This document shows, one piece after another, positions 1 through 64,000 of a stretch of DNA of 64,000 nucleotides. Position 1 is the first letter of the stretch, and the number at the start of each line of letters is the position of its first letter. Source of the DNA: Candidatus Scalindua sp. SCAELEC01 (GTDB lineage Bacteria > Planctomycetota > Brocadiia > Brocadiales > Scalinduaceae); assembly GCA_004282745.1 (NCBI GenBank), contig SHMT01000011.1, forward strand, positions 62,001-126,000, read 5' to 3'. The translations under genes were made by a program, and so were the position numbers. The notes below the pieces were generated by a model. The model ran no database searches, was not told where the DNA came from, and was given only the letters and a program-made list of their open reading frames with translations.

Positions 1-1269
1 AAATATGCGTTTATGATCGATACACCAGCCTCCAGAACATTGGAATCTCAAATTATTACTACAATTCCCATCAAGGACCAGAGTAGTCAGGTAATTGGTG
101 CTACAGGAGTTTCCGAGAATATAACTCATAGCAGAACGTTTCTCCAATCCATTCTAGATGGGATAGAAGACTCCGTAAAGATCGTTGATAGAGATTTTAC
201 TATAATCCTTTTTAATGAGAGGGCTTCTAAGCGACATAAGGGTATTGAAAAAACGTTGATAGGGGAAAAATGTTATGAAGTGTTTTGGGGTAAGAATCAA
301 CCCTGTTCTCACTGTGTCACACGGAAATGCTTTGAGACGAATAGGCCTCAGCAGACGATTGATTCGTACCTTGGAGAAGGGGGAAAACAGTATATAGAGT
401 TTTTTAGTTTTCCCATTAAGAATGAATTCGGAGAGACTGTCTATGCGATTGAATTTGAAAGGGACGTAACTGAGAGACAGGAATTAGAACAAAAGAAGGA
501 GAAACAGAGAGAAGAGCTTGGAAAAATTGTAAGAGAGCTGCAACTTGCCTATCAAGAGATCCAGTCGATGCAAAGCAAACTCCTCCATGCTGAAAAGTTA
601 GCATCGATTGGTCAGATTACTTCGTGTATTGCCCATGAACTGGACAGTCCACTAACAACGATTTCTGGATACTGTGAATTAATTGAAGAGGGTTTAAAGG
701 ACGAAAATATTCTTTCAAGAGTGAAAATTATTTCAAATCAGGTAACGCGATGCCAGAAGACCATCCGAGGAGTTTTGGATTATTCAAGAAAATCAAAAGA
801 TCTAAAAACATTTCAAGATGTAAATATGTTAATAAAGAAGACCATTTCTCTTATGGAATATGTTCTCAAGGTGAACAGAATCCGTGTTCTATTGGAGCTG
901 GAAAATAATTTGCCGTTAGTAAATGTGCAAGAAAACCAAATACAACAGGTGTTCTTTAATCTATTGAGGAATGCCATAGACTCAATGCCAGATGGAGGAG
1001 AGATTAAGATATCAAGTTTCAAGAGGGACGACAATACGCTGCAACTCATCTTTAAGGATACAGGGCATGGAATATCAGCGGCAAAGCAGAAGAACATTTT
1101 TGAACCTTTCTTTACGACCAAGGATCAGGGAAAAGGGACGGGCCTTGGGTTGAGTATCTGCTCTGATATAGTCAGGAGCCATGGCGGAAGCATTACCGTG
1201 GAAAGTGGAGAAGGCGAAGGTTCGAAGTTTATCACCATATTACCCATAAACAGTGAGAAAGTCGAATGA
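1..1269 (+). CDS. PAS sensor histidine kinase, 5' end outside window
   Basis: Sensor kinase of a two-component pair, probably cytoplasmic in the part seen. The frame is open to base 1 with no stop. The first visible residues look like the end of a PAS/PAC domain, so the gene starts upstream and the ATG at 13 is not the true start. Counting from that ATG, a PAS domain covers about residues 40-155, followed by a coiled linker. The H-box IAHELDSP carries the likely phospho-acceptor H208. The ATPase domain shows an N box (NLLRNAIDSMPDGG), a G1 box (DTGHGIS), an F box (FEPFFTTK) and a G2 box (GKGTGLGLS). The stop overlaps the start of the downstream NtrC-type regulator by 4 bases, so the two are cotranscribed cognate partners. 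The input signal is unknown because the sensor end is missing. Confidence 0.93.
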   Translation, partial: KYAFMIDTPASRTLESQIITTIPIKDQSSQVIGATGVSENITHSRTFLQSILDGIEDSVKIVDRDFTIILFNERASKRHKGIEKTLIGEKCYEVFWGKNQPCSHCVTRKCFETNRPQQTIDSYLGEGGKQYIEFFSFPIKNEFGETVYAIEFERDVTERQELEQKKEKQREELGKIVRELQLAYQEIQSMQSKLLHAEKLASIGQITSCIAHELDSPLTTISGYCELIEEGLKDENILSRVKIISNQVTRCQKTIRGVLDYSRKSKDLKTFQDVNMLIKKTISLMEYVLKVNRIRVLLELENNLPLVNVQENQIQQVFFNLLRNAIDSMPDGGEIKISSFKRDDNTLQLIFKDTGHGISAAKQKNIFEPFFTTKDQGKGTGLGLSICSDIVRSHGGSITVESGEGEGSKFITILPINSEKVE

Positions 1270-2639
1270 AGTCTAAAAAGAGAATCCTTGTGGTTGACGA
1301 CGATACGGCACTATCGGATATGTGCAAAGAGCTCTTGAGTAATCGCGGTTACGATGTGGACGCTATTTATAGTGGTGAGCAAGCCTTAGAAAGAGTAAGA
1401 GAGGGAGATTACTCGATTGTGATCACCGACTTGGTTATGCCTGGTATTGATGGCATAGAGCTAATGAAAAAGATAAAGCTGTTAAATGGTCGAATTGACG
1501 TTATCGTAATGACAAGTTATGCAACAGTCAGTAATGCTGTGGAAGCGATGAAATTAGGAGCTTCCGATTACATTACAAAACCCTTCAAACGTGATGAACT
1601 GACATTGATCATTAATAAGATATTGCAAATGCAGTCTCTGGAAAACGAGGTGCATCGACTACGTTCTGAGCTGGATACAAAGTATAAGTTTGGAAATATC
1701 ATTGGGAAAAGTGAAAAGATGGGAAAGGTTTATGCCCTCATAAACAGTATTAGCGATACTGAGGCTAATCTACTCATTCAGGGTGAGACGGGAACGGGCA
1801 AAGAGTTAGTAGCGAAGGCAGTGCATTATAATAGCATGAGAAAGGACAAACCTTTTGTAAAGGTAGATTGTGCATCTCTTACCGAAACACTGCTTGAAAG
1901 TGAGCTTTTTGGTCACGAAAAGGGTGCCTTCACGGGAGCGACAAAAGATAGAGTTGGGAGGTTTCGGATGGCCGATAAGGGGACAATTTTTCTTGATGAG
2001 GTAAGCAATATCCCCTTTCAGACGCAGGCCAAGTTACTCCGTATTTTACAAGATTTTGAATTTGAAGCCGTCGGAAGCGATAAGACATTAAAGGTTGACG
2101 TGCGCATAATAGCCGCATCAAATTGTGATTTGGAATTGTGCATACAGAAGGGGACGTTTAGAAATGATCTCTATTATCGACTGAAAGTCGTTACCCTTAA
2201 TCTTCCCCCGCTTCGTGAAAGGTTAGATGACATATCTCTTCTCTCAGAGCATTTTATCGTGAAGTATTGTAAAAAGAATAATCGTGATATTAAAGGTATG
2301 TCACGCTCGGCATTACAGAAATTGATGTGTTATCACTGGCCAGGGAATGTGAGGGAGTTGGAGAATCTGATCGAAAATGCGGTAGTTCTCTGTGATTCAG
2401 ATATCATTCAAATGGATGATTTTCAACTTCCCAATGAAAGGAATCTCTCTTCTGTTGATACAAAAGGTAAATCGTTTCATGAAATGATAGATGTCTCAGA
2501 ACGTAGGATAATAAATGATGTCTTAAACAAGGTTAATTGGGACAAGGATAAAGCTGCAGAATTATTAAAGATATCGCGGGCGAGTCTATACAATAAAATC
2601 AAAAAGCACAATATTCATGCGGTATTTGATAAGAGCTGA
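1266..2639 (+). CDS. NtrC-family sigma-54 response regulator
   Basis: Sigma-54 enhancer-binding activator, 457 residues. An N-terminal receiver domain (about 5-120) has the acidic pocket at D11-D13, phospho-acceptor D55 in TDLVMPG, and the conserved T and K in TSYAT and KPF. The central AAA+ domain has Walker A GETGTGKE at 173-180, the sigma-54 contact loop GAFTGA, and Walker B GTIFLDE. The C-terminal Fis-type helix-turn-helix includes KAAELLKISRASLYNKI. The ATG overlaps the kinase stop (ATGA at 1266-1269). A good sigma-54 promoter lies about 490 bp downstream, ahead of the small gene at 3203, which is a plausible target; that link is inference. Confidence 0.95.
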   Translation: MKSKKRILVVDDDTALSDMCKELLSNRGYDVDAIYSGEQALERVREGDYSIVITDLVMPGIDGIELMKKIKLLNGRIDVIVMTSYATVSNAVEAMKLGASDYITKPFKRDELTLIINKILQMQSLENEVHRLRSELDTKYKFGNIIGKSEKMGKVYALINSISDTEANLLIQGETGTGKELVAKAVHYNSMRKDKPFVKVDCASLTETLLESELFGHEKGAFTGATKDRVGRFRMADKGTIFLDEVSNIPFQTQAKLLRILQDFEFEAVGSDKTLKVDVRIIAASNCDLELCIQKGTFRNDLYYRLKVVTLNLPPLRERLDDISLLSEHFIVKYCKKNNRDIKGMSRSALQKLMCYHWPGNVRELENLIENAVVLCDSDIIQMDDFQLPNERNLSSVDTKGKSFHEMIDVSERRIINDVLNKVNWDKDKAAELLKISRASLYNKIKKHNIHAVFDKS

Positions 2640-3131
2640 CCTGGACGAGCCAAAACGGGAGCTTAGATTTACGAATTACGATTTGTGATTTGTTTGTGGT
2701 ATTTAAACCGTGCATCTAAAATCGTAAATCGGAATTTTTTGCCGACGCTTGACCCTGCATGTTTTGGGCTGACACCTGAGACGGTTAAGGGAAAGGGGTT
2801 GGTAACGTAAAATCTTTTTAATCCACAGATTCTAGTTCTCTAGATTAGAATTCTACATAATTTGAAAAAGGTGGGTGAAATAACCTGTAGCAGGCTTTTA
2901 ATCAAGGAAAAACACAGAACGACTTTCCTCTCTTAATGAGGAAACAATTTAATTCTTAAAACTCTCAGTTTGTATTGATGGGAGAATTTAATCTGAGAAA
3001 TTACTGGTATGAGGGACTGGTTCAGGTAAACGGTAAGGTTTTTTGAGGAGGTAGCTTTTGAAAGTGCTGCACCATACCGGTGAGCCGGATAGTGGTTTGG
3101 CAGAGTTGGATGTGTTATCGTTTGCTATTTC
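2640..3131. other. Intergenic, no gene recognised
   Basis: About 490 bp with stops in all frames and no recognisable protein. It contains AT-rich imperfect repeats of the type acgaatt/acgattt near 2668-2740. It could hold upstream activator sites for the sigma-54 promoter that follows, but I could not identify a paired inverted repeat with confidence. Confidence 0.5.
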
Positions 3132-3147
3132 TGGCACGATAATTGTT
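3132..3147 (+). promoter_or_regulatory. Sigma-54 promoter
   Basis: TGGCACG at 3132-3138, then four bases, then TTGTT at 3143-3147. The -24 element is exact and the spacing matches the sigma-54 consensus; the -12 element is TTGT rather than TTGC. It lies about 55 bp ahead of the ATG at 3203 and downstream of an NtrC-type activator gene. Confidence 0.7.
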
Positions 3148-3202
3148 GATAAAACATAGTTTGATAGATACGTTATTTTTTAATAGAAAGAGGGGAATTA
3201 TT

Positions 3203-3397
3203 ATGGTAAAGGTTAAGACTTTCGGATCTCAGTTAAAAGTATTTCATGTAAAAGAGGAATTAGATGCCCTTGACAAGCAAGTGAACGACTTTATCAAGGA
3301 AAACAAGGTAGATAAGGTGATCTCGGTGAGCGACACAACTACGGCAAGTGTTGAGGGCGGTACAATAGGTGTGATACGAGTCATTGCCTACGAGTAA
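3203..3397 (+). CDS. Small conserved hypothetical protein (64 aa), Cse60-like
   Basis: A 64-residue soluble protein. I chose the ATG at 3203 because it has a good ribosome site (AAAGAGGGG, 3187-3195); the longer TTG-initiated frame from 3143 would run through the sigma-54 promoter. The sequence has a charged helix with the pattern KEELDALDKQVNDFIKE, then two beta-rich stretches ending GVIRVIAYE. The length and layout (helix, then short strands ending near a YE) recall the small Cse60-type family, but I hold that loosely. No signal peptide, membrane segment or metal motif is seen. Its own sigma-54 promoter and the adjacent two-component pair suggest it is an output of that system. Function unknown. 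Confidence 0.75.
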   Translation: MVKVKTFGSQLKVFHVKEELDALDKQVNDFIKENKVDKVISVSDTTTASVEGGTIGVIRVIAYE

Positions 3398-3729
3398 AGA
3401 GAAGAGACAGAACCTGTCTCTCCAAAGTGGTCCTCGTTGCCAGACTTGTCAGCAGAAGTTACCTGAATAGGGACGAAAAAACCGAGTAATCATCGTCGCC
3501 ACAGGGTCTGAAAAGGTTATTGTTTTTCAGACCCTTGGATGTTTCATAACCGTTCACGCCTTCACCGAAACGACGTTCGCTATCCGTTGGGTGTGCCGTC
3601 ACCAGGGTGACTGGCACTCTTCCGGTGAATCTATTCACCGGCCGGACAATCATATTGGCGGGAGGGGAAGAGCAGTATTTGCGGGACGGTCGATAACAGA
3701 GAATGTTGTTTTACCCTTGCCTTTTTGGC
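3398..3729. other. Intergenic region rich in inverted repeats
   Basis: Between the plus-strand small gene and the convergent flavodiiron gene lie four perfect short hairpins: 3404-3420 (GAGACAG/CTGTCTC), 3504-3534 (listed separately), 3598-3611 (GTCACC/GGTGAC) and 3622-3641 (CCGGTGAAT/ATTCACCGG). No coding sequence is recognised. The cluster could be termination signals for convergent genes or a decayed mobile element. Confidence 0.6.
3504..3534. terminator. Hairpin, likely bidirectional terminator
   Basis: GGGTCTGAAAA (3504-3514) pairs perfectly with TTTTCAGACCC (3524-3534) across a 9-base loop. The A/T tracts inside the stem would give U-rich arms in either direction. It lies between convergent genes. 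Confidence 0.6.
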
Positions 3730-4947
3730 CTATTGTTTTTTGTTTTCTGGTTTCAATTTTGAGTAAAGTGTTTGCAGGGCGTCTGCAAATTCACTCCCAA
3801 ATCCCTCGCATTCACTCAGTGCCGAATCGTCTGCAATCAACTTTATTTTTAATGAAGGCTTATGCAGTCTTATGTGGAGTCCCTTCAACCGTTCCTCCAA
3901 CATGCTGGTGGCCTCCCCGCTCCAGCCAAATGAGCCAAACGTAGAACTCAAAAGTATCATTGATTTAACTGAGGAGATAAGGGAGAGCACATCCCACACG
4001 GGTCTCGGGACATCTCCGGCAATAGTCGGAGAGCCTATGAGGATACCATCTGCCTTCTCAATGTCGTCTCTAATGGCTTGGAAATCTGTTTCCATAATGT
4101 CAATCAATTTAATATCTGCGTCTCTACTGGATGCTCCTTTCGCGATCGCATGTGCCATTTTCTTGGTGTTGCCATAGATACTGGTATATAAGATGAGAAT
4201 ATTTTTTCTTCCCTCTAAATCCAGTTTGCTCCATTTTAACCAGTTTTCTATATTCCTTCTAGGGTTTTTCCGTAGAATAGGTCCGTGACCCGTTGCAATA
4301 ATGTCAATTTTCAGGTCCTTGATCTTTTCAATAGCCTTTAGGGCATAAGATTTAAAAGGCCGCATGATACAATCAAAGTAATAATGTTCATAAGAATCAA
4401 TATTTGGCATAAGGTCGTCAAAGATCCTCTCATCACAATAGTGAGCGCTAAAGACATCGCAAGTAAAGAGTATCTTTTCCTGTTTTACATAGGTAAACAT
4501 GCTATCAGGCCAGTGTAAATATGGGGCAGATATAAACTGTAAATCATATGTGCCAATATTGAGCAGAGGGCAATCATCAATTTTTATGAGATCAAATGGT
4601 ACGGTGAGTAAGCTTTTTAGAAGATGGCCACCCGATTTTGACGCAATGATCTTCGCATTTTTCGCGTATCTTAAGATCTCTTGTAGCGCTCCGGAATGGT
4701 CCGGTTCGCTATGACTCACAATAATATAATCAATGGCGAGAGGATCGGCAAGGTCGTGTATTTTAGCGATAAACTGATCGGTATATTTACCTTTGACCGT
4801 ATCGATTAAGACAGTTTTCTCATCTTTGATCAGGTAGGAATTGTAGGAGGTTCCGTGATCAGCCTTGAAAACTATATCAAAGATCCTCATTTCAGGTTCT
4901 AAAGCGCCAACCCAGTAGATATTGTCTTTTAAATTAATAGAGGTCAT
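3730..4947 (-). CDS. Flavodiiron protein (O2/NO reductase, FprA family)
   Basis: Cytoplasmic flavodiiron protein of about 405 residues, expected to reduce O2 to water and/or NO to N2O and so protect anaerobic enzymes. The N-terminal metallo-beta-lactamase-like domain carries the diiron ligand motif HSEPDH, a further H in LHWPDS, D in CDVFSAH, and H in TGHGPI. The C-terminal flavodoxin domain starts at the FMN loop YTSIYGNTKK and includes GSPTIAGDVP and SSTFGSFGWSG. No rubredoxin or flavin-reductase extension follows, so a separate electron donor is needed. I chose the ATG at 4947 (MTSINLKDN), which fits the family; an upstream TTG at 5022 would add 25 atypical residues. It stands alone on the minus strand, convergent with the small gene at 3203. 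Confidence 0.93.
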   Translation of the reverse strand: MTSINLKDNIYWVGALEPEMRIFDIVFKADHGTSYNSYLIKDEKTVLIDTVKGKYTDQFIAKIHDLADPLAIDYIIVSHSEPDHSGALQEILRYAKNAKIIASKSGGHLLKSLLTVPFDLIKIDDCPLLNIGTYDLQFISAPYLHWPDSMFTYVKQEKILFTCDVFSAHYCDERIFDDLMPNIDSYEHYYFDCIMRPFKSYALKAIEKIKDLKIDIIATGHGPILRKNPRRNIENWLKWSKLDLEGRKNILILYTSIYGNTKKMAHAIAKGASSRDADIKLIDIMETDFQAIRDDIEKADGILIGSPTIAGDVPRPVWDVLSLISSVKSMILLSSTFGSFGWSGEATSMLEERLKGLHIRLHKPSLKIKLIADDSALSECEGFGSEFADALQTLYSKLKPENKKQ

Positions 4948-5332
4948 TGTTTTTTGTGTCAGATAGGTAGCGCTTAAAAGGAAACGCACTAGTCGTATCT
5001 GATTACGGCTTTTTCCCCACAAACGCAGATGGTTATTGGGATTTTAATCATTCTGGTTGAATGTTGCAACATTTAATATTAGCAAAACCTCTGAGAAAAC
5101 AAAAAAACGTGATTTCTAGTCCTCATCAAGTCGTGTAAATTCGAAGGAAAACTCCAATTTAATTGAAAATCGACAATCGAAAGATTCTAATTTGGTCTGG
5201 GTGTAGGGGATTTGGCTGGAAAATTACTAAATGCGTTTCCGGAAAACAGGAGAACACTCTCCCCGGAAGTGGGTATGCAGAATGCAGGCTTTTAGGTGTC
5301 AACATTGCCAACCAGTTCTCTTTATTCTGTCA
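4948..5332. other. Intergenic between two minus-strand genes
   Basis: About 385 bp. The region presumably holds the flavodiiron promoter and the terminator of the hybrid kinase. I see no gene, no recognisable repeat and no strong promoter match. Confidence 0.4.
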
Positions 5333-7744
5333 TCATGCGTTGAATAAATCATTAATTTGCCTTGATAGTTCCGAGAAATTAAAAGGTTTTCTTAATATAA
5401 AATCTACTTTTAAGTCCTCCATGTCTTTAATTTCTATTTTCTCAGACCAACCAGTGATTAGGCCCACTTTAGGAGCTTTTACTAAAGTATCCAAAACCTT
5501 TATTACGTCTCTTCCATTTTTTTCTGGCATGATCAGGTCACAGAGCAAAAGATCAAAGGTTTCGCTTTTTAAAAGTTTAATTGCCTCACTTCCACTGTAA
5601 GCATTCGTAACATTTTGACCCTGTTCGGAAAGAAATTCGCTTAAGAATTGGCATACGGGCTGTTCGTCGTCTACAATCAAGATATTTAAATTACTTGCAT
5701 CTAACCGCTGTTTTAGCTTTAGTTTTGTATCACGATAGCGCGTATCCTTAAATATAGGTAGTAGTATGGTAATGATAGTCCCTTTTCCAACTTCGCTCTC
5801 AACTTCTATATTCCCACCATGATTCATGATAATACCATAGCTGACGCTCATACCCAATCCCGCCCTTTTTGGCTTTCTTGTAGAGAAAAATGGATCAAAG
5901 ATATGCTTCTGGGCAACTTTAGACATGCCCTCACCAGTATCAGAGATACTCAGAGCCACATTATCTTTATTCTTCCATATATGGAAAGAAATACGGCCTC
6001 CATTTGGCATTGAATCCAGAGCGTTATTGAATATATTTAATATTACTTCTCTCAATTTCATACCATTACCCCTTACCGTAGGGACTGTTTTCATATATCT
6101 CTTTTCAACATAGTACTTTATTCCTTTTGCCTGGGCAGTGGAAGTCCATCTAGGCTTTGTGAATTTAATCACTTGTTCGATTATCTCTTCTATATTTATT
6201 GGTTCAAAACTGATTTCTTCCTGTTCTTTTCTGGTAAACTCTTGCATACGATTGACGATATTGATCCCGTCGTTGGTACTATTGAGAATGATGTGAAGCT
6301 TATCGTGTACTTCCTTATGATCACTATATTTTTCCTCTAGCAAAAGGGTAAAACCCTTAATTATTGCAAGGATATTGTTAAACTCATGGGTAATACCAGA
6401 AGTCATTATTCCGATTGATTTTAATTTTTCCGCGTGTAAGAGTAACTCCTCCATGTGTTTGCGTTCGGTTATGTCACGAACGATGGCTATTATATAATCA
6501 CTCTTCTCCTGAGTAATATATTTGTAACTTACCTCTACCGGCAATTTCATACCATCTTTGGTCTTGAGTTTTCCCTGAAAAAATTGACCTCGTTTTGCCT
6601 TGGTATCATTCACCAGTTGTCTCCACAAGGATATTTCAGATAGTTCCGTTTCGATATCAACAACTCCCATTGTAGCCAGTTCTTCGCGTTGGTATCCTGA
6701 ATCTGCGATTGCTTTTTCATTAAAATCTAAAAAACGGCTTGTTTCCGGATCAATAACATATATTGCATCGTTTGATTGATTAATAAGGTTTTTAAAGACC
6801 GATAATTCTTCCTGGACAGAGATTCGCTCTTCGATTTCTAGATGTAGTTGTCGATTATTCCTGGTCAACTCTATCGTACGTTCAGAAATACGAGTTTCGA
6901 GAGAATTATTTACTCTCTCCATCTCTTCCTCTATCATCTGACGCTCAATAATCTCTCCTTGAAGTATCTCATTTGTCTTTCTCATTGAATCTTCAAATCG
7001 TTTATAAGCCACAAATAAATAACTAAGAACAATCATGTATGCCGCAAGTCTCAAAACATGCCACCACCACCAGCTGGCATCCCACAGTTGAGAGTGTTCA
7101 AATAATAACCCCGCCATACCGAATAATATGCAGAGCATCGTAAAGATCAAATACTCTTTTTCTTCCGATTTTCTATACTGTATATAAAAATGGAGAGCAC
7201 CCGTTAAAAATAATATCCCCCCCGACATATTGAGTGCCTTGGCTACAAACGTGAATCGACCTTCAATCAACATCCTAGGCAATAAGTGAGGAAAAAGTAT
7301 CGAGAGTGTACCGAAAACGAAGACAACAAAAGCAATAATTATCGGTAAGTATATACTTCGTGTAGTATTTGTACCCCGCTGAGGTAGCCATGTTAACGAA
7401 AAAAGTAAACCTCCTACTACCGTTGCCGTGCTATGTAACCAAACAAAAGTAATATCTGAATAAACACAGGCATGGAAAAAATCTAATGTCCCCATTCCAA
7501 TAAGAGCACACGATGTCCACATGTGAATAGGTGACACCTGCTTTTGCCTGTACATTTTCAGTAAAACAAGGGACATTAACCATGCAATGAAACCACCTAA
7601 GGACTCTATGGCAGAATGCAAAAGATGATTTTGCCAGAACCAATAGGATAAATAGGTAATAGAGAGGATACATCCACCAGTTGGAAATAGTATACTTGCA
7701 AAAATAGTGGGTAATCCTTCGATGTTTTTACATTTTAGATTCAT
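5333..7744 (-). CDS. Hybrid histidine kinase with multi-TM sensor, PAS and receiver domains
   Basis: Membrane-bound hybrid sensor kinase, 803 residues. Roughly the first 240 residues form seven or so hydrophobic segments with motifs such as HSAIESLGGFIAW and FHACVYSD, like the MASE3-type membrane sensor domains. A coiled coil (about 255-310) leads to a PAS domain (NAIYVID-like region, about 325-435). The kinase core has H-box SGITHEFNNILA, N box NIFNNALDSMPNGG, G1 box DTGEGMS, F box FDPFFSTR and G2 box AGLGMSV. A receiver domain at about 685-803 has VDDE and phospho-acceptor D in LLCDLIMPEKNG. There is no DNA-binding output, so phosphate is probably passed on or removed by the receiver. It lies 37 bp downstream of the FAD oxidoreductase gene on the same strand. 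Signal unknown. Confidence 0.92.
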   Translation of the reverse strand: MNLKCKNIEGLPTIFASILFPTGGCILSITYLSYWFWQNHLLHSAIESLGGFIAWLMSLVLLKMYRQKQVSPIHMWTSCALIGMGTLDFFHACVYSDITFVWLHSTATVVGGLLFSLTWLPQRGTNTTRSIYLPIIIAFVVFVFGTLSILFPHLLPRMLIEGRFTFVAKALNMSGGILFLTGALHFYIQYRKSEEKEYLIFTMLCILFGMAGLLFEHSQLWDASWWWWHVLRLAAYMIVLSYLFVAYKRFEDSMRKTNEILQGEIIERQMIEEEMERVNNSLETRISERTIELTRNNRQLHLEIEERISVQEELSVFKNLINQSNDAIYVIDPETSRFLDFNEKAIADSGYQREELATMGVVDIETELSEISLWRQLVNDTKAKRGQFFQGKLKTKDGMKLPVEVSYKYITQEKSDYIIAIVRDITERKHMEELLLHAEKLKSIGIMTSGITHEFNNILAIIKGFTLLLEEKYSDHKEVHDKLHIILNSTNDGINIVNRMQEFTRKEQEEISFEPINIEEIIEQVIKFTKPRWTSTAQAKGIKYYVEKRYMKTVPTVRGNGMKLREVILNIFNNALDSMPNGGRISFHIWKNKDNVALSISDTGEGMSKVAQKHIFDPFFSTRKPKRAGLGMSVSYGIIMNHGGNIEVESEVGKGTIITILLPIFKDTRYRDTKLKLKQRLDASNLNILIVDDEQPVCQFLSEFLSEQGQNVTNAYSGSEAIKLLKSETFDLLLCDLIMPEKNGRDVIKVLDTLVKAPKVGLITGWSEKIEIKDMEDLKVDFILRKPFNFSELSRQINDLFNA

Positions 7745-7781
7745 AAGGTAAGCAGATAAAAGATCAAATACTCTTCCTTTG

Positions 7782-10511
7782 TTACGTTTTCTTCTTCTTT
7801 AAAAGAGTGCCGAAAGGCCTTCCAATCCATACAACAAGAGAACTTTTCTGGAGAGACCACACAAGAATAACCTTTGTAACTTTCCAAATTAAAGAAATAC
7901 TGATGGCATCCAAAATAATTCTTTTAAACATTTTGCTGCCAGCTACAGAATTAAAAAGAGCGGTTCTTAATGCCTTATCTTCTTTTGCAAGTGTAATCAT
8001 TGGAGAAAACAATCCAAAATGGGCACTGAATGTAGCAAGAAACCTGACCGCTTTACCATAAGGACGATCACCCGTTATATAAGAAAAGCTCTTGAGGTAA
8101 TCCTTAAATGCCTCCTTCGATATGCCTGTATCGATCATAATCTCAGCAGCTCTAATGCCCGTAATACAGGCGGTGTTTACCCCTTTTCCTTTAAATGCTC
8201 GAATAATACCCGCTGCATCTCCAACGATAACATATCTATTACCAAAGAGATGTTTTGCGGGAGCCGTTGGAAATTGCCATCTGCTATAGAATAGATCACG
8301 TCTCTGCATAGCAAAATTTGGAGGTAAAACCTTGTTTACCTGCGGTAATAAAAGAAAGTTGTCCATCCAACGCCAATTCACTTTTGAACCTGCAATGTTA
8401 ATATCAACGTGGTCTATTTTCGGAGTTATGGCGCCAAACTCTATTCCCTTAAGTGAAGGGAGAAATGCATGGATACGGTTTCCCAGTTTACCCATATCCT
8501 CTCTTTCCGGATAAAACTTTGTTAAGATAGTTCTCATAAAAGAGGGTGTTTTGTAACGGGTTGTAGTTTCAAATACCTTACACGCACCTTCATCGAGACC
8601 AAACGCTCCCACTACAATATCCGCTCGTATATTATCCTTTTCGCTATAAACCATCACACCACTTGGATCAATATCAATATTGGTTACACGACTTTGAATT
8701 ACCTGGATACCCACATCCCTTGCTTTATCTAACAAATAGTTATCGAACAATATTCTGTGTACGGCAAAGGATACCTCACCATCACCTTCAAGCATTATCT
8801 CTTCGTCATCAGAATGGAGATAATATCCGGGAATATTTTCAAGTACAAGATGTTTGGGAAAAGGAATACCCAGGTCTCTTTCCAGTATCTCTTCTATCGG
8901 TGGAGAAAGGACCCCTACGCAAGGGTTAAATTGTTGTCCTTTACCAAAATCCTTACCCTCATAGAGTACTATTTTAATGTCGATATTTCTTCTGGTCGCT
9001 AATCTGTGAAGCGTAATGGCACATGCAGTTCCTGCAGGACCGCCACCTATAATGACAACCGTTTGACCATCTTCAAGAGGACCCAACCCCTTATTCTCTA
9101 AATAACTTAATCTCTTTTCGTGTCTCAGCTCTTTCCCGCAAATAGTTAAGTCGTAAACATGTTTTGTCAAGGCAGATACCATTAATGGTATTAATCTGAA
9201 CTGTAGAGCGGGATTGCACGCCTTAAAAAAAACCTCTTTGTACGGGATACTACCCGTTACCATGTTCCACAGAATTTCCCGTTGTTTTTTGACAAAAGGA
9301 GAATTCTGGTTTGAATTAAGGAATGATAAGTAACCGAATGAGAGACGTCTTCTGGACGTTACAAATTCATTCAAACCAAAAATCTTTCTGCCGTAATAAT
9401 TATCTGACCCAAAGAGCTTCTTAACAGGCTCAAAATAACCATGAAACAGAGCATCCTCCGAAACACCAGTTGCAAATATACTCCTCGCCGCTATTTCAGA
9501 GGCAGCAAAAGCAGATTCGATCCCATTTTTGAAATATCTGGAGACTCCTGCATCACCTAAAATCAAAAATCTATGAGTAAATGGATGCCGTGCCAGTGAG
9601 GTCTGTATCTTAGGGAAACAGATACAATGTTTCTTTGGCATTTTCCAACCTTCGGGAAACATGCGGCGGATAATGGGATGAACAAGAAATTCGTGTAAGT
9701 GAGCCTTATTTAAATCAGTTTTGCCAATCAGTGCGACGGTTACATACTCACCTCTGGGTGTTAGTGTCGCATACGTAATTGGCTTTATCCCAAGAGATAA
9801 TATGTGAATCCTATTTTTAAAGAATCTGTGGACCTCATCCTCTCCCAGGTATATCTCAGCCTGACATGCCCTTACGGTACGAGGTGGAATATAACCAAAT
9901 CCTAGTTTCTTTATTTTTTCCTGGATTCCGGTATTTAGACCAAATGCTCCTACTACTAAATCTACTGCCAGCTCTTTATTTGATCGTTCTTTTCCAAGAA
10001 GAATTTTTATCTGTCCCTGAGAACTCGATGGTATAATTACGTCTTTCACGACCCCTTCACAGACCTTAACACCCATGCTTTCAACATGATTTAAAAGGAA
10101 CTGATCGAAACTGATGTTCTCAGATTGATCAGAGTACATAGGGCCATTACCTCGGTAAACCGTAACAATCTTTTTCTCAGGAAGAGGTTTTGGATGGTGA
10201 ATTTCTAACTTCCCATCTTGTGTATGCAGGCAATACCCGTCAATTACACTCTCTATGCATCTATCAGGGAGAGGTATATTCTGCTCTTTTAATCCACCAT
10301 AGAGTTTTTCTGAAATAACTCCTGAGCAGAGATTGCAACCTCGAGGTCCTTTTTGGCAAAAATCTTTCCCTTCAATTATAGTTATGTCAGCCTGGAGTCC
10401 TCGTTCTCGGGCAATTCTTGATGCAAAATGGGCAAAAAAGCTCCCGGAAGGCCCGCCCCCAATTATGGCAATCTTTGATTTCTCATTAAGAAAAAAATTC
10501 TTGTCTCTCAT
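7782..10511 (-). CDS. Tandem (two-domain) geranylgeranyl-reductase-like FAD oxidoreductase
   Basis: A 909-residue fusion of two homologous FAD-dependent oxidoreductase units of the geranylgeranyl reductase family, which reduce isoprenoid double bonds or related unsaturated lipids. Unit 1 begins with the dinucleotide-binding loop AIIGGGPSGSFFAHFAS and has the family's cysteine motif GCNLCSGVIS. Unit 2 restarts near residue 470 with VVIIGGGPAGTACA and has FNPCVGVLSPP. Each unit repeats the distal FAD motif ILGDAGVS or IVGDAAGI. Unit 2 keeps only one cysteine of the CxxC pair, so it may have diverged in function. The separate 469-residue gene at 10632 upstream on the same strand resembles unit 1 closely, pointing to local duplication and fusion. 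The lipid substrate is not knowable from sequence; membrane or ladderane lipid saturation is a speculation. Confidence 0.85.
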   Translation of the reverse strand: MRDKNFFLNEKSKIAIIGGGPSGSFFAHFASRIARERGLQADITIIEGKDFCQKGPRGCNLCSGVISEKLYGGLKEQNIPLPDRCIESVIDGYCLHTQDGKLEIHHPKPLPEKKIVTVYRGNGPMYSDQSENISFDQFLLNHVESMGVKVCEGVVKDVIIPSSSQGQIKILLGKERSNKELAVDLVVGAFGLNTGIQEKIKKLGFGYIPPRTVRACQAEIYLGEDEVHRFFKNRIHILSLGIKPITYATLTPRGEYVTVALIGKTDLNKAHLHEFLVHPIIRRMFPEGWKMPKKHCICFPKIQTSLARHPFTHRFLILGDAGVSRYFKNGIESAFAASEIAARSIFATGVSEDALFHGYFEPVKKLFGSDNYYGRKIFGLNEFVTSRRRLSFGYLSFLNSNQNSPFVKKQREILWNMVTGSIPYKEVFFKACNPALQFRLIPLMVSALTKHVYDLTICGKELRHEKRLSYLENKGLGPLEDGQTVVIIGGGPAGTACAITLHRLATRRNIDIKIVLYEGKDFGKGQQFNPCVGVLSPPIEEILERDLGIPFPKHLVLENIPGYYLHSDDEEIMLEGDGEVSFAVHRILFDNYLLDKARDVGIQVIQSRVTNIDIDPSGVMVYSEKDNIRADIVVGAFGLDEGACKVFETTTRYKTPSFMRTILTKFYPEREDMGKLGNRIHAFLPSLKGIEFGAITPKIDHVDINIAGSKVNWRWMDNFLLLPQVNKVLPPNFAMQRRDLFYSRWQFPTAPAKHLFGNRYVIVGDAAGIIRAFKGKGVNTACITGIRAAEIMIDTGISKEAFKDYLKSFSYITGDRPYGKAVRFLATFSAHFGLFSPMITLAKEDKALRTALFNSVAGSKMFKRIILDAISISLIWKVTKVILVWSLQKSSLVVWIGRPFGTLLKKKKT

Positions 10512-10631
10512 AGGTCATTCGCCAGTACGTATTTTTGAAAGGGTTTCATGGGGATCTCGTCGCCAGCTCGAATTTAAAAAGTCGTTTTTGCTACGAAACC
10601 CAATCAAACGGTTCAGGTGTCATTGCATGCT

Positions 10632-12041
10632 TTATCTCTTATTGCCGTATCGGTTCCTACTGAAACAAGCATATAGGGTTTCCCGTATTTGTCTTGTCCA
10701 CGCAACGCCAGTTACAAGGAAGGTTCTCAATAGAAGACGGGGATTAATCGCCTTGTAAAATATCTCTTTATAGGGGACATTTCCTGTTAACAAGTTCCAT
10801 AATATTTCATTGATCTGCTTTGCCGTTTTAAGATCTCTCCCAGATCTAATCATCGCTATTTGGCTATTTGTTATCCACTTTTTAGATGATATGTAATCGT
10901 TGATTTTCAACATAACAATACCGTATAGATTGTCACGAGCCAGAAGCCTTTTTGCCGGTTTAAAATAACCGTTCATAAACGCTCTTTCCGATATTCCCTG
11001 TTTGAATGCGGTATGAGCAGAGAGTTTTGCCATATTAAAGGCTGCCTCTATGCCACTTTTATACGTACGTGAAATACTTGCATCCCCCAATACGACTACC
11101 CTGTCTGCAAAGGGGTGTTTTGCATAGGTTACGGGTATCTTGGAAATACAGGTACAAAAACTCTTTGGAATCTCCCAATCTTTTGGCATCAATCTTCGCA
11201 CTGCCTGATGATTAAGAAAGGCTATTAAATTATTCCTGGTTAAATCAGTTTTTCCTACGAGATTAACGGTAATATAGCCAACCTTTGGAGTAATTGAAGC
11301 AAATTTTATATCTTTATTGCCCAATGCGAAAACAAATACTCTATTACCGAATACCCTTTCAATATGATCATTATTCAACAGTATTTCACACTGACACGTT
11401 CGAACCGTTTTTGGTGGTTTATAGCCAAAACCCAATTTACCAAATTTTTCCATCATCCCGGTGTTTACACCAAATGCGCCAACTGCCAGATCTACCTCAC
11501 ACTCCTTTCTTGACGCACCTTGACCATATACTATCGTTACAGGACCACCCTGTTTCGGAGATAGTTTAAGCTCCTTTATAATTTCTGGAATTACCGATAC
11601 TCCTTGAATTTTCACATGGTCCAAAAGAAAATTATCAAAACTAATATTCTCTTCATGCGATGATGATAGGGGACCATTCCCGCGAAATACCGTAATAATG
11701 TTTGGGATGTGTCCCTTAACAGGGTGACGCAGAGAGACACAATTGTCTGGTGTAACAAAACTATAAGCCTCTATCTTTCTTTGAACACAGACATGAGTAA
11801 TGTGTATGTGCTCATCTTCTAATTTATTAAATAAATTCTCGGAGATGACACCCGCACACATGTTGCAACCTCCGGGACCTACCACACAGAAATTCTTTTT
11901 TTCGTATATATTTATCGAGACATTAATTCCAATCTCTTTTGCGTACCGCGATGCAAAATGTGCGAAGAAAGTCCCTGCTGGACCTCCACCGATTATAGCA
12001 ATCTTAGAGCCGTTTTTGAGAACAAGTTTTTTTTTCACCAT
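10632..12041 (-). CDS. Geranylgeranyl-reductase-like FAD oxidoreductase
   Basis: A single-domain, 469-residue FAD enzyme of the geranylgeranyl reductase family. The FAD loop is AIIGGGPAGTFFAHFAS near residue 15. The cysteine motif is GGCNMCAGVISENL, followed by FRGNGPLSSSHEENISFDNF and the distal FAD motif VLGDASISRTYKSG. The whole chain aligns by eye with the first unit of the fused protein at 7782, including FGKLGFGYKPPKTVR against IKKLGFGYIPPRTVR. The stop lies 120 bp ahead of that gene on the same strand, so they are likely cotranscribed and act on the same or successive lipid intermediates. The start has several basic residues and an ATG. The reductase role comes from the family; the substrate is unknown. 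Confidence 0.86.
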   Translation of the reverse strand: MVKKKLVLKNGSKIAIIGGGPAGTFFAHFASRYAKEIGINVSINIYEKKNFCVVGPGGCNMCAGVISENLFNKLEDEHIHITHVCVQRKIEAYSFVTPDNCVSLRHPVKGHIPNIITVFRGNGPLSSSHEENISFDNFLLDHVKIQGVSVIPEIIKELKLSPKQGGPVTIVYGQGASRKECEVDLAVGAFGVNTGMMEKFGKLGFGYKPPKTVRTCQCEILLNNDHIERVFGNRVFVFALGNKDIKFASITPKVGYITVNLVGKTDLTRNNLIAFLNHQAVRRLMPKDWEIPKSFCTCISKIPVTYAKHPFADRVVVLGDASISRTYKSGIEAAFNMAKLSAHTAFKQGISERAFMNGYFKPAKRLLARDNLYGIVMLKINDYISSKKWITNSQIAMIRSGRDLKTAKQINEILWNLLTGNVPYKEIFYKAINPRLLLRTFLVTGVAWTRQIRETLYACFSRNRYGNKR

Positions 12042-12170
12042 CTTGAGTATTCACTCTCCATTTAAGTCAAACTCGCATATTTATTTACCAGGATGTGCTC
12101 AATTCAGGAAAAAAAATTTTGCATGCTGGAATAGAAAATTTTGTAGAATGTACAAAAAAAAACTGTTATT

Positions 12171-12542
12171 TTACAGCCTTAATTTTTTGTTTACTTCCTC
12201 GAGTAATAAATCCTTGGTTAAATACGGCTTTTCAATGTGTACCAGATCTGGATCTATCTTTTTAAGATTTTTATAATCTTTTTGTGAGAATGCGCTAATT
12301 ATTATTACGGGAGTGTTTTCGAAATCAGGCATTCCTTTCAGATGTAAGAAAAACGTATCCCCTGTTATCATATCCATAAGTATGTCGAGTATTATTAAAT
12401 CAGGTTTAATCTCTTCCAGTTTTAGCAACGCTTCATCACCGTCATAAGCAAAGATTAAATCGTAACCTTCACCTTCTAATATTGCACGGTACAGATCGTG
12501 AAAGGCCTGTTCATCTTCAACTATCAGTATTTTCTTTGTCAT
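12171..12542 (-). CDS. Single-domain response regulator
   Basis: A 123-residue CheY-like receiver with no output domain. The start at 12542 (MTKKILIVEDEQ) has a ribosome site AAGGTG about 8 bases upstream; a longer frame to 12584 lacks one. It has the acidic pocket VEDE, phospho-acceptor D in LIILDILMD, and the switch K in EKPY. The stretch MDMITGDTF replaces the usual MPxxDG loop, an unusual variant. It sits 60 bp downstream of a Cache/HAMP histidine kinase on the same strand, the obvious partner. With no output domain it must act by protein contact or in a phosphorelay. Confidence 0.92.
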   Translation of the reverse strand: MTKKILIVEDEQAFHDLYRAILEGEGYDLIFAYDGDEALLKLEEIKPDLIILDILMDMITGDTFFLHLKGMPDFENTPVIIISAFSQKDYKNLKKIDPDLVHIEKPYLTKDLLLEEVNKKLRL

Positions 12543-12602
12543 ATCCCACACCTTAAAAAAAGTTATTTTCCTTTTTAAAGACAACCTGTTATTTATGATA
12601 TG

Positions 12603-14519
12603 CTATGTACTCTCACCGGTACACTCACAGAAATCCTTAACAGTCGGTTTCGGTAGGGTAAACTTAAATGTTGACCCCATATCTTTGCCTCTACTTTCAA
12701 CCCAAATTTTGCCATTATGTGCCTCAATAATTTTATTACAGATCGAGAGCCCTAAACCAACACCTTCACTTTTTACCCTTTTTTCTTGAAAAAACCGGTC
12801 AAAGATCTTGTTCTGGAAGCTCTGTGTCAAACCTATGCCAACTCCTGTATCCTGCACTGATATTTCAATTTCATAATTCCTGTTCTTTGCAGAGACGATT
12901 ATTGCTCCCGCTTTTGTATACTTAATAGAATTGTCTATTAAATTAGAAAGAACCCTCGTAATCTTTAATTTGTCACCAAGCACTTCAGGTAGGTGATCGG
13001 GAAGGGCTGTTTTTATTGATAAACCTTTCTTGTTCGCTATCAATGTAAGACCTGCAGTTGTATGAAGTATTAACTCTGCGATATTAAAAGGTTCTTGATC
13101 GAAATTTTCCTTACCGGCTTCCAGATCTGCCAAAGTCAATACACTTTCTATCGTTTTGGTGAGTCTTCCAATATTTACCTGTATAATAGTGATAAAATGG
13201 TCATTCTTATCATTTGCTTTCCTTCTCTCTATTCCTTTATACACCTGTCTATCCAACCATAATTCTAATGCAAGCCTTAGTTGAGACAATGGAGACTTGA
13301 GTTCATGTGAGACATCTTTGATTATGTTATCCTTGAATTTATCCAGATTTCTGAGTAGGGTATTACTCTCGTTGGAAACCCTGAGTTGCTTTACCATCAA
13401 ATTAAATGCATCAACAACCTCTTTTATCTCATCATCCCTGTTACCAATTGTTATTGAGTGTGTTAAATTACCACTGGTTACTTTATTGATACCTATGAGC
13501 AATTTTCTTATGTCCGTATTTAAATGGTTCGAGATGATAATTGCGCATAAAATTATCAAAAACGTTATCCCGCCACCTGCAGCACCAAAAATATATTTTA
13601 ATTTTTTCAGTGGGAAAAAGGCATCTTTTAGGCTTTTTTCTGCTATAATCAACCAATTTGTTTCAGGCACAACTAATGAAGTACCTAGCACTTTAACACC
13701 ATAGTGATTTATATAAATTTCGGAATAATTCTTGTCTGACCCTGACACTCTTTGTATTGTTCCAAAATCAATGGTTTTCTTATGAGAAATAGTATTAGGT
13801 GTGTTTGTTTTTGCAATTATTTTTGAGTTACTGGATAAAATATATACATCGCTGAAATACTTAAAATGGTCTCTTTTTTGTTCATCGCTATTACCATGAC
13901 TCTGTGAGTCAATTAATCTCTGAAGAATATTCCCCTTGACTACGGTAACTATAACACCCAAAGGTTTTTGAACAATCATGTCTGTTAAAATTGAGGAAAA
14001 TATGAGATCCGATATGCCTTCAGTGCCAGAATTAGGTAGGACATCGGTACAGAAAAACCCAGAGGATTCTGGTGAAAGGTATGGAAGGCGGAAGTACTCT
14101 TTCCGTGATTCATCATTTCCGATGAGATTTTGAGATGTTGAGGCTATGACGTGTCCATCAGGACCAAGAATTGATATGCTTATAATATCAGGATCCAGGC
14201 GTAACTTATTTATTAGTAAGTGGTTGTTTAATTTTTTTCTAAACTCAGGAGTTTTTTCAGACTTAATTAATAACTGCTCGGTACAATCTCTAATAAAACC
14301 GTCAGAACCAAAACCTTTCACCATAAATATCTTTTTTTGTAATACAAGGTTTAACTGTGATTTAATGTTATAGGCGGTTGATGCTAACTCTCTCAAGACT
14401 TGATTCTTTGTTTGGTTGTGAAGATATTTGTAGACTATTGTACCACCAAGAATAATGGGTACTATTGAAACCAGGAGAAAATAACATAAAAGTTTTTTAC
14501 CTATTTTAGTTAGTTTCAT
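12603..14519 (-). CDS. Cache/HAMP sensor histidine kinase
   Basis: Membrane sensor kinase, 638 residues. A first membrane helix (about 9-31, LCYFLLVSIVPIILGGTIVY) and a second (about 308-330, IFGAAGGGITFLIILCAIII) enclose a ~275-residue periplasmic region with the look of a double Cache domain, for example ILGPDGHVIAST near residue 120. A HAMP linker follows (INKVTSGNLTHSI). The H-box is DVSHELKSPLS with H405, then N box LSNLIDNSIKYTKAG, G1 box QDTGVGIG, F box IFDRFFQEK and G2 box VGLGLSI. Cache kinases sense small ligands outside the cytoplasmic membrane. The gene sits upstream of the single-domain receiver at 12171 and downstream of the c-heme protein at 14682, both on the same strand. Confidence 0.93.
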   Translation of the reverse strand: MKLTKIGKKLLCYFLLVSIVPIILGGTIVYKYLHNQTKNQVLRELASTAYNIKSQLNLVLQKKIFMVKGFGSDGFIRDCTEQLLIKSEKTPEFRKKLNNHLLINKLRLDPDIISISILGPDGHVIASTSQNLIGNDESRKEYFRLPYLSPESSGFFCTDVLPNSGTEGISDLIFSSILTDMIVQKPLGVIVTVVKGNILQRLIDSQSHGNSDEQKRDHFKYFSDVYILSSNSKIIAKTNTPNTISHKKTIDFGTIQRVSGSDKNYSEIYINHYGVKVLGTSLVVPETNWLIIAEKSLKDAFFPLKKLKYIFGAAGGGITFLIILCAIIISNHLNTDIRKLLIGINKVTSGNLTHSITIGNRDDEIKEVVDAFNLMVKQLRVSNESNTLLRNLDKFKDNIIKDVSHELKSPLSQLRLALELWLDRQVYKGIERRKANDKNDHFITIIQVNIGRLTKTIESVLTLADLEAGKENFDQEPFNIAELILHTTAGLTLIANKKGLSIKTALPDHLPEVLGDKLKITRVLSNLIDNSIKYTKAGAIIVSAKNRNYEIEISVQDTGVGIGLTQSFQNKIFDRFFQEKRVKSEGVGLGLSICNKIIEAHNGKIWVESRGKDMGSTFKFTLPKPTVKDFCECTGEST

Positions 14520-14681
14520 TTTTTTGGTTAAGATCGTACATAAGAGGGATATAGCAGTATGATTTGAATTAGCAATATCATTGGTAACTCAAATCATACT
14601 ACCAAACAGTCTAAATTCTCATAAAGTAATCATGTTATACGATTAAGGGCCCATTAATGTTCAACCGCACTCCTTGTTTTA
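14520..14681. other. Intergenic with an inverted repeat
   Basis: Contains inverted sequence centred near 14575, where GTATGATTTGA (14559-14569) is mirrored by TCAAATCATAC (14588-14598). This is a long stem in the spacer between the heme-protein gene and the kinase gene and may terminate or attenuate transcription between them. Confidence 0.5.
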
Positions 14682-15365
14682 TCAATAATTATTTTGATCT
14701 ATTGGTATGATAATGCTAATCCCGCCGCGAATATCTCCTTCTTTGTACCCATATGCCTGATCATGTGGATACCTTTTTGTCATAAACTTTTTAATTGCAG
14801 GTTTCAGTTTTCGTTTGTCACCATGACATTCCAAACAAGGTTTATTAACGTAAATGGGTTTCATGTACCGATATGTTGTCTGTCCATTAATCTCTACAAT
14901 CTCTCCAAAGCTAACGGCCTTTGTACCCTCCATAGTCTCGAATGATTTTAATACTTTCTCTTCCCACCCATCGGGTGCATTAGATGGATTCCTGACCTTG
15001 AGACTTGTTTGCTTTAATTTCCACCCGGTTAAGAGGCTGAAGTCATTTGCAATGTCTGATCCTACTACTGCAGGTACAAAACCCTTGAAATAATAGTTTC
15101 CCGTTGTCGGGTCTCTATTGATAAGCTCCTGGTTCTTTGCAACGATGTTTCTTGTAACTGACAATAAGTCCGTTATTATTCTTGCAAATTTGTGCAGGTT
15201 TCTCTTATCAAAAGCTTTGAGATTTTTAGATATATCAATATGTGTACTATATGCGAACGCCTGTTCATCATTCTCATCCGCAAAACAAATACTGTTTGTA
15301 GCGCTATATAATAGGACTAGAGAAACTGTCACAAGAAGCATTAAATTCAAAAGATTATAATTCAC
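14682..15365 (-). CDS. Tll0287-like (DUF3365) periplasmic c-type heme protein
   Basis: A 227-residue exported protein. A signal peptide with a hydrophobic core (about 8-24, LMLLVTVSLVLLYSATNSIC) precedes a Tll0287-like domain (DUF3365). The domain carries one heme c attachment motif, CLECH, at 177-181, in the typical context NKPCLECHG. The family binds a single heme outside the cytoplasm; members fused to kinases or chemoreceptors act as redox or gas sensors, while free-standing ones are poorly understood. It lies directly upstream of the Cache kinase and receiver on the same strand, so it may present a heme-based signal to that kinase; this is inference. Conserved residues near DPTTGNYYFKGFVPAVVG and the C-terminal GGISIIIPID match the domain. 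Confidence 0.88.
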   Translation of the reverse strand: MNYNLLNLMLLVTVSLVLLYSATNSICFADENDEQAFAYSTHIDISKNLKAFDKRNLHKFARIITDLLSVTRNIVAKNQELINRDPTTGNYYFKGFVPAVVGSDIANDFSLLTGWKLKQTSLKVRNPSNAPDGWEEKVLKSFETMEGTKAVSFGEIVEINGQTTYRYMKPIYVNKPCLECHGDKRKLKPAIKKFMTKRYPHDQAYGYKEGDIRGGISIIIPIDQNNY

Positions 15366-15414
15366 CAGAAATGGCCTCCCTCTAAAAACTAAATTTGTAA
15401 TGTGATAGTGCTGA

Positions 15415-15526
15415 TATACTCATCTCATAATGGTTTTCGGATAAAATCCGAGATAAAATTGAGCGAGTATACCTTCACCAAGCTTTGATTTTTCAAAAAA
15501 CCTAAAACCAAATCGGTTTTAGTATA
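15415..15526. repeat. Family C inverted-repeat element (112 bp)
   Basis: Begins TATACTCATCTCATAATGG and ends with CGGTTTTAGTATA. Both ends carry TATAC/GTATA, suggesting TA target duplication. Other copies or fragments are at 17165-17214, 56290-56360 and 63803-63934. It lies just past the 3' end of the ferritin-like gene. Confidence 0.75.
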
Positions 15527-15543
15527 TCTGAAAACGATTAAGA

Positions 15544-16062
15544 TTACAGAGATTGTTCATTTTTTTGTGTCTGTTTCATACTATGCGAATGTATCTTTAT
15601 CTCCTTCTCCTTCATGTAATTACGAATCCTTAAAATATGGTCCCGATCATCTTTGTTTAACTGCTGAAATGTCTGCATGATATCTGATGAATGTACTCTC
15701 TTCATAGCCTGTTGGAAATGAATTTCTCCGGCAGATTGTTCTAAAAAAAGAGCATCATTAAATGCACGTTCTCTTGAAGGGGGTGCTTTCCCATAGTTAT
15801 TTATTAACGAAATAAGGTTACTATTTGCATCGATGATCCTTTGTACCTGTGGAACTAAAAGTTCAGAGGGAAACATGCCTACTGCTAAGAGTGTTTTTTT
15901 CCCGCTGTTAAGTAAGGCTGCATGATTTCTCTCTTCTGAGGCAAGTGTAGACCAAAAATCTGCATCCTCAGGGAATAATTTATTGAAAATTGTATAAAGG
16001 TCAGCAACATTTCGTTCAAGCTTTATCGCTTCATCTAATAGCTTTGATACTTCCTTGTTCAT
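15544..16062 (-). CDS. Ferritin-like (rubrerythrin-type) four-helix protein
   Basis: A 172-residue helical protein with the carboxylate/histidine pattern of ferritin-like diiron proteins. Helix 1 has EAIKLERNVADLY, helix 2 has ASEERNHAALL (ExxH), helix 3 has LEQSAGEIHF (E..ExH), and helix 4 has NKDDRDHILRI (D/ExxH). This is close to the rubrerythrin core, but there is no rubredoxin domain. The C-terminus is a short Q/K/N-rich tail. A likely role is peroxide reduction or iron handling in the cytoplasm, consistent with anaerobic defence; the exact reaction cannot be read. It is flanked on both sides by small repeat elements (15415 and 16093). Confidence 0.82.
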   Translation of the reverse strand: MNKEVSKLLDEAIKLERNVADLYTIFNKLFPEDADFWSTLASEERNHAALLNSGKKTLLAVGMFPSELLVPQVQRIIDANSNLISLINNYGKAPPSRERAFNDALFLEQSAGEIHFQQAMKRVHSSDIMQTFQQLNKDDRDHILRIRNYMKEKEIKIHSHSMKQTQKNEQSL

Positions 16063-16092
16063 TCTAGCCTATCGAAAAGTGTTAGATGGAGT

Positions 16093-16274
16093 TATACCCA
16101 TCACAAATTGGATTTCGGTTTTCAGAACCCGATTTCACATGAAATTTAGACTTTTCTCAATCACAAAATCCTCGACTTAGCATCACTAAGCCTCTGGTTT
16201 TGTTCAATCAAAAAATCAAAATTTCAAGCAAACTCCTGCCCAGAAATTCCGAAAACCATTTTGCAATGAATATA
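16093..16274. repeat. Family B inverted-repeat element (182 bp)
   Basis: Bounded by TATACCCATCACAAATTGG and, on the other strand, TATATTCATTGCAAAATGG; the ends are imperfect inverted repeats. Near-full copies at 46807, 51247 and 52295 share the internal motif CTCGACTTAG..CTAAGCC. The termini are TA on both sides. Confidence 0.85.
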
Positions 16275-16520
16275 GTTTAAATCTCTACAATTTGTGGGTA
16301 CAAAAAATTTAAATAAGACTAATGAATAAAAAAGCAAATGCAATACCAATGAGGTGCAATTCTTAAAGCGTTTACTATGGCCTAGTTATGAATTTGAAGT
16401 ATTTCGAGATACTATTTTTGTTATTCATGAGTAACAAAAATAGTTATTGATGGATAACGTTTTAACGGCAAAAATGTATTCTAACGGAAGAAAATTGACT
16501 GGTATTTTTCCAATGAAATA

Positions 16521-16730
16521 TCAGTAGCGTCCGGTTAGGTTTTTGCGTATTTATTACCCCAAAACTGTCATTCCCGCATGTTTCCCGCTTTAAGCGTGCG
16601 GGAACAAGCTTTAGCGGGAATCTCGAATTAACAAGCTCTGAATACCCGAGAGTTTGTCCTTGTGAAAATGGGGAAGCCTTCGGGTATGATAAAAAGCTGC
16701 CTCCGCAAAAACCTAACCGTACGCTACTGA
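16521..16730. repeat. Family E element (210 bp) with 27-bp terminal inverted repeats
   Basis: The 27 bases at 16521-16547 (beginning TCAGTAGCGTCCGGTTAGG) are the reverse complement of 16704-16730 with one mismatch. No open frame lies inside, so it is a non-autonomous element. An inner palindrome-rich stretch (cccgctttaagcgtgcggg) occurs near 16585. This is the only copy found in the window. Confidence 0.85.
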
Positions 16731-17164
16731 ATGGATGTAATGTCTATAAAAGCAACAATAATTGTCACCGTAGTATGTACCGAACTGTACGTCCTGCTTG
16801 TTTATTGTTGTACCCGCATTCCCCTTATTTTTTTATTCACTCTCTCTTGACATCTAGAGTCCTAATAAAGTCATTCACTGTTTAACACAAAAAATGAATT
16901 TCTATCCGATCTTTACACATCTGTAAGTGTCATTAAATAGAAATGTTACAGCAAGAAAAATTTTGTGGTTGAATTTGATTGCTTTTCGTTCAATGGATTA
17001 TCTCCAAATTTTTTATCTGAGAAAATAGTGGGATTGTAAATATCCCGATATTGTTTGTCTCAAATAGAGGAAATTGGTAACTATTTTGCGACAAGGACCT
17101 TATTAGCATAAAATACCAACATTTAAAACCAAAAAAAAATGATAACGAGAATTCTGACGAGAAA

Positions 17165-17214
17165 GCTTAATTTTGTCTCGGATTTTATCAGAAAACCATT
17201 ATGAGATGAGTATA
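17165..17214. repeat. Family C element fragment
   Basis: Matches the last 50 bases of the family C copy at 63803-63934 almost exactly, ending ATTATGAGATGAGTATA. The other end is missing, so it is a truncated copy. Confidence 0.7.
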
Positions 17215-17277
17215 CGAATGATCCCGGTTCGAGTACTCCGGAAATTATGACATAGTGAAGAAAAGGACTCCTCCGTT

Positions 17278-20200
17278 GTGAAACCTAACTCCTTCAAAGA
17301 CGGGGTGGTAAAAAAGAATATGAAGATCTCAAAGTGTAAGACACTAAAATATCAAATCTTCTTTGTTTCGGCAGTCTTATTTTGTGTTCTGGCAGTACTG
17401 CTAGGGGTATCAATACGAAGATCATTTGAAACGAAGAAGTTGTCGAAAGAGTATGCGATAAAAAATAAAATTGCCGGTCTCTTGAATGCCGCAGCAGGTT
17501 GGCAGGCCATTGAACGCGGTTATGGTGCCACGATAATAGGAAGTGGTAAAGGTGATTCGTCTCCTCTGTTTTCCAAATTCCTTGAAATGGCGAGGAGCGG
17601 AGATAACGAAGTCTCACAGATTGAAAAAGACATAAGAAAACTCTTAAGTATCAGGAAGGATACAACATTTGAAAAGAAACTAAATGTATGGCGTGAAAGC
17701 TATGAGACTCTCATGCTTAGTCGCCCAAGAATCGAAAACAGAGACATCTTCAAGGATGAGTGGTTAGATATTATCACCCTTAGTATCAATACTAGTTTTA
17801 ATTTACGCAATACTATCTTTACTCCGCAAACAAATGAAGAAGGTGTCCTCTATTTGAATAATGTCCTGCGTCCCAATGTTTCAAGGCTGTGTGAATATGC
17901 AGGATTGGAGCGAGCAATTATCGGAAATAGAATTGCATCAGGAAATCATTTCTCTGATGAGACAATGAGTAAAATCAAACGCTACCGTTCCATAGTCGAT
18001 AAATCTTTTCAACAGGTTATGCATTTAAGAACGTTGCCGAACACGTCAAGTCGTATGAAACAGGCTATAGACGCTTTTGAGAAGGCGTTCCTGAGAACCT
18101 TTGAATGTTTAAGGCAGGAAGTAATTGCAACGAGTGAGAGACAAAAAGAGGCAGAAAAGAGTGCAAAAGAGCAAATTGGAAAGAGAGGTCAGTTGTTTCG
18201 TAATTATTTACACGGAATCTCTACTGATTTGTTAAATATAAGCAGAAACAAAAATGTAGTAGCATTAGCAAAATCTCTGAATGGGGGGGAGGTACACTTA
18301 CCTATCTCTGAACAGGTGGTAGCGGTGGAAAATCTCTTTCTCAACTTTTCTCAAATAAAAAGGATCCTCGCCCAAATTCGATATCTGGATAATGTTGGAA
18401 ATGAACATGTACGTGTTGACTTTGATGGCAGTAACAGCACAATCATTTCAGGCCCACAATTACAGGATAAAAGTGATCGTTATTATTTCAAAGAATCACT
18501 CAATCTCTCACCAGGAGAGATATACACCTCTCCACTTGACCTTAACATAGAGCATGGATATATTGAGTATCCCTATAAACCGGTAATTCGCATTGCAACA
18601 CCAGTTTTTGTAGGTGGAGAGAAAGCCGGAGTTATTGTCTTCAACTTACTGACAAATAACGAGCACTTCTTACATAAAGCGATAGGAAAGGAAAATACCG
18701 GAGACTATATTTTATCTAATCAAGATGGTTTCTATCTCAACCACCCCGATGAAGAGAAAGAGTGGGGAATGATGGAGTTGCTCGACAGGTCACATCATAA
18801 TATAAGACAAGATTATCCTGATGTTGCAGAACATATCCTTTCCGGTAGAGAAGGTGCTGTACCTTTAGATTCAGGAAGAGTGTTTGTTTATGAACCATTT
18901 TTCCCCAATTTTGACTCTCCCACCAATCAATTCTGGGTAATTATTAAACGAGTGAAAGGTGTAAGGTATCCGGTAAGTGCTGCAGCGTGGTTCGATGGTG
19001 CAACGAAGGCAATCAATGCAGGGTTAGAAATATCAAATATTGCCGGTGCAGAAGCAGATACGGCCATGTTAAAAATGGAATTCACTGCAAAGAGAAGCAT
19101 GTGGATTTGTTACCTTACTTTTGGTTCTACAATTTTTTTGTTCATTGTTTTCATTCGATGGTCGAGAAATCGAGTTTTAAAGCCTATCCAGGAATTATCC
19201 AGTGTTTCTCAGCAAATAGCCGAAGGTGGCTTTTTGCAAAAAAGTAAAGTTAAGTCAAGGGATGAGATTGGAGCACTGGCCAACAACTTTAACATAATGA
19301 CTCATAAACTTACCCATGAAATCATCGAAAGGAAGAGAATAGAAAATGAAATACGAAAAGAGAAAGAATATACTTCTAATTTGATAGATAGTGCACAGGA
19401 TGCAATTATCAGTATTAATGAAAAAGGGATAATTAGTGTCTGGAATAAATTAGCGTCAAAGATCTTTGGATATTCTAGAGACGAAATTATTGGGAGGCAT
19501 ATATCAATCATCATTCCTGAGAGGTACAAGAAGCGGCATGAAGAGGGAATGGAGCGGTTTTTAACGACTGAGAAAGCCAGGATTATCGGTCGAGCAACAG
19601 AAGTTTATGGAATAACGAAAGAGGGGATTGAAGTTCAGATAGAAATGTCTTTAGCTTTCCAAAAGAGTGAAAATGGTCAATACTCTTTTACCGCCATCAT
19701 TCGGGAGATAACAGAAAGGAGAAAACGGGAAGAAGAGATTCGGAGGCTATCTTGTGCCGTTGAACAGAGCCCCACTTCGGTAATGATTACTGATAGCGAA
19801 GGCAAGATTGAATATATAAATACCAAATTTACCGAACTGACCGGTTACACTGCCGAGGAAGCACTTGGACAGACTCCCCGTATATTAAAATCTGGAAAGA
19901 CCTCTCATGAAGAATACGAACGGTTGTGGCAGACTATCAAGTCTGGTAGTGAATGGCGGGGAGAATTTTATAATAAGAAAAAAAATGGTGTTCTCTACTG
20001 GGAGCATTCATCTATCTCTTCAGTCTGCAACGATCAAGGTGATATTATCAATTTCATCTCCGTTAATGAAGATGTTTCAAAACACAAGCAGATGGAGAAG
20101 ATGCTGAAGAAAAGTGAAAGAAATGCTCTGCTTAAAATGAAGGACGCTTTCGTAGCCCAAAAAAGGGCGGAGAATATTGCACGTTCAGAGGAGACCATTG

Positions 20201-22446
20201 GTAGGCTCTTGCATCTTACGCATCAACCTCTGGCTATGCAGGATTTTCTCAAACAGGCATTGGATATAATACTGAATTTTTTACCATGGCTGGGCACTCC
20301 TCCCAGTGGCGGTATTTTTCTCACTGACAAAGCGGAACAAGCAGAGACCCTGAAACTTGCCACTATGCATCATCTTCCTCGCGAATTAAAGACGACATGT
20401 GCTCAAGTTCCCTTCGGCAAATGTATGTGTGGTATTGCTGCGGAGGCCCGTGAGATTCAATTCTCTGATTGCATCGACTATCGTCATGATATCTGCTTTG
20501 AAGGCATGAAGCCACATGGGCACTACACTGTACCCATAATGCAGGAAGATACGGTGCTCGGTGTTATGGTATTGTATCTCTTGGAAGGGCATAAGCGGGT
20601 GGAGGAAGAGGTGATATTTCTTCGTAAACTTTCGAAGGTGTTGAGTATTGGTATTTCAAAGAGGCACACCGATGATGCACGGAAGAGGGCGGAGGCTGCA
20701 TTGCAGAAGAAGACGAAACTTGTTAGTTTAATGCAGGAAGTGGCGTTTACAGCCGATGCAGCACATTCTGTGACTGACGCCATGCGAATATGCCTTGGCA
20801 AGATATGTGAGTGTACCGGCTTTTCGGTTGGTCATGTATATCTCGTGGATTCAAAAGAAAATCTGGTCTCCTCAAAAATCTGGTATTTTGATAGAGAAAA
20901 TGAGTTTACAACGTTTAAGGAGGTTACCGAATCAACTACATTCAAGGTAGGTGTTGGATTGCCGGGTCTGGTATTGGAGAGTGGTAAGCCAGTGTGGATC
21001 ATGGATTTGGCAAGGGATGCTAATTTTCCTCGGGCAAAATTAACAAGCAACGTCTCGGTAAAAAGTGGGTTTGCTTTTCCGGTATTAGAGCAAAACCATG
21101 TTATGGCGGTGCTTGAGTTCTTTTCAGTTGAAATATTAGAATCGGATGAATCCTTATTGCAATCAATAGCAGCCCTTGCCAAACAATTGGGCAGGGTGAC
21201 AGAAAGAAAGCGGGTCGCAAAACAACTGCATGTTGCCAAAGTGGCAGCTGAAGCTGCCAACATAGCCAAGAGTGAGTTCCTTGCAAATATGAGCCATGAG
21301 ATACGCACGCCAATGAACGGTATCATAGGCATGGTCGATCTCTTGCTGGACACGAAGTTGACTCGTGAACAGCGCGAATTTACCGATATAGTGCGTGAAA
21401 GTGGCGATTCTCTATTAACTATTATCAACGACATCCTGGATTTTTCCAAGATTGAGGCAGGGAAATTGGAGATAGAGAATATTGGATTCAACCTGAATAA
21501 TCCGGTTGAGAGTACCCTAAACATACAAGGTGTCAAGGCGCATGAGAAAGGACTTGGATTAACCTGCTTTATAGACCCTGAAGTTCCGTCACTATTAAAT
21601 GGTGATCCGGGCAGATTACGTCAGGTGCTCATTAACTTCGTTGACAATGCGATCAAATTTACGAATGAAGGTAAGGTTGCCATAAACGTAGATCTGTCTG
21701 AAGAAACAGAAACGCATGCAACCGTGAGGTTTACTGTCAGTGATACAGGCATTGGCATCCCCACTGACCGTATGGACCGGCTGTTCAAGCCATTCTCCCA
21801 GGTAGACGCTTCTACTACAAGGAAGTATGGCGGTACCGGTCTTGGGCTGGTGATATGCAAGCAGCTTGTGGAATTAATGGGAGGTAAAATTGGTGTGAAA
21901 AGGAAAGAAGGTAAGGGGACAACCTTCTGGTTTACGGCCCTGCTGGAAAAACAACGAAAGGAGACACCACTTCTCAAATGTCTCAAAACCGCTTCTGGAA
22001 ATCCTCGGGAAGTTGGGGAAAGTAATGAAATAGTTGCGAAATATTCAGTCTGCAAGAACCATACACAACACGTCCGCATACTTCTGGCTGAGGATAATGT
22101 TGTCAATCAGAAGATTGCCCTGCGTATTTTAGAAAAAAAACTTGGATACAATGCGGATGTTGTCACTAATGGAAAAGAGGCCGTTGAATCTCTGGAGAGA
22201 ATTGATTACGACCTGGTATTGATGGACTGTCAGATGCCGGAGATGGACGGTTACGACGCTACCAGCACCATACGTGATCAGAATTCGGCAGTTCTCAATC
22301 ACAATATTCCGATAATAGCTATGACGGCTAATGCCATGAAAGGTGATCGGGAGAAGTGCCTTGAAGCAGGAATGGACGATTATGTTTCCAAGCCTATAAA
22401 CATAAAAATACTTTCAGATGTTATAGACCGAAACCTGAGAAACTGA
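17278..22446 (+). CDS. Large multi-sensor hybrid histidine kinase (1722 aa)
   Basis: Membrane-bound hybrid kinase with stacked sensors. A membrane helix at about 28-47 is followed by a ~250-residue helical periplasmic domain resembling nitrate/nitrite-type NIT sensors ([17 protein letters not shown]). A Cache-like region follows (about 310-590), then a second membrane helix (about 610-630, [18 protein letters not shown]) and HAMP. Next come two PAS domains ([13 protein letters not shown] and [13 protein letters not shown]) and two GAF domains. The kinase core has H-box [12 protein letters not shown] with H1340, N box [14 protein letters not shown]1 box SDTGIGIP and G2 box [10 protein letters not shown]-terminal receiver has D1650 in [11 protein letters not shown]. 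The GTG at 17278 has an AAAGGA site; the ATG at 17320 is an alternative. The HDOD gene starts 56 bp later and may be part of the same transcript. Confidence 0.93.
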
Positions 22447-22502
22447 ATCTATGAACCATATTTCAACAGTAATAATTTTGGGAATCGGGGGGATAAACTT
22501 GT

Positions 22503-23390
22503 ATGAATACAAGTGCCGCGTCCACACTCACTGCAAAAATTGAATCTTTGCCTACTTTACCAACCGTGGCTGTTCGTGTTTTGAATATTACTGCTGATCC
22601 GGAAAGTTCAGCTAATGATCTTATGAACGTGATCAGCCCGGACGTTTCCCTTACTACAAAGATCCTCAAAATTGCCAATTCACCATTTTATGGCCTGACA
22701 AGAGAAATTTCCACCCTTCAACACGCGGTTACTATTTTGGGTTTCAAAGAGATTAGAAACCTGGTCGTGTCTACCGTTGCATTTGAGAGTTTTAAGAATT
22801 TAAAGCAAGATAAAAAATATGATATTAACCTGTTTTGGAAGCACTCATTCTGTTGTGGTCTTGCTGCGAAGATCATTGCGTCCTATTTGAATAATAAAAG
22901 CAATGAGTTGTTTGTGGCAGGCCTGGTCCATGATATTGGAAAACTGGCTATGTACATTGCTTTTCCTGTTGAATTCCTGGAGGTGATGGACATTATGAGA
23001 CCACTGAAATTAAAATATACGGCCTTTGAGGTTGAGAAAGACGTCTTTGGGATGACGCATGATGAAGTCGGAATGAAACTTATGAAAAGGTGGATGTTTC
23101 CCGAGAGTCTGTTAATGGCTGTCGGTTATCATCATCACCCACAAAAAACAGAAAACAAATCCCTCTTTCCGATCATTGTACATGTTGCAGATATTCTTAC
23201 CCATGTTTACGAAATGAGATCCGGGGATGAAGAAAGTGATTCTATTGATGCTGAACTTCATTACAATGAGGCAGTAAATTTATCCCGGCCATTCGAGATA
23301 GGCTTGAACGTATCTGACCTGCACACATTGCAGCAACATTTGGTGGAAAGTATAAAGAAGGAGGAAAATACCATTAATTTATTCTTTTAA
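22503..23390 (+). CDS. HDOD domain signalling protein
   Basis: A 295-residue cytoplasmic protein made almost wholly of an HDOD domain, the HD-like fold found in bacterial signal-transduction proteins. Typical features are SLPTLPTVAVRVLNI at the start, SPDVSLTTKILKIANSPFYG, the ILGFKEIRNLV stretch, HSFCCGLAAKII and LVHDIGKLAMY. The HD pair is present here, although many HDOD proteins lack a working metal site. A strong ribosome site (GGGGGAT) precedes the ATG. It follows the giant hybrid kinase by 56 bp on the same strand and may be an output of it. Confidence 0.9.
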   Translation: MNTSAASTLTAKIESLPTLPTVAVRVLNITADPESSANDLMNVISPDVSLTTKILKIANSPFYGLTREISTLQHAVTILGFKEIRNLVVSTVAFESFKNLKQDKKYDINLFWKHSFCCGLAAKIIASYLNNKSNELFVAGLVHDIGKLAMYIAFPVEFLEVMDIMRPLKLKYTAFEVEKDVFGMTHDEVGMKLMKRWMFPESLLMAVGYHHHPQKTENKSLFPIIVHVADILTHVYEMRSGDEESDSIDAELHYNEAVNLSRPFEIGLNVSDLHTLQQHLVESIKKEENTINLFF

Positions 23391-23770
23391 AGACCGCTTA
23401 TGGATGTTATGGAAATATTTGCAATTTCTTACGTAGTATACCGGAGTTACCCAATAGTATTTCAATACACCAAATAGGATTGATCTAACCATTTTGACAA
23501 AGGTTCAATAGAAGGATGAAAAATAGAGTTGGCTTCATTTTTAATTTCTTCTTGTGAAAGATATCGAAGACACTATAATGTGGACATCAGCGTCCTTGGA
23601 ATACATTGTGAAAGAGACACTCTTTTTCGACAGAGCATTCTGAGATCGCTCAAATGGCAAGTCAAGGAGATCGCAAAATTGCCTTGACATAAAATTCTTG
23701 CGGTACATTCACATCTCTCATATAAAATTTTAATTTATTTCATACACAGATCCTTCAAAGGGAGGCTGGC
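23391..23770. other. Intergenic, nothing recognised
   Basis: 380 bp with no gene found. On the minus strand near 23470-23570 a stretch of about 35 codons reads without stops (SQEEIKNEANSIF and so on) but has no start and is too short to call. The promoter for nhaD presumably lies here. Confidence 0.4.
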
Positions 23771-25168
23771 ATGACGAACTTAGTGAATAGCTGGGTTGGT
23801 TATTTATCACTGCTTTTGTTTTTTATTGGCTACGTCCTCATTATATTTGAGGAGAAACTACACCTTAAGAAATCAAAACCAATTGTTTTGGTCAGCTGTC
23901 TGATGTGGTTGTGCATTGGTGTTTATGAGGCGATGCATGGAGTCGGACTTGCGGCAACCACTACCTATTCATTACGAGAGGATAGCACCATTTTCTATGA
24001 AGTAAGGCATGGGGGTGGGACTCATGAATTCATCGAACACCTTATTGCAGAGATCGGAGGTCTTTTTTTCTTTCTCCTGGTGGCCATGACTTACATTAAC
24101 ACCCTCACTTCTCTTAATGTATTTCAGGCCATACGTGCAAAGCTGTTATCCAGGGGGATGGGTTTTAAGTCCCTATTCTGGGTCACCGGAGGCCTGACTT
24201 TTATCATCTCTCCTTTTGCAGATAATTTGACCAGCGCCATGCTCATGTCCACTGTCGCATTGGCAGTAAGTGGCGGAAATAAAAAATTCATCGTACCAGC
24301 CTTTGTCAATATTGTCGTAGCTGCTAATGCCGGTGGCGCCTGGAGCCCTTTTGGGGATATTACGACATTAATGGTTTGGATGGAGGGAAAAGTTGAGACC
24401 CTCAAGTTTCTCTATCTGGTACTCCCATCCCTTGTCAACTGGCTTATCCCGGCCTTTGTCATGAGTTTATGGATACCCAAGGGAAAACCGGAATGTGATA
24501 AAGAAACGGTTGCCCTTAAGCCGGGTGCCAAGAGGACCATATTTTTTGGAGTTCTCACTATTCTGTTAGGTGTCTCTTTTCATCAATTCCTCCATCTGCC
24601 TCCTTTTATGGGCATGATGCTGGGTATGGGATTTCTCATGTTCGTATCCTATTACATGCGACAGTGGGGGGAAGAAAAGTTTTTAAAGAAGAACCTGGGC
24701 TCTGAAAAAGAGAGACGGGATCTATCCAGTTACGATTTTTTTAAAAAAGTGGAACAGGTGGAGTTTGATACCCTGCTCTTCTTTTTTGGAGTCTTGACGG
24801 CCGTAGGGGCGTTACAGTACATGGGACACCTTGCCCTAATCGGAAATGCCTTTTACGGTATCCTTGGACATACGTATGCCAACGTGGCGATTGGCCTTGT
24901 CTCTGCCGTTGGAGACAATATACCCCTCATGTATGCGGTACTTAAGATGGACATGGAGATGGGACTCGACCAGTGGTTGCTCATCACCTTGACAACCGGA
25001 GTGGGGGGGAGTTTGCTTTCGATAGGGTCGGCTGCGGGTGTCGCCGTTATGGGCGTAAATAGAGAGCACTATACATTTATGTCTCATATAAAATGGGCCC
25101 CAATTATTGCGCTGGGTTATGCCGGAAGTATTGTCACCTGGTGGTTGGTTACTAAGTTCCTGATGTAA
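23771..25168 (+). CDS. nhaD: Na+/H+ antiporter, NhaD type
   Basis: Integral membrane transporter, 465 residues and about 12 hydrophobic segments, of the ion-transporter superfamily. It exchanges cytoplasmic Na+ for H+ and is common in marine or haloalkaline bacteria. Recognisable motifs are HLIAEIGGLFFFLLVAMTYI, SPFADNLTSAMLMSTVALA, NAGGAWSPFGDITTLM and a late AVGDNIPLMYAVLKMDM segment, which carry the polar residues expected for the transport path. A strong ribosome site (GGGAGG) precedes the ATG. Transcription probably ends near the hairpin at 25564. A short family A element begins just after the stop. The symbol rests on family resemblance. Confidence 0.88.
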   Translation: MTNLVNSWVGYLSLLLFFIGYVLIIFEEKLHLKKSKPIVLVSCLMWLCIGVYEAMHGVGLAATTTYSLREDSTIFYEVRHGGGTHEFIEHLIAEIGGLFFFLLVAMTYINTLTSLNVFQAIRAKLLSRGMGFKSLFWVTGGLTFIISPFADNLTSAMLMSTVALAVSGGNKKFIVPAFVNIVVAANAGGAWSPFGDITTLMVWMEGKVETLKFLYLVLPSLVNWLIPAFVMSLWIPKGKPECDKETVALKPGAKRTIFFGVLTILLGVSFHQFLHLPPFMGMMLGMGFLMFVSYYMRQWGEEKFLKKNLGSEKERRDLSSYDFFKKVEQVEFDTLLFFFGVLTAVGALQYMGHLALIGNAFYGILGHTYANVAIGLVSAVGDNIPLMYAVLKMDMEMGLDQWLLITLTTGVGGSLLSIGSAAGVAVMGVNREHYTFMSHIKWAPIIALGYAGSIVTWWLVTKFLM

Positions 25169-25170
25169 AT

Positions 25171-25242
25171 AGTGTTTGAACGAAAACTACCCATCTACTG
25201 CAATGTTTGCCCGTTGCAAATTCGTTGGGTATAGAAAACACT
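25171..25242. repeat. Family A element, short degenerate copy (72 bp)
   Basis: Begins AGTGTTTGAACGAAAAC, then the reversed inner motif TACCCATCTACTGC, and ends AAAACACT. It is flanked by AAAT on the left and AATT on the right, a near-match target duplication. Half the length of intact copies. Confidence 0.65.
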
Positions 25243-25269
25243 AATTACATTTACTATTGAAAATTTGAT

Positions 25270-25407
25270 ATGAATAACAGTATGAATAAGAAATCCGGAC
25301 GCAGAAAAAACTTCAGACTTGAAGGTTTTGAATACAAAGGAAGTACTTATGTTTATTTCATAACTATTTGCACTCATAACAAACAGCATTATTTTAGCGG
25401 GCTTTAA
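25270..25407 (+). pseudogene. REP-associated tyrosine transposase (RAYT) N-terminal remnant
   Basis: An ATG-initiated frame of 45 codons ends at TAA 25405-25407. It contains RRKNFRLEGFEYKG followed by YVYFITICTHNKQHYF, the highly recognisable N-terminus of the Y1 (REP-associated tyrosine) transposase family. Intact members are about 150-300 residues with an HUH motif and a catalytic tyrosine further on. None of that follows here, so the gene is a truncated relic. A second in-frame ATG at 25282 is an equally good start. It lies 27 bp after the short family A copy. Confidence 0.75.
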
Positions 25408-25563
25408 CGTTCATGTTACCAATGTACATTCTGGCAAGGTTAATTTTGATTTTTCCCTTTTATAAAATTATTAGACAGCTCTTCTTTTTCTGAGCCATAA
25501 GCAAGAAGGGGAGAAATATAATCACTCACTACTTTCGATTCTCCCATCCCTTGCGTAAGGTTA

Positions 25564-25605
25564 GGGTAAGGAGCAAAAATAACTTGGTATTTTTGCCCCT
25601 TACCC
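25564..25605. terminator. Strong hairpin between convergent genes
   Basis: GGGTAAGGaGCAAAAATA pairs with TATTTTTGCcCCTTACCC, giving 17 matched pairs with one mismatch and a short loop. The A/T-rich inner arms and the convergent gene arrangement (nhaD/RAYT remnant to the left, minus-strand small gene to the right) fit a bidirectional terminator. Confidence 0.65.
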
Positions 25606-25615
25606 ATTATGGATA

Positions 25616-25909
25616 TTATTCGATTTTATTCATCGATCTTATAACACCCTGATAGCTGTACTCAAAAATGACCTTATCACCATCACTAAATGCGGTTAAA
25701 TCTATCCAGCTTTCCACCGTCAAAGACAAAACATTTCCCACTTCATCCTCTATGACAATAGTACCTGCATCAACATCGACGGTGACAATTGTCCCCTTCA
25801 TCACCGCTGTTGCCTCTCCTTCCTGAGAAATTCCGAGGCGTGCAAATAGCACTAAACAGGTACCAATAAACAGTATAGAAAACAATGTTCTTAACAGTTC
25901 TCGCTTCAT
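25616..25909 (-). CDS. Small exported protein, unknown function (97 aa)
   Basis: An exported protein of 97 residues. I chose the ATG at 25909, which has AGGAGG eight bases upstream; a GTG one codon earlier is possible. The first ~28 residues form a clear signal peptide (MKRELLRTLFSILFIGTCLVL). The mature part is about 65 residues, all beta-rich and acidic, with a pattern of valine/isoleucine strands (TIVTVDVDAGTIVIEDEVG) that suggests a small OB-like or barrel fold. No cysteine or metal motif is seen. It stands alone on the minus strand. I do not recognise a named family. Confidence 0.75.
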   Translation of the reverse strand: MKRELLRTLFSILFIGTCLVLFARLGISQEGEATAVMKGTIVTVDVDAGTIVIEDEVGNVLSLTVESWIDLTAFSDGDKVIFEYSYQGVIRSMNKIE

Positions 25910-25912
25910 CAC

Positions 25913-26449
25913 TCTTTCCTCCTTAATTTGAAAAAATTTAGATAAATTATTTTATCATTGCAACCTATTATTCATAACTATCACCTCCTCTGGATACAGG
26001 TATTCGAAAATTCTCTAAATGCTGTACTCGTATCAGCACGTATCGACTTTCGCAAACGATATTCCACACGGTTTCCGATCAAGGAGAGAAGATGAGGGAA
26101 GATTACCGAGATATTGGATTTAATGAAATAAAACAAAACTTCTCTGGACCGTTTAATAGCTTGAAGTGAAAGGATTTGTGAGAGAAAAATGCTAAGCAAG
26201 ATAGGAGTAAAAATGGGGACTCGATTTTCTCTGCTCAGAGTGTATTCTGTTGAAGATTTACTCTGATATGGTCAGTAAACTCTTTGTTTGAGGAGAGGAT
26301 TAAAGGTGGTCGGGTAGTTATTTGAATGGATTAACCTGCATTGAAAATATGGTCCAATTGTGATCATCCCGTTAACTCTTTATAGATTAAGGATTCTTTT
26401 GTGAGTAGGTCAATTCCTACACTGTTTGAGGAGTTCTCTAACAAAGAAT
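25913..26449. other. Intergenic, nothing recognised
   Basis: About 540 bp. A minus-strand frame at 25981-26199 (72 codons) has no ribosome site and matches nothing I know. No repeats of families A to E occur here. The region should include the promoter for the small exported protein. Confidence 0.4.
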
Positions 26450-27376
26450 TCATGATGAATGGGTGGTAGGGGGGCGGCTTTCAATAAGCTTGAGTAATGC
26501 ATAGAGTGTACTATTGTAGGGTGTTGGTAGGTCCAGCTCTTTTCCTTTTCTCACAACAACACCATTGATAGCTTCTATTTCAAGTTGTTTCTGTTTGAGA
26601 AAATCCTGGAGTGTTGAAGTCCGCATTTCGCGCGACCTTTCCGGCTCTACGAAATAGTTTTCGATTACGGATTTACCGATGTCATGACCAACTCCTTTCG
26701 CAACAGCTAAAACCTCTTCCATCGCTAATCGAATGAGTCTCCTCGATTCTTCACATCTCAACATGTCATGGAGGGTAGACCGTGTAATGGTACTCACCGA
26801 ATTGAAACTCGCATTCCAGACAAGCTTTTTCCAGAGTTCAAGCTGAATATTATTGGAGAGAGAGCAGGGGATATCTGCCTTTTTAAAGGATTCAGAAACT
26901 TTTTGAATCCTATCTGATATCCCCCCGCCTAACTCACCTATAATTAATTTTCCAAAGGAATAGTGGATTATTTCCCATGACTCGTAGACTTCGGAGGCAA
27001 TTAAGACAACCCCTCCGAGTACCCTCTCTCTCCCTACTATCCTTCCTATGATCTCTTCGTTATCGACACCATTCTGCAGGGAGAGAACGATCGTCTCTTT
27101 ACCAATGTTCTTCACACATGGTAATGTTGCGGCCTCAGTATCATATGCCTTTACGCACATCAGGATGAGATCTACCTCTCCAATTTCCTGGGGGTCTCCA
27201 ACAGCATTTACCTTTAGTGTCAGATCTCCTCGTGAACTCCGAATTCTCAGACCTGAGCTCTTAATTGATGCAAGGTACTCACCCCTTGCGACAAAGGTGA
27301 CGTCTTCTCCCCCTTTTGCAAGTAACCCTCCAAAATAACCGCCTACAGCGCCGGAACCAACTACCAAAATCTTCAT
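26450..27376 (-). CDS. panE: 2-dehydropantoate 2-reductase
   Basis: Cytoplasmic NADPH-dependent ketopantoate reductase, 308 residues, forming pantoate for coenzyme A synthesis. The N-terminal Rossmann loop is VVGSGAVGGYFGGLLAKGG. The family motif LILMCVKAYDTE precedes SLQNGVDNEE, and the catalytic lysine region is ELWKKLVWNASFNSVSTIT. A helical C-terminal domain ends the chain, with conserved STLQDFLKQKQLEIEAINGV. The start codon overlaps the argG stop (ATGA at 27373-27376), so the two genes are translationally coupled. PanE-like proteins vary in substrate, so the symbol is likely but not certain. Confidence 0.88.
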   Translation of the reverse strand: MKILVVGSGAVGGYFGGLLAKGGEDVTFVARGEYLASIKSSGLRIRSSRGDLTLKVNAVGDPQEIGEVDLILMCVKAYDTEAATLPCVKNIGKETIVLSLQNGVDNEEIIGRIVGRERVLGGVVLIASEVYESWEIIHYSFGKLIIGELGGGISDRIQKVSESFKKADIPCSLSNNIQLELWKKLVWNASFNSVSTITRSTLHDMLRCEESRRLIRLAMEEVLAVAKGVGHDIGKSVIENYFVEPERSREMRTSTLQDFLKQKQLEIEAINGVVVRKGKELDLPTPYNSTLYALLKLIESRPPTTHSS

Positions 27377-28593
27377 CCCTGCTTCTCACCTTTTGCTGCA
27401 TTCTGCTGGACCTGCGCCTGTGTCTTGGTTGCCAGACCGAAAATCTTAATAAAGCCTGTTGCTGCATCATGCTCGAAGGTGTCTCCTTTGTCATACGTGG
27501 CGAGGGAGTGTGTGTACAATGAGAACGGTGATTTTCTTCCAACGACGGTACCGTTACTTTTAAAGAGCCTTAAACGTACGGTACCAGTCACAAAACGTTG
27601 GGTACTGAGGACATAGGCAGTCAAGTCTTGCTGGAATGTGGAAAACCACAAACCGCTGTAAACGATATCAGAGTACTGCGTTGATACGAGGTCCTTAAAT
27701 CTCAAGGCATCTTTGGTCATCGTAAGCTCTTCTAATGCATGATGAGCCTTAAAGAGTACTATGGCTGCGGGGGATTCATAGATTTCTCTCGATTTAATGC
27801 CGACAACGCGGTTCTCCAGATGGTCTATCCTGCCTACCCCATTCTCTCCCGCAATCTGGTTTAATTCCTGTATCAGGCTGAGACCGTCTCTCGCTTTTCC
27901 GTTGATGGAAACGGGAATACCTCGTTCAAACCCAATCTCTACGTACGTTGGTGTGTCGGGTGTCTTCTTTGTCTCGTTAGTCCACTTATATACCTCTTCC
28001 GGCGGTTCTGTCCATGGATCTTCAAGGACACCGCACTCAATGCTTCTTCCCCATAGGTTCTCGTCAATACTATAGGGGCTTTTTTTGGTTACCTCAACGG
28101 GTATTCCATTCTGTTGCGCATATTCTATTGCATCATTTCGTGTCATATTCCACTCACGTAGCGGTGCGATTATCTGGAGAGAGGGGTTCAGGGTGTGTAT
28201 GGCAACGTCAAACCTGACCTGATCGTTACCTTTTCCCGTGCAACCATGGGCAACGGCGGTTGCCCCTTCAGCCTCAGCCGTTTCAACGAGGATCTTTGCG
28301 ATAAGTGGCCTTCCAAGGGCAGTTGCAAGCGGATACACTTTCTCGTAAAGGGCTCCCGCTTGCAGAGAGGGAAAGATAAATGAGTTGATAAATTCCTCTT
28401 TTGCTTCTATGGTCATTGACTTAATCGCACCGATCTTGAGCGCCTTCTCTTCTGCTGGTTTAAGATCTTTATCCGTTCCCAGATCAATGCCCAAGGCAAT
28501 TACGTCCATTTCATACTTTTCCTGTATCCATCTGATGGCGACAGAGGTATCAAGCCCTCCAGAATATGCCAGAATAACCTTCTTTTTTTCCAT
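27373..28593 (-). CDS. argG: Argininosuccinate synthase
   Basis: Cytoplasmic enzyme of arginine synthesis that ligates citrulline and aspartate with ATP; 406 residues, the normal length. The ATP-pyrophosphatase loop is VILAYSGGLDTSVAIRW at residues 5-20. Other signatures are LATALGRPLIAK, AHGCTGKGNDQVRFD, the citrulline-binding region IAPLREWNMTR, and KKSPYSIDENLWGRSIECG. The start MEKKKVIL has an ATG. It overlaps panE by 4 bases in an unusual pairing of arginine and pantothenate genes. A family A repeat lies upstream at 28633-28795, in the promoter region. Confidence 0.97.
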   Translation of the reverse strand: MEKKKVILAYSGGLDTSVAIRWIQEKYEMDVIALGIDLGTDKDLKPAEEKALKIGAIKSMTIEAKEEFINSFIFPSLQAGALYEKVYPLATALGRPLIAKILVETAEAEGATAVAHGCTGKGNDQVRFDVAIHTLNPSLQIIAPLREWNMTRNDAIEYAQQNGIPVEVTKKSPYSIDENLWGRSIECGVLEDPWTEPPEEVYKWTNETKKTPDTPTYVEIGFERGIPVSINGKARDGLSLIQELNQIAGENGVGRIDHLENRVVGIKSREIYESPAAIVLFKAHHALEELTMTKDALRFKDLVSTQYSDIVYSGLWFSTFQQDLTAYVLSTQRFVTGTVRLRLFKSNGTVVGRKSPFSLYTHSLATYDKGDTFEHDAATGFIKIFGLATKTQAQVQQNAAKGEKQG

Positions 28594-28632
28594 TACTCGT
28601 ATTCCTTCAAAATGTATAAATTGTTAAAAAAT

Positions 28633-28795
28633 AGTACTTGAACGAAAACCCTGTGGTTGAACGAAAACGGCACAGAGACAAGGCGTGTAATAATATCGTG
28701 ACCGGAACGTACGAGGACTCAAGTAACGTAAGTATTACAGCGAAGGATCTTCGAACCCTTTAGCCGTAGATGGGTAGTTTTCGTTCAACTACGCT
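28633..28795. repeat. Family A element, diverged copy (163 bp)
   Basis: Begins AGTACTTGAACGAAAAC and ends TTTTCGTTCAACTACGCT; internal motifs CAAGGCGTG and GTAGATGGGTAG match intact copies. The flanks no longer match, so this is an older insertion. It lies 40 bp upstream of argG, where it could affect the promoter. Confidence 0.75.
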
Positions 28796-28901
28796 ATTCA
28801 TCAAAACGCATACTACCATCACTCTAAATATGAGTCAAAATAAATACTCTAAAAAGCCAAAACTATTGACAATATATACCCATTGCAAAATGATTTTCGG
28901 A

Positions 28902-29327
28902 TTACCCCTCTTTTATAAAAAAACTTTTATAGCGACTCTCCTTATCAGGGGAAGAACCGGTCTCTTTTACTCTTTTCATTTCAGGGATAGTCCTCACGAA
29001 CCTGCTACAGGCCCATATGCATAAACCAGACCGGAGAAGAGGGCTTACGGTGTGGCTAATAAAAAAGGTATACGCAAAATAGAGTGCGAGTGCTCCAAAG
29101 ATAAAGGTTGCGGCGTATAATGATCTGTCACTTCCGTAACGAGTACCGTACCCTAACGCCACTATTGTGCAGCCAATGGTAACGCTGGTGATACCATATC
29201 CTCTAGATGAGAGGTAATGGCATCCTACAAGAGAAGCGATGCTCAAGCTCGTATAGAGTATGCCAAGAAAGATGATGAGGTTTGCTGTATTTCCGACATT
29301 TTTCTCAGGAGTCAGATTTTTTTTCAT
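28902..29327 (-). CDS. Small membrane protein, unknown function
   Basis: Membrane protein of about 141 residues from the ATG at 29327 (a TTG at 29348 would add seven). Four hydrophobic segments are visible, including TANLIIFLGILYTSLSIASL, ITSVTIGCTIVALGYG and YAATFIFGALALYFAYTFFI, with short hydrophilic ends and a lysine-rich C-terminus. There is no clear ribosome site at either start. It is divergent from the AmrS-like gene. I do not recognise a family, and the modest codon evidence makes it a likely rather than certain gene. Confidence 0.6.
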   Translation of the reverse strand: MKKNLTPEKNVGNTANLIIFLGILYTSLSIASLVGCHYLSSRGYGITSVTIGCTIVALGYGTRYGSDRSLYAATFIFGALALYFAYTFFISHTVSPLLRSGLCIWACSRFVRTIPEMKRVKETGSSPDKESRYKSFFIKEG

Positions 29328-29544
29328 AGTAAAAGTCAGTGAATTCAAAATAGTACGAAAATCCCCATCATAAACCTCTGTGAAAAAAGCTCTCAGTATT
29401 ACATTACTCTATGCAGGGGGTGATAAAAATGGTAACATTTTGAAGTGACCGCATCAATCGATTTTCTGTAACTTGACAATAAAATGGAAATGAAATAGAA
29501 TATTCAGTAGGTAGGTATGTATGAGGATTATTGAGGAAGGCGAT

Positions 29545-30675
29545 ATGATTTCACGAAGAGAGCTCATAAAATCAGGCGCTATTGCTGCATGCTCTGTTTG
29601 TACCGGATATGTGCCTTTTTCCTCGGTCCTGAACGCCTCCGGGATATACGATGAAGAGGAATTTCCTGCAAAAGAGGCAATGTATTATAAGCAACTCCCA
29701 GAGGAGAGAGTTGAGTGTGAGCTCTGTCCGAGAGGGTGTAAGGTTGCAGACCTGGAGAGAGGCTACTGCGGAGTAAGGGAAAACCGTGGAGGGAAATATT
29801 ATACGCTCGTTCACTCCCGTGTCTGTGCCCTAAATGTTGACCCCATAGAGAAAAAGCCCCTGTTCCACTATTTACCCGGGAGAAGGGCCTATTCACTTGC
29901 AACGGCCGGATGCAATATCGAGTGTAAATTTTGTCAAAATTGGCAAATTTCACAATTTAGACCGGAGCAGCTGAATAACATTAAACTTTCACCAGGGGAT
30001 GTGGTTAGGGGTGCGAAGGCAGAAAAGTGTGAGGTGATTGCCTTCACCTATTCAGAGCCGGTGATCTTTTATGAATATGTCTACGATACTGCCAGGTCAG
30101 CAAGGAAGGCGGGTGTCAAGAGTGTCATGATATCAAATGGGTATATCGAGGAGGAACCCTTAATCAAGTTGTGTAAAGAGCTGGATGCGGTTAAGATTGA
30201 CTTTAAGGCTTTTACTGAGAAATTTTACAAAGAGACTTGTAGTGGAGAACTTAAGCCGGTTCTCGATACCCTTCTTAGATTAAGAGATCACGGTATCTGG
30301 TTTGAAGTTGTTATGCTTGTCGTGCCAACACTCAATGATAGTCCGGAAGAGTTAAAGGCTATGTGCTCGTGGATAAAGATGAACCTTGGCACAGATGTAC
30401 CGATACATTTCACACGATTTCACCCTACCTATAAAATAAAGAATCTCCCGCCTACTCCTATCAAGACCCTTGAAAGGGCAAGAAATATAGCCATAGAGTC
30501 TGGTCTTAATTTTGCGTATATCGGTAACTTACCCGGACACCCGGGAGAGAACACCTACTGTCCTGGCTGTAAAGAGATGGTTATACGAAGGGCGGGTCAC
30601 ACAATTCTTCAGAATTCCATACAGGGGGGTGAGTGTGGTAATTGCAACCATCCGATTCCCGGGGTGTGGGGTTAA
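29545..30675 (+). CDS. AmrS-like radical SAM protein with Tat signal
   Basis: A 376-residue radical SAM protein of the AmmeMemoRadiSam (AmrS) family. I chose the ATG at 29545 because GAGGAAGG lies just upstream and the protein then begins MISRRELIKSG, a twin-arginine export signal followed by a hydrophobic stretch. It has an N-terminal cysteine cluster, CELCPRGCKVADLERGYCG, and the radical SAM motif CNIECKFCQNW (CxxxCxxC) with the usual GCxxxC context. A C-terminal CPGCKE and CGNCNHP pair probably binds zinc or another cluster. Export of a SAM enzyme is odd, since SAM is cytoplasmic, though Tat-type starts do occur in this family. Companion AMMECR1 and MEMO genes are not in the window. The reaction is unknown. 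Confidence 0.88.
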   Translation: MISRRELIKSGAIAACSVCTGYVPFSSVLNASGIYDEEEFPAKEAMYYKQLPEERVECELCPRGCKVADLERGYCGVRENRGGKYYTLVHSRVCALNVDPIEKKPLFHYLPGRRAYSLATAGCNIECKFCQNWQISQFRPEQLNNIKLSPGDVVRGAKAEKCEVIAFTYSEPVIFYEYVYDTARSARKAGVKSVMISNGYIEEEPLIKLCKELDAVKIDFKAFTEKFYKETCSGELKPVLDTLLRLRDHGIWFEVVMLVVPTLNDSPEELKAMCSWIKMNLGTDVPIHFTRFHPTYKIKNLPPTPIKTLERARNIAIESGLNFAYIGNLPGHPGENTYCPGCKEMVIRRAGHTILQNSIQGGECGNCNHPIPGVWG

Positions 30676-30781
30676 AGGTTCAGGGAAAAATGGCGTGTTA
30701 TTGTTACCAAACCCTAACCCGATTCAACGCAATGTTACCGTTAGATTGATAGTGTACTCATCATCGTCATACACACTATCT

Positions 30782-30958
30782 CTATTTCTTCTTCTTTCTC
30801 AACTTCTTGATCTCTCTTAACAGATCGAGATCCGGCATCGTCTCATATTGACAGTTGGGGCATTTTATCATTGTGCAACCCTTAGAGGTGAGGCAGCCCT
30901 CACAACTCTTTACTATGTCAATACTCCTAAGATCAAAATTGCAAAAGGGACAATTCAT
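30782..30958 (-). CDS. Small zinc-ribbon protein (58 aa)
   Basis: A 58-residue protein starting MNCPFCNFDLRS, nine bases after the stop of the large spermidine-synthase-like gene on the same strand. It has CPFC, CEGC, a lone C, and CPNC, giving paired knuckles that should bind one or two zinc ions, and it ends in a strongly basic tail (REIKKLRKKKK). The pattern CxGCxxxxGCxxIKCPNCxYE is shared with small conserved proteins often found beside iron-transport or SAM genes. No ribosome site stands out, so translation may be coupled to the upstream gene. Confidence 0.7.
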   Translation of the reverse strand: MNCPFCNFDLRSIDIVKSCEGCLTSKGCTMIKCPNCQYETMPDLDLLREIKKLRKKKK

Positions 30959-30967
30959 CGTCTGGTT

Positions 30968-33448
30968 TTATAGGGTGTTTCTTTTCTGAAAGTAAAGGTG
31001 CAGTAAAAGAAGCGTACTCACAAGTTTTAGGGCCATTACAATCAGGCATGAACCAAGTATCCCAAACAGAGGGACAAACAGGACACCGACAAGGAGAGCG
31101 CCAACAAAACCGCCGACATGATCTGCACTATCAATGGCGCCTGCGGTTGTTTCAACCTTATCTCTCTGAAGAAAATGCAACTTGCTAGAGATGGGGAATT
31201 CAACTCCTGTAAGTATACCAGTTATGACAACGAAAAGCAAAAAAACATATTCCGAACCGAAAAACTGAAATGCTAGTCGATGCAAGATTAAGGGGAGAAT
31301 GGCTGCGTAAAACACCAAAATGATTTCAAAGAGTAACAGTGTCTTGATCCAGTTAACCTCGGTTGAAACTATTTTTCTATCGGCGTGAGCAGGAGGGACC
31401 TCTCGCAAATTATCTTGGGGAGGTTTAAAGAAGTGTTGGAAAAATCGAAATAGAGTGGCTGGCCTAAACGTGTCTATCGATTTTCCTTGTAAAATCATCC
31501 TATTGCTCACGTAACTACTTATTGCTAAACCTAACATGAATAGCGATATTATAAGGCCAATCTTCTCATACACATAACCATAAATATTTTGAAATGAAAA
31601 AATTAACATAATCTCAAGAGAGATGCCCGTAAATCCGGTAGTTGCAATTACGGTGAGACAATTAAATTTCTGTTGAACGTCGACACCTCGCTTCAAGAGA
31701 ATAACGTACAAATACCGGGAAAGAAGAAATAAAAAAATTGGGATTAAGAATACCTTGAGATTCCCTTCTTCAAGCCACTCTAGAGTTTTTCCAAGCCGTG
31801 CACCTGAGAATTTGTCCCACAGCATGAGATTGTAGAAATAGGTAACCGGTTTTGCATCACTGTTTACCTTAAAACTGCTATTTTCTTTAAGCCTCTTTTC
31901 GAGAAAGGTAACTCTTTCAGGAGGCAAAATTGAGGAAAACAGATATTCAGAGAAATATTCCGAACTGATACTTCTCGAAGTATAGCGTTTGATGAGTTCT
32001 GGGACATCAAAGGTGGCGTTGCCTGAGGTATGACTTGCAAAGAAAAAGTTTTCTTGACCAGGAGAAACAAGAATATGGGGGAAGACGGTGTGTAATGATT
32101 GATAAACAGAGCCGGCATAATTCCCGACCTCTTCGCCTATATAATTTACAGCGGAGGTAATTCCGAGAACAAAAATTCCATTGCTATTGAGAATATGGCT
32201 TACTTCCTGAAAAAATTGCAGGGTGTAAAACCTATTGATGAAAGATGTTGATGGATCTGGGATATTTACAAAGATGAGATCATATACCTCATCCTCTTTT
32301 GATTGTTTCACAAATCGTCTCCCATCGGTGCGAAATATTTTTACCCTTTTATCTGATAGTACCTCCGCTTCATTGTGGGGAAGATATTTTTGGGTAATGG
32401 TTATCAGTTCTGGATCAAGCTCTATATAATGTAGTGTATTGATTGGGTGCTTTAACATTTCTCTGATTAAGCCGCCCCTCCCACCACCAATAAGAAGAAC
32501 TTTTTTGGGATTTGGATGCTGAGTCATTACCAGGTGGGCTATGTGTGAAGAGGCATAATCATCCGGAAAAGAAAAATTATGCTGTCCATTCCCAAAAACA
32601 CTATACTGACCATCCCTGACACCGATGGCGATGTTTTCATGTCTTGAGTCCGTCGATTCTACGAGTTCGATTCCCGGATTAAGAGAATTCCATCTTACCT
32701 GTATAAAGTAATTATCAATCATTTTCGCACCCCCGGTAACAATCAGGATAAAAATGGCAGTCAAGAGTATTGCACAGGTAAGGAGTCCATAGCACCGCAA
32801 GGTCGATTGCTTTTCCCTTATTCCATTTTTGGGAAATAAGAGTAGCAGAACGATGGTGATTAACAGTATTCCATCAAATGAGATGATTATGGTCATGGGT
32901 GAAAATCTGGTGACAAGTACAAAGGTAAAGAGCACACCACCAATGAGGCTACCAATAGACTCTGAAAAGTATACGAAACCGATATCGGCGGCTGGATCTC
33001 GTGTAAACCCATGAATTACCTTACAGATAATGGGGAAAATAAATCCAATGGTAATACTGAATGTCATAATTAAGAACATTGATGAGAGCAGTAATTGAAG
33101 GATTTGCATATACTGTCCGGCAGGTATGTGAAAGATATACCGGAGAGTCCTGATAAAGATAACCTCTAGAGGGAGTGTGATGCACAAGGCAAACAGTGAT
33201 ATAATTAATAGGGAAAAGGTACAATCTCTCCTTGTCGCAATCTTAACACCTAACAGAGCGCCCAGTGCAACACCCATCAACCAAGTACCAAGGACAATTC
33301 CAATACAAAGCTCATTACCAAAAAAAACCACCAAAAATTCTCTGATCAGGAGTACCTGGGCAACTGTTGCAATACATCCAACCAACATGATTGAAAACAG
33401 GATAATGCCCCACTCGCTATTTACATGAATCTTGTTTGTCTTTGTCAT
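30968..33448 (-). CDS. Membrane-embedded spermidine-synthase-like protein (826 aa)
   Basis: A large polytopic protein: about seven membrane segments in the first 250 residues, a soluble methyltransferase-type domain (about 270-540), then another membrane bundle (about 570-826). The soluble core resembles spermidine synthase, with the nucleotide-binding motif LLIGGGRGGLIREML near 312, an acidic EL-DPE motif (LHYIELDPE) and VNIPDPS. Fused membrane/spermidine-synthase proteins of this kind are common in environmental bacteria, but few have been tested for aminopropyl transfer. It leads a minus-strand pair with the zinc-ribbon gene. A relative of it, with only an N-terminal membrane part, lies at 40569. 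Confidence 0.85.
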   Translation of the reverse strand: MTKTNKIHVNSEWGIILFSIMLVGCIATVAQVLLIREFLVVFFGNELCIGIVLGTWLMGVALGALLGVKIATRRDCTFSLLIISLFALCITLPLEVIFIRTLRYIFHIPAGQYMQILQLLLSSMFLIMTFSITIGFIFPIICKVIHGFTRDPAADIGFVYFSESIGSLIGGVLFTFVLVTRFSPMTIIISFDGILLITIVLLLLFPKNGIREKQSTLRCYGLLTCAILLTAIFILIVTGGAKMIDNYFIQVRWNSLNPGIELVESTDSRHENIAIGVRDGQYSVFGNGQHNFSFPDDYASSHIAHLVMTQHPNPKKVLLIGGGRGGLIREMLKHPINTLHYIELDPELITITQKYLPHNEAEVLSDKRVKIFRTDGRRFVKQSKEDEVYDLIFVNIPDPSTSFINRFYTLQFFQEVSHILNSNGIFVLGITSAVNYIGEEVGNYAGSVYQSLHTVFPHILVSPGQENFFFASHTSGNATFDVPELIKRYTSRSISSEYFSEYLFSSILPPERVTFLEKRLKENSSFKVNSDAKPVTYFYNLMLWDKFSGARLGKTLEWLEEGNLKVFLIPIFLFLLSRYLYVILLKRGVDVQQKFNCLTVIATTGFTGISLEIMLIFSFQNIYGYVYEKIGLIISLFMLGLAISSYVSNRMILQGKSIDTFRPATLFRFFQHFFKPPQDNLREVPPAHADRKIVSTEVNWIKTLLLFEIILVFYAAILPLILHRLAFQFFGSEYVFLLFVVITGILTGVEFPISSKLHFLQRDKVETTAGAIDSADHVGGFVGALLVGVLFVPLFGILGSCLIVMALKLVSTLLLLHLYFQKRNTL

Positions 33449-33840
33449 ATCTATCCAATAAAAATATCAATGAATAGATTTATGTCAAATAAAAAGTAGC
33501 TGTTTATTCGTGCCTTCGTCACCATATTTAGTGGTTACATTGCTGGGAAAAAATTACTTGTAAGGAAGCAGCGCCTATTATATACTCAATGTCTCAAACT
33601 TTTTTCAGAGCATACAGTCGTATATTTTTGATTTGTCGAGTGTACGAAGGGGCTACCATCATTGAAATATACACAATAGATAGTAGATTTTAAAGTAATA
33701 GGCAAGGTGATTGTGATGTTTCTGACGGAAATATATTGATGAGACAACTAGCTTTGATCTAGTTTTATTACCGAGTGATTACATGAGGCGAGTTGTTTTA
33801 TTACTATTTATAATTGTTGGTTCGCAAAATTGGAGAAAAA
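33449..33840. other. Intergenic between divergent genes
   Basis: About 390 bp separating the minus-strand spermidine-synthase-like gene from the plus-strand kinase. It should hold both promoters. No repeat of families A to E and no clear sigma-54 site was seen. Confidence 0.4.
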
Positions 33841-35958
33841 ATGATTAAGGCAATTCCTTTATATATAGCTACAGGGTTAGAAGATACGAACGGGAAAAAG
33901 ATTATTAAAGAGATATTTATTATTTTGCATGATGGAAAACCGGTAATTATGGGAAGTGGGAGATATGCTAATGTTGCATTGGCTTCCAATTCATCTAACC
34001 CTTCAAGTGCAACTGAGTTTTATGCAATTAAATTTCTAAAATATGATGATCAAAGTTTGATGTTTTCTCAAATTGCAATACGGAGGTTCTATGAAGAGAT
34101 AAATAAGACAAGAACTTTTGGGATAGATAAATTTGACCATTTTGTTCAGTATGTTGGTTTCTCCAATATTTTTACTGCACCACCTTATGGAAATATTCTA
34201 AGGGAAGAGACTCAGGACGAAAAGGAGGTCTTAGAATTTGTTAGTAGGGAACAATATGATGAGTCGGCGAAGAGAAATAATGAAAGTGTCGCAAACAATC
34301 TTCCCAAAGAGTTTCTCGATAAACTGCAAGGTGATTTTTTTGTAATGAAGGCAGAACACGGTACTTTGGATGATTTAATTATCTATCAACACCCCTGGCG
34401 TGATCACAAACTGTATATCGTGAGTGATAAACTAGGAGAGGCTTTGACTGAATTCAGGAGTAGAAAAGAGGTCTTTATCAGGAAGCTCTTTAATGATTTG
34501 AATAACAAAGCACAATTAGAAGAGAGGGTAGAGATAGGGGAGATAACTGATTTTAGTGGCATTAATATTTTACGATTGATAGGTAAACTTTCTAATCCGC
34601 TAAAATACCGGATCATAATAGATCTGTTTACACAAATATTAGCATCAGTCAGAAATATTCATGAAACTACTTCTGAAGATGGGGTATTAGCACACAGGGA
34701 TATTAAGCCGGGAAATTTTTTAATCTCTTTACAGCCTCCCGAAATAAATTATTTCAATATTAAGATTTCCGATTTAGGGTTTGTCAGTGGTGTTAAGTCG
34801 ATCATAGATGGGTCTGACACGATGGCGAGAAGTTCGAAGGAGCCGGGTGCTTTGGCATTAGGCACAATACCTTTTCGCGCTCCGGAACAAATTGATAACG
34901 GTTATGAAATTCATTTTACTATTTCTGACGAAAATAGTGACAGCGATGGTAATCGTACAACGTTAACATTTTTAAATATAGGCGATAAGGTCTTGGAGCC
35001 GGGTGACTGGCTTGAAAGCCAAGAGGTGTTTTTTGGGAGTAAGGAAAATGCAAGGCAAATTACAAAGATTGAAGATATACGAATTGAAGATAACTTATTT
35101 ATTGTCACTATTAACGCAAAAATAATACCAATTGTACCCAAATTGTACTATCATGCTTACATCGTTAAACAAACAAGTCAACACAGCGATATCTTTTCAT
35201 TAGGCTCTATTTTATATTTCCTGTCATCTGGCGGGAAAAATCCGGAAAAATTTTACACCAAATGTTTGGAACCATCATTATCACAGGAAAATGAAGACAT
35301 TAAGAAAATACATGGTTCTTGCATGTCTTTGGCTATTGCCTTATGTTTGGATGAAACAAATGTCGTTGAAGAAGAGATGGAAGCCAATAAATATACCAAA
35401 TACTCTACGGATTTTGATGTGGAACTTATGCGGTTTAAGAAACAATCGTTATTTGAATTGAAGGAGAAAACGGTATTTGGCTATATAATTCATCGAACCC
35501 AGACGTCAAGGCTTGGGGCTAATGAATTGCTCCATGGATACCTCAAGTCGATGAAAATTAACCCTGTTATCAGGTACTATTTAACAGATTCAAACGGAAA
35601 ACCAATACCATTTTCAATCCTTTTCGAAATTATTAAATGTATGACAAGGAATAAAATCCATAGTTATGTTTCTACAGAGAATGGAAATAGCGAAGGCGCC
35701 AATACTCAGGAGTCAGCTACGAGTAAGGATTGTCCAACAACCATAAGGACGAAATCTTTTTCAGAATTAGATCTGAAAAATTTAGTTGGATCAATATATA
35801 AAAATTTAGTCAGTATCAAAGAATCGGAGACTAAGAGTTGTAATTACAACATACAACCGTATTCTGAACTTGGAGAGCCTGCAGATAAAATATTAATGTC
35901 TTTGAGGATGTGTCTTCCCTTAAAAAGCAAAACAATCCAGGATGCTTCAACAATTTAG
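33841..35958 (+). CDS. Ser/Thr protein kinase with insert in the catalytic domain
   Basis: A 705-residue Hanks-type kinase-like protein. I chose the ATG at 33841, preceded by GGAG. A glycine loop GSGRYANVAL lies near residue 40 and the ATP-binding lysine in YAIKFLKY follows. The catalytic loop is HRDIKPGNFL at 285-294, the metal motif is DLG instead of DFG (ISDLGFVSG), and the APE motif is FRAPEQ. Between APE and the next kinase motif (HSDIFSLGSILY) lie about 75 extra residues rich in beta strands, where ordinary kinases have fewer than 25. The N-terminal lobe is also enlarged by about 150 residues. There is no membrane segment. The essential H, D, N and K are present, so it may be active. 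Substrate unknown. Confidence 0.82.
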   Translation: MIKAIPLYIATGLEDTNGKKIIKEIFIILHDGKPVIMGSGRYANVALASNSSNPSSATEFYAIKFLKYDDQSLMFSQIAIRRFYEEINKTRTFGIDKFDHFVQYVGFSNIFTAPPYGNILREETQDEKEVLEFVSREQYDESAKRNNESVANNLPKEFLDKLQGDFFVMKAEHGTLDDLIIYQHPWRDHKLYIVSDKLGEALTEFRSRKEVFIRKLFNDLNNKAQLEERVEIGEITDFSGINILRLIGKLSNPLKYRIIIDLFTQILASVRNIHETTSEDGVLAHRDIKPGNFLISLQPPEINYFNIKISDLGFVSGVKSIIDGSDTMARSSKEPGALALGTIPFRAPEQIDNGYEIHFTISDENSDSDGNRTTLTFLNIGDKVLEPGDWLESQEVFFGSKENARQITKIEDIRIEDNLFIVTINAKIIPIVPKLYYHAYIVKQTSQHSDIFSLGSILYFLSSGGKNPEKFYTKCLEPSLSQENEDIKKIHGSCMSLAIALCLDETNVVEEEMEANKYTKYSTDFDVELMRFKKQSLFELKEKTVFGYIIHRTQTSRLGANELLHGYLKSMKINPVIRYYLTDSNGKPIPFSILFEIIKCMTRNKIHSYVSTENGNSEGANTQESATSKDCPTTIRTKSFSELDLKNLVGSIYKNLVSIKESETKSCNYNIQPYSELGEPADKILMSLRMCLPLKSKTIQDASTI

Positions 35959-36100
35959 ATAATGCTTGAACCGAAACTCTGTGGATGTGCCAAAACTGCC
36001 CGTAAAGAGCCTCGGAATAATCCGTAACCTGGTAACGCGCGTACTTGCGCAGTATATGGGAGATCTGGTACCGCAGCGAAGTGGGTTGGTAGTCCTCATG
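35959..36100. repeat. Family A element, decayed copy
   Basis: The stretch from ATAATGCTTGAACCGAAAC at 35959 onward follows the left end of family A (TGAAC-GAAA-CTCTGTG, then AACTGCCCG). Its right end can no longer be recognised clearly. It lies directly after the kinase stop. Confidence 0.45.
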
Positions 36101-36172
36101 CAATCGCTAGATGGCACTAACAGCATTAATAGGTTTTTCATCAAGTTTCTCACCACCGCAAAAAAAGTGTGT

Positions 36173-36220
36173 TTAGGGCCCAGGAAAGAACAACAAGGTA
36201 TTTTTTTTCTGCACCCTTAG
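36173..36220. repeat. Family D element, about 40 bp, flanked by TTAG
   Basis: TTAG followed by GGCCCAGGAAAGAACAAC and ending TTTTCTGCACCC then TTAG. The ends GGGCCCAGGA and, reversed, GGGTGCAGAA are imperfect inverted repeats. A second copy is at 46891-46937. Confidence 0.75.
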
Positions 36221-36899
36221 GTGGTGTTTTCCCGGTTTATTTTAGAGTTGGACGAAAGAGGAAGTGTTTATTATGATAGTTTGTCCGTGCCGATTTTTCT
36301 ATCTATCATAAAGGGAATCTGTCTACAATTTAGACAAACCCATAGGTCGCTATGCCGTTTATCCACAACAGGTTTTACTGAAATTTAAAAATCTCTCATT
36401 TTCTTGGTAATGAGAGTACCCCTTGTAAACAAAACTATTCGAACATGAGACTTACAAAAATATTTTCAAAGCTGACATTAATGTAGCCGCAAGTATGAGG
36501 TATTTTTTCTTCCTTAAAACTACCATTAACGGTAGTTCAAACCGCAATCTCCTAATTTTTGTTCGGTAAAAAGGCTCAGTTCTCATTGGAACATTGATTT
36601 TTATTTTTATGGCATCAATATTGCGGTCATTTGTCTGTGTGGTTGATCTTCATATATCGGTTTTTATGCAATCAAAAAGTTCTGCAGAATAATAAGTTAT
36701 TTTCGATAATTATTTTAGTAACTGTTTACCGTCGATTTGTGATGGGGATATATTCCGATTAGGCAATAACAAAGTCTGTTTTGAGTATTGCGAAAGATTC
36801 AAAAGATGGTGTATAGATCTTAATGGTATAAGACAGCAGGTTATGGATTTTTCTTTTAATTGTTATTAATTTTGTTAACATATTTTTTGAGGCGTATTC
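36221..36899. other. Long leader ahead of exopolysaccharide genes
   Basis: About 680 bp without a gene, carrying the sigma-54 promoter at 36610. A short inverted repeat, AACTACC (36518-36524) with GGTAGTT (36531-36537), lies 85 bp upstream of that promoter and could be an activator or operator site. Confidence 0.55.
36610..36624 (+). promoter_or_regulatory. Sigma-54 promoter ahead of exopolysaccharide genes
   Basis: TGGCAT (36610-36615), five bases, TTGC (36621-36624): a full match to the sigma-54 -24/-12 core with exact spacing. It lies 276 bp upstream of the export-protein start at 36900, with no other gene between. Confidence 0.7.
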
Positions 36900-37908
36900 A
36901 TGTGTTACAAATCTCTTATAAAGATATTTTTTGTAAGTCTTTGCCTTGTAGTTCTTTCGAAAAGCTCGCCTTCCGATATCTGCGCTGAAACCCTTTTTGA
37001 TAATGAATACCGTATCGGTACTGATGATATCCTTGATGTACAGGTTTGGGACAATGACGATTTGAATCGTGTTGTTGAAGTGTCAAAGGAGGGGGCATTT
37101 ACCTTTCCCCTCATTGGCAAGGTCCATACTGCTGGGCTCACCGTCTTTGATCTGGAGAATGAGATAAAAAAAAGATTGGCAGATGGTTATTTGGTAAACC
37201 CAGAAGTGTCGGTGTGTATCCAAAAATACATGAATCAAAAAGTTTTTCTTCTTGGTGAAATAAAAACACCGGGAAGTTATCTTTTAAAAAGGAAAACCCA
37301 CATTTTAGAATTGATTTCAATGGCCGGTGGTTTTGCAGACTCGGCAGGAAGAATAGTTAGTGTCTGAACGAAAACCCTGTGTTTGAATGAAAAGTGCCCA
37401 GGTACAAGGCGCGTAACAATTTCGTAACCGGAACGTACAATTGTACTTGAGGATTTCTAAATTGTTGCAGCAACGTAGTAGATGGGTAGTTTTCGTTCAA
37501 ACACTAGTTAAGATAGTTAGACCAACACAACAGCTTAATTATCATAAAGGGACTGTAGCGCCCGATAATCTTGCAGGCAACAATGTGATAACATTAGATT
37601 TATCTAAATACAGTGACGACATTGCTTATGATGTATTTTATGTTACGAGCGGTGACACTATTTATGTTAACACAATTCCAAGGATATTTGTTAACGGAGA
37701 GATAAGACGGCCAGGTGAATTCAAATGGGAGACAAGTCTGACTGTTCGTCAAGCAGTTTCCCGTGCAGGAGGGTATATCGAAAATGCCGCCTTGAAACGA
37801 ACCAAGATCATTCGCCTAATAGATGGCCGAGAAAAAGAAATTGAAACTCGTATGGAAGATATTGTGATGCCTGATGACATTATTAAGGTTCCAGGACGAT
37901 ATTTTTAA
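36900..37908 (+). pseudogene. Polysaccharide export protein (Wza-like), split by family A insertion
   Basis: An outer-membrane/periplasmic polysaccharide export protein broken by a 147-bp element. The 5' part (36900-37358) has a signal peptide (KIFFVSLCLVVLSKSS) and the export domain YRIGTDDILDVQVWDNDDL, then an SLBB-type domain to SAGRIV. The element at 37359-37505 adds SV and a TGA stop. The 3' part (from 37506) carries a second SLBB domain (RIFVNGEIRRPGEFKW, VSRAGGY) and ends KVPGRYF. Taking out the element and one AGTT copy joins AGRIV to KIVRPTQQ in frame. The remaining protein would be about 286 residues, normal for the family. The 5' fragment could still be exported but lacks the second SLBB domain. 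A tyrosine kinase gene follows 24 bp later. Confidence 0.9.
37359..37505 (+). repeat. Family A element, intact (147 bp), AGTT target duplication
   Basis: Starts AGTGTCTGAACGAAAAC and ends GTTTTCGTTCAAACACT; ends are inverted repeats with one mismatch in 17. It is flanked by AGTT at 37355-37358 and 37506-37509. Internal arms GCCCAGGTAC..CGCG and GTAGATGGGTAG also pair loosely, so the whole unit can fold as one long hairpin. Confidence 0.93.
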
Positions 37909-37932
37909 CCTTTAAATGTTAGGATATTTAAT

Positions 37933-40572
37933 ATGAGAAATGAAACGGATCGTGACTTTACACCACCGAGAACAACATTTGAACATGAAGTGCATCTTGC
38001 AGACTATCTTTCCATCATTTGGAAGCGCAAATGGGTTGCCATCACCTTCTTCCTCGTAGTGGTGGCGGTGGTTTTAGTCAAAACGTATTATACAAAACCT
38101 GTCTATAAAGCTACGGCTCAGGTGATTATCGAAGGATTCTCTTCGCCTGTTACCGGTATGGCCCAAGTTTCTGACATGGATAGCAAGAGCTCATATTATT
38201 TTGCAACGCAGTGTGAATTACTCGAAAGCAGGAACCTTGCCAGAAAGATTGTGGAAGATTTGCAATTGGAAGAATATTATGAGGCTACTAAGGAAAAACC
38301 CAACTTTGTGGCTTCAATTATTGGTAATTTTCAAAAATTTGTCAGAAAATCTTTATCACCGAAGAGTTTAAATGTTCCGGAAGCTCCCAAGAGGAAAAAT
38401 AGGGGAAGCCGTGCCAAAGGTGAAGAGGTTCTCTTAGAACGGAAACCGATAGTTGGTTGGTATCTTTCAGGGCTTGAGGTTGTCCCTACAGCAAAGACCA
38501 ATTTAGTGAGTATCAGCTTTTTAGATCGTTCTCCGGAAATGGCTGCACGAATTGCAAATTCACATGTAAAAGCATTTGTTGAAAAAAATAAACAGTTAAA
38601 AAGTTTGGCTTCACAAAACACCTTTGACTGGCTCAAAAAAGAGCTAAGAGATCAGAAAATTAAGCTAGCAAAGTCGTCCCTTGAAATTGAAGAGTTTAAA
38701 TTTAAAGAGCTTGATTTTCATCCAGTTGATAGCGATAGCTTTTTTGCCTTGCCTGAAGTGAAAGACCATTATGTTCTTCAGGATCTACGTAGGCAGTTAG
38801 CACAGCTAAAAACCAATAAAATGGAGCTTAACACGAAGTATGGTCCTAAGCATCCAAAAATAATAGAAATTGATTCGAGTATCAGCCAATTGGAAAAGAG
38901 TATTGTCGATGAAGCGGAACAGTTGAAAGAGTCGAAGCGAATAGAATTAAACCGTACCGTTGTTGAGGTTGGCACTGAAACACAGAATCAGACGGAGATA
39001 AATTCTCAGGCTGAATTTTCCGATAGCAAGTTTACAAACTATGGGATGTTAGAATTGGAAGCAGAAAGTGATAGGGCAATTTATGATATCTTGCTAAAAC
39101 AAGCGAAAGAGATCAATCTTACCGGTAATATGGAGAGCAATAATATTAGCATTGTCGATGCGGCAGTTATTCCTCGCTTCCCGATTAAGCCGAATGTGAT
39201 CTTTAATATTCTACTAGCAATTATTATGGGGTCGACTCTGGGAGTGGGACTTACTCTGTTCATAGAGTATATGGATAAAACGGTAAGGACTCCTGAAGAT
39301 ATTATGCGACATCTTGAACTGCCAGTTTTAGGTATGTTACCGTATAATAAGTATTTAAAGAGGACAGAGTCGCTTGTGTTACCAGCGAACAATGGGAGGA
39401 CCCAATTTAAACTGAACGAACCGAAGAAAGACAGTGGGAGGAATGGGAGGTATTATAATGTATCAAGTAATCTCATTTGTGGCTTACCGCTATTACAATC
39501 GGGGATTTCTGGGCAAGTACTCTTGATTGAAAGCGCAACTGTTGGTGAGGGAAAGACAACGGTACTTGCAAATTCGGCTATCAATTTAGCAAAAGGTGGT
39601 CTTCGTGTAGCAATGGTTGATGCAGACCTGCAGCGGCCATCTTTGCATAACAAGTTTGGCATAGATGGCAGTAGTACAAAAGGATTACTCAATATAATGA
39701 CCAAGATTCTTTCAAAAAACCTCGATCACGGTACTTTAGATAATTGTAGTATCGATGATCTGTTCTTTCTTATTTCTTTGAAAAAGCAGAGTGGAAAGCT
39801 TGTCGTGAAAGATGATTCCCAAACAATGACCGTAGTTTTTGAAAATGGTCGATTGATCCATCTCCACAGTAACGAAGTTCCCTTTGCCAATCGATTGGGA
39901 ACAATGCTCCTTCGTGGTGGATTTATTGACGAGAATCAACTAAAAGATGCCCTGGATCGAAACAAACGCACGGGGCTACCTATGGGCTATATCCTCATTA
40001 ACTCTGGATATGTTAATCAGAGTCAATTACAAGGCCCAGTAAAGCTTCAAATGGAAGAGCATCTTCAGAAATTGTTTAGCTGGAAACAGGGTAACTATGT
40101 TTTTGAACCAGGACATGTAGAAAACTATGAGGACAGAAGGATTCAATTTAAAGAGGATTACTCACTGATTATCAAACGTTTGGGACGTATGGTTGGAAGT
40201 AGATTAGTCGAGAACGAAGTGCTCTCATGCCTTGAATCTATAGAGGGCTTGAGCCTCTCTTTATTAACTTCAGGTCGTGATGACATGAGGAATGAAGGTC
40301 CACAGTATTTTAAGTTCTTTACAAAGGTACTGGATATCCTAAAACAACGCTTTGATATCGTACTTATTGATGCACCTCCGTTATTAGAAGCATTAGGTAG
40401 TGTGAGACCATTGTTGCCTTTAGTTGATGGCGTAATCTTTGTTGTCAAGTCTGGACAAGCTTCTGCCAAAATGGTTAATCAAGCAGCAAGTTACTTGAAA
40501 GAGTCTGATACTCGTATCGTTGGTACTATATTAAATCAAGCGAAAAAAGATTCTACCTACTATGGATATTAA
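37933..40572 (+). CDS. Wzc-like tyrosine autokinase with PATAN/DUF4388-like insert
   Basis: Inner-membrane polysaccharide co-polymerase and BY-type tyrosine kinase, 879 residues. The Wzz domain has membrane helices near 30-55 and 420-445 (VIFNILLAIIMGSTLGVGLTLF) around a coiled periplasmic part with GPKHPKI. The kinase domain has Walker A VGEGKTT (537-543), Walker A' AMVDADLQRPS and Walker B FDIVLIDAPP (807-816). Between A' and B lie about 200 extra residues (590-790) with GKLVVKDDSQTMTVVFENGRLIH, then LGTMLLRGGFIDENQL and FSWKQGNYVFEPG, which resemble a PATAN/DUF4388 domain plus its helical partner. The C-terminal tyrosine cluster is only TYYGY. It follows the broken export gene by 24 bp and presumably shares its promoter. 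Confidence 0.9.
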   Translation: MRNETDRDFTPPRTTFEHEVHLADYLSIIWKRKWVAITFFLVVVAVVLVKTYYTKPVYKATAQVIIEGFSSPVTGMAQVSDMDSKSSYYFATQCELLESRNLARKIVEDLQLEEYYEATKEKPNFVASIIGNFQKFVRKSLSPKSLNVPEAPKRKNRGSRAKGEEVLLERKPIVGWYLSGLEVVPTAKTNLVSISFLDRSPEMAARIANSHVKAFVEKNKQLKSLASQNTFDWLKKELRDQKIKLAKSSLEIEEFKFKELDFHPVDSDSFFALPEVKDHYVLQDLRRQLAQLKTNKMELNTKYGPKHPKIIEIDSSISQLEKSIVDEAEQLKESKRIELNRTVVEVGTETQNQTEINSQAEFSDSKFTNYGMLELEAESDRAIYDILLKQAKEINLTGNMESNNISIVDAAVIPRFPIKPNVIFNILLAIIMGSTLGVGLTLFIEYMDKTVRTPEDIMRHLELPVLGMLPYNKYLKRTESLVLPANNGRTQFKLNEPKKDSGRNGRYYNVSSNLICGLPLLQSGISGQVLLIESATVGEGKTTVLANSAINLAKGGLRVAMVDADLQRPSLHNKFGIDGSSTKGLLNIMTKILSKNLDHGTLDNCSIDDLFFLISLKKQSGKLVVKDDSQTMTVVFENGRLIHLHSNEVPFANRLGTMLLRGGFIDENQLKDALDRNKRTGLPMGYILINSGYVNQSQLQGPVKLQMEEHLQKLFSWKQGNYVFEPGHVENYEDRRIQFKEDYSLIIKRLGRMVGSRLVENEVLSCLESIEGLSLSLLTSGRDDMRNEGPQYFKFFTKVLDILKQRFDIVLIDAPPLLEALGSVRPLLPLVDGVIFVVKSGQASAKMVNQAASYLKESDTRIVGTILNQAKKDSTYYGY

Positions 40573-42122
40573 TATACTGCCCAGTCACCTGTTTTGTAGT
40601 ACTTTACTATAACGGGATCTAAGATAGTGTTGATTTTTATACCGTCTTTTTTATTCAAAATCCCTTTGCCGAAATGAATCATTGAAATTATTGCCTCACT
40701 GTTTAGGAATTGCGTGGGGATATTTGTCAAATCGATTTTCATTACTTTTGACTTTAGCAGATCAAATGTTATCACCTCCTCTTTCATCCCAAGAGACCAC
40801 CCCCATTCGCCAAGAGTGGGGATATTGTTGTGGTAGGGTAGGACGGTAAAGCCCGCTGATTCCATGGTGCTTATGATACATACAAATGAGTTAGTCGAAT
40901 GGATAGGACTGGTAGCCTGTGTTACGAAAACCCCATATTTGGTCAGTCTCTTACGGCAGAGCGTATAGAACTCTTTGGAATAGAGTCTTGCAAGATGGAT
41001 TGAATTTGGGTCAGGCAAATCAACAATTATCACATCAAAAAGCTCTTCACTGTTTTCCACATATGTAAAGGCATCCTGGTTTGTGACGTGAACCCTCATG
41101 TTAACCATTGAGTTTTGATTAATTTTGGTAATAACGGGATGGTTTTTGGCAAGTTCTGTCATTTCTGGATCGATGTCAACAATAGTAATCCTTTGGACAT
41201 CATTATATTTCAAGAGTTCCCTTGCTGCCAAGCCTTCACCCCCACCAAGAATCAATATATTTTTTCTCTGTTCAGAAAGTGACATTGCCGGATGGATGAG
41301 AGGTTCATGATATTTTTCCTCATCAAATGTTGAAAACTGTTCGTTTCCATTGATAAAAAGCCAATATTTATCCTTCCACTCAGTTATTACTATTTTCTGA
41401 TATACGGTTTGGTTGGTATAGATGATTCTATCCTTATATTTCTTCTGTTCGCTAAAGAGTACTATCGGCTTAACTGCAAACAGGAAGATCAAGAAACAAG
41501 CGGTAATGGTCCAGAATGAGATCTGGATGGTACGCGTATAAAAAATCAAACGTCTGAATCTCCAAAAAAGAAAAGAGGCTACCATAAAGTTGATTATTCC
41601 AAGGGAGATTGGCGTATAGGTTAGACCAAAATAGGGGAGAGCAAAAAAAGCGAACAGAAGTCCTCCCACAAGAGAGCCATAGTAATCGTTTTCCATAACC
41701 GATGAGATATTTTCTCTTAAATCCTCATATGATTCATTCATCCGAGTGACTAGTGGTATTTCTGCACCAATGAGTAGTCCGATTACGATACATAAAAAAT
41801 AGATCAGGAGACTTGCATGAATACTGAACGTTGAAACCCAATAGCAGAGCACTACGGAGATACCGCAGAGGATCGAGAGGGAAAATTCCAAGAAAATGAA
41901 CATGTCGAGTAGATTGCTGTGTAGGTATTTACTTATCCTGCTTCCGAGCCCCATTGCAAAGAGCATCAAAGACATTATGATGGTCCATTGAAAAATTGGG
42001 TTTCCAAGGAGATAGCTAGCCAGTGTTGATAGTACAAATTCAGCAACAATACCGGCACAACCTGTTGCAAATATGCATATTTTGAGTATTCTGCTTTGAG
42101 TAACTAACAGTGGATTGAACAT
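40569..42122 (-). CDS. Membrane-bound spermidine-synthase-like protein
   Basis: A 517-residue protein with about seven membrane segments in the first 215 residues, then a spermidine-synthase-like catalytic domain. The nucleotide loop is ILGGGEGLAAREL near 285-297, followed by ITIVDIDPEMTELAKNHP and VIIVDLPDPNS, and the GFTVLPYHNNIPTLGEWGW region common in these proteins. The polyamine product is unproven. The stop overlaps the convergent tyrosine-kinase stop by 4 bases. It is last in a minus-strand cluster after the lipoprotein and DUF350 genes, an association seen in other bacteria around polyamine or membrane-stress functions. It shares family with the 826-residue protein at 30968. Confidence 0.86.
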   Translation of the reverse strand: MFNPLLVTQSRILKICIFATGCAGIVAEFVLSTLASYLLGNPIFQWTIIMSLMLFAMGLGSRISKYLHSNLLDMFIFLEFSLSILCGISVVLCYWVSTFSIHASLLIYFLCIVIGLLIGAEIPLVTRMNESYEDLRENISSVMENDYYGSLVGGLLFAFFALPYFGLTYTPISLGIINFMVASFLFWRFRRLIFYTRTIQISFWTITACFLIFLFAVKPIVLFSEQKKYKDRIIYTNQTVYQKIVITEWKDKYWLFINGNEQFSTFDEEKYHEPLIHPAMSLSEQRKNILILGGGEGLAARELLKYNDVQRITIVDIDPEMTELAKNHPVITKINQNSMVNMRVHVTNQDAFTYVENSEELFDVIIVDLPDPNSIHLARLYSKEFYTLCRKRLTKYGVFVTQATSPIHSTNSFVCIISTMESAGFTVLPYHNNIPTLGEWGWSLGMKEEVITFDLLKSKVMKIDLTNIPTQFLNSEAIISMIHFGKGILNKKDGIKINTILDPVIVKYYKTGDWAVY

Positions 42123-42209
42123 GTAATTAGATATGTGAAGAGTAGATTTTGAAAATAGCGTGTCAGTCTCAGGGTATCAAGTCATCCCAGGAGGATGTTT
42201 ATGGGGAAC

Positions 42210-43055
42210 TTAGAAACACCATGTTATGAGGAGTGAAGAGCCGATATAAGAAAATGCGTCAATAAATGCGGCGCCCAGGTTTGGTTTTTCCTGATTGACG
42301 ATCTCATCGGTTAATTTTTCGCCTGGCAAGAGAACCTTATCCGTAAATAAACGGATAAGCGGCAGCAAAATGATACCGAGGACAAAATATCCAGCATAGG
42401 TGATAAGGCTTTCACTCCAGTTGGAAAAGTCTCCGCTTATAGAGTGACTCACGATATTTGCGACACCTATTATAGCGCCGGCATAACTGATTCCAACGGC
42501 GACATTGTCTTTTTCGATGTGCTCGTGAATACAATAAGGGGTGATAAAATTATAAGCAAATCCAATGATAATAAGTGAGAGTTGCCCTATAACCCAAAAC
42601 ACCAGTAGTGTGAGAATGCCACCACCTTCTCCAGAGATAGAACCAAAGATAATCATACCCGTTGCCAAATAGACGGCCAATTCTACAACACCAGTTCCTG
42701 CGTTCTGATCCTTTAAGATCTCTTTTTTATTATTAAAGCGGTACAATATCAGTTTATCGTTAATAAACGTAGAGAAATTCAAGAGGATGATAGCGATAGG
42801 ACCATAAACAAAGATATCTATCAGGTCTTCCAGTAAACCATTAGATTCACCTACGATCACACCACCAATGGCAAAAACCAGACCCAAATAGTAACCGACG
42901 AGTGAGAGTGCAAAGGCACAATTGTCTTTTTTTACCAACTCATCGCTCACATTGAAATCCCGGTGGATGAGATCATACACCAGTTTTCCCAACCAGAAAA
43001 GGAAATAGCAGCACAACAGATAGATAATGGCAGAAATGAGATTGTCAAAAATCAC
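42210..43055 (-). CDS. DUF350 membrane protein
   Basis: A 281-residue protein made of two similar membrane halves, each with DUF350 character: NCAFALSLVGYYLGLVFAIGG in the first and NVAVGISYAGAIIGVANIV in the second, with about eight hydrophobic segments in all. Proteins with this domain (YjfL type) occur beside spermidine-synthase-like and PspA-type genes, and their job is unknown. Its start overlaps the stop of the upstream lipoprotein by one base, and the spermidine-synthase-like gene follows after 87 bp, so the three form one operon. It ends at WCF with no tail. Confidence 0.85.
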   Translation of the reverse strand: MIFDNLISAIIYLLCCYFLFWLGKLVYDLIHRDFNVSDELVKKDNCAFALSLVGYYLGLVFAIGGVIVGESNGLLEDLIDIFVYGPIAIILLNFSTFINDKLILYRFNNKKEILKDQNAGTGVVELAVYLATGMIIFGSISGEGGGILTLLVFWVIGQLSLIIIGFAYNFITPYCIHEHIEKDNVAVGISYAGAIIGVANIVSHSISGDFSNWSESLITYAGYFVLGIILLPLIRLFTDKVLLPGEKLTDEIVNQEKPNLGAAFIDAFSYIGSSLLITWCF

Positions 43056-43756
43056 TATTTACCAAAACCTCCTCCCCTGCTTCGGAATGGGCTACTGCTT
43101 CTTCCTACCCTCCGTCCAACTTTTTCTTTAAAACTTCTCTTTGCCATCTTCTGTTTTGCCATCTTTCTTTCAAAGAAATTTTTATGTGTCTGCTTCGTAA
43201 TAGTACCATTAGTTCCATATTGGTTGTTCTTGCCAAAGTACGGTCTGTTGTTGTTTCGGGAATCGGTATAAGCGTTGTAGTCGTTTCGATATACAGGTCT
43301 ATTAAACATTCCAAACATGTGAGACATGAACATGTATTGTCCGTAAAATGCCCATATGGAGTTGCCTGAACTATCGTTTCTCCATTCACCGTAACGAGTG
43401 TTTCCTACATATTGATATCCGGGTGGCGAAGGTGTCTTGGTGACATACCCCTCTTCGGTCTTGGATAACAGCGACATACCGAGATAATTTTCATTTTGAC
43501 GATAAAAGGTTTCAGACACCTTTTCCCATCCGGTGTAGTTTGCCTTATCTCCGATTACAACTTTATATTTGTGGTAATATTGTTTAAAAATACTACCTCC
43601 GGTTTGCATATCATCCAGAATGATCGAGTATTCGGGTACATTATCCAGCCGAGTCGCCAATTGTTCTACCGGTGAACGTTTGGCCCCGCATGATTGCAGT
43701 GACAAGAGCGCAAAGAGTATGGCGCAGATACTAATTGATTTTTTTGTGGCACTCAT
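43055..43756 (-). CDS. Lipoprotein of unknown function in DUF350 operon
   Basis: A 233-residue predicted lipoprotein. A lipobox ends the signal peptide (LLSLQSC, cysteine at about residue 23). The middle has a folded region rich in aromatic residues (FYRQNENYLGM, PPGYQYVGNTRYGEW, WAFYGQYMFMSHMFG). The last 60 residues are basic, low-complexity and full of arginine, serine and glycine (RGGGFGK at the end). I recall similar chains beside DUF350 genes, but I do not know a domain name. It is the first gene of the three-gene minus-strand cluster, and its stop touches the DUF350 start. Confidence 0.75.
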   Translation of the reverse strand: MSATKKSISICAILFALLSLQSCGAKRSPVEQLATRLDNVPEYSIILDDMQTGGSIFKQYYHKYKVVIGDKANYTGWEKVSETFYRQNENYLGMSLLSKTEEGYVTKTPSPPGYQYVGNTRYGEWRNDSSGNSIWAFYGQYMFMSHMFGMFNRPVYRNDYNAYTDSRNNNRPYFGKNNQYGTNGTITKQTHKNFFERKMAKQKMAKRSFKEKVGRRVGRSSSPFRSRGGGFGK

Positions 43757-44042
43757 ACGTTTTGTTTATTGGGTGGAGAGTTAAGGAGAATTTTGATAAG
43801 GGTTTATTAAAACCGTTCTTGTTTAGTTTGTCAATTGTTTTTTGGGTGTAAATGGCAACTATTTTACTGAGCTTCAAGATCTGACCATCCATAATCTTAC
43901 CCATATGAGTAGGCCAAGAGTTTCGATTCAAAACAGATCAATTAAATCATTTTTCTTGACCTTGATGAATTTATTATTATAATCTGCAGGTTTATCGTTT
44001 TGTAAGTTATTTTGAAGCTTTAATATACGGAGCTTGTTTGAT

Positions 44043-44211
44043 AGTGGTTGAACGAAGACTACCCATCTACTGCGTATCAGTATTAATTCCTTATTCCCCA
44101 AGTACTTAGGTATTTACGTATTTAAGCACACGTACGTTCCTGTTCCGAACTTATTACGCGCCTTATGTCTGGGCAGTTTTGATTCACCCACGGAATTTCC
44201 GTTCAAGCACT
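44043..44211 (-). repeat. Family A element, reversed, diverged (169 bp)
   Basis: Begins AGTGGTTGAACGAAGAC, then TACCCATCTACTGCG, and ends TTCCGTTCAAGCACT. The inner motifs read in reverse order relative to the copy at 37359. Flanks TGAT and AGAT match at three of four bases. It lies about 80 bp upstream of fhs. Confidence 0.8.
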
Positions 44212-44292
44212 AGATATTACTATAGATTCAAAAGCAGAAATGTAACAGTCTTAAATAGTAATTAAACCAGTTAAGAAAAAGGAGGTTTTACA

Positions 44293-46059
44293 ATGGCTTT
44301 GGATCCGACGAAACATGCAGATTGGGAAATAGCAGAAGATGCCGAGACTCGCATGAAAACAGTTTATCAATTGGCTGAAGAATTGGGCCTTGAAAAGGAA
44401 GAGCTCCTTCCCCATGGGCACTATGTAGCCAAGATTGACTTTAATAGAGCTATGAAGCGGCTTGAGGGTCAGGCGGATGGAAAATACGTTGATGTGACGG
44501 CTATTACACCTACACCACTGGGCGAGGGGAAATCCACAACAACAATGGGTTTGGTACAGGGGTTGGGAAAAAGAGACAAAAAAGTTATTGGTGCCATTCG
44601 GCAGCCGTCCGGTGGGCCTACAATGAACATTAAGGGATCTGCAGCAGGTGGTGGTCTTTCACAGTGTATTCCGCTGACCCCTTTTTCTTTGGGACTAACG
44701 GGAGACATCAATGCGATAATGAATGCCCACAATCTTGGTATGGTCGCGCTTACTTCGCGATTGCAGCATGAATTTAACTATAATGATGAGCAGCTAGCCA
44801 AAAGAAACTTAAAGCGTCTTGATATTGACCCAAACAGGGTTGAATCCAAATGGATCATCGATTTCTGTGCACAGGCTCTTCGTGAAATGGTGATTGGTAT
44901 TGGCGGGAAGATGGATGGGTTCATGATGAGCTCCGGGTTTGCCATCGCTGTTTCCTCTGAGATTATGGCGATTCTCTCTGTAGCAAAGGATTTAAAGGAT
45001 ATGCGCGAACGCATGGGGCGAATTGTTTTGGCCTATGCTAAGTCGGGGAAACCGGTAACTGCTGCTGATTTGGAAGTTGATGGAGCAATGACGGCGTGGA
45101 TGGTTGATGCCATTAATCCGAACCTGATGCAGACAATTGAAGGGCAGCCGGTTTTAGTACATGCGGGACCATTTGCGAATATCGCTATTGGTCAATCATC
45201 GATCATTGCAGATAGGATCGGGTTGAAGCTTGGTGATTATAACGTAACCGAATCTGGTTTTGGTGCGGATATCGGATTTGAAAAATTTTGGAACCTCAAG
45301 TGCCGTTTTTCGGGAAATAAACCCCATGCGGCTGTTCTTGTTGCCACAATCAGGGCGCTCAAATGCCATGGTGGTGCTCCTGTCCCTGTTCCAGGTCATC
45401 CTCTCGATCCCTCTTACAATGAAGAAAATGTTGAGTGGGTCGTAAAAGGGGCGGAAACAAACCTCCTTCACCTTATCAATGTGGTTAAGAAGGCTGGTAT
45501 TAATCCAGTGGTTTGTATTAACAATTTCTATACTGACACAGATAATGAAGTCAAAGCAGTCCGTAAGGTAGCGGAAGCTGCAGGTGCACGTGTCGCTCTT
45601 TCTAAACACTGGGAAAAAGGCGGAGAAGGGGCTTTGGAGTTAGCTGATGCCGTAATCGACGCCTGTAACGAAGAGAACAACTTCAAGTTTCTGTACGAAC
45701 TGGATACCCCATTACGGACGCGTATCGAGTTGATTGCTAAGGAGGTTTACGGTGCAGACGGGGTAGATTACACACCGGATGCATTAGCAAAGGCCAAAGC
45801 GATGGAAGCAGACCCTGAGATCGCCAAGTTGGGGACCTGCATGGTGAAAACACATCTCTCTCTTACCGACAACCCTCAACTGAAGGGCGCTCCGAAAGAT
45901 TGGAGGTTGAGTATTCGGGATATATTGACCTTTAAAGGGGCCGGATTTGTAGTGCCAATTGCGGGTGCTGTCAAACTCATGCCTGGGACGTGCTCAGATC
46001 CTGCGTTCCGACGAGTGGATGTGGATGTAGAAACAGGAAAGGTGAAAGGTCTTTTCTAA
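44293..46059 (+). CDS. fhs: Formate-tetrahydrofolate ligase
   Basis: Cytoplasmic ATP-dependent ligase making 10-formyl-tetrahydrofolate; 588 residues. The phosphate-binding loop [13 protein letters not shown] is at about residues 74-86, followed by [19 protein letters not shown] and FNLTGDIN-like text ([15 protein letters not shown]). A strong AGGAGG ribosome site precedes the ATG. In acetogens and anammox bacteria this enzyme forms part of the methyl branch of the Wood-Ljungdahl pathway, and in others it serves one-carbon supply for purines. No other pathway gene is in the window, so its role cannot be settled here. A reversed family A element lies in the upstream region. Confidence 0.97.
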
Positions 46060-46128
46060 GTTTTTTCACAATAGTATTGATTTTATTTTTTTTGTTTGAT
46101 TTATAGTTAAGCGGTTAAGGCGTTTAGA

Positions 46129-46159
46129 TGGGGTGAGGATAGTGACCAATCCTCATCCC
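46129..46159 (+). terminator. Hairpin after fhs
   Basis: GGGGTGAGGAT pairs with ATCCTCATCCC across an eight-base loop, about 70 bp after the fhs stop. The trailing sequence is only weakly T-rich, so termination is likely but not certain. Confidence 0.55.
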
Positions 46160-46228
46160 TTCTGCAAATAATGTTTTTACGAATAAATGCCGTTTAACTT
46201 TTTAATGGAGAAGGGAATTCGTTTTTTT

Positions 46229-46741
46229 ATGGTAATACACTATGGTGGGTTTTTTAGGAAGTTTTTTCAGTTTTCGTTTATTGGCATAATTTTTTTAATC
46301 TCTTGCAATCAGGAAAAAGTTGAACAAAATGTTGACGCTGATGCTACTGAATGGTTTACCAAGCTAGGGTTCATAGACGTAATGACGGAGATGAGGGAGG
46401 ATACCCGCTCATTAACCAGTAAAGTAAAATGGGAAGAGTGGGAAGATGCACAAAGCATAGGTAACAAAATAAGCAGTTCTTTTAACCAATTAGACCTGGA
46501 AAGTGAAGAGATTCCAGATGATTTCTCTGCGCTTAAAGAGGAATTTGATGCTGCAATGTCAAAGGTTCTTGTTGCCTGTGAAGAGAAAGATCTCACCAAG
46601 GCCATGGTAAAATTGGAGGTAATGAAACGTTCCTGTCGCTCCTGTCATCTTATATATCGCAAGGAGCTGGATATCTTTAACAAGGACTTCGACCATGGTG
46701 TTGCGATGGAGAGGATGTTTAAAGATCGGGATAAGGAATAA
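46229..46741 (+). CDS. C-type cytochrome lipoprotein (cytochrome c'/c556-like)
   Basis: Exported monoheme cytochrome of about 170 residues from the ATG at 46229. In-frame ATGs at 46187 and 46205 would only lengthen the signal end. The signal peptide ends at a lipobox, FLISCNQ. The mature part is helical and acidic, and the heme motif CRSCH sits near the C-terminus at residues 136-140, in the context MKRSCRSCHLIYRK. A C-terminal CxxCH after a four-helix stretch is the arrangement of cytochrome c' and c556. A role in periplasmic electron transfer or NO binding is plausible, but the partner is unknown. A GAAGGGA site lies about 13 bases ahead of the ATG. A family B element follows about 65 bp downstream. 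Confidence 0.82.
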   Translation: MVIHYGGFFRKFFQFSFIGIIFLISCNQEKVEQNVDADATEWFTKLGFIDVMTEMREDTRSLTSKVKWEEWEDAQSIGNKISSSFNQLDLESEEIPDDFSALKEEFDAAMSKVLVACEEKDLTKAMVKLEVMKRSCRSCHLIYRKELDIFNKDFDHGVAMERMFKDRDKE

Positions 46742-46806
46742 CGGGCTCCCCTGCCCGGCAAGACGGTCGGACGGGGGGCTCTTCTGCGTTAAGGTAAATT
46801 TTGGTA

Positions 46807-47030
46807 TATATCCATCACGAATTGATTTTCGGTTTTCAGAACCAGATTTCACCAGAACTTTAGATCTTTCTCAATCACAAAATACTCGACTTAGGGCCCA
46901 GGATAAAACAACAGGCTATTTTTTCCTGCACCCTTAGCATTACTAAGCCTCCGGTTTTTGTTCAATCTAAAAATCAAAATTTCAGACAAACGCTTGCCCT
47001 GAAATTCCTAAAACCACTCCGTAATGGGTA
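46807..47030. repeat. Family B element (about 224 bp) carrying a nested family D element
   Basis: Matches the 182-bp family B copies end to end (TATATCCATCACGAATTG at the left, CACTCCGTAATGGGTA at the right). It is interrupted at the internal CTCGACTTAG motif by the family D unit at 46891-46937, which explains the extra length. Confidence 0.85.
46891..46937. repeat. Family D element nested in family B
   Basis: TTAG, then GGCCCAGGATAAAACAAC and ending TTTTTTCCTGCACCC, then TTAG. Uninterrupted family B copies have one TTAG at this place, so insertion duplicated TTAG (or TTA). Confidence 0.85.
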
Positions 47031-47425
47031 TTTTCGTGTTTGTGACACTTTTGATCCCTGTCTGAAAGGGTGGTCAGGTGGGTGCTGCATGCGAGTGAAG
47101 GATTCTGATCTGGATACGAGACGTCAGCCCGGCTTATCAGTCAATCGGAGGGACAAAAAGCCATGTTGTTTCTTTAATCAATTGATCCTTTTGGTTGCAG
47201 GCTACTTAAAGCCCATACAGTGGTTGGCGCTCGATGGTGTCTAACTAAGGGTCCTGGACCCTAAGGGTAATTCAACGTGACCTCAAATAAAAGCAGGTAG
47301 ATTTTGATGGGAATGATCTAAAAAACAGCCGTTCAGCTATCACGCATACCTCAGGTTACCAGCAACAGAAAAGTAGTCCCGCTTGAAAAGAAGAGATCAT
47401 ACAATAAATACACACAGGTGATAAA
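47031..47425. other. Intergenic, nothing recognised
   Basis: About 395 bp with no gene. A near-palindrome, TAAGGGTCCTGGACCCTA, occurs near 47250. The minus-strand rpsI stop lies at the right end, so this region should hold its terminator. Confidence 0.4.
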
Positions 47426-47824
47426 CTATCTCTTCGTCCACTGGAAACTCTTCCTGGCTCCTTTTTTACCATATTTTTTCCGCTCCACCATTCTGCTGTC
47501 ACGGGTGAGAAGATGCCCACTCCTCAAACTGTCCGCCAAAGCTTGGTCAGATTTGAGCAGAGCTCTTGCGATACCCAAAGATGTTGCTCCAGCTTGACCG
47601 GTAATACCACCACCGTTGACGTTGACAAAAACGTCATACTTTTCAAGACATTTCGTCGTTTTTAAAGGCAAGCAAACAACAAATCTATCTCTCTCCCTGG
47701 GGAAGAAATCTTCAATATTTTTTTTGTTTACCAGAATCGTTCCTGAACCTTCCTTGATACGAACTCTTGCTACCGATGTCTTGCGCCTCCCTGTGCCCCA
47801 ATAATAACCTGCTTTATCAATCAT
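47426..47824 (-). CDS. rpsI: 30S ribosomal protein S9
   Basis: Ribosomal protein of 132 residues, the usual length. It has GTGRRKTSVARVRI near the start, VNGGGITGQAGA, and the diagnostic C-terminus KKYGKKGARKSFQWTKR (the family normally ends KRR or SKR). It lies 19 bp after rplM on the same strand, the conserved bacterial order rplM-rpsI. Confidence 0.98.
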   Translation of the reverse strand: MIDKAGYYWGTGRRKTSVARVRIKEGSGTILVNKKNIEDFFPRERDRFVVCLPLKTTKCLEKYDVFVNVNGGGITGQAGATSLGIARALLKSDQALADSLRSGHLLTRDSRMVERKKYGKKGARKSFQWTKR

Positions 47825-47843
47825 TATACTCTATACCTTTTAT

Positions 47844-48275
47844 TTAAAGTTCCAAAATTTTTGGCTGTTGAGCTTCGTGAGGATGTTCTGCTCCAGCGTA
47901 AACCTTTAATTTTTTTAACATACCATTGCCAAGCTTTGTCTTTGGCAGCATACCTCTTACTGCTAACCGCGTTACCATATCAGGATGTTTTATCAACCAG
48001 GTTTTTACTGGATGTTTTTTGAACCCACCGGGATAACCTGAATGGGTATAGTATGCTTTATCCTCCATTTTGTTGCCGGTTAACTTTATCTTTTCAGCAT
48101 TAATCACAATAACAAAATCACCCGTATCAACGTGCGGTGTATATACCGGTTTTGTTTTGCCTTGCAGTATCATAGCAATTTTACAGGCCATTCTTCCTAA
48201 AACCTGATTTTTGGCATCAATCAGATACCAATCTCTCTCTACTGTTTCTGTTTTAGCTATATAAGTCTTAAGCAT
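47844..48275 (-). CDS. rplM: 50S ribosomal protein L13
   Basis: Ribosomal protein of 143 residues with the standard signatures [52 protein letters not shown] and [11 protein letters not shown]. It is first in the minus-strand pair with rpsI. The upstream 370 bp separate it from the divergent L,D-transpeptidase gene. Confidence 0.98.
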
Positions 48276-48647
48276 GATATTCTAATACGCTTTCCTAAAT
48301 GTGGTTAAGTATCTATAAAATAACATCTATTGCGGGATAAATATATCACCCTCACGGTGGATGAGACTGAAGGTTTTGTACACCCAGCGAATGAGGCACA
48401 TATATATATCATAGATACTATATAGTGTCAATGTTATTATTTCAGGGTACATTTTAACTTGACATGAAAATCTTGCTGTGTTATTTTCGAAATTTCACAT
48501 ATACTCATTTTAGTATAGATGCATTTTTTCACCATGCTGCACAATGTTCTCTTTTTGGTGATGGATTATAGCAAGCGCTTTTAGAAAGAGAGAGATTTTT
48601 TTATTTTAGGTTAATAATCACACTAAAAATTTAAAAAAAGGAATTAA
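48276..48647. other. Divergent promoter region
   Basis: About 370 bp between rplM (minus) and the L,D-transpeptidase (plus), AT-rich. It includes the candidate promoter at 48459 for the plus strand. No repeat element or ribosomal-protein leader structure was recognised. Confidence 0.5.
48459..48487 (+). promoter_or_regulatory. Sigma-70-type promoter candidate
   Basis: TTGACA at 48459-48464, a 17-base spacer, then TATTTT at 48482-48487 (four of six consensus bases). It lies 160 bp ahead of the transpeptidase ATG. Confidence 0.4.
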
Positions 48648-49604
48648 ATGACTATTTTTCAACTACCCTTTAAAAAAATTGTTATTGCTAAACGCTTTCT
48701 ATCCATTTTTTTGCTTGTGAATCTGTTCTTTTTTTTCTGTCACAATATATTCAATGATACCGTTGTCGCGTTTGGCGACCATGAGGAGAAGGGTTTCATT
48801 TATGAAGATGACATAATGGAGATTCCCGATGAAAAGGTTGAGAGTAAAACTGAAAGAGGGGTTGCAAAGAAGGAGGTTACGGCGCATAAGGAGATGAGTC
48901 CAAATACACTTGACTTGGCATTAGGGTATATGAAAAAAGGGAGAAAGCACGAGGCGAGAAATATGTTGTCTGACCTGTATTTCACCGATGCTTTCTATAA
49001 TAAAAGAAAAGAGATAAAGAAGCAGCTCGATATGTTAAATGAAGAGTTGATATTTTCTCAGCTTCCAAGTCCTGACTCATTTATCTACACGGTTAAAGCT
49101 GGTGACAGTCTGGTTAAGATAGCCTCAAAATTTAATACATCGCATAAGCTCATTATGCGGATTAATCATAAAGGACGCTCTCTGATCAGAGTGGGAGAAC
49201 GTTTGAAAATTTTAAAAGGAGAGATTTCGCTTCTGGTAGACAAAAGCGATTTTACCTTGACGGTGTTATTGGATGGTCACTATATTAAACAATTTCCCGT
49301 TGGTATAGGGAAGTATAATAAAACACCGGAAGAGGTCTTCTATATTAAGGATAAATTAAAGAATCCTGTGTGGTACTCACCGGAAGGTGTATTTCCATTT
49401 GGTCATCCCAAAAATCTTTTGGGTACACGTTGGATGGGATTTGTTGAAAAAGAGGGGCTCTACGGTTACGGAATTCATGGAACCGCGGACCCAGACTCAA
49501 TTGGTAAGGCAATGTCAAATGGATGCATTCGATTAAAGAATGAGGATGTTGAGGAACTTTTTGACTTTGTAGAAACGAAGACAAAGGTCGTCATACAAGG
49601 GTAG
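48648..49604 (+). CDS. LysM-L,D-transpeptidase (YkuD family)
   Basis: Exported cell-wall enzyme, 318 residues. A signal or membrane anchor (about 13-33, FLSIFLLVNLFFFFCHNIF) is followed by a linker. A LysM peptidoglycan-binding domain (about 145-190) begins YTVKAGDSLVKIASKF. A YkuD domain (about 195-318) has the catalytic motif HGTADPDSIGKAMSNGCIRL with the nucleophile C293. The family cross-links peptidoglycan or attaches proteins to it. Its presence implies a peptidoglycan wall, of interest if the host is a planctomycete. An AAGGAA site precedes the ATG. It is divergent from rplM. Confidence 0.93.
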   Translation: MTIFQLPFKKIVIAKRFLSIFLLVNLFFFFCHNIFNDTVVAFGDHEEKGFIYEDDIMEIPDEKVESKTERGVAKKEVTAHKEMSPNTLDLALGYMKKGRKHEARNMLSDLYFTDAFYNKRKEIKKQLDMLNEELIFSQLPSPDSFIYTVKAGDSLVKIASKFNTSHKLIMRINHKGRSLIRVGERLKILKGEISLLVDKSDFTLTVLLDGHYIKQFPVGIGKYNKTPEEVFYIKDKLKNPVWYSPEGVFPFGHPKNLLGTRWMGFVEKEGLYGYGIHGTADPDSIGKAMSNGCIRLKNEDVEELFDFVETKTKVVIQG

Positions 49605-49858
49605 AAAATAGGGGCTATTAAACAGCCTGAGAACCACTTTAATTCTTCCCGCTCTATTACCACGGGTTAGCGCTCTGAGTACTCACCTTTTGCGTTTGGA
49701 TTGTGTCCGATTCCCCTTGTTTTAAGTGATGAGTATCTATGTTCATGCATAGCTCTTGAAATCGTATTGGCCAGAGCATGTTAGTCTGGTTTGTCGGTTG
49801 CACAGGGCATGATTTTATCAACTATACCTTATTATCGTTACTTATCTTCAGGTGAAGA

Positions 49859-50893
49859 ATGGTCGATGTTCTGTCAAGATATTCCCAGCAAACACTATTC
49901 CATCCAATAGGAATCGATCATCAAAAAAGTTTAATGCAGAGTTATGCTGTTGTGGTGGGTTGCGGCGCTCTTGGTAGTGTTTCAGCGTGTTATCTTGTTC
50001 GTGCCGGTATTGGACATATTAGAATTATTGATAGAGATTTTATAGAAGAGTGTAATCTTCAAAGACAAATCCTTTTTGACGAAGAAGATATTCGCAATAA
50101 CCTTCCCAAAGCGGTTGTTGCAGAGAATAAGTTGAAACGGGTAAATTCTCACGTAAACATAGAGGGGGTTGTTGCCGATGTTAATCACACGAACATTGAA
50201 GAGCTGGTTAGCGGTGCTGACATCATCCTTGACGGAACCGATAATTTCGAAACGCGATTTCTTATTAATGATGTATGTGTGAAGCATAATATTCCGTGGA
50301 TATATGGGGCCTGCATAGGGAGCAAGGGGTTGACGATGAATATTGTCCCTTCAGAGACGCCCTGTTTACGGTGTGTTTTTCACTCTTTACCTCAAACCGG
50401 AACCTTTCCTACCTGTAACACTGCAGGAATTATTGGACCCATTGCAAGTATAATCGCATCCATTCAAGTAACAGAGGCGATCAAGATTCTCATCAAGGAT
50501 TTTGAATCTATGAGTAGAAGGCTTTTCGATATAGATGTCTGGAATACAAAATTCAGACAGTTGGATGTTCAAGCCTTGAGAAAATTGAATGATTGCCCTG
50601 CTTGCAAATTAAGTAATTATGAGTTTCTCAATGCAGAGGAGGGCATTCTGACAACCCTTCTCTGTGGTAAAAATGCTATACAGATTACGTATCGAAATGT
50701 TGGAAAGGCAAATATTGAACAATTAGCAGAAAGATTACGATCGACAATGGACGTTAGCTGTAACGAATTCATGTTACGATTTAAGGTCGACGATATTGGA
50801 TTTACCCTCTTTCCCGATGGAAGGGCCATAATCACCGGTACAGAAGATAAGAATATGGCAAAGGGGCTCTATGCAAAATACCTCGGCATGTAG
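49859..50893 (+). CDS. ThiF/MoeB/HesA-type E1-like adenylyltransferase
   Basis: A 344-residue enzyme of the E1-like family that adenylates the C-terminus of a ubiquitin-like sulfur carrier. The nucleotide loop is VVGCGALGSVSACYL, with DRDFIEECNLQRQ (adenylation), the aspartate pair in DGTDNFETR, and TCNTAGIIGP in place of the MoeB catalytic loop. Zinc cysteine pairs are PCLRC and CPAC. About 90 C-terminal residues beyond the E1 core (from LTTLLCGKNAIQI) resemble the tail of some ThiF-like proteins. A ribosome site AGGTGA precedes the ATG. No ThiS, MoaD or other carrier gene is nearby, so thiamine versus molybdopterin use is undecided. The stop is at 50891, next to a family A element. Confidence 0.88.
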   Translation: MVDVLSRYSQQTLFHPIGIDHQKSLMQSYAVVVGCGALGSVSACYLVRAGIGHIRIIDRDFIEECNLQRQILFDEEDIRNNLPKAVVAENKLKRVNSHVNIEGVVADVNHTNIEELVSGADIILDGTDNFETRFLINDVCVKHNIPWIYGACIGSKGLTMNIVPSETPCLRCVFHSLPQTGTFPTCNTAGIIGPIASIIASIQVTEAIKILIKDFESMSRRLFDIDVWNTKFRQLDVQALRKLNDCPACKLSNYEFLNAEEGILTTLLCGKNAIQITYRNVGKANIEQLAERLRSTMDVSCNEFMLRFKVDDIGFTLFPDGRAIITGTEDKNMAKGLYAKYLGM

Positions 50894-50896
50894 TGT

Positions 50897-51020
50897 AGTG
50901 GTTGAACCAACTACCCATCTACTACGTTGCTGTAAAAATTTCGTAATCCTCACGTACTTGAGTACGCTCAGGTTACGGAATTTTTACGCGCCTTGTACCT
51001 GGGCAGTTGGTTCAACCACT
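50897..51020 (-). repeat. Family A element, reversed, diverged (124 bp)
   Basis: Begins AGTGGTTGAACC, then TACCCATCTACTACG, and ends TTGGTTCAACCACT. It starts three bases after the ThiF-like stop codon. The flanks do not match as a target duplication. Confidence 0.75.
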
Positions 51021-51450
51021 GGGAATTAGTGATAGCGATCAGGCCATCTTTGTCCGATCTACAATTACCAAATAATCACAACGCAGCTAAGGCTGCGTTC
51101 CGGTTCAACTCAATCAGATCGACTAAATCGGACCTAAACTGGAGCATTATAAATTGTAAAGTTAACTTTTCGAACCCTTACTACAATAATTCCGTAATAC
51201 TCACGTGCTTGAGTACGCTCCGGTTGCGGAATTTTTACGCGCCTTTTATACCCATCGCAAATTGATTTTTGGTTTTCAGATCCCGATTTCACATGAAATT
51301 TACATTTTCCTCAATCACAAAATCCTCGATTTAGTATTACTAAGCCTCTGGTTTTGTTCAATCGAAAAATAAAATTTCACGCAAACTCCTGACCTGAAAT
51401 TCCAAAAAGCATTCTGCAATGAGTATATCTGGGAAGTTGGTTCAACCACT
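51021..51450 (-). repeat. Second family A copy, split by a family B element
   Basis: A family A right part is visible from about 51180 (ATTCCGTAATACTCACGTGC, GGAATTTTTACGCGCC) and resumes after 51428 as TCTGGGAAGTTGGTTCAACCACT. The family B unit at 51247-51427 lies inside it. The left end of this copy cannot be traced before about 51170. Confidence 0.7.
51247..51427. repeat. Family B element nested in family A
   Basis: TATACCCATCGCAAATTG to CTGCAATGAGTATA, 181 bp. The uninterrupted family A text here reads CGCCTTGTACCTGGG; with the element it is CGCCTTTTA then TATCTGGG, consistent with insertion at TA with TA duplication. Confidence 0.85.
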
Positions 51451-51522
51451 ATATAATCTTAACCCCACTAAAACCAAAGTCCCCCTTTGAAGGGGGATTG
51501 GGGGGATGTTATTTCCCATTGC

Positions 51523-52267
51523 TTATATACTGTGAATCACTTCGAATGAGAAATCAAGCGGGCTTTTTGCCTCTTTTACTGTCGAACTCTTTATTGTATG
51601 GGGATAAATCATCGTGGTCCTGACATCGCTATGCCCCAGCAGTTCCTGAATAGTATGTATATCATAATTGGTTTGCAACAGATGAGAGGCAAAGCTATGG
51701 CGGAACGTATATGCTGAGCCGCGCTTACCTATCTTCGATTTTCTGACTGCCAGTTTAATTGCCTTCTGCACATGAGATTCATGCAGATGGTACCTTCTAT
51801 ATTCACCCGTCTCCGGAGCGAGAGTCAATGTCTTTGCAGGGAAAAACCATTGCCAGACCAGTTCCTTTGCGCAATTTTTGTACTCTTACCTAACAAGTAA
51901 AACCCGTCCGACGGTGTCATCCGGGCAGGCAGGAAAGTACTGGAATAATTCGCATCCAGGTCCATTTGATAAAGGTGCTTAACGAGTTCAAGATGTGCTT
52001 TCAGCTCCGGCGGAATTGTCTCTGGAAGAGGCGCCGTCCTCTCCTTTTTCCCTTTCCCATCATGTACGGTTAAAATACACGCGTCAAAATTGAAATTATT
52101 GACACGGAGATTCATACATTCGAACAAACGAAGTCCACATCTATATGACAATAATCAAGATAATAGCGTTACCATTTTCTGTAATGATTCTGGCACTCGT
52201 TAGGAATCCTGTTATTGGCAAGAGCGGAATTGAAACGAACAGATACTTCAGATGAAATACTCAGCAT
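51523..52267 (-). pseudogene. Integron-type tyrosine recombinase, decayed
   Basis: A broken site-specific recombinase of the IntI type, in three frames. An N-terminal stub (52169-52267) begins MLSISSEVSVRF and ends at TAA. After a deletion of the central part, 51825-52151 resumes with YRCGLRLFECMNLRV (the catalytic Arg box), then VHDGKGKKERTAPLPE. A frameshift near 51830-51870 then leads to 51523-51828, with HHLHE-like YRRYHLHESHVQKA, the box YTFRHSFASHLLQ, LLGHSDVRTTMIYPHT and the catalytic Y. The usual HxxR histidine is Y here (YTFR). The gene cannot make an active enzyme. No gene-cassette array or attC sites were recognised nearby. Confidence 0.85.
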
Positions 52268-52294
52268 AGTGGGATATCGTTATATCAAAGATAC

Positions 52295-52476
52295 TATACC
52301 CATTACGAAGTGGTTTTAGGAATTTCAGGGCAAGAGTTTGTCTGAAATTTTGATTTTTCGATTGAACAAAACCGGAGGCTTAGTAATGCTAAGTCGAGTA
52401 TTTTGTGATTGAGAAAGATTTAAAGTTCTGGTGAAATCTGGTTCTGAAAACCGAAAACCAATTCGTGATGGGTATA
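52295..52476. repeat. Family B element (182 bp), reversed
   Basis: TATACCCATTACGAAGTGG at the left and CCAATTCGTGATGGGTATA at the right, the best-matched inverted ends of the family. The internal motif CTAAGTCGAG is reversed relative to the copy at 16093. Confidence 0.85.
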
Positions 52477-52756
52477 TACAGCTAAGTAATTATGGAACAT
52501 ACTTGACACTTGTCAAATATGTTTTAAAATCCGTTACTATACAGAACCGATAGAATAACCTGTTTCTCACCAAAAAACGGATTACATTTTTTGTGCGGAA
52601 ACACACCTGCCCGAATGAACCGTTCAGGCGGGTACCCAAAAGGGAGTGAAGCAACGACATGAATGATATTGCCCGCCCGGCCAATAGGAGATTTGTCAGC
52701 CCAGACTCTCTCTAGAGATCGGGACGCACTTATTCGACAGAACTAACGAATAAACC

Positions 52757-54121
52757 ATGCCAGTAAAAGTAAAAAAAAGGACCGGTCAATTACCAGAATT
52801 TTGGGACCGGAGTATTATTTTCTTTGCTAACGTCCTCTCTATCTTTTTTGAAAACTGTGGAGAGGTAGAGAGCCTCAAAGAAGAGATTGAGGGTTTGGAG
52901 ACGTATGGAGGCAGGCTGATCCCGATTATCGATATTTTATTTAGGGGAGAGAATAATCTGCTTGTCCTGGAAAAATCTCCTGATGAAACGTTAATGAGTT
53001 ATTTCCAGAAAGCACTTGGTTTGAGCCTTCCTGACATAGTGATTGTACCCCATTCTGAATACACTACGATTCTGCCAAATGTAGACAAAATGAGCCGAGA
53101 AGAGATTACGTCTTCTTTAACGTCAATTTGTCAGCATGAGGCGGCATGGATCGATGGTTTTGTGAGCGATTCGGTATTGATACAGGTTGCTAAAGCGCTC
53201 AATAAACTGACGATTAGCAGCCTTGAAGGGAGTAAGAAAGGGAACAATAAATATCTGCTCCATTACTATTTGTCTGAAAAAGGATACCCCGTCTTTGATA
53301 CATTTTCAGCATCTTCACCGGGTGATGTCTCCTCGTGCGTCACTATGCTTCGGAATAAAGGTTATCAGGAGGTAGTTGTGAAAGCTCAAATCGGTGCCTC
53401 TGGAATCGGTATGATTAAGTTATCTACCGCTTCGTTTCGCACACAAGATATTCCTGAGCATATTTTTTTTGAAGGCCCCTGTATGGTGCAAGGGTGGCTT
53501 GACGGGACTACTGAAAACGTTTGTCATTTGGGTTCGCCAAGTGTTCAAATGTTTCTCGATGATGAAACAGTTACGCTTTATGACATAACGGAACAGATTC
53601 TGAGTGAAGATAGCATTCATGAAGGCAACCTCTCACCTCCGCCCTATTTTTCTCCGGGAGATTGTGTTTACGAAGAGCTGATGAGGCAGTCTACATCAGC
53701 GGCAGCGTGGTTGCATGACCAGGGATATAGGGGGACGGCCAGTATCGATTTTCTTGTTGTAGATCGTCTGGGTAACATTGAGGTGAGGGCTTGTGAAATC
53801 AATGCTCGGGTAACGGGTGCTACCTACCCATCGGTCCTTGCACGTCATTTCATGCCCCATGGGGCGTGGGTAATGCGTAATCTGAGGTTTATATTGCCAC
53901 TGAGGGACACGAGTATCTTGGCAATATTGGAAGAGAGCGGAAAGCTCTATCACCCAGGACTGAAAAGGGGCATCATGCCCGTAAATTTCAATCTTGATGA
54001 AAAGAGCGGTATCCAAAAAGGTCAGTTTCTCTGCTTGGGAAGAGACCCGGAAGATTGTTTAAGACTGTTTAAAGAGATAGAATCAATTTTACCCGTCAGG
54101 TGGTTTACTGATAGGGACTAG
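52757..54121 (+). CDS. ATP-grasp peptide ligase-like protein
   Basis: A 454-residue cytoplasmic ATP-grasp enzyme. The N-terminal ~145 residues resemble a pre-ATP-grasp domain (SIIFFANVLSIFF). The ATP-binding region has KGNNKYLLHYYLSEKGYPV, VVVKAQIGASGIGM, and later ASIDFLVVDRLG and EINARVTGATYPS, the metal-binding end of the fold. The pattern recalls PGM1-type peptide ligases that join peptides to unusual amino acids; that is a family-level guess. A 98-bp gap separates it from an M20 peptidase gene on the same strand, so the two probably build and trim, or activate and recycle, the same amide product. No ribosome site is obvious at the ATG. Confidence 0.82.
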   Translation: MPVKVKKRTGQLPEFWDRSIIFFANVLSIFFENCGEVESLKEEIEGLETYGGRLIPIIDILFRGENNLLVLEKSPDETLMSYFQKALGLSLPDIVIVPHSEYTTILPNVDKMSREEITSSLTSICQHEAAWIDGFVSDSVLIQVAKALNKLTISSLEGSKKGNNKYLLHYYLSEKGYPVFDTFSASSPGDVSSCVTMLRNKGYQEVVVKAQIGASGIGMIKLSTASFRTQDIPEHIFFEGPCMVQGWLDGTTENVCHLGSPSVQMFLDDETVTLYDITEQILSEDSIHEGNLSPPPYFSPGDCVYEELMRQSTSAAAWLHDQGYRGTASIDFLVVDRLGNIEVRACEINARVTGATYPSVLARHFMPHGAWVMRNLRFILPLRDTSILAILEESGKLYHPGLKRGIMPVNFNLDEKSGIQKGQFLCLGRDPEDCLRLFKEIESILPVRWFTDRD

Positions 54122-54218
54122 TACCTTAATAAAACTATTATGACCAACATAGGTAAATAAATTTACGATTTAAGATTTGGGATTTACGATTTTATTAAAA
54201 GAGTATGGATGAAGTTCA

Positions 54219-55340
54219 ATGACACAATCATCAACTGAATTGCAGAGAAGGCTCGTTGCCTTAACGAGAGACTTGATTTTAATTCCAAGTGATGCCTCAC
54301 GCCCGAATGATATCTCAAGGTGCTTCGAATTTGTGAGCAATCACGTTGAAACGTTGGATACTATCACCATAAAGAAATATTGTCATAAAGGAATACCCTC
54401 TATGGTTATCCTTCCCAAAAATGTCCTAAAACCGAAAGTACTTTTTTGTGCCCATCTTGATGTTATCACCCACCCGGACACACAGGATTATCGTTCTCAG
54501 ATAGCTGATGGCAGGATTTACGGACCGGGATCAGCCGATATGAAAGGGCCACTGGCAATCCTTCTTGAGATATTTAGAAGTTTCCATACAAGATATGACA
54601 ATCTTTCGCTCGGTCTCGTAATTACCTCTGATGAGGAAGTGGGGGGTGAATCAGGTATTCGGTTTCTTTTTGATGAGATTGGGCTTCGGTGTGATATTGC
54701 TATGATTCCAGACGGAGGCTCTCTTCATGAAGTAATCGTTGAGGAGAAAGGGATTCTTCATCTTAAAATCCAGTGTCTGGGGCACTCTTCACATGCTGCC
54801 CGCCCATGGCTGGCTGATAACCCTCTGGAACGTATCATCGATGCAATAACGCGTCTTCGGCAACATTTTGCATCGTCTTATACTCAGGATAATAGCCACT
54901 GGCATCCTACTTGTGCCTTGACGATTGTTCGCACCTCCAATGAGTCGTTAAATCGTATTCCATCAGAAGCCGAAGCGACCCTTGATATCCGCTTTCCAAA
55001 ACCATATTCGGTAAATGATATGAAGAGACAGGTTTGTGAGCTGCTGGGAGAGGGCATCGACGTCAGCACAGTGATAAGTGCCGAACCCACCCATCTTTCA
55101 CCTGATGCTGACTATCTCAGGGTGACTGAGTCATTAACGGGAAGGGCGACGACTCTTTGCAGGGAAGATGGGGGAAGTGATGCCCGTTTTGTGGGAAAGC
55201 ATGATATTCCCGTTATCGTGTCGCGACCAACAGTAGGTGAATTACACTCTAAAGGGGAGTGGATCGACATCTCAACAATGGAGACCTTTTACCGTATTTA
55301 TGAGGCTTATCTCAAACAGAAACTACTAAACGGTTCATAG
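54219..55340 (+). CDS. M20-family metallopeptidase (ArgE/DapE/CPG2-like)
   Basis: A 373-residue two-zinc hydrolase. The catalytic motifs are FCAHLDVITH (first zinc ligand and D), GPGSADMKGP (bridging D), SDEEVGG (catalytic E-E), IPDGG (ligand D) and the late histidine in GELHSKGEWID. The dimerisation lid sits between GHSSHAARP and RTSNESLNRIPSE. The family removes amino or acyl groups from small peptides or N-acyl amino acids (ArgE, DapE, carboxypeptidase G2). The specificity is not apparent. Its closeness to the ATP-grasp ligase at 52757 suggests the same pathway. Confidence 0.93.
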   Translation: MTQSSTELQRRLVALTRDLILIPSDASRPNDISRCFEFVSNHVETLDTITIKKYCHKGIPSMVILPKNVLKPKVLFCAHLDVITHPDTQDYRSQIADGRIYGPGSADMKGPLAILLEIFRSFHTRYDNLSLGLVITSDEEVGGESGIRFLFDEIGLRCDIAMIPDGGSLHEVIVEEKGILHLKIQCLGHSSHAARPWLADNPLERIIDAITRLRQHFASSYTQDNSHWHPTCALTIVRTSNESLNRIPSEAEATLDIRFPKPYSVNDMKRQVCELLGEGIDVSTVISAEPTHLSPDADYLRVTESLTGRATTLCREDGGSDARFVGKHDIPVIVSRPTVGELHSKGEWIDISTMETFYRIYEAYLKQKLLNGS

Positions 55341-55644
55341 TTTTGGCACTTTAAGCAATAGACACCACGCACCCACCTTGTCCTTAAACCGTTCACAATC
55401 GTCGATTATATCAACAAAACACTATTACCAACTCATGAGAATCTTAATTTATCTCTTGACTTTTATCCGTTTTTGATGTTATAAAGAGCATGCAGCGTTA
55501 GTGCTTGTATTAGTCAATGTAGCACAGAGCTGCCTCGAACTTGAGCCAAAGCGATTTTCTCTATGATGTGCGAAAACCGCCTTGGTTTTTTTTTTTTTGA
55601 GTTATCAGATGAGTATACTTCAATAATTTCTAAGCTCCTTATCT
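55341..55644. other. Intergenic, nothing recognised
   Basis: About 300 bp between the M20 peptidase and a family A element. No gene and no strong promoter. TTTTGGCACTTTAAGC near 55341 looks like a sigma-54 core but the spacing is wrong. Confidence 0.4.
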
Positions 55645-55791
55645 AGTGTCTGAACAAAAACCCTGTGTTTGAATGAAAAGTGCCCAGGTACAAGGCGCGT
55701 AACAATATCGTAACCGGAACGTACAATTGTACTTGAAGATTTCGAAATTGTTGCAGCAACGTAGTAGATGGGTAGTTTTCGTTCAAACACT
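55645..55791 (+). repeat. Family A element, intact (147 bp), ATCT target duplication
   Basis: AGTGTCTGAACAAAAACCC to TTTTCGTTCAAACACT, flanked by ATCT at 55641-55644 and 55792-55795. It is nearly identical to the copies at 37359 and 63413, which points to recent movement. Confidence 0.93.
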
Positions 55792-55976
55792 ATCTAATAA
55801 TTTTGTCTAGATATTCCGGTTAAGGTTAGTAATGCCATATTTTGTTATTTTTTAAAATAACAAATAACAAATAATTGTTAGTAACCGATAACAATTATAA
55901 AATTCGGGAATTTTAAAAAGATGTAACTATCTACCGCATAACACAATAGGAGTTTTCGCTGAATTTGCAATTTTGC

Positions 55977-55991
55977 TGGCATTATATTTGC
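55977..55991 (+). promoter_or_regulatory. Sigma-54 promoter candidate
   Basis: TGGCAT (55977-55982), five bases, TTGC (55988-55991). The core and spacing are right. The next gene, the PocR-type activator at 56448, is 457 bp away, so the transcript may have a long leader or another product. Confidence 0.5.
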
Positions 55992-56154
55992 CGGTTATGG
56001 TTGCTTTCTTAATCGAGAATTGTATGAGCTTGGACCATTAAGTTGACAAATGTCTGATTTGTTATGGCTTGAGAAGGTAAACGATCCAAGCCTGGACGAA
56101 AAGAGCTGGTCCGGTATCCAAATTCTGTAATAGTGATAGGGTTTTTGCTTTTAC

Positions 56155-56260
56155 CCGTCCCCGCCAGAAAGGGCGACGTCCGCCCGACTTACCAGCCATT
56201 TGGACGGTGGCTGGCAAACGGCTAACGGGCTGGGCGGGCAGGAAATAAACTCTGAATTGT
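56155..56260. other. GC-rich inverted-repeat patch
   Basis: A GC-rich stretch in an AT-rich region. CCAGCC (56199-56204) and GGCTGG (56216-56221) form one hairpin, within a larger CCCGCC/GGCGGG symmetry. Partly similar text (GACGTCAGCCCGGCTTATCAG) occurs near 47121. Origin unclear; it may be a decayed element. Confidence 0.4.
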
Positions 56261-56289
56261 CTACCCGACAGATCGTTCAGGCAGGCCCT

Positions 56290-56360
56290 TATCCCCAGAT
56301 AAAAGCTCCGAGGACTTTACTTGCTCAATTTTATCCGAAAACCATTATGAGATGAGTATA
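56290..56360. repeat. Family C element fragment
   Basis: TATCCCCAGATAAAAGCTCC to ATTATGAGATGAGTATA, matching the right half of the copy at 63803-63934. Confidence 0.7.
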
Positions 56361-56447
56361 TATCGCTTTTTGAGGCTATATCTGTTACGGTGTGAAACAG
56401 TCAGATCGACTCTAGACACTAATTGATGCATAGAGGAAAAAAATGCT

Positions 56448-57992
56448 ATGGAAAAATGGAACAAGGTGATAAATTCACGAGTAGTGCATATGTTTAGAAA
56501 TATGGCCTTTGATTTGTGGGGGCTTGATATTCATTTTTACTCCAAGTCTAACGACTGTATAAATAGCGCTTTCCACATTAGAAATACCCTCTGCTCTCTA
56601 ATACATTCCAATAGAGAGTCAGCAGTGGAGTGCATCTCTTATCAGTCGCGAATTTTTAAGGATTTGAATGGGACGCCAAAAACTCTCGCATGCTGTTTTT
56701 ATGAAAACCTCAAGTTCATCGCTGTGCCAATCATTGTCAGGGGAAATCACCTTGGCTCTATGGTATGCTCCGGAATACAACTCCCAATAACTGATGATCA
56801 GAGAGAGAGAAGTATCAGTCGAATAACAAGGTATGGTTTTTCTGCAACTCAAATAATGGAGCGCTATAAAAAAGCAAGGATATCAGATAGCAGTATTGAA
56901 GAGGATGTTCTTCGTCCTATGAAGGAGGTGGCTAAAGATATCACCTCTTTTTGTGAAAAATTGATTGATCAGGAGGATATAACCAGGAATCAGTCACTTA
57001 TTACCAATAATGGTAGTAGCGGAAAATATAAGAGTATCATTGGAACAAGCAAACCGATGAAAAAGATTTTGAATAAATTGGATCTGATTGAAGATTCAGA
57101 AAGTCCGGTCTTGGTTCTCGGGGAGACCGGAACAGGTAAGGAACTCATTGCGATTGCCATACATTATAACAGTATTCGCAAGGATAAGGCGTTTGTTATA
57201 CAGAATTGCTCAGCGTTCAGTGATACGATCCTGAGCTCTGAGTTATTTGGACATGAAAAAGGTTCTTTTACGGGGGCAGTAAACGAGAAAAAAGGTATTT
57301 TTGAAATTGCAGACGGAGGAACGTTGTTCCTTGATGAAATAGGTGATTTAAGCTATGATGTCCAGGGAAAACTATTGCGTGTGCTTGAAAACGGTACGTT
57401 TTTCAGAGTAGGAGGTACCCTGGAAAGGGGGGTGGACGTCAGGATTATCACGGCAACGAATAAGGATTTATCTGCTATGGTAGAAGCAGGAACTTTCCGG
57501 AGAGATCTCCTCTTTAGAATTAACACACTTCAAATTAATTTACCTCCGTTAAGAGAGCGGAGAGATGATATCGAATCTCTTTTCTTAAGCTTTTTAACAC
57601 ATTATAGAAGAAAAAAAAATATTGGAGAAAAAAAGCTGAATCCTGATCTGACAAAAATACTTAAAGAGCATGATTGGAAGGGGAATATCAGGGAACTCAA
57701 AAATGTAGTGGAAAGCCTGGTTGCTATGTCAAGCAAGAGTGAGACTATCGAACCTGAACACCTTCCCCTTCCGTTTAGAGAGGTGAATTATAAAGAACCA
57801 TCTTCAAATGGCCATAACGACGAGGGTAAAAAACTTCAAGAGGTCGTAAGAGCGACTGATGAGGAGATGGTTAGGAGTGCGCTTGAAAAGAAGAAATGGA
57901 ACAAAACGAGAGCTGCCAGAGAGTTGGGGATCAGTCGAGCCAGCCTGGACCGCAGGATAGAAAAATACAATTTAAGTAAAAAAATGACGTAG
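56448..57992 (+). CDS. Sigma-54-dependent activator with PocR-type sensor domain
   Basis: A 514-residue sigma-54 activator. The first ~180 residues match the PocR ligand-sensing domain (LDIHFYSKSND, the C-rich LCSLIHS and LACCFYENLKFIAVPI, and VRGNHLGSMVCSG). The AAA+ part has Walker A GETGTGKE at 225-232, the sigma-54 loop as GSFTGA rather than GAFTGA, and Walker B GTLFLDE. The C-terminal Fis-type helix-turn-helix is NKTRAARELGISRASLDRRI. It lacks a receiver domain, so it likely responds to a small ligand directly. An AGAGGAAAA site precedes the ATG. Candidate targets are the sigma-54 sites in this window, including its own region and the exopolysaccharide leader. Confidence 0.92.
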   Translation: MEKWNKVINSRVVHMFRNMAFDLWGLDIHFYSKSNDCINSAFHIRNTLCSLIHSNRESAVECISYQSRIFKDLNGTPKTLACCFYENLKFIAVPIIVRGNHLGSMVCSGIQLPITDDQRERSISRITRYGFSATQIMERYKKARISDSSIEEDVLRPMKEVAKDITSFCEKLIDQEDITRNQSLITNNGSSGKYKSIIGTSKPMKKILNKLDLIEDSESPVLVLGETGTGKELIAIAIHYNSIRKDKAFVIQNCSAFSDTILSSELFGHEKGSFTGAVNEKKGIFEIADGGTLFLDEIGDLSYDVQGKLLRVLENGTFFRVGGTLERGVDVRIITATNKDLSAMVEAGTFRRDLLFRINTLQINLPPLRERRDDIESLFLSFLTHYRRKKNIGEKKLNPDLTKILKEHDWKGNIRELKNVVESLVAMSSKSETIEPEHLPLPFREVNYKEPSSNGHNDEGKKLQEVVRATDEEMVRSALEKKKWNKTRAARELGISRASLDRRIEKYNLSKKMT

Positions 57993-58065
57993 GAGCTTGT
58001 TGTATAAAGTGATGAAATGTTCATTTTATCAATACACAATTTACGTTTCAATTTTTGTATGATAA

Positions 58066-58541
58066 TTAATGTAGTAAAAATATAAATGAAAATGAAATAT
58101 ATGAGGAGGTGTGCTCAACTATATCTTGTTTTGCTTGTACAATAGATGCCCAACTTGCTAACTTAGGCCCAACTAGCCTTTCCACCTTTGTTCCATCCAA
58201 CGCCACTACTCCTAACTGCAACATTTTTGCTTCAGCACACAGTTTCAATACTTCAGTAAGAAAAACCCTCAAGCTCTTTCTCGTTATCTTTGCGAAATCT
58301 TGATATCGTGCTATGGTCTGGTTTCTGATTCGCCGTTATTATTCTGAAGCCTATATCTCGTTCGCAAAGACTCTCTACCCCATCCATCTTTACGGTACTT
58401 CTTGTAAAACTCTTTGAGATCCATCTGTTCTACTGCGTCAAGTATGAACCAAGCTAAATCCCCTCCAGGTAACCAATCCATTAGGCTTGGTGGCAGTAAA
58501 TACTGCTGCTCCCTATTGCACTCAATAAAATTATAGCTCAT
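58066..58541 (-). pseudogene. IS1182-family transposase remnant
   Basis: The N-terminus reads NREQQYLLPPSLMDWLPGGDLAWFILDAVEQMDLKEFY through KDGWGR, a strong match to IS1182-type transposases. After a deletion the text continues in another frame as CERDIGFRIITANQKPDHS and ISRFRKDNEKELEGF, then in a third frame as FLTEVLKLCAEAKML and GVVALDGTKV, where the family's catalytic domain should begin but stops. At least one internal deletion and two frameshifts are present. It is inactive and shows past insertion of a full-length element here. Confidence 0.85.
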
Positions 58542-59028
58542 ATTTTCCCCCCTTTCTTTAAGATGGGCTTAATATAACACATTTCTGACTTACTTTCATC
58601 TCTTTTGGGGAGAAATAGGGTTTGTGCAACAGGCTCGTAGGAACAAGGAAAAAACCACCTCTTCGTGCCTGCCCCGTTAAATTCGTAGACTCTTTAACGG
58701 GGGGCACGCTGCTCAATAGTCTTTTTCTCTTCCGTTCGCAGTGTGGATAGATGAAACGTACGCAATCGAACGGTATGTGTTCGCTCCTGCATTGCTTGCT
58801 GTTATATGTTATCACATAAGAGGATAGGTATACATGCAGTTGTAAATATTGTGAAAAAGAGTACGAAGTCGAACGTTTTGACATCAATTTGTTAACACAT
58901 CCTGCCAGTCTGTTTACACTCTTATTTATTTACAAATAGAGACTTATGACGTATCTGACTATTTTTTGCCCACTGGCATGTTTTTTGTTGTCATAACTTG
59001 TACTTTAAACGAAAAAAACTTAAATCCA
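58542..59028. other. Intergenic with a long hairpin
   Basis: About 490 bp. The inverted repeat GTGCC..CCCCGTTAAA/TTTAACGGGG..GGCAC spans 58665-58706. A minus-strand frame at 58558-58887 has no ribosome site and reads like noncoding DNA. The promoter for the STAS-PilZ gene should lie in the right-hand part. Confidence 0.5.
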
Positions 59029-59775
59029 ATGAAAATATCAACTTGTTCCCATAGAAACCCCGAGATAGAGATCCTGGAAATAAATGGTGACTTAACGGGT
59101 AGAGGCGCTCTGAAGTTTGAAGAGTATTTGTATTCATCACTGGATGAAGGCAGGTTTTTTAAGGTAATAAACCTGAAGTATATGAAAAAAGCAGATGGTT
59201 TGGGTCTCAATGTTTTGCAAAATTTGATAAACCGTGGTATGCGTATAAGATTATTCAATGCAGGGTCAGAGATGCTGAAGTTGCTGAGAATCTCAAGGAA
59301 AGAAGAAGTTATTAAATTGTACAATTGTCAGGAACCTGACGAAGCTGTGCTGCTCTTTGAAAAGGAATTTCTTGATGGAAAAAATAGTTTCAAGCACGAC
59401 GTCAAAAAGAGACGTTTCAAAAGGGTTAATACCTCTCTGCAGGCAAAGTTTAAAAGCCACACCGTTCATAATAGCAGGACTAACCATAATACCATCATAA
59501 AGAATCTGAGTGAAGGGGGCATACTGATAAGTCATGTGCATACCGTTATTGAGAAGACCGAAGAGCGTCTAAATGCACTTGAAATGGTTAATAGAAAACT
59601 CTATGACATAACGTTCAGCTTGAACGGTGGTACAAAGATGGTCGAAACTAATGGTGAATCTGTTTGGGTAGTTAACGGCAATCAAAAACCATTTGTAGGG
59701 GTGCGTTTTCAGAACCTGAAACTGAACCTTGGTGAGATGATTCGTGATTATGTATACAGACATAAAGAAAATTAA
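59029..59775 (+). CDS. STAS-PilZ fusion protein
   Basis: A 248-residue cytoplasmic protein from the ATG at 59029; an ATG at 58966 would add 21 residues, and neither has a good ribosome site. A STAS domain (about 1-100) has IEILEINGDLTGRG and LKYMKKADGLGLNVL, where the phospho-acceptor serine of anti-anti-sigma factors is replaced by D or G, so it may bind rather than be phosphorylated. A PilZ domain (about 130-240) has RRFKR (the RxxxR motif) and NLSEGG ([D/N]xSxxG), the two c-di-GMP binding motifs. STAS-PilZ fusions are uncommon. The neighbour on the plus strand is the WecA-PilZ gene, suggesting both act in exopolysaccharide control. Confidence 0.85.
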   Translation: MKISTCSHRNPEIEILEINGDLTGRGALKFEEYLYSSLDEGRFFKVINLKYMKKADGLGLNVLQNLINRGMRIRLFNAGSEMLKLLRISRKEEVIKLYNCQEPDEAVLLFEKEFLDGKNSFKHDVKKRRFKRVNTSLQAKFKSHTVHNSRTNHNTIIKNLSEGGILISHVHTVIEKTEERLNALEMVNRKLYDITFSLNGGTKMVETNGESVWVVNGNQKPFVGVRFQNLKLNLGEMIRDYVYRHKEN

Positions 59776-60195
59776 ATGAGCGATCTTGGTTGCCGTTATC
59801 CCCGGACAAAAAGCGTGATGACGTGTCGTATCTGTACAAGGAGGGAGTGGTGCAACAACAGGGATGTAGTTGCCAGCCCGGCTACCGTTCTTTTTGCATC
59901 AAATGCCGGATTGATTAGTGATATCAGGTAGTTGCCGGATGAGGTGAGGAATAAATCTGTCGGTTAAAAAATAGCTCAATTTGAGTATAAGTTGCCTTAT
60001 ATTTACTCCTTATCAATTAGGCGAAGATACTATGATAAGAGGACGCAATGGATATGTGTCTTTAGACGTACAAGGATGTACGTGGGCAGAGCAAGAGGAT
60101 ATTCACCTGACTGGGCAAGGTGTTGCTAGTAAAAAGCTGGATTTTATTGTAAGTTCAGTTATGTTTCTACGAAACGTAACATGTAACTGAGAGGG
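59776..60195. other. Intergenic, nothing firm
   Basis: About 420 bp. A short stretch near 59797 (TATCCCCGGACAAAAAGCG) matches the middle of family C. A 69-codon frame at 59981 has no ribosome site and no recognisable domain, and I do not call it. Confidence 0.4.
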
Positions 60196-60487
60196 CGGAG
60201 CTGTACCTGGAGAGCAGGGTTAATGACTACAGTCTTAAAGATCAAATAGGGAGAACCGCGGTTCAACAATGGACAATATTGCAGAGGGATTTGATAACGG
60301 CTCTTCGAGAGAATTTATACGGTTGTTTGTCTATCCTCAAAGATCATGTGGAGAAGTCTCATCTCAATTATGTCGTGCGTGAGATAGTGATTGTGTTAGT
60401 AAATCAGAATTTGAAACAGTTTATGTTATTGCAGAGAATGTAGGAAACAGATTAAGGGGTTTAGAAAGTACCTTCGAAATTATATAG
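60196..60487 (+). pseudogene. Four-helix-bundle protein (23S rRNA-IVP family), broken
   Basis: The decayed gene has DYSLKDQIGRTAV in one frame, then MDNIAEGFDNGSSREFIRL in another after a single-base loss near 60265, then a TGA after LCRA, then CVSKSEFETVYVIAENVGN and so on in the same frame. These are the landmark motifs of the IVP-like four-helix-bundle family. The frame ends where a family A element begins, and the TAG at 60485-60487 is formed partly by the element. Confidence 0.8.
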
Positions 60488-60632
60488 TGCGTGAACGAAA
60501 ACCCAGTATTTGAAACAAAACTGCCCAGGTACAAGGCGCGAAATAATTACGTAACCGGAGCGTACTCAAGTACGTGAGGATTACGTCATTGTTGCAGCAA
60601 CGCCGTAGATGGGTAGTTTTCGTTCAAACACT
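60486..60632 (+). repeat. Family A element, intact (147 bp), ATAT target duplication
   Basis: AGTGCGTGAACGAAAACCC to TTTTCGTTCAAACACT, flanked by ATAT at 60482-60485 and 60633-60636. It sits at the stop codon of the broken four-helix-bundle gene. Confidence 0.93.
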
Positions 60633-60830
60633 ATATAAGCAAAAAAGTTTGAGGCATTAACGGATTGATGGAAATAGCTGATTTAGTGAATTGTTTTATT
60701 TTAATTCTTAAATCCCTAAATCCCTAAATCCTTAAAATTATCTTTACACTCTTTAGTTTACTTTTCAATTGCGCCATGCTCTTTGCACTCTGCGCTCTTC
60801 AACCACTTATTTAAATAGGCTACAAGAAAA

Positions 60831-62264
60831 ATGACCATCCAATTTTCGATTATATCTGGTTTCCAAATATTTCTGTTTTCTCTTGTAGTCACCTACTTCA
60901 TACTACCGAGAATGTGTCTATATGCTAATAAAATCGGTTTGTTGGATTTTTCTGATAATCGTAAAGTCCACAAAGTTGGCCGACCCTTAATCGGAGGTAT
61001 TGCAATAGCGATAGCCCTATCAACTAGCTGTTTACTGTTTATAGAAACGAAACAAATTTTAGGTTTTCATGTTGGTATGCTTATGGTTCTCTTGATAGGT
61101 TTTTTTGATGATTATAAAAAGCTAACTCCCAGATGGAAATTAGTGGGGCAGATAGGCACGGCCATTATCGTAATTTATAGTGGAGAGGTTGTCCTTCTCT
61201 CTTTTGGCGATATTTTCTCCTTTGGCGCGGTTGATCTCGGCATTTTTGCTATCCCGGTAACGGTTCTTGGTATTGTGGGAATCATCAACGCAACGAATAT
61301 GATTGACGGCGTTGATGGGCTGGTTGGTGGAGTTTCAGTAATTGCTTTCATATCTTTTGGTATACTTGCGTACATTAATAATCAGGCTATGTATCTTTTG
61401 TTGAGCATTGCGCTGACCGGGTCTGTTGTCGCTTTCCTCAGATACAACTGGCATCCATCTCTACTCTTTTTAGGTGATGCCGGTAGCTTCTTACTCGGGT
61501 TTTCGATGGTTTTTTTGTCGATAGCTATCAGTCAAAAGCATAACGGCATTGTTCCCCCCGTAGCCCCTCTATTAATCTTGATTGTCCCCATTGTCGATCT
61601 TGCAAGTGTTAGTCTCAGGAGAATAATTGGTGGTAAAAACCCGTTCTCTGCTGATAGGGCACACATTCACCATATCCTTTTAAGATTAGGATTCAAGAAA
61701 AAACAGGTAGTTTTGATTATTGCCTTAATAACAACAATATTCTCCACCATAGGGATTGTAGGCACTATCTACAAAATACCTGAATATTATCTGTTTTCAC
61801 TGGTAGTAGCTTTCTTTATCGCACACTTTACCTTTTCGCTTAACATAAAAAAACTACTCAGATATAAAATTAATGGAAAAAAAGGTTGGCATCATGTGAA
61901 GAGTGATGCATTGTCCAAGGAGCGCATGCACAAGATGGTTAAAATACGAAATAGCAGAAGTCTTTCGCGCAAGACCGATTGCTCGCGCATTTTGTGTACA
62001 ATTGAAAGTAATAATAAGAACCAGGCTAATTTAAGGAAATTGATGAATATCAGTTTTGATGGTTTGGCGGTTGAGATAGATCAATATTTGCCAAAAAGTG
62101 AGCACGAAATAAAATTAGTTTTACCTGGTAATGAGAATAACATAGGTGTGACCGCGAATGCAGAAATCGTGTGGATGTGTAGAGATAATGGTTGGTATAT
62201 CTATGGATTTAAATTTAAAGAATTGGGTAAAAAGCAGAGAGATATTTTACAATATTATTTGTAA
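60831..62264 (+). CDS. WecA/MraY-type glycosyl-phosphate transferase with PilZ-like tail
   Basis: Membrane enzyme of 477 residues expected to start polysaccharide synthesis by moving a sugar phosphate onto undecaprenyl phosphate. About 11 hydrophobic segments fill the first 350 residues. Catalytic motifs are GFFDDYKK (DDxxD-like), NATNMIDGVDGL, LFLGDAGSFLLGF and RAHIHHILLRLG. The last ~100 residues (from about 374) are soluble and look like a PilZ domain: RSLSR supplies an RxxxR-like motif, NISFDG is the [D/N]xSxxG motif, and GWYIYGFKFKEL ends the fold. The spacing of the arginines is not ideal, so c-di-GMP binding is unproven. A polysaccharide export gene follows 200 bp later. Confidence 0.87.
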   Translation: MTIQFSIISGFQIFLFSLVVTYFILPRMCLYANKIGLLDFSDNRKVHKVGRPLIGGIAIAIALSTSCLLFIETKQILGFHVGMLMVLLIGFFDDYKKLTPRWKLVGQIGTAIIVIYSGEVVLLSFGDIFSFGAVDLGIFAIPVTVLGIVGIINATNMIDGVDGLVGGVSVIAFISFGILAYINNQAMYLLLSIALTGSVVAFLRYNWHPSLLFLGDAGSFLLGFSMVFLSIAISQKHNGIVPPVAPLLILIVPIVDLASVSLRRIIGGKNPFSADRAHIHHILLRLGFKKKQVVLIIALITTIFSTIGIVGTIYKIPEYYLFSLVVAFFIAHFTFSLNIKKLLRYKINGKKGWHHVKSDALSKERMHKMVKIRNSRSLSRKTDCSRILCTIESNNKNQANLRKLMNISFDGLAVEIDQYLPKSEHEIKLVLPGNENNIGVTANAEIVWMCRDNGWYIYGFKFKELGKKQRDILQYYL

Positions 62265-62467
62265 GTTTGCAGAACTATCCTAATCCCTGAATTCTTAAAT
62301 CCTTAAATTATCTTGACACTCTTAGTACTATAATTGACGAACTCTCCCCAAGACGTAATGCTTATCTAAACTCAATAGGTACCACAAGACAATATACCAA
62401 AAACCAGGAAACTAATGACGAATAACCAGTAACCAATATCATATCAACCTCTACACAAGGAAACACC

Positions 62468-63064
62468 ATGTCGATAAGAATACTCTGTAGCGCTGCAATA
62501 CTTTCACTATGCCTTACCATCCTGTCTCAATCAGATCACTGTGAAGCCAGGGATATAGCCCCTGATGATGTCTTGGACATTACCGTTTATGGACATGATG
62601 ATCTGACCATTTCCACCCGTGTCTCTGCAGAGGGTGAAATATCCTACCCTCTGCTGGGAACCCTCATTGTGACGGATAAGACGGTGCGTGAACTGGAAAA
62701 AGAGATTCAGGAACTCCTCAATAGGGACTACATCGTTGATCCCCATGTGGTTGTCCTTACAAAAGAGTCTCACTCACACATGGTCTATGTTATGGGACAA
62801 GTGGAACACCCTCAAGCTATCGATCTGACCAAAAATAAGGTGACGACCCTTCTGGAGGCGATATCTATGGCGGGGGGATTTACGGACCTTGCCAATAAAA
62901 ACAAGATACAGATTGTGCGAAAATCCGAAGATGGTACGAAGCAAAATATCACCATAAAACTCGCCAGTATTATCAAAAAACGGAAAAAAGGGGAACAAGT
63001 CGGCGAAGATGAGACTGCTATTAAAGCCGGAGATGTCATCATGGTCACGGAACGGAACTTTTAA
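62468..63064 (+). CDS. Polysaccharide export protein (Wza-like)
   Basis: An exported protein of 198 residues. A signal peptide (AAILSLCLTILSQS) precedes the export domain, with IAPDDVLDITVYGHDDL near residue 30 and GEISYPLLGTLIV, followed by an SLBB-type repeat (HMVYVMGQVEHPQAID and LLEAISMAGGFTD). It is shorter than the family norm (about 250-350) and has one SLBB region, so it may lack the outer-membrane part. An AAGGAA site precedes the ATG. It shares clear sequence with the broken export gene at 36900 (AISMAGGFTDLA against ISMAGGFADSA), and could replace it in function. Confidence 0.88.
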   Translation: MSIRILCSAAILSLCLTILSQSDHCEARDIAPDDVLDITVYGHDDLTISTRVSAEGEISYPLLGTLIVTDKTVRELEKEIQELLNRDYIVDPHVVVLTKESHSHMVYVMGQVEHPQAIDLTKNKVTTLLEAISMAGGFTDLANKNKIQIVRKSEDGTKQNITIKLASIIKKRKKGEQVGEDETAIKAGDVIMVTERNF

Positions 63065-63109
63065 GCGATTAATGACTATTCAAGTGACTAAAATGAACTA
63101 AAGTTTAAA

Positions 63110-63621
63110 GTGACTAAAGTTGTGGAGAATAAGGGATTTGCTAAGGGGCTGGAATTGAAAACACGACAATTTGCAGTAAGAATAATTACATTGTCCACAA
63201 AGTTACCGAATACTCCAGAGGGTCGAGTTATAAGAAATCAGATTACAAAATCAGCAACATCCATTGGTGCTAACTACAGGGAAGCCAATCGCGCTAGAAG
63301 TAAGGCAGATTTCAAGAACAAGATTAAAATCTGTGAAAGTGAATCAAGTGAAACACAATATTGGATAGAAGTAATTCTTGATACAAAATGGTTGTCTAGA
63401 GAAGAAGTAAATAGTGTCTGAACGAACCCTGTGTTTGAATGAAAAGTGCCCAGGTACAAGGCGCGTAACAATATCGTAACCGGAACGTACAGTTGTACTT
63501 GAGGATTTAGAAATTGTTGTAGTAACGTAGTAGATGGGTTGTTTTCGTTCAAACACTAAATATAGATTATCAAGAATGCAGCGAATTACTTGCTCTTTTC
63601 ACAACAATTGGAACAAAGTAG
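63110..63621 (+). pseudogene. Four-helix-bundle protein (IVP family), split by family A insertion
   Basis: The frame starts at a GTG and has KTRQFAVRIITLSTKLPN, NQITKSATSIGANYREANR and KICESESSETQYWIEV, hallmarks of the IVP-like four-helix-bundle family. After REEVN the element at 63413-63557 adds SV and TGA. Beyond it the text resumes as DYQECSELLALFTTIGTK and TAG at 63619-63621. Removing the element and one AAAT copy gives EEVN-IDYQEC in frame, a normal family length of about 120 residues. Confidence 0.85.
63413..63557 (+). repeat. Family A element, intact (145 bp), AAAT target duplication
   Basis: AGTGTCTGAACGAACCC to TTTTCGTTCAAACACT, flanked by AAAT at 63409-63412 and 63558-63561. It is 2 bp shorter than other intact copies because of a small loss in the left end. 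Confidence 0.93.
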
Positions 63622-63802
63622 ACCATACACTTTAGTCACTTTAGATCATTTTACACTTTAGTTCACTTTTTTCTTTGAGCCTTGAGCTTTAACCTTTGAG
63701 CTCTTTAGGATTACCACGAAGGGCACGAAGAACACGAAGAAAATAAGAAGAATGAGAACTTATTGCTGTGCGCTTGGAGCATGGTGCAAAGAGATAAGCA
63801 TA

Positions 63803-63934
63803 TATACTAAAACCGATTTGGTTTTACTGAAAACCAAATCTTGGTGAAGGTATCCCCGGACAAAAAGCGCCGAGGACTTTACTCGCTCAATTTTATCTTG
63901 GATTTTATCCGAAAACCATTATGAGATGAGTATA
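63803..63934. repeat. Family C inverted-repeat element (132 bp)
   Basis: TATACTAAAACCGATTTGG at the left and ATTATGAGATGAGTATA at the right. Relative to the copy at 15415 it has an extra stretch of about 25 bases around CCCCGGACAAAAAGC, also present at 56290 and 59797. Confidence 0.8.
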
Positions 63935-63946
63935 ACAAATTGAACT

Positions 63947-64000
63947 ATGGTCAAGTTCAGGTTTCAAGAACTAAAAATCTGGCAGTTAGCAATCGAAATT
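63947..64000 (+). CDS. Four-helix-bundle protein, 5' part (continues past window)
   Basis: Eighteen codons remain before the window ends: MVKFRFQELKIWQLAIEI. The pattern FRFQELxIWQLAxEIA is the standard start of the IVP-like four-helix-bundle family. The ATG is 12 bases after a family C element. Being cut off, its full length is unknown. Confidence 0.75.
   Translation, partial: MVKFRFQELKIWQLAIEI

Follow-up and report, generated by a model that had tools for sequence, protein, structure and literature searches.

A MITE with ISNCY-type ends interrupts a predicted Wza-type polysaccharide export gene in Candidatus Scalindua

Introduction

The breaking of genes by MITEs is already known, and a single insertion of this kind is ordinary: an operon for phosphate uptake is interrupted by the Chunjie-1 MITE (review, PMC10969869), and the hupL MITE of Ca. 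Thiomargarita nelsonii interrupts a gene as well (PMC4853749). The element analyzed here, from the ammonium-oxidising (anammox) bacterium Candidatus Scalindua sp. SCAELEC01, resembles both in being short and non-coding, in having inverted ends and a target duplication, and in occurring in many, mostly intergenic copies with an occasional gene break. The gene that it interrupts has the Poly_export and SLBB domains of Wza/OPX proteins (PDB 2j58 and 9n9a) and, like the genes for these proteins, is adjoined by a Wzz/BY-kinase-type gene; unlike them, the copy studied here is broken at SLBB 1. The locus lies in a stretch of DNA of 64 kb with a G+C content of 39.7%, which is referred to below as the window and which its relatives assign to the Brocadiales.

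Results

Insertion site and reconstructed frame

Direct reading of the sequence delimited an insert of 147 bp at 37359-37505 that starts with AGTGTCTGAACG and ends with CGTTCAAACACT. It is bordered by two direct repeats, identified by sequence reading and family comparison, namely,

37355..37358, + strand: left target-site duplication AGTT
37506..37509, + strand: right target-site duplication AGTT

Once 37359-37505 and one AGTT are removed, the flanks form one uninterrupted frame (285 aa) that reads AGRIV-KIVRPTQQ across the joint, and the coordinates and frame rebuilding put forward in a sequence-only reading of this DNA were thus right to the base. A TGA at 37365-37367, within the element, ends the frame of the first half of the gene, and the frame of the second half is open up to 37908. 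The empty site, reconstructed from the left and right AGTT copies, is TAGTTA and fits the TANNTA target of the repeat family described below. The genome is a draft of 104 contigs and the element a high-copy repeat, which would favor the wrong joining of a repeat into an intact gene by assembly. However, the flanks are in-register halves of one gene with a perfect AGTT duplication at the target of the family, which a wrong join would not yield, and the repeat measures merely 147 bp; we therefore regard an assembly error as highly improbable.

The interrupted gene and its relatives

The two halves of the gene and the gene that follows are

36900..37367, + strand: export gene 5' half (Pfam PF02563, 3.1e-22; PF10531, positions 1-37 of 55; matches Wza structures)
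37507..37908, + strand: export gene 3' half (Pfam PF10531 and PF22461; 64% identity to genome G001)
37933..40572, + strand: Wzz/BY-kinase-type gene (Wzz, GNVR, P-loop, and DUF4388), frame intact (Pfam domains, gene order)

The 5' half comprises an N-terminal segment, in which a possible signal peptide was judged by eye, the Poly_export domain, and most of SLBB 1, whereas the 3' half, from which the original start codon is absent, comprises SLBB 2 and the linker preceding it. Across both halves, PF02563, PF10531, and PF22461 exceed their cut-offs. By its domain content, the interrupted gene is that of a Wza-type polysaccharide export protein, with a predicted role as an outer-membrane pore. In the protein encoded at 37933-40572, the DUF4388 domain sits within the P-loop kinase domain.

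The sequence-only reading had held that the element entered a working export gene; it had proposed a comparison with close relatives and had named two separate genes with the same gap as the outcome that would speak against it. The claim is supported by this comparison. In the closest relative, G001, which belongs to the same genus, the gene is unbroken (open frame of 329 aa; 66% identity over 279 aa), and the region of the joint aligns without gaps (AGRIVKIVRP in the rebuilt frame and AGRIIKILRP in G001). Jettenia, Brocadia, Anammoxibacter, and other Brocadiales genomes likewise have unbroken export genes that adjoin the kinase gene, and the two-gene arrangement was absent from all relatives examined. 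Two further observations concern these relatives. (i) An export-gene paralogue in G001 (L061, about 1492-1501) is seemingly broken by a frameshift, and no MITE was seen there. (ii) In the Brocadia loci L032 and L041, the orthologue has about 45 additional in-frame residues a few residues past the place of the insertion.

Both halves remain open, and the element contains a TTG (37441) in the frame of the second half, so that translation from this codon could yield a second-half fragment lacking an export signal. These features would also suit a split export protein, encoded by two functional genes and working as two chains. Such a split, however, is seen in no examined relative; moreover, the break falls at SLBB 1, with the first-half PF10531 match ending at position 37, and the second chain would have no export signal. 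The chance that the halves form a working pair is accordingly very slight.

The repeat family

The insert has the following features:

37359..37505, + strand: 147-bp MITE, palindromic, non-coding (end motifs, copy search, folding, consensus)
37359..37375, + strand: left terminal inverted repeat AGTGTCTGAACGAAAAC (same sequence at either end of the full ISNCY elements of relatives)
37378..37394, + strand: inner, decayed second left end TGTGTTTGAATGAAAAG (3 mismatches)
37489..37505, - strand: right terminal inverted repeat AGTGTTTGAACGAAAAC (end-motif comparison)

The inverted-repeat arms are 18 nt long and 94% complementary, and no transposase frame is present within the 147 bp. Matches to the end motif numbered 18 in the window, compared to 0.36 expected. 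Exact end patterns retrieved at least 170 copies from the 4.59-Mb genome, whereas a reversed control pattern retrieved 0; loose candidates amounted to 409, suggesting further copies. The 59 full-length copies include 56 identical pairs. Statistics on duplications and genic location cover 72 copies that were fetched with flanks from these at least 170. A perfect 4-bp duplication was observed in 54 of the 72, an underestimate because some copies, mainly those of 128 bp, were cut at the inner end by the search pattern. All 54 duplications read ANNT and are followed by A, and in 52 of them T precedes. Short, devoid of a transposase, with inverted ends, a target duplication, and many near-identical dispersed copies, the element is a MITE. 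We rejected a duplication of TA only, as in the IS630/Tc1 type, since the sequence then left behind, TAGTTAGTTAAG, has a stop in the frame of the gene and since the 54 perfect ANNT duplications contradict it.

G001 contains two copies of this MITE family; the 15 other family genomes that were searched contain none. The MITE had no match among plasmids, nor did its right end among viral contigs, and a text search of the literature with the end sequence returned unrelated papers only. Further full or nearly full copies in the window, all intergenic, are

28633-28793: MITE copy
55645-55791: MITE copy
60486-60632: MITE copy
63411-63557: MITE copy

A number of additional observations were made on the family and its surroundings. 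(i) The amplified 147-bp form carries an additional 19-bp left end outside the decayed inner end (37359-37394), and in G001 both copies are shorter and single-ended, a form that may be ancestral. (ii) A truncated MITE end at 25171-25210 directly follows the stop of the gene at 23771-25168, and the TAA of this stop is part of a TAAATA target. A short frame after this end (25270-25407) presumably resembles the start of a REP-associated transposase. (iii) Other dispersed repeats of the window (16092-16273, 46806-47031, and 51246-51426, and at 17165, 56311, and 63885) contain CCATTATGAGATGAGTATA-like stretches and, by eye, look unrelated to the MITE. (iv) Brocadiaceae loci L080-L083, L086, L087, L090, L091, and L093 carry MITEs with the same ends and another interior, GTCATTTCGA...GAGAAATCT; since these keep the ends and differ inside, one end type pairs with several unrelated cores.

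Link to ISNCY elements

Paired 17-base ends about 1.9 kb apart were found in Brocadiales genomes. Genome G026 contains three copies of a full element of 1885 bp, inserted in TANNTA sites with the target-site duplications AAGT, ATTT, and AAGT. The full elements of G026 and G024 have AGTGTCTGAACGAAAAC at both ends, and their transposase (515 aa) scores 469.8 bits against NF033593, transpos_ISNCY_1 (cut-off, 325). G042 has two more copies, with diverged ends, which conform to ANNT/TANNTA as well. The left end of the MITE is identical to the end of the full elements, and its right end is 1 base off. The MITE thus has in common with ISNCY insertion sequences (NCBIfam NF033593) the terminal 17 bases, the ANNT duplication, and the TANNTA target, and by these it is probably ISNCY derived; it differs from them in that it has no transposase gene and in that the ends diverge past the first 17 bases.

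The G026 transposase protein, used as the query, had no match in the genome assembly to which the window belongs. An ISNCY search of this assembly found no intact copy and only one distant fragment, which has a stop, lies at a contig end, and is without MITE-type ends. The search itself works, since it gave above-cut-off matches in ten relatives. In the same assembly, searches for DDE_Tnp_1 (PF01609) and DDE_5/IS701 (PF13546) returned nothing, and following up end motifs that lack the usual MITE interior uncovered no transposase. Drafts such as this one can lose multi-copy elements, so that the absence of the transposase from the genome is not proven. As the assembly holds no intact ISNCY copy, the mover was assigned from relatives: an ISNCY enzyme probably moved the element in trans and is now lost or unassembled here.

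Age of the insertion and avoidance of genes

The sequence-only reading had called the insertion recent because both halves remain open. The age stands, mainly on other grounds: the copy in the export gene is 0 to 1 base from the consensus of the 59 full-length copies, the one differing base being common to a second copy. Open halves are weak evidence of age, since the probability that the rebuilt frame has no nonsense mutation is about 0.49 at 2% neutral change; taken alone, they would leave room for a few per cent of such change.

The youth of the copy, and the fact that the exact loss of the element and one AGTT restores the frame, would be consistent with a reversible switch, in which precise excision in some cells turns the export gene on again. 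If so, the population would vary its surface polysaccharide by means of a MITE for which the assembled genome has no transposase gene. An intact matching transposase was not found in the assembly, however, nor was an empty site seen in the assembled genome, and we consider a switch very unlikely.

Rebuilt frames no shorter than 120 aa contain only 6 of the 72 copies, whereas they contain 49% of 360 TANNTA sites taken from the flanks of these copies (Fisher p, about 1e-11). This avoidance of genes is most simply explained by selection and makes the export-gene insertion a rare damaging hit, one of few survivors. By inspection, a clear mid-gene break was seen in 2 of the six genic copies, the one in the export gene and L027. 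In L027 (element at 1501-1647), the flanks rejoin as a lipoprotein-like frame of 204 aa that is broken mid-frame.

The duplication places identical GTT codons at both sides of the element, in the right frames, and the MITE folds strongly as RNA (z, -4.9), features that might allow translational bypassing or removal of the element from the RNA, with the full protein still being made. Nevertheless, any such duplication gives identical codons on both sides, a search for an Rfam family match to the element found none, and the strong avoidance of genes is unexpected for a phenotypically silent insert; there is next to no likelihood that the element is skipped.

Kinase gene and exopolysaccharide

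The kinase gene lies downstream of the export gene, separated from it by 24 bp, an order that is kept in relatives; it is plausible, from this arrangement, that both genes are on one transcript. Neither the element nor its surroundings show a terminator-like site. Five of the six Poly_export genes of the genome are intact, the sixth being the broken one, and one of the five is in the window (62468-63064). The sequence-only reading had suggested that exopolysaccharide may be missing or altered. The five other intact export genes weaken this suggestion and give no reason to expect that all exopolysaccharide is lost, and the loss of a slime layer does not follow from the insertion.

Discussion

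Very probably, an ISNCY-type MITE transposed into the TAGTTA of a working Wza-type gene, duplicated AGTT, and thereby created a recent loss-of-function allele. This reading builds on demonstrated boundaries and duplication, a repeat family with its target rule, intact orthologues, and ends common with ISNCY elements. The ends, target, and duplication would be explained by a transposase that acts in trans on the inverted 17-bp ends. The insert adds an in-frame TGA and a frame shift, so that the first half would give at most a truncated protein of 155 aa, from which SLBB 2 and the last part of SLBB 1 are missing, and the product of the second half would be without an export signal; we infer from these frames that the export protein is non-functional.

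The insertion marks a gene that is kept by relatives and lost in this lineage. It is a clean, recent event in a burst that is specific to the lineage and involves a single MITE family, with at least 170 copies here versus 2 in G001. The family adheres strictly to its target rule and has its likely parent, an ISNCY-type element, in related anammox bacteria. The burst provides a natural example of how a non-autonomous element expands without a visible transposase. The literature searched, limited in range, describes no MITE tied to an ISNCY parent. Compared to the Chunjie-1 and hupL MITEs, the element has its own sequence, target (TANNTA), and parent, and its copy number exceeds that of most elements in the review PMC10969869 while remaining below that of ERIC in Photorhabdus (711).
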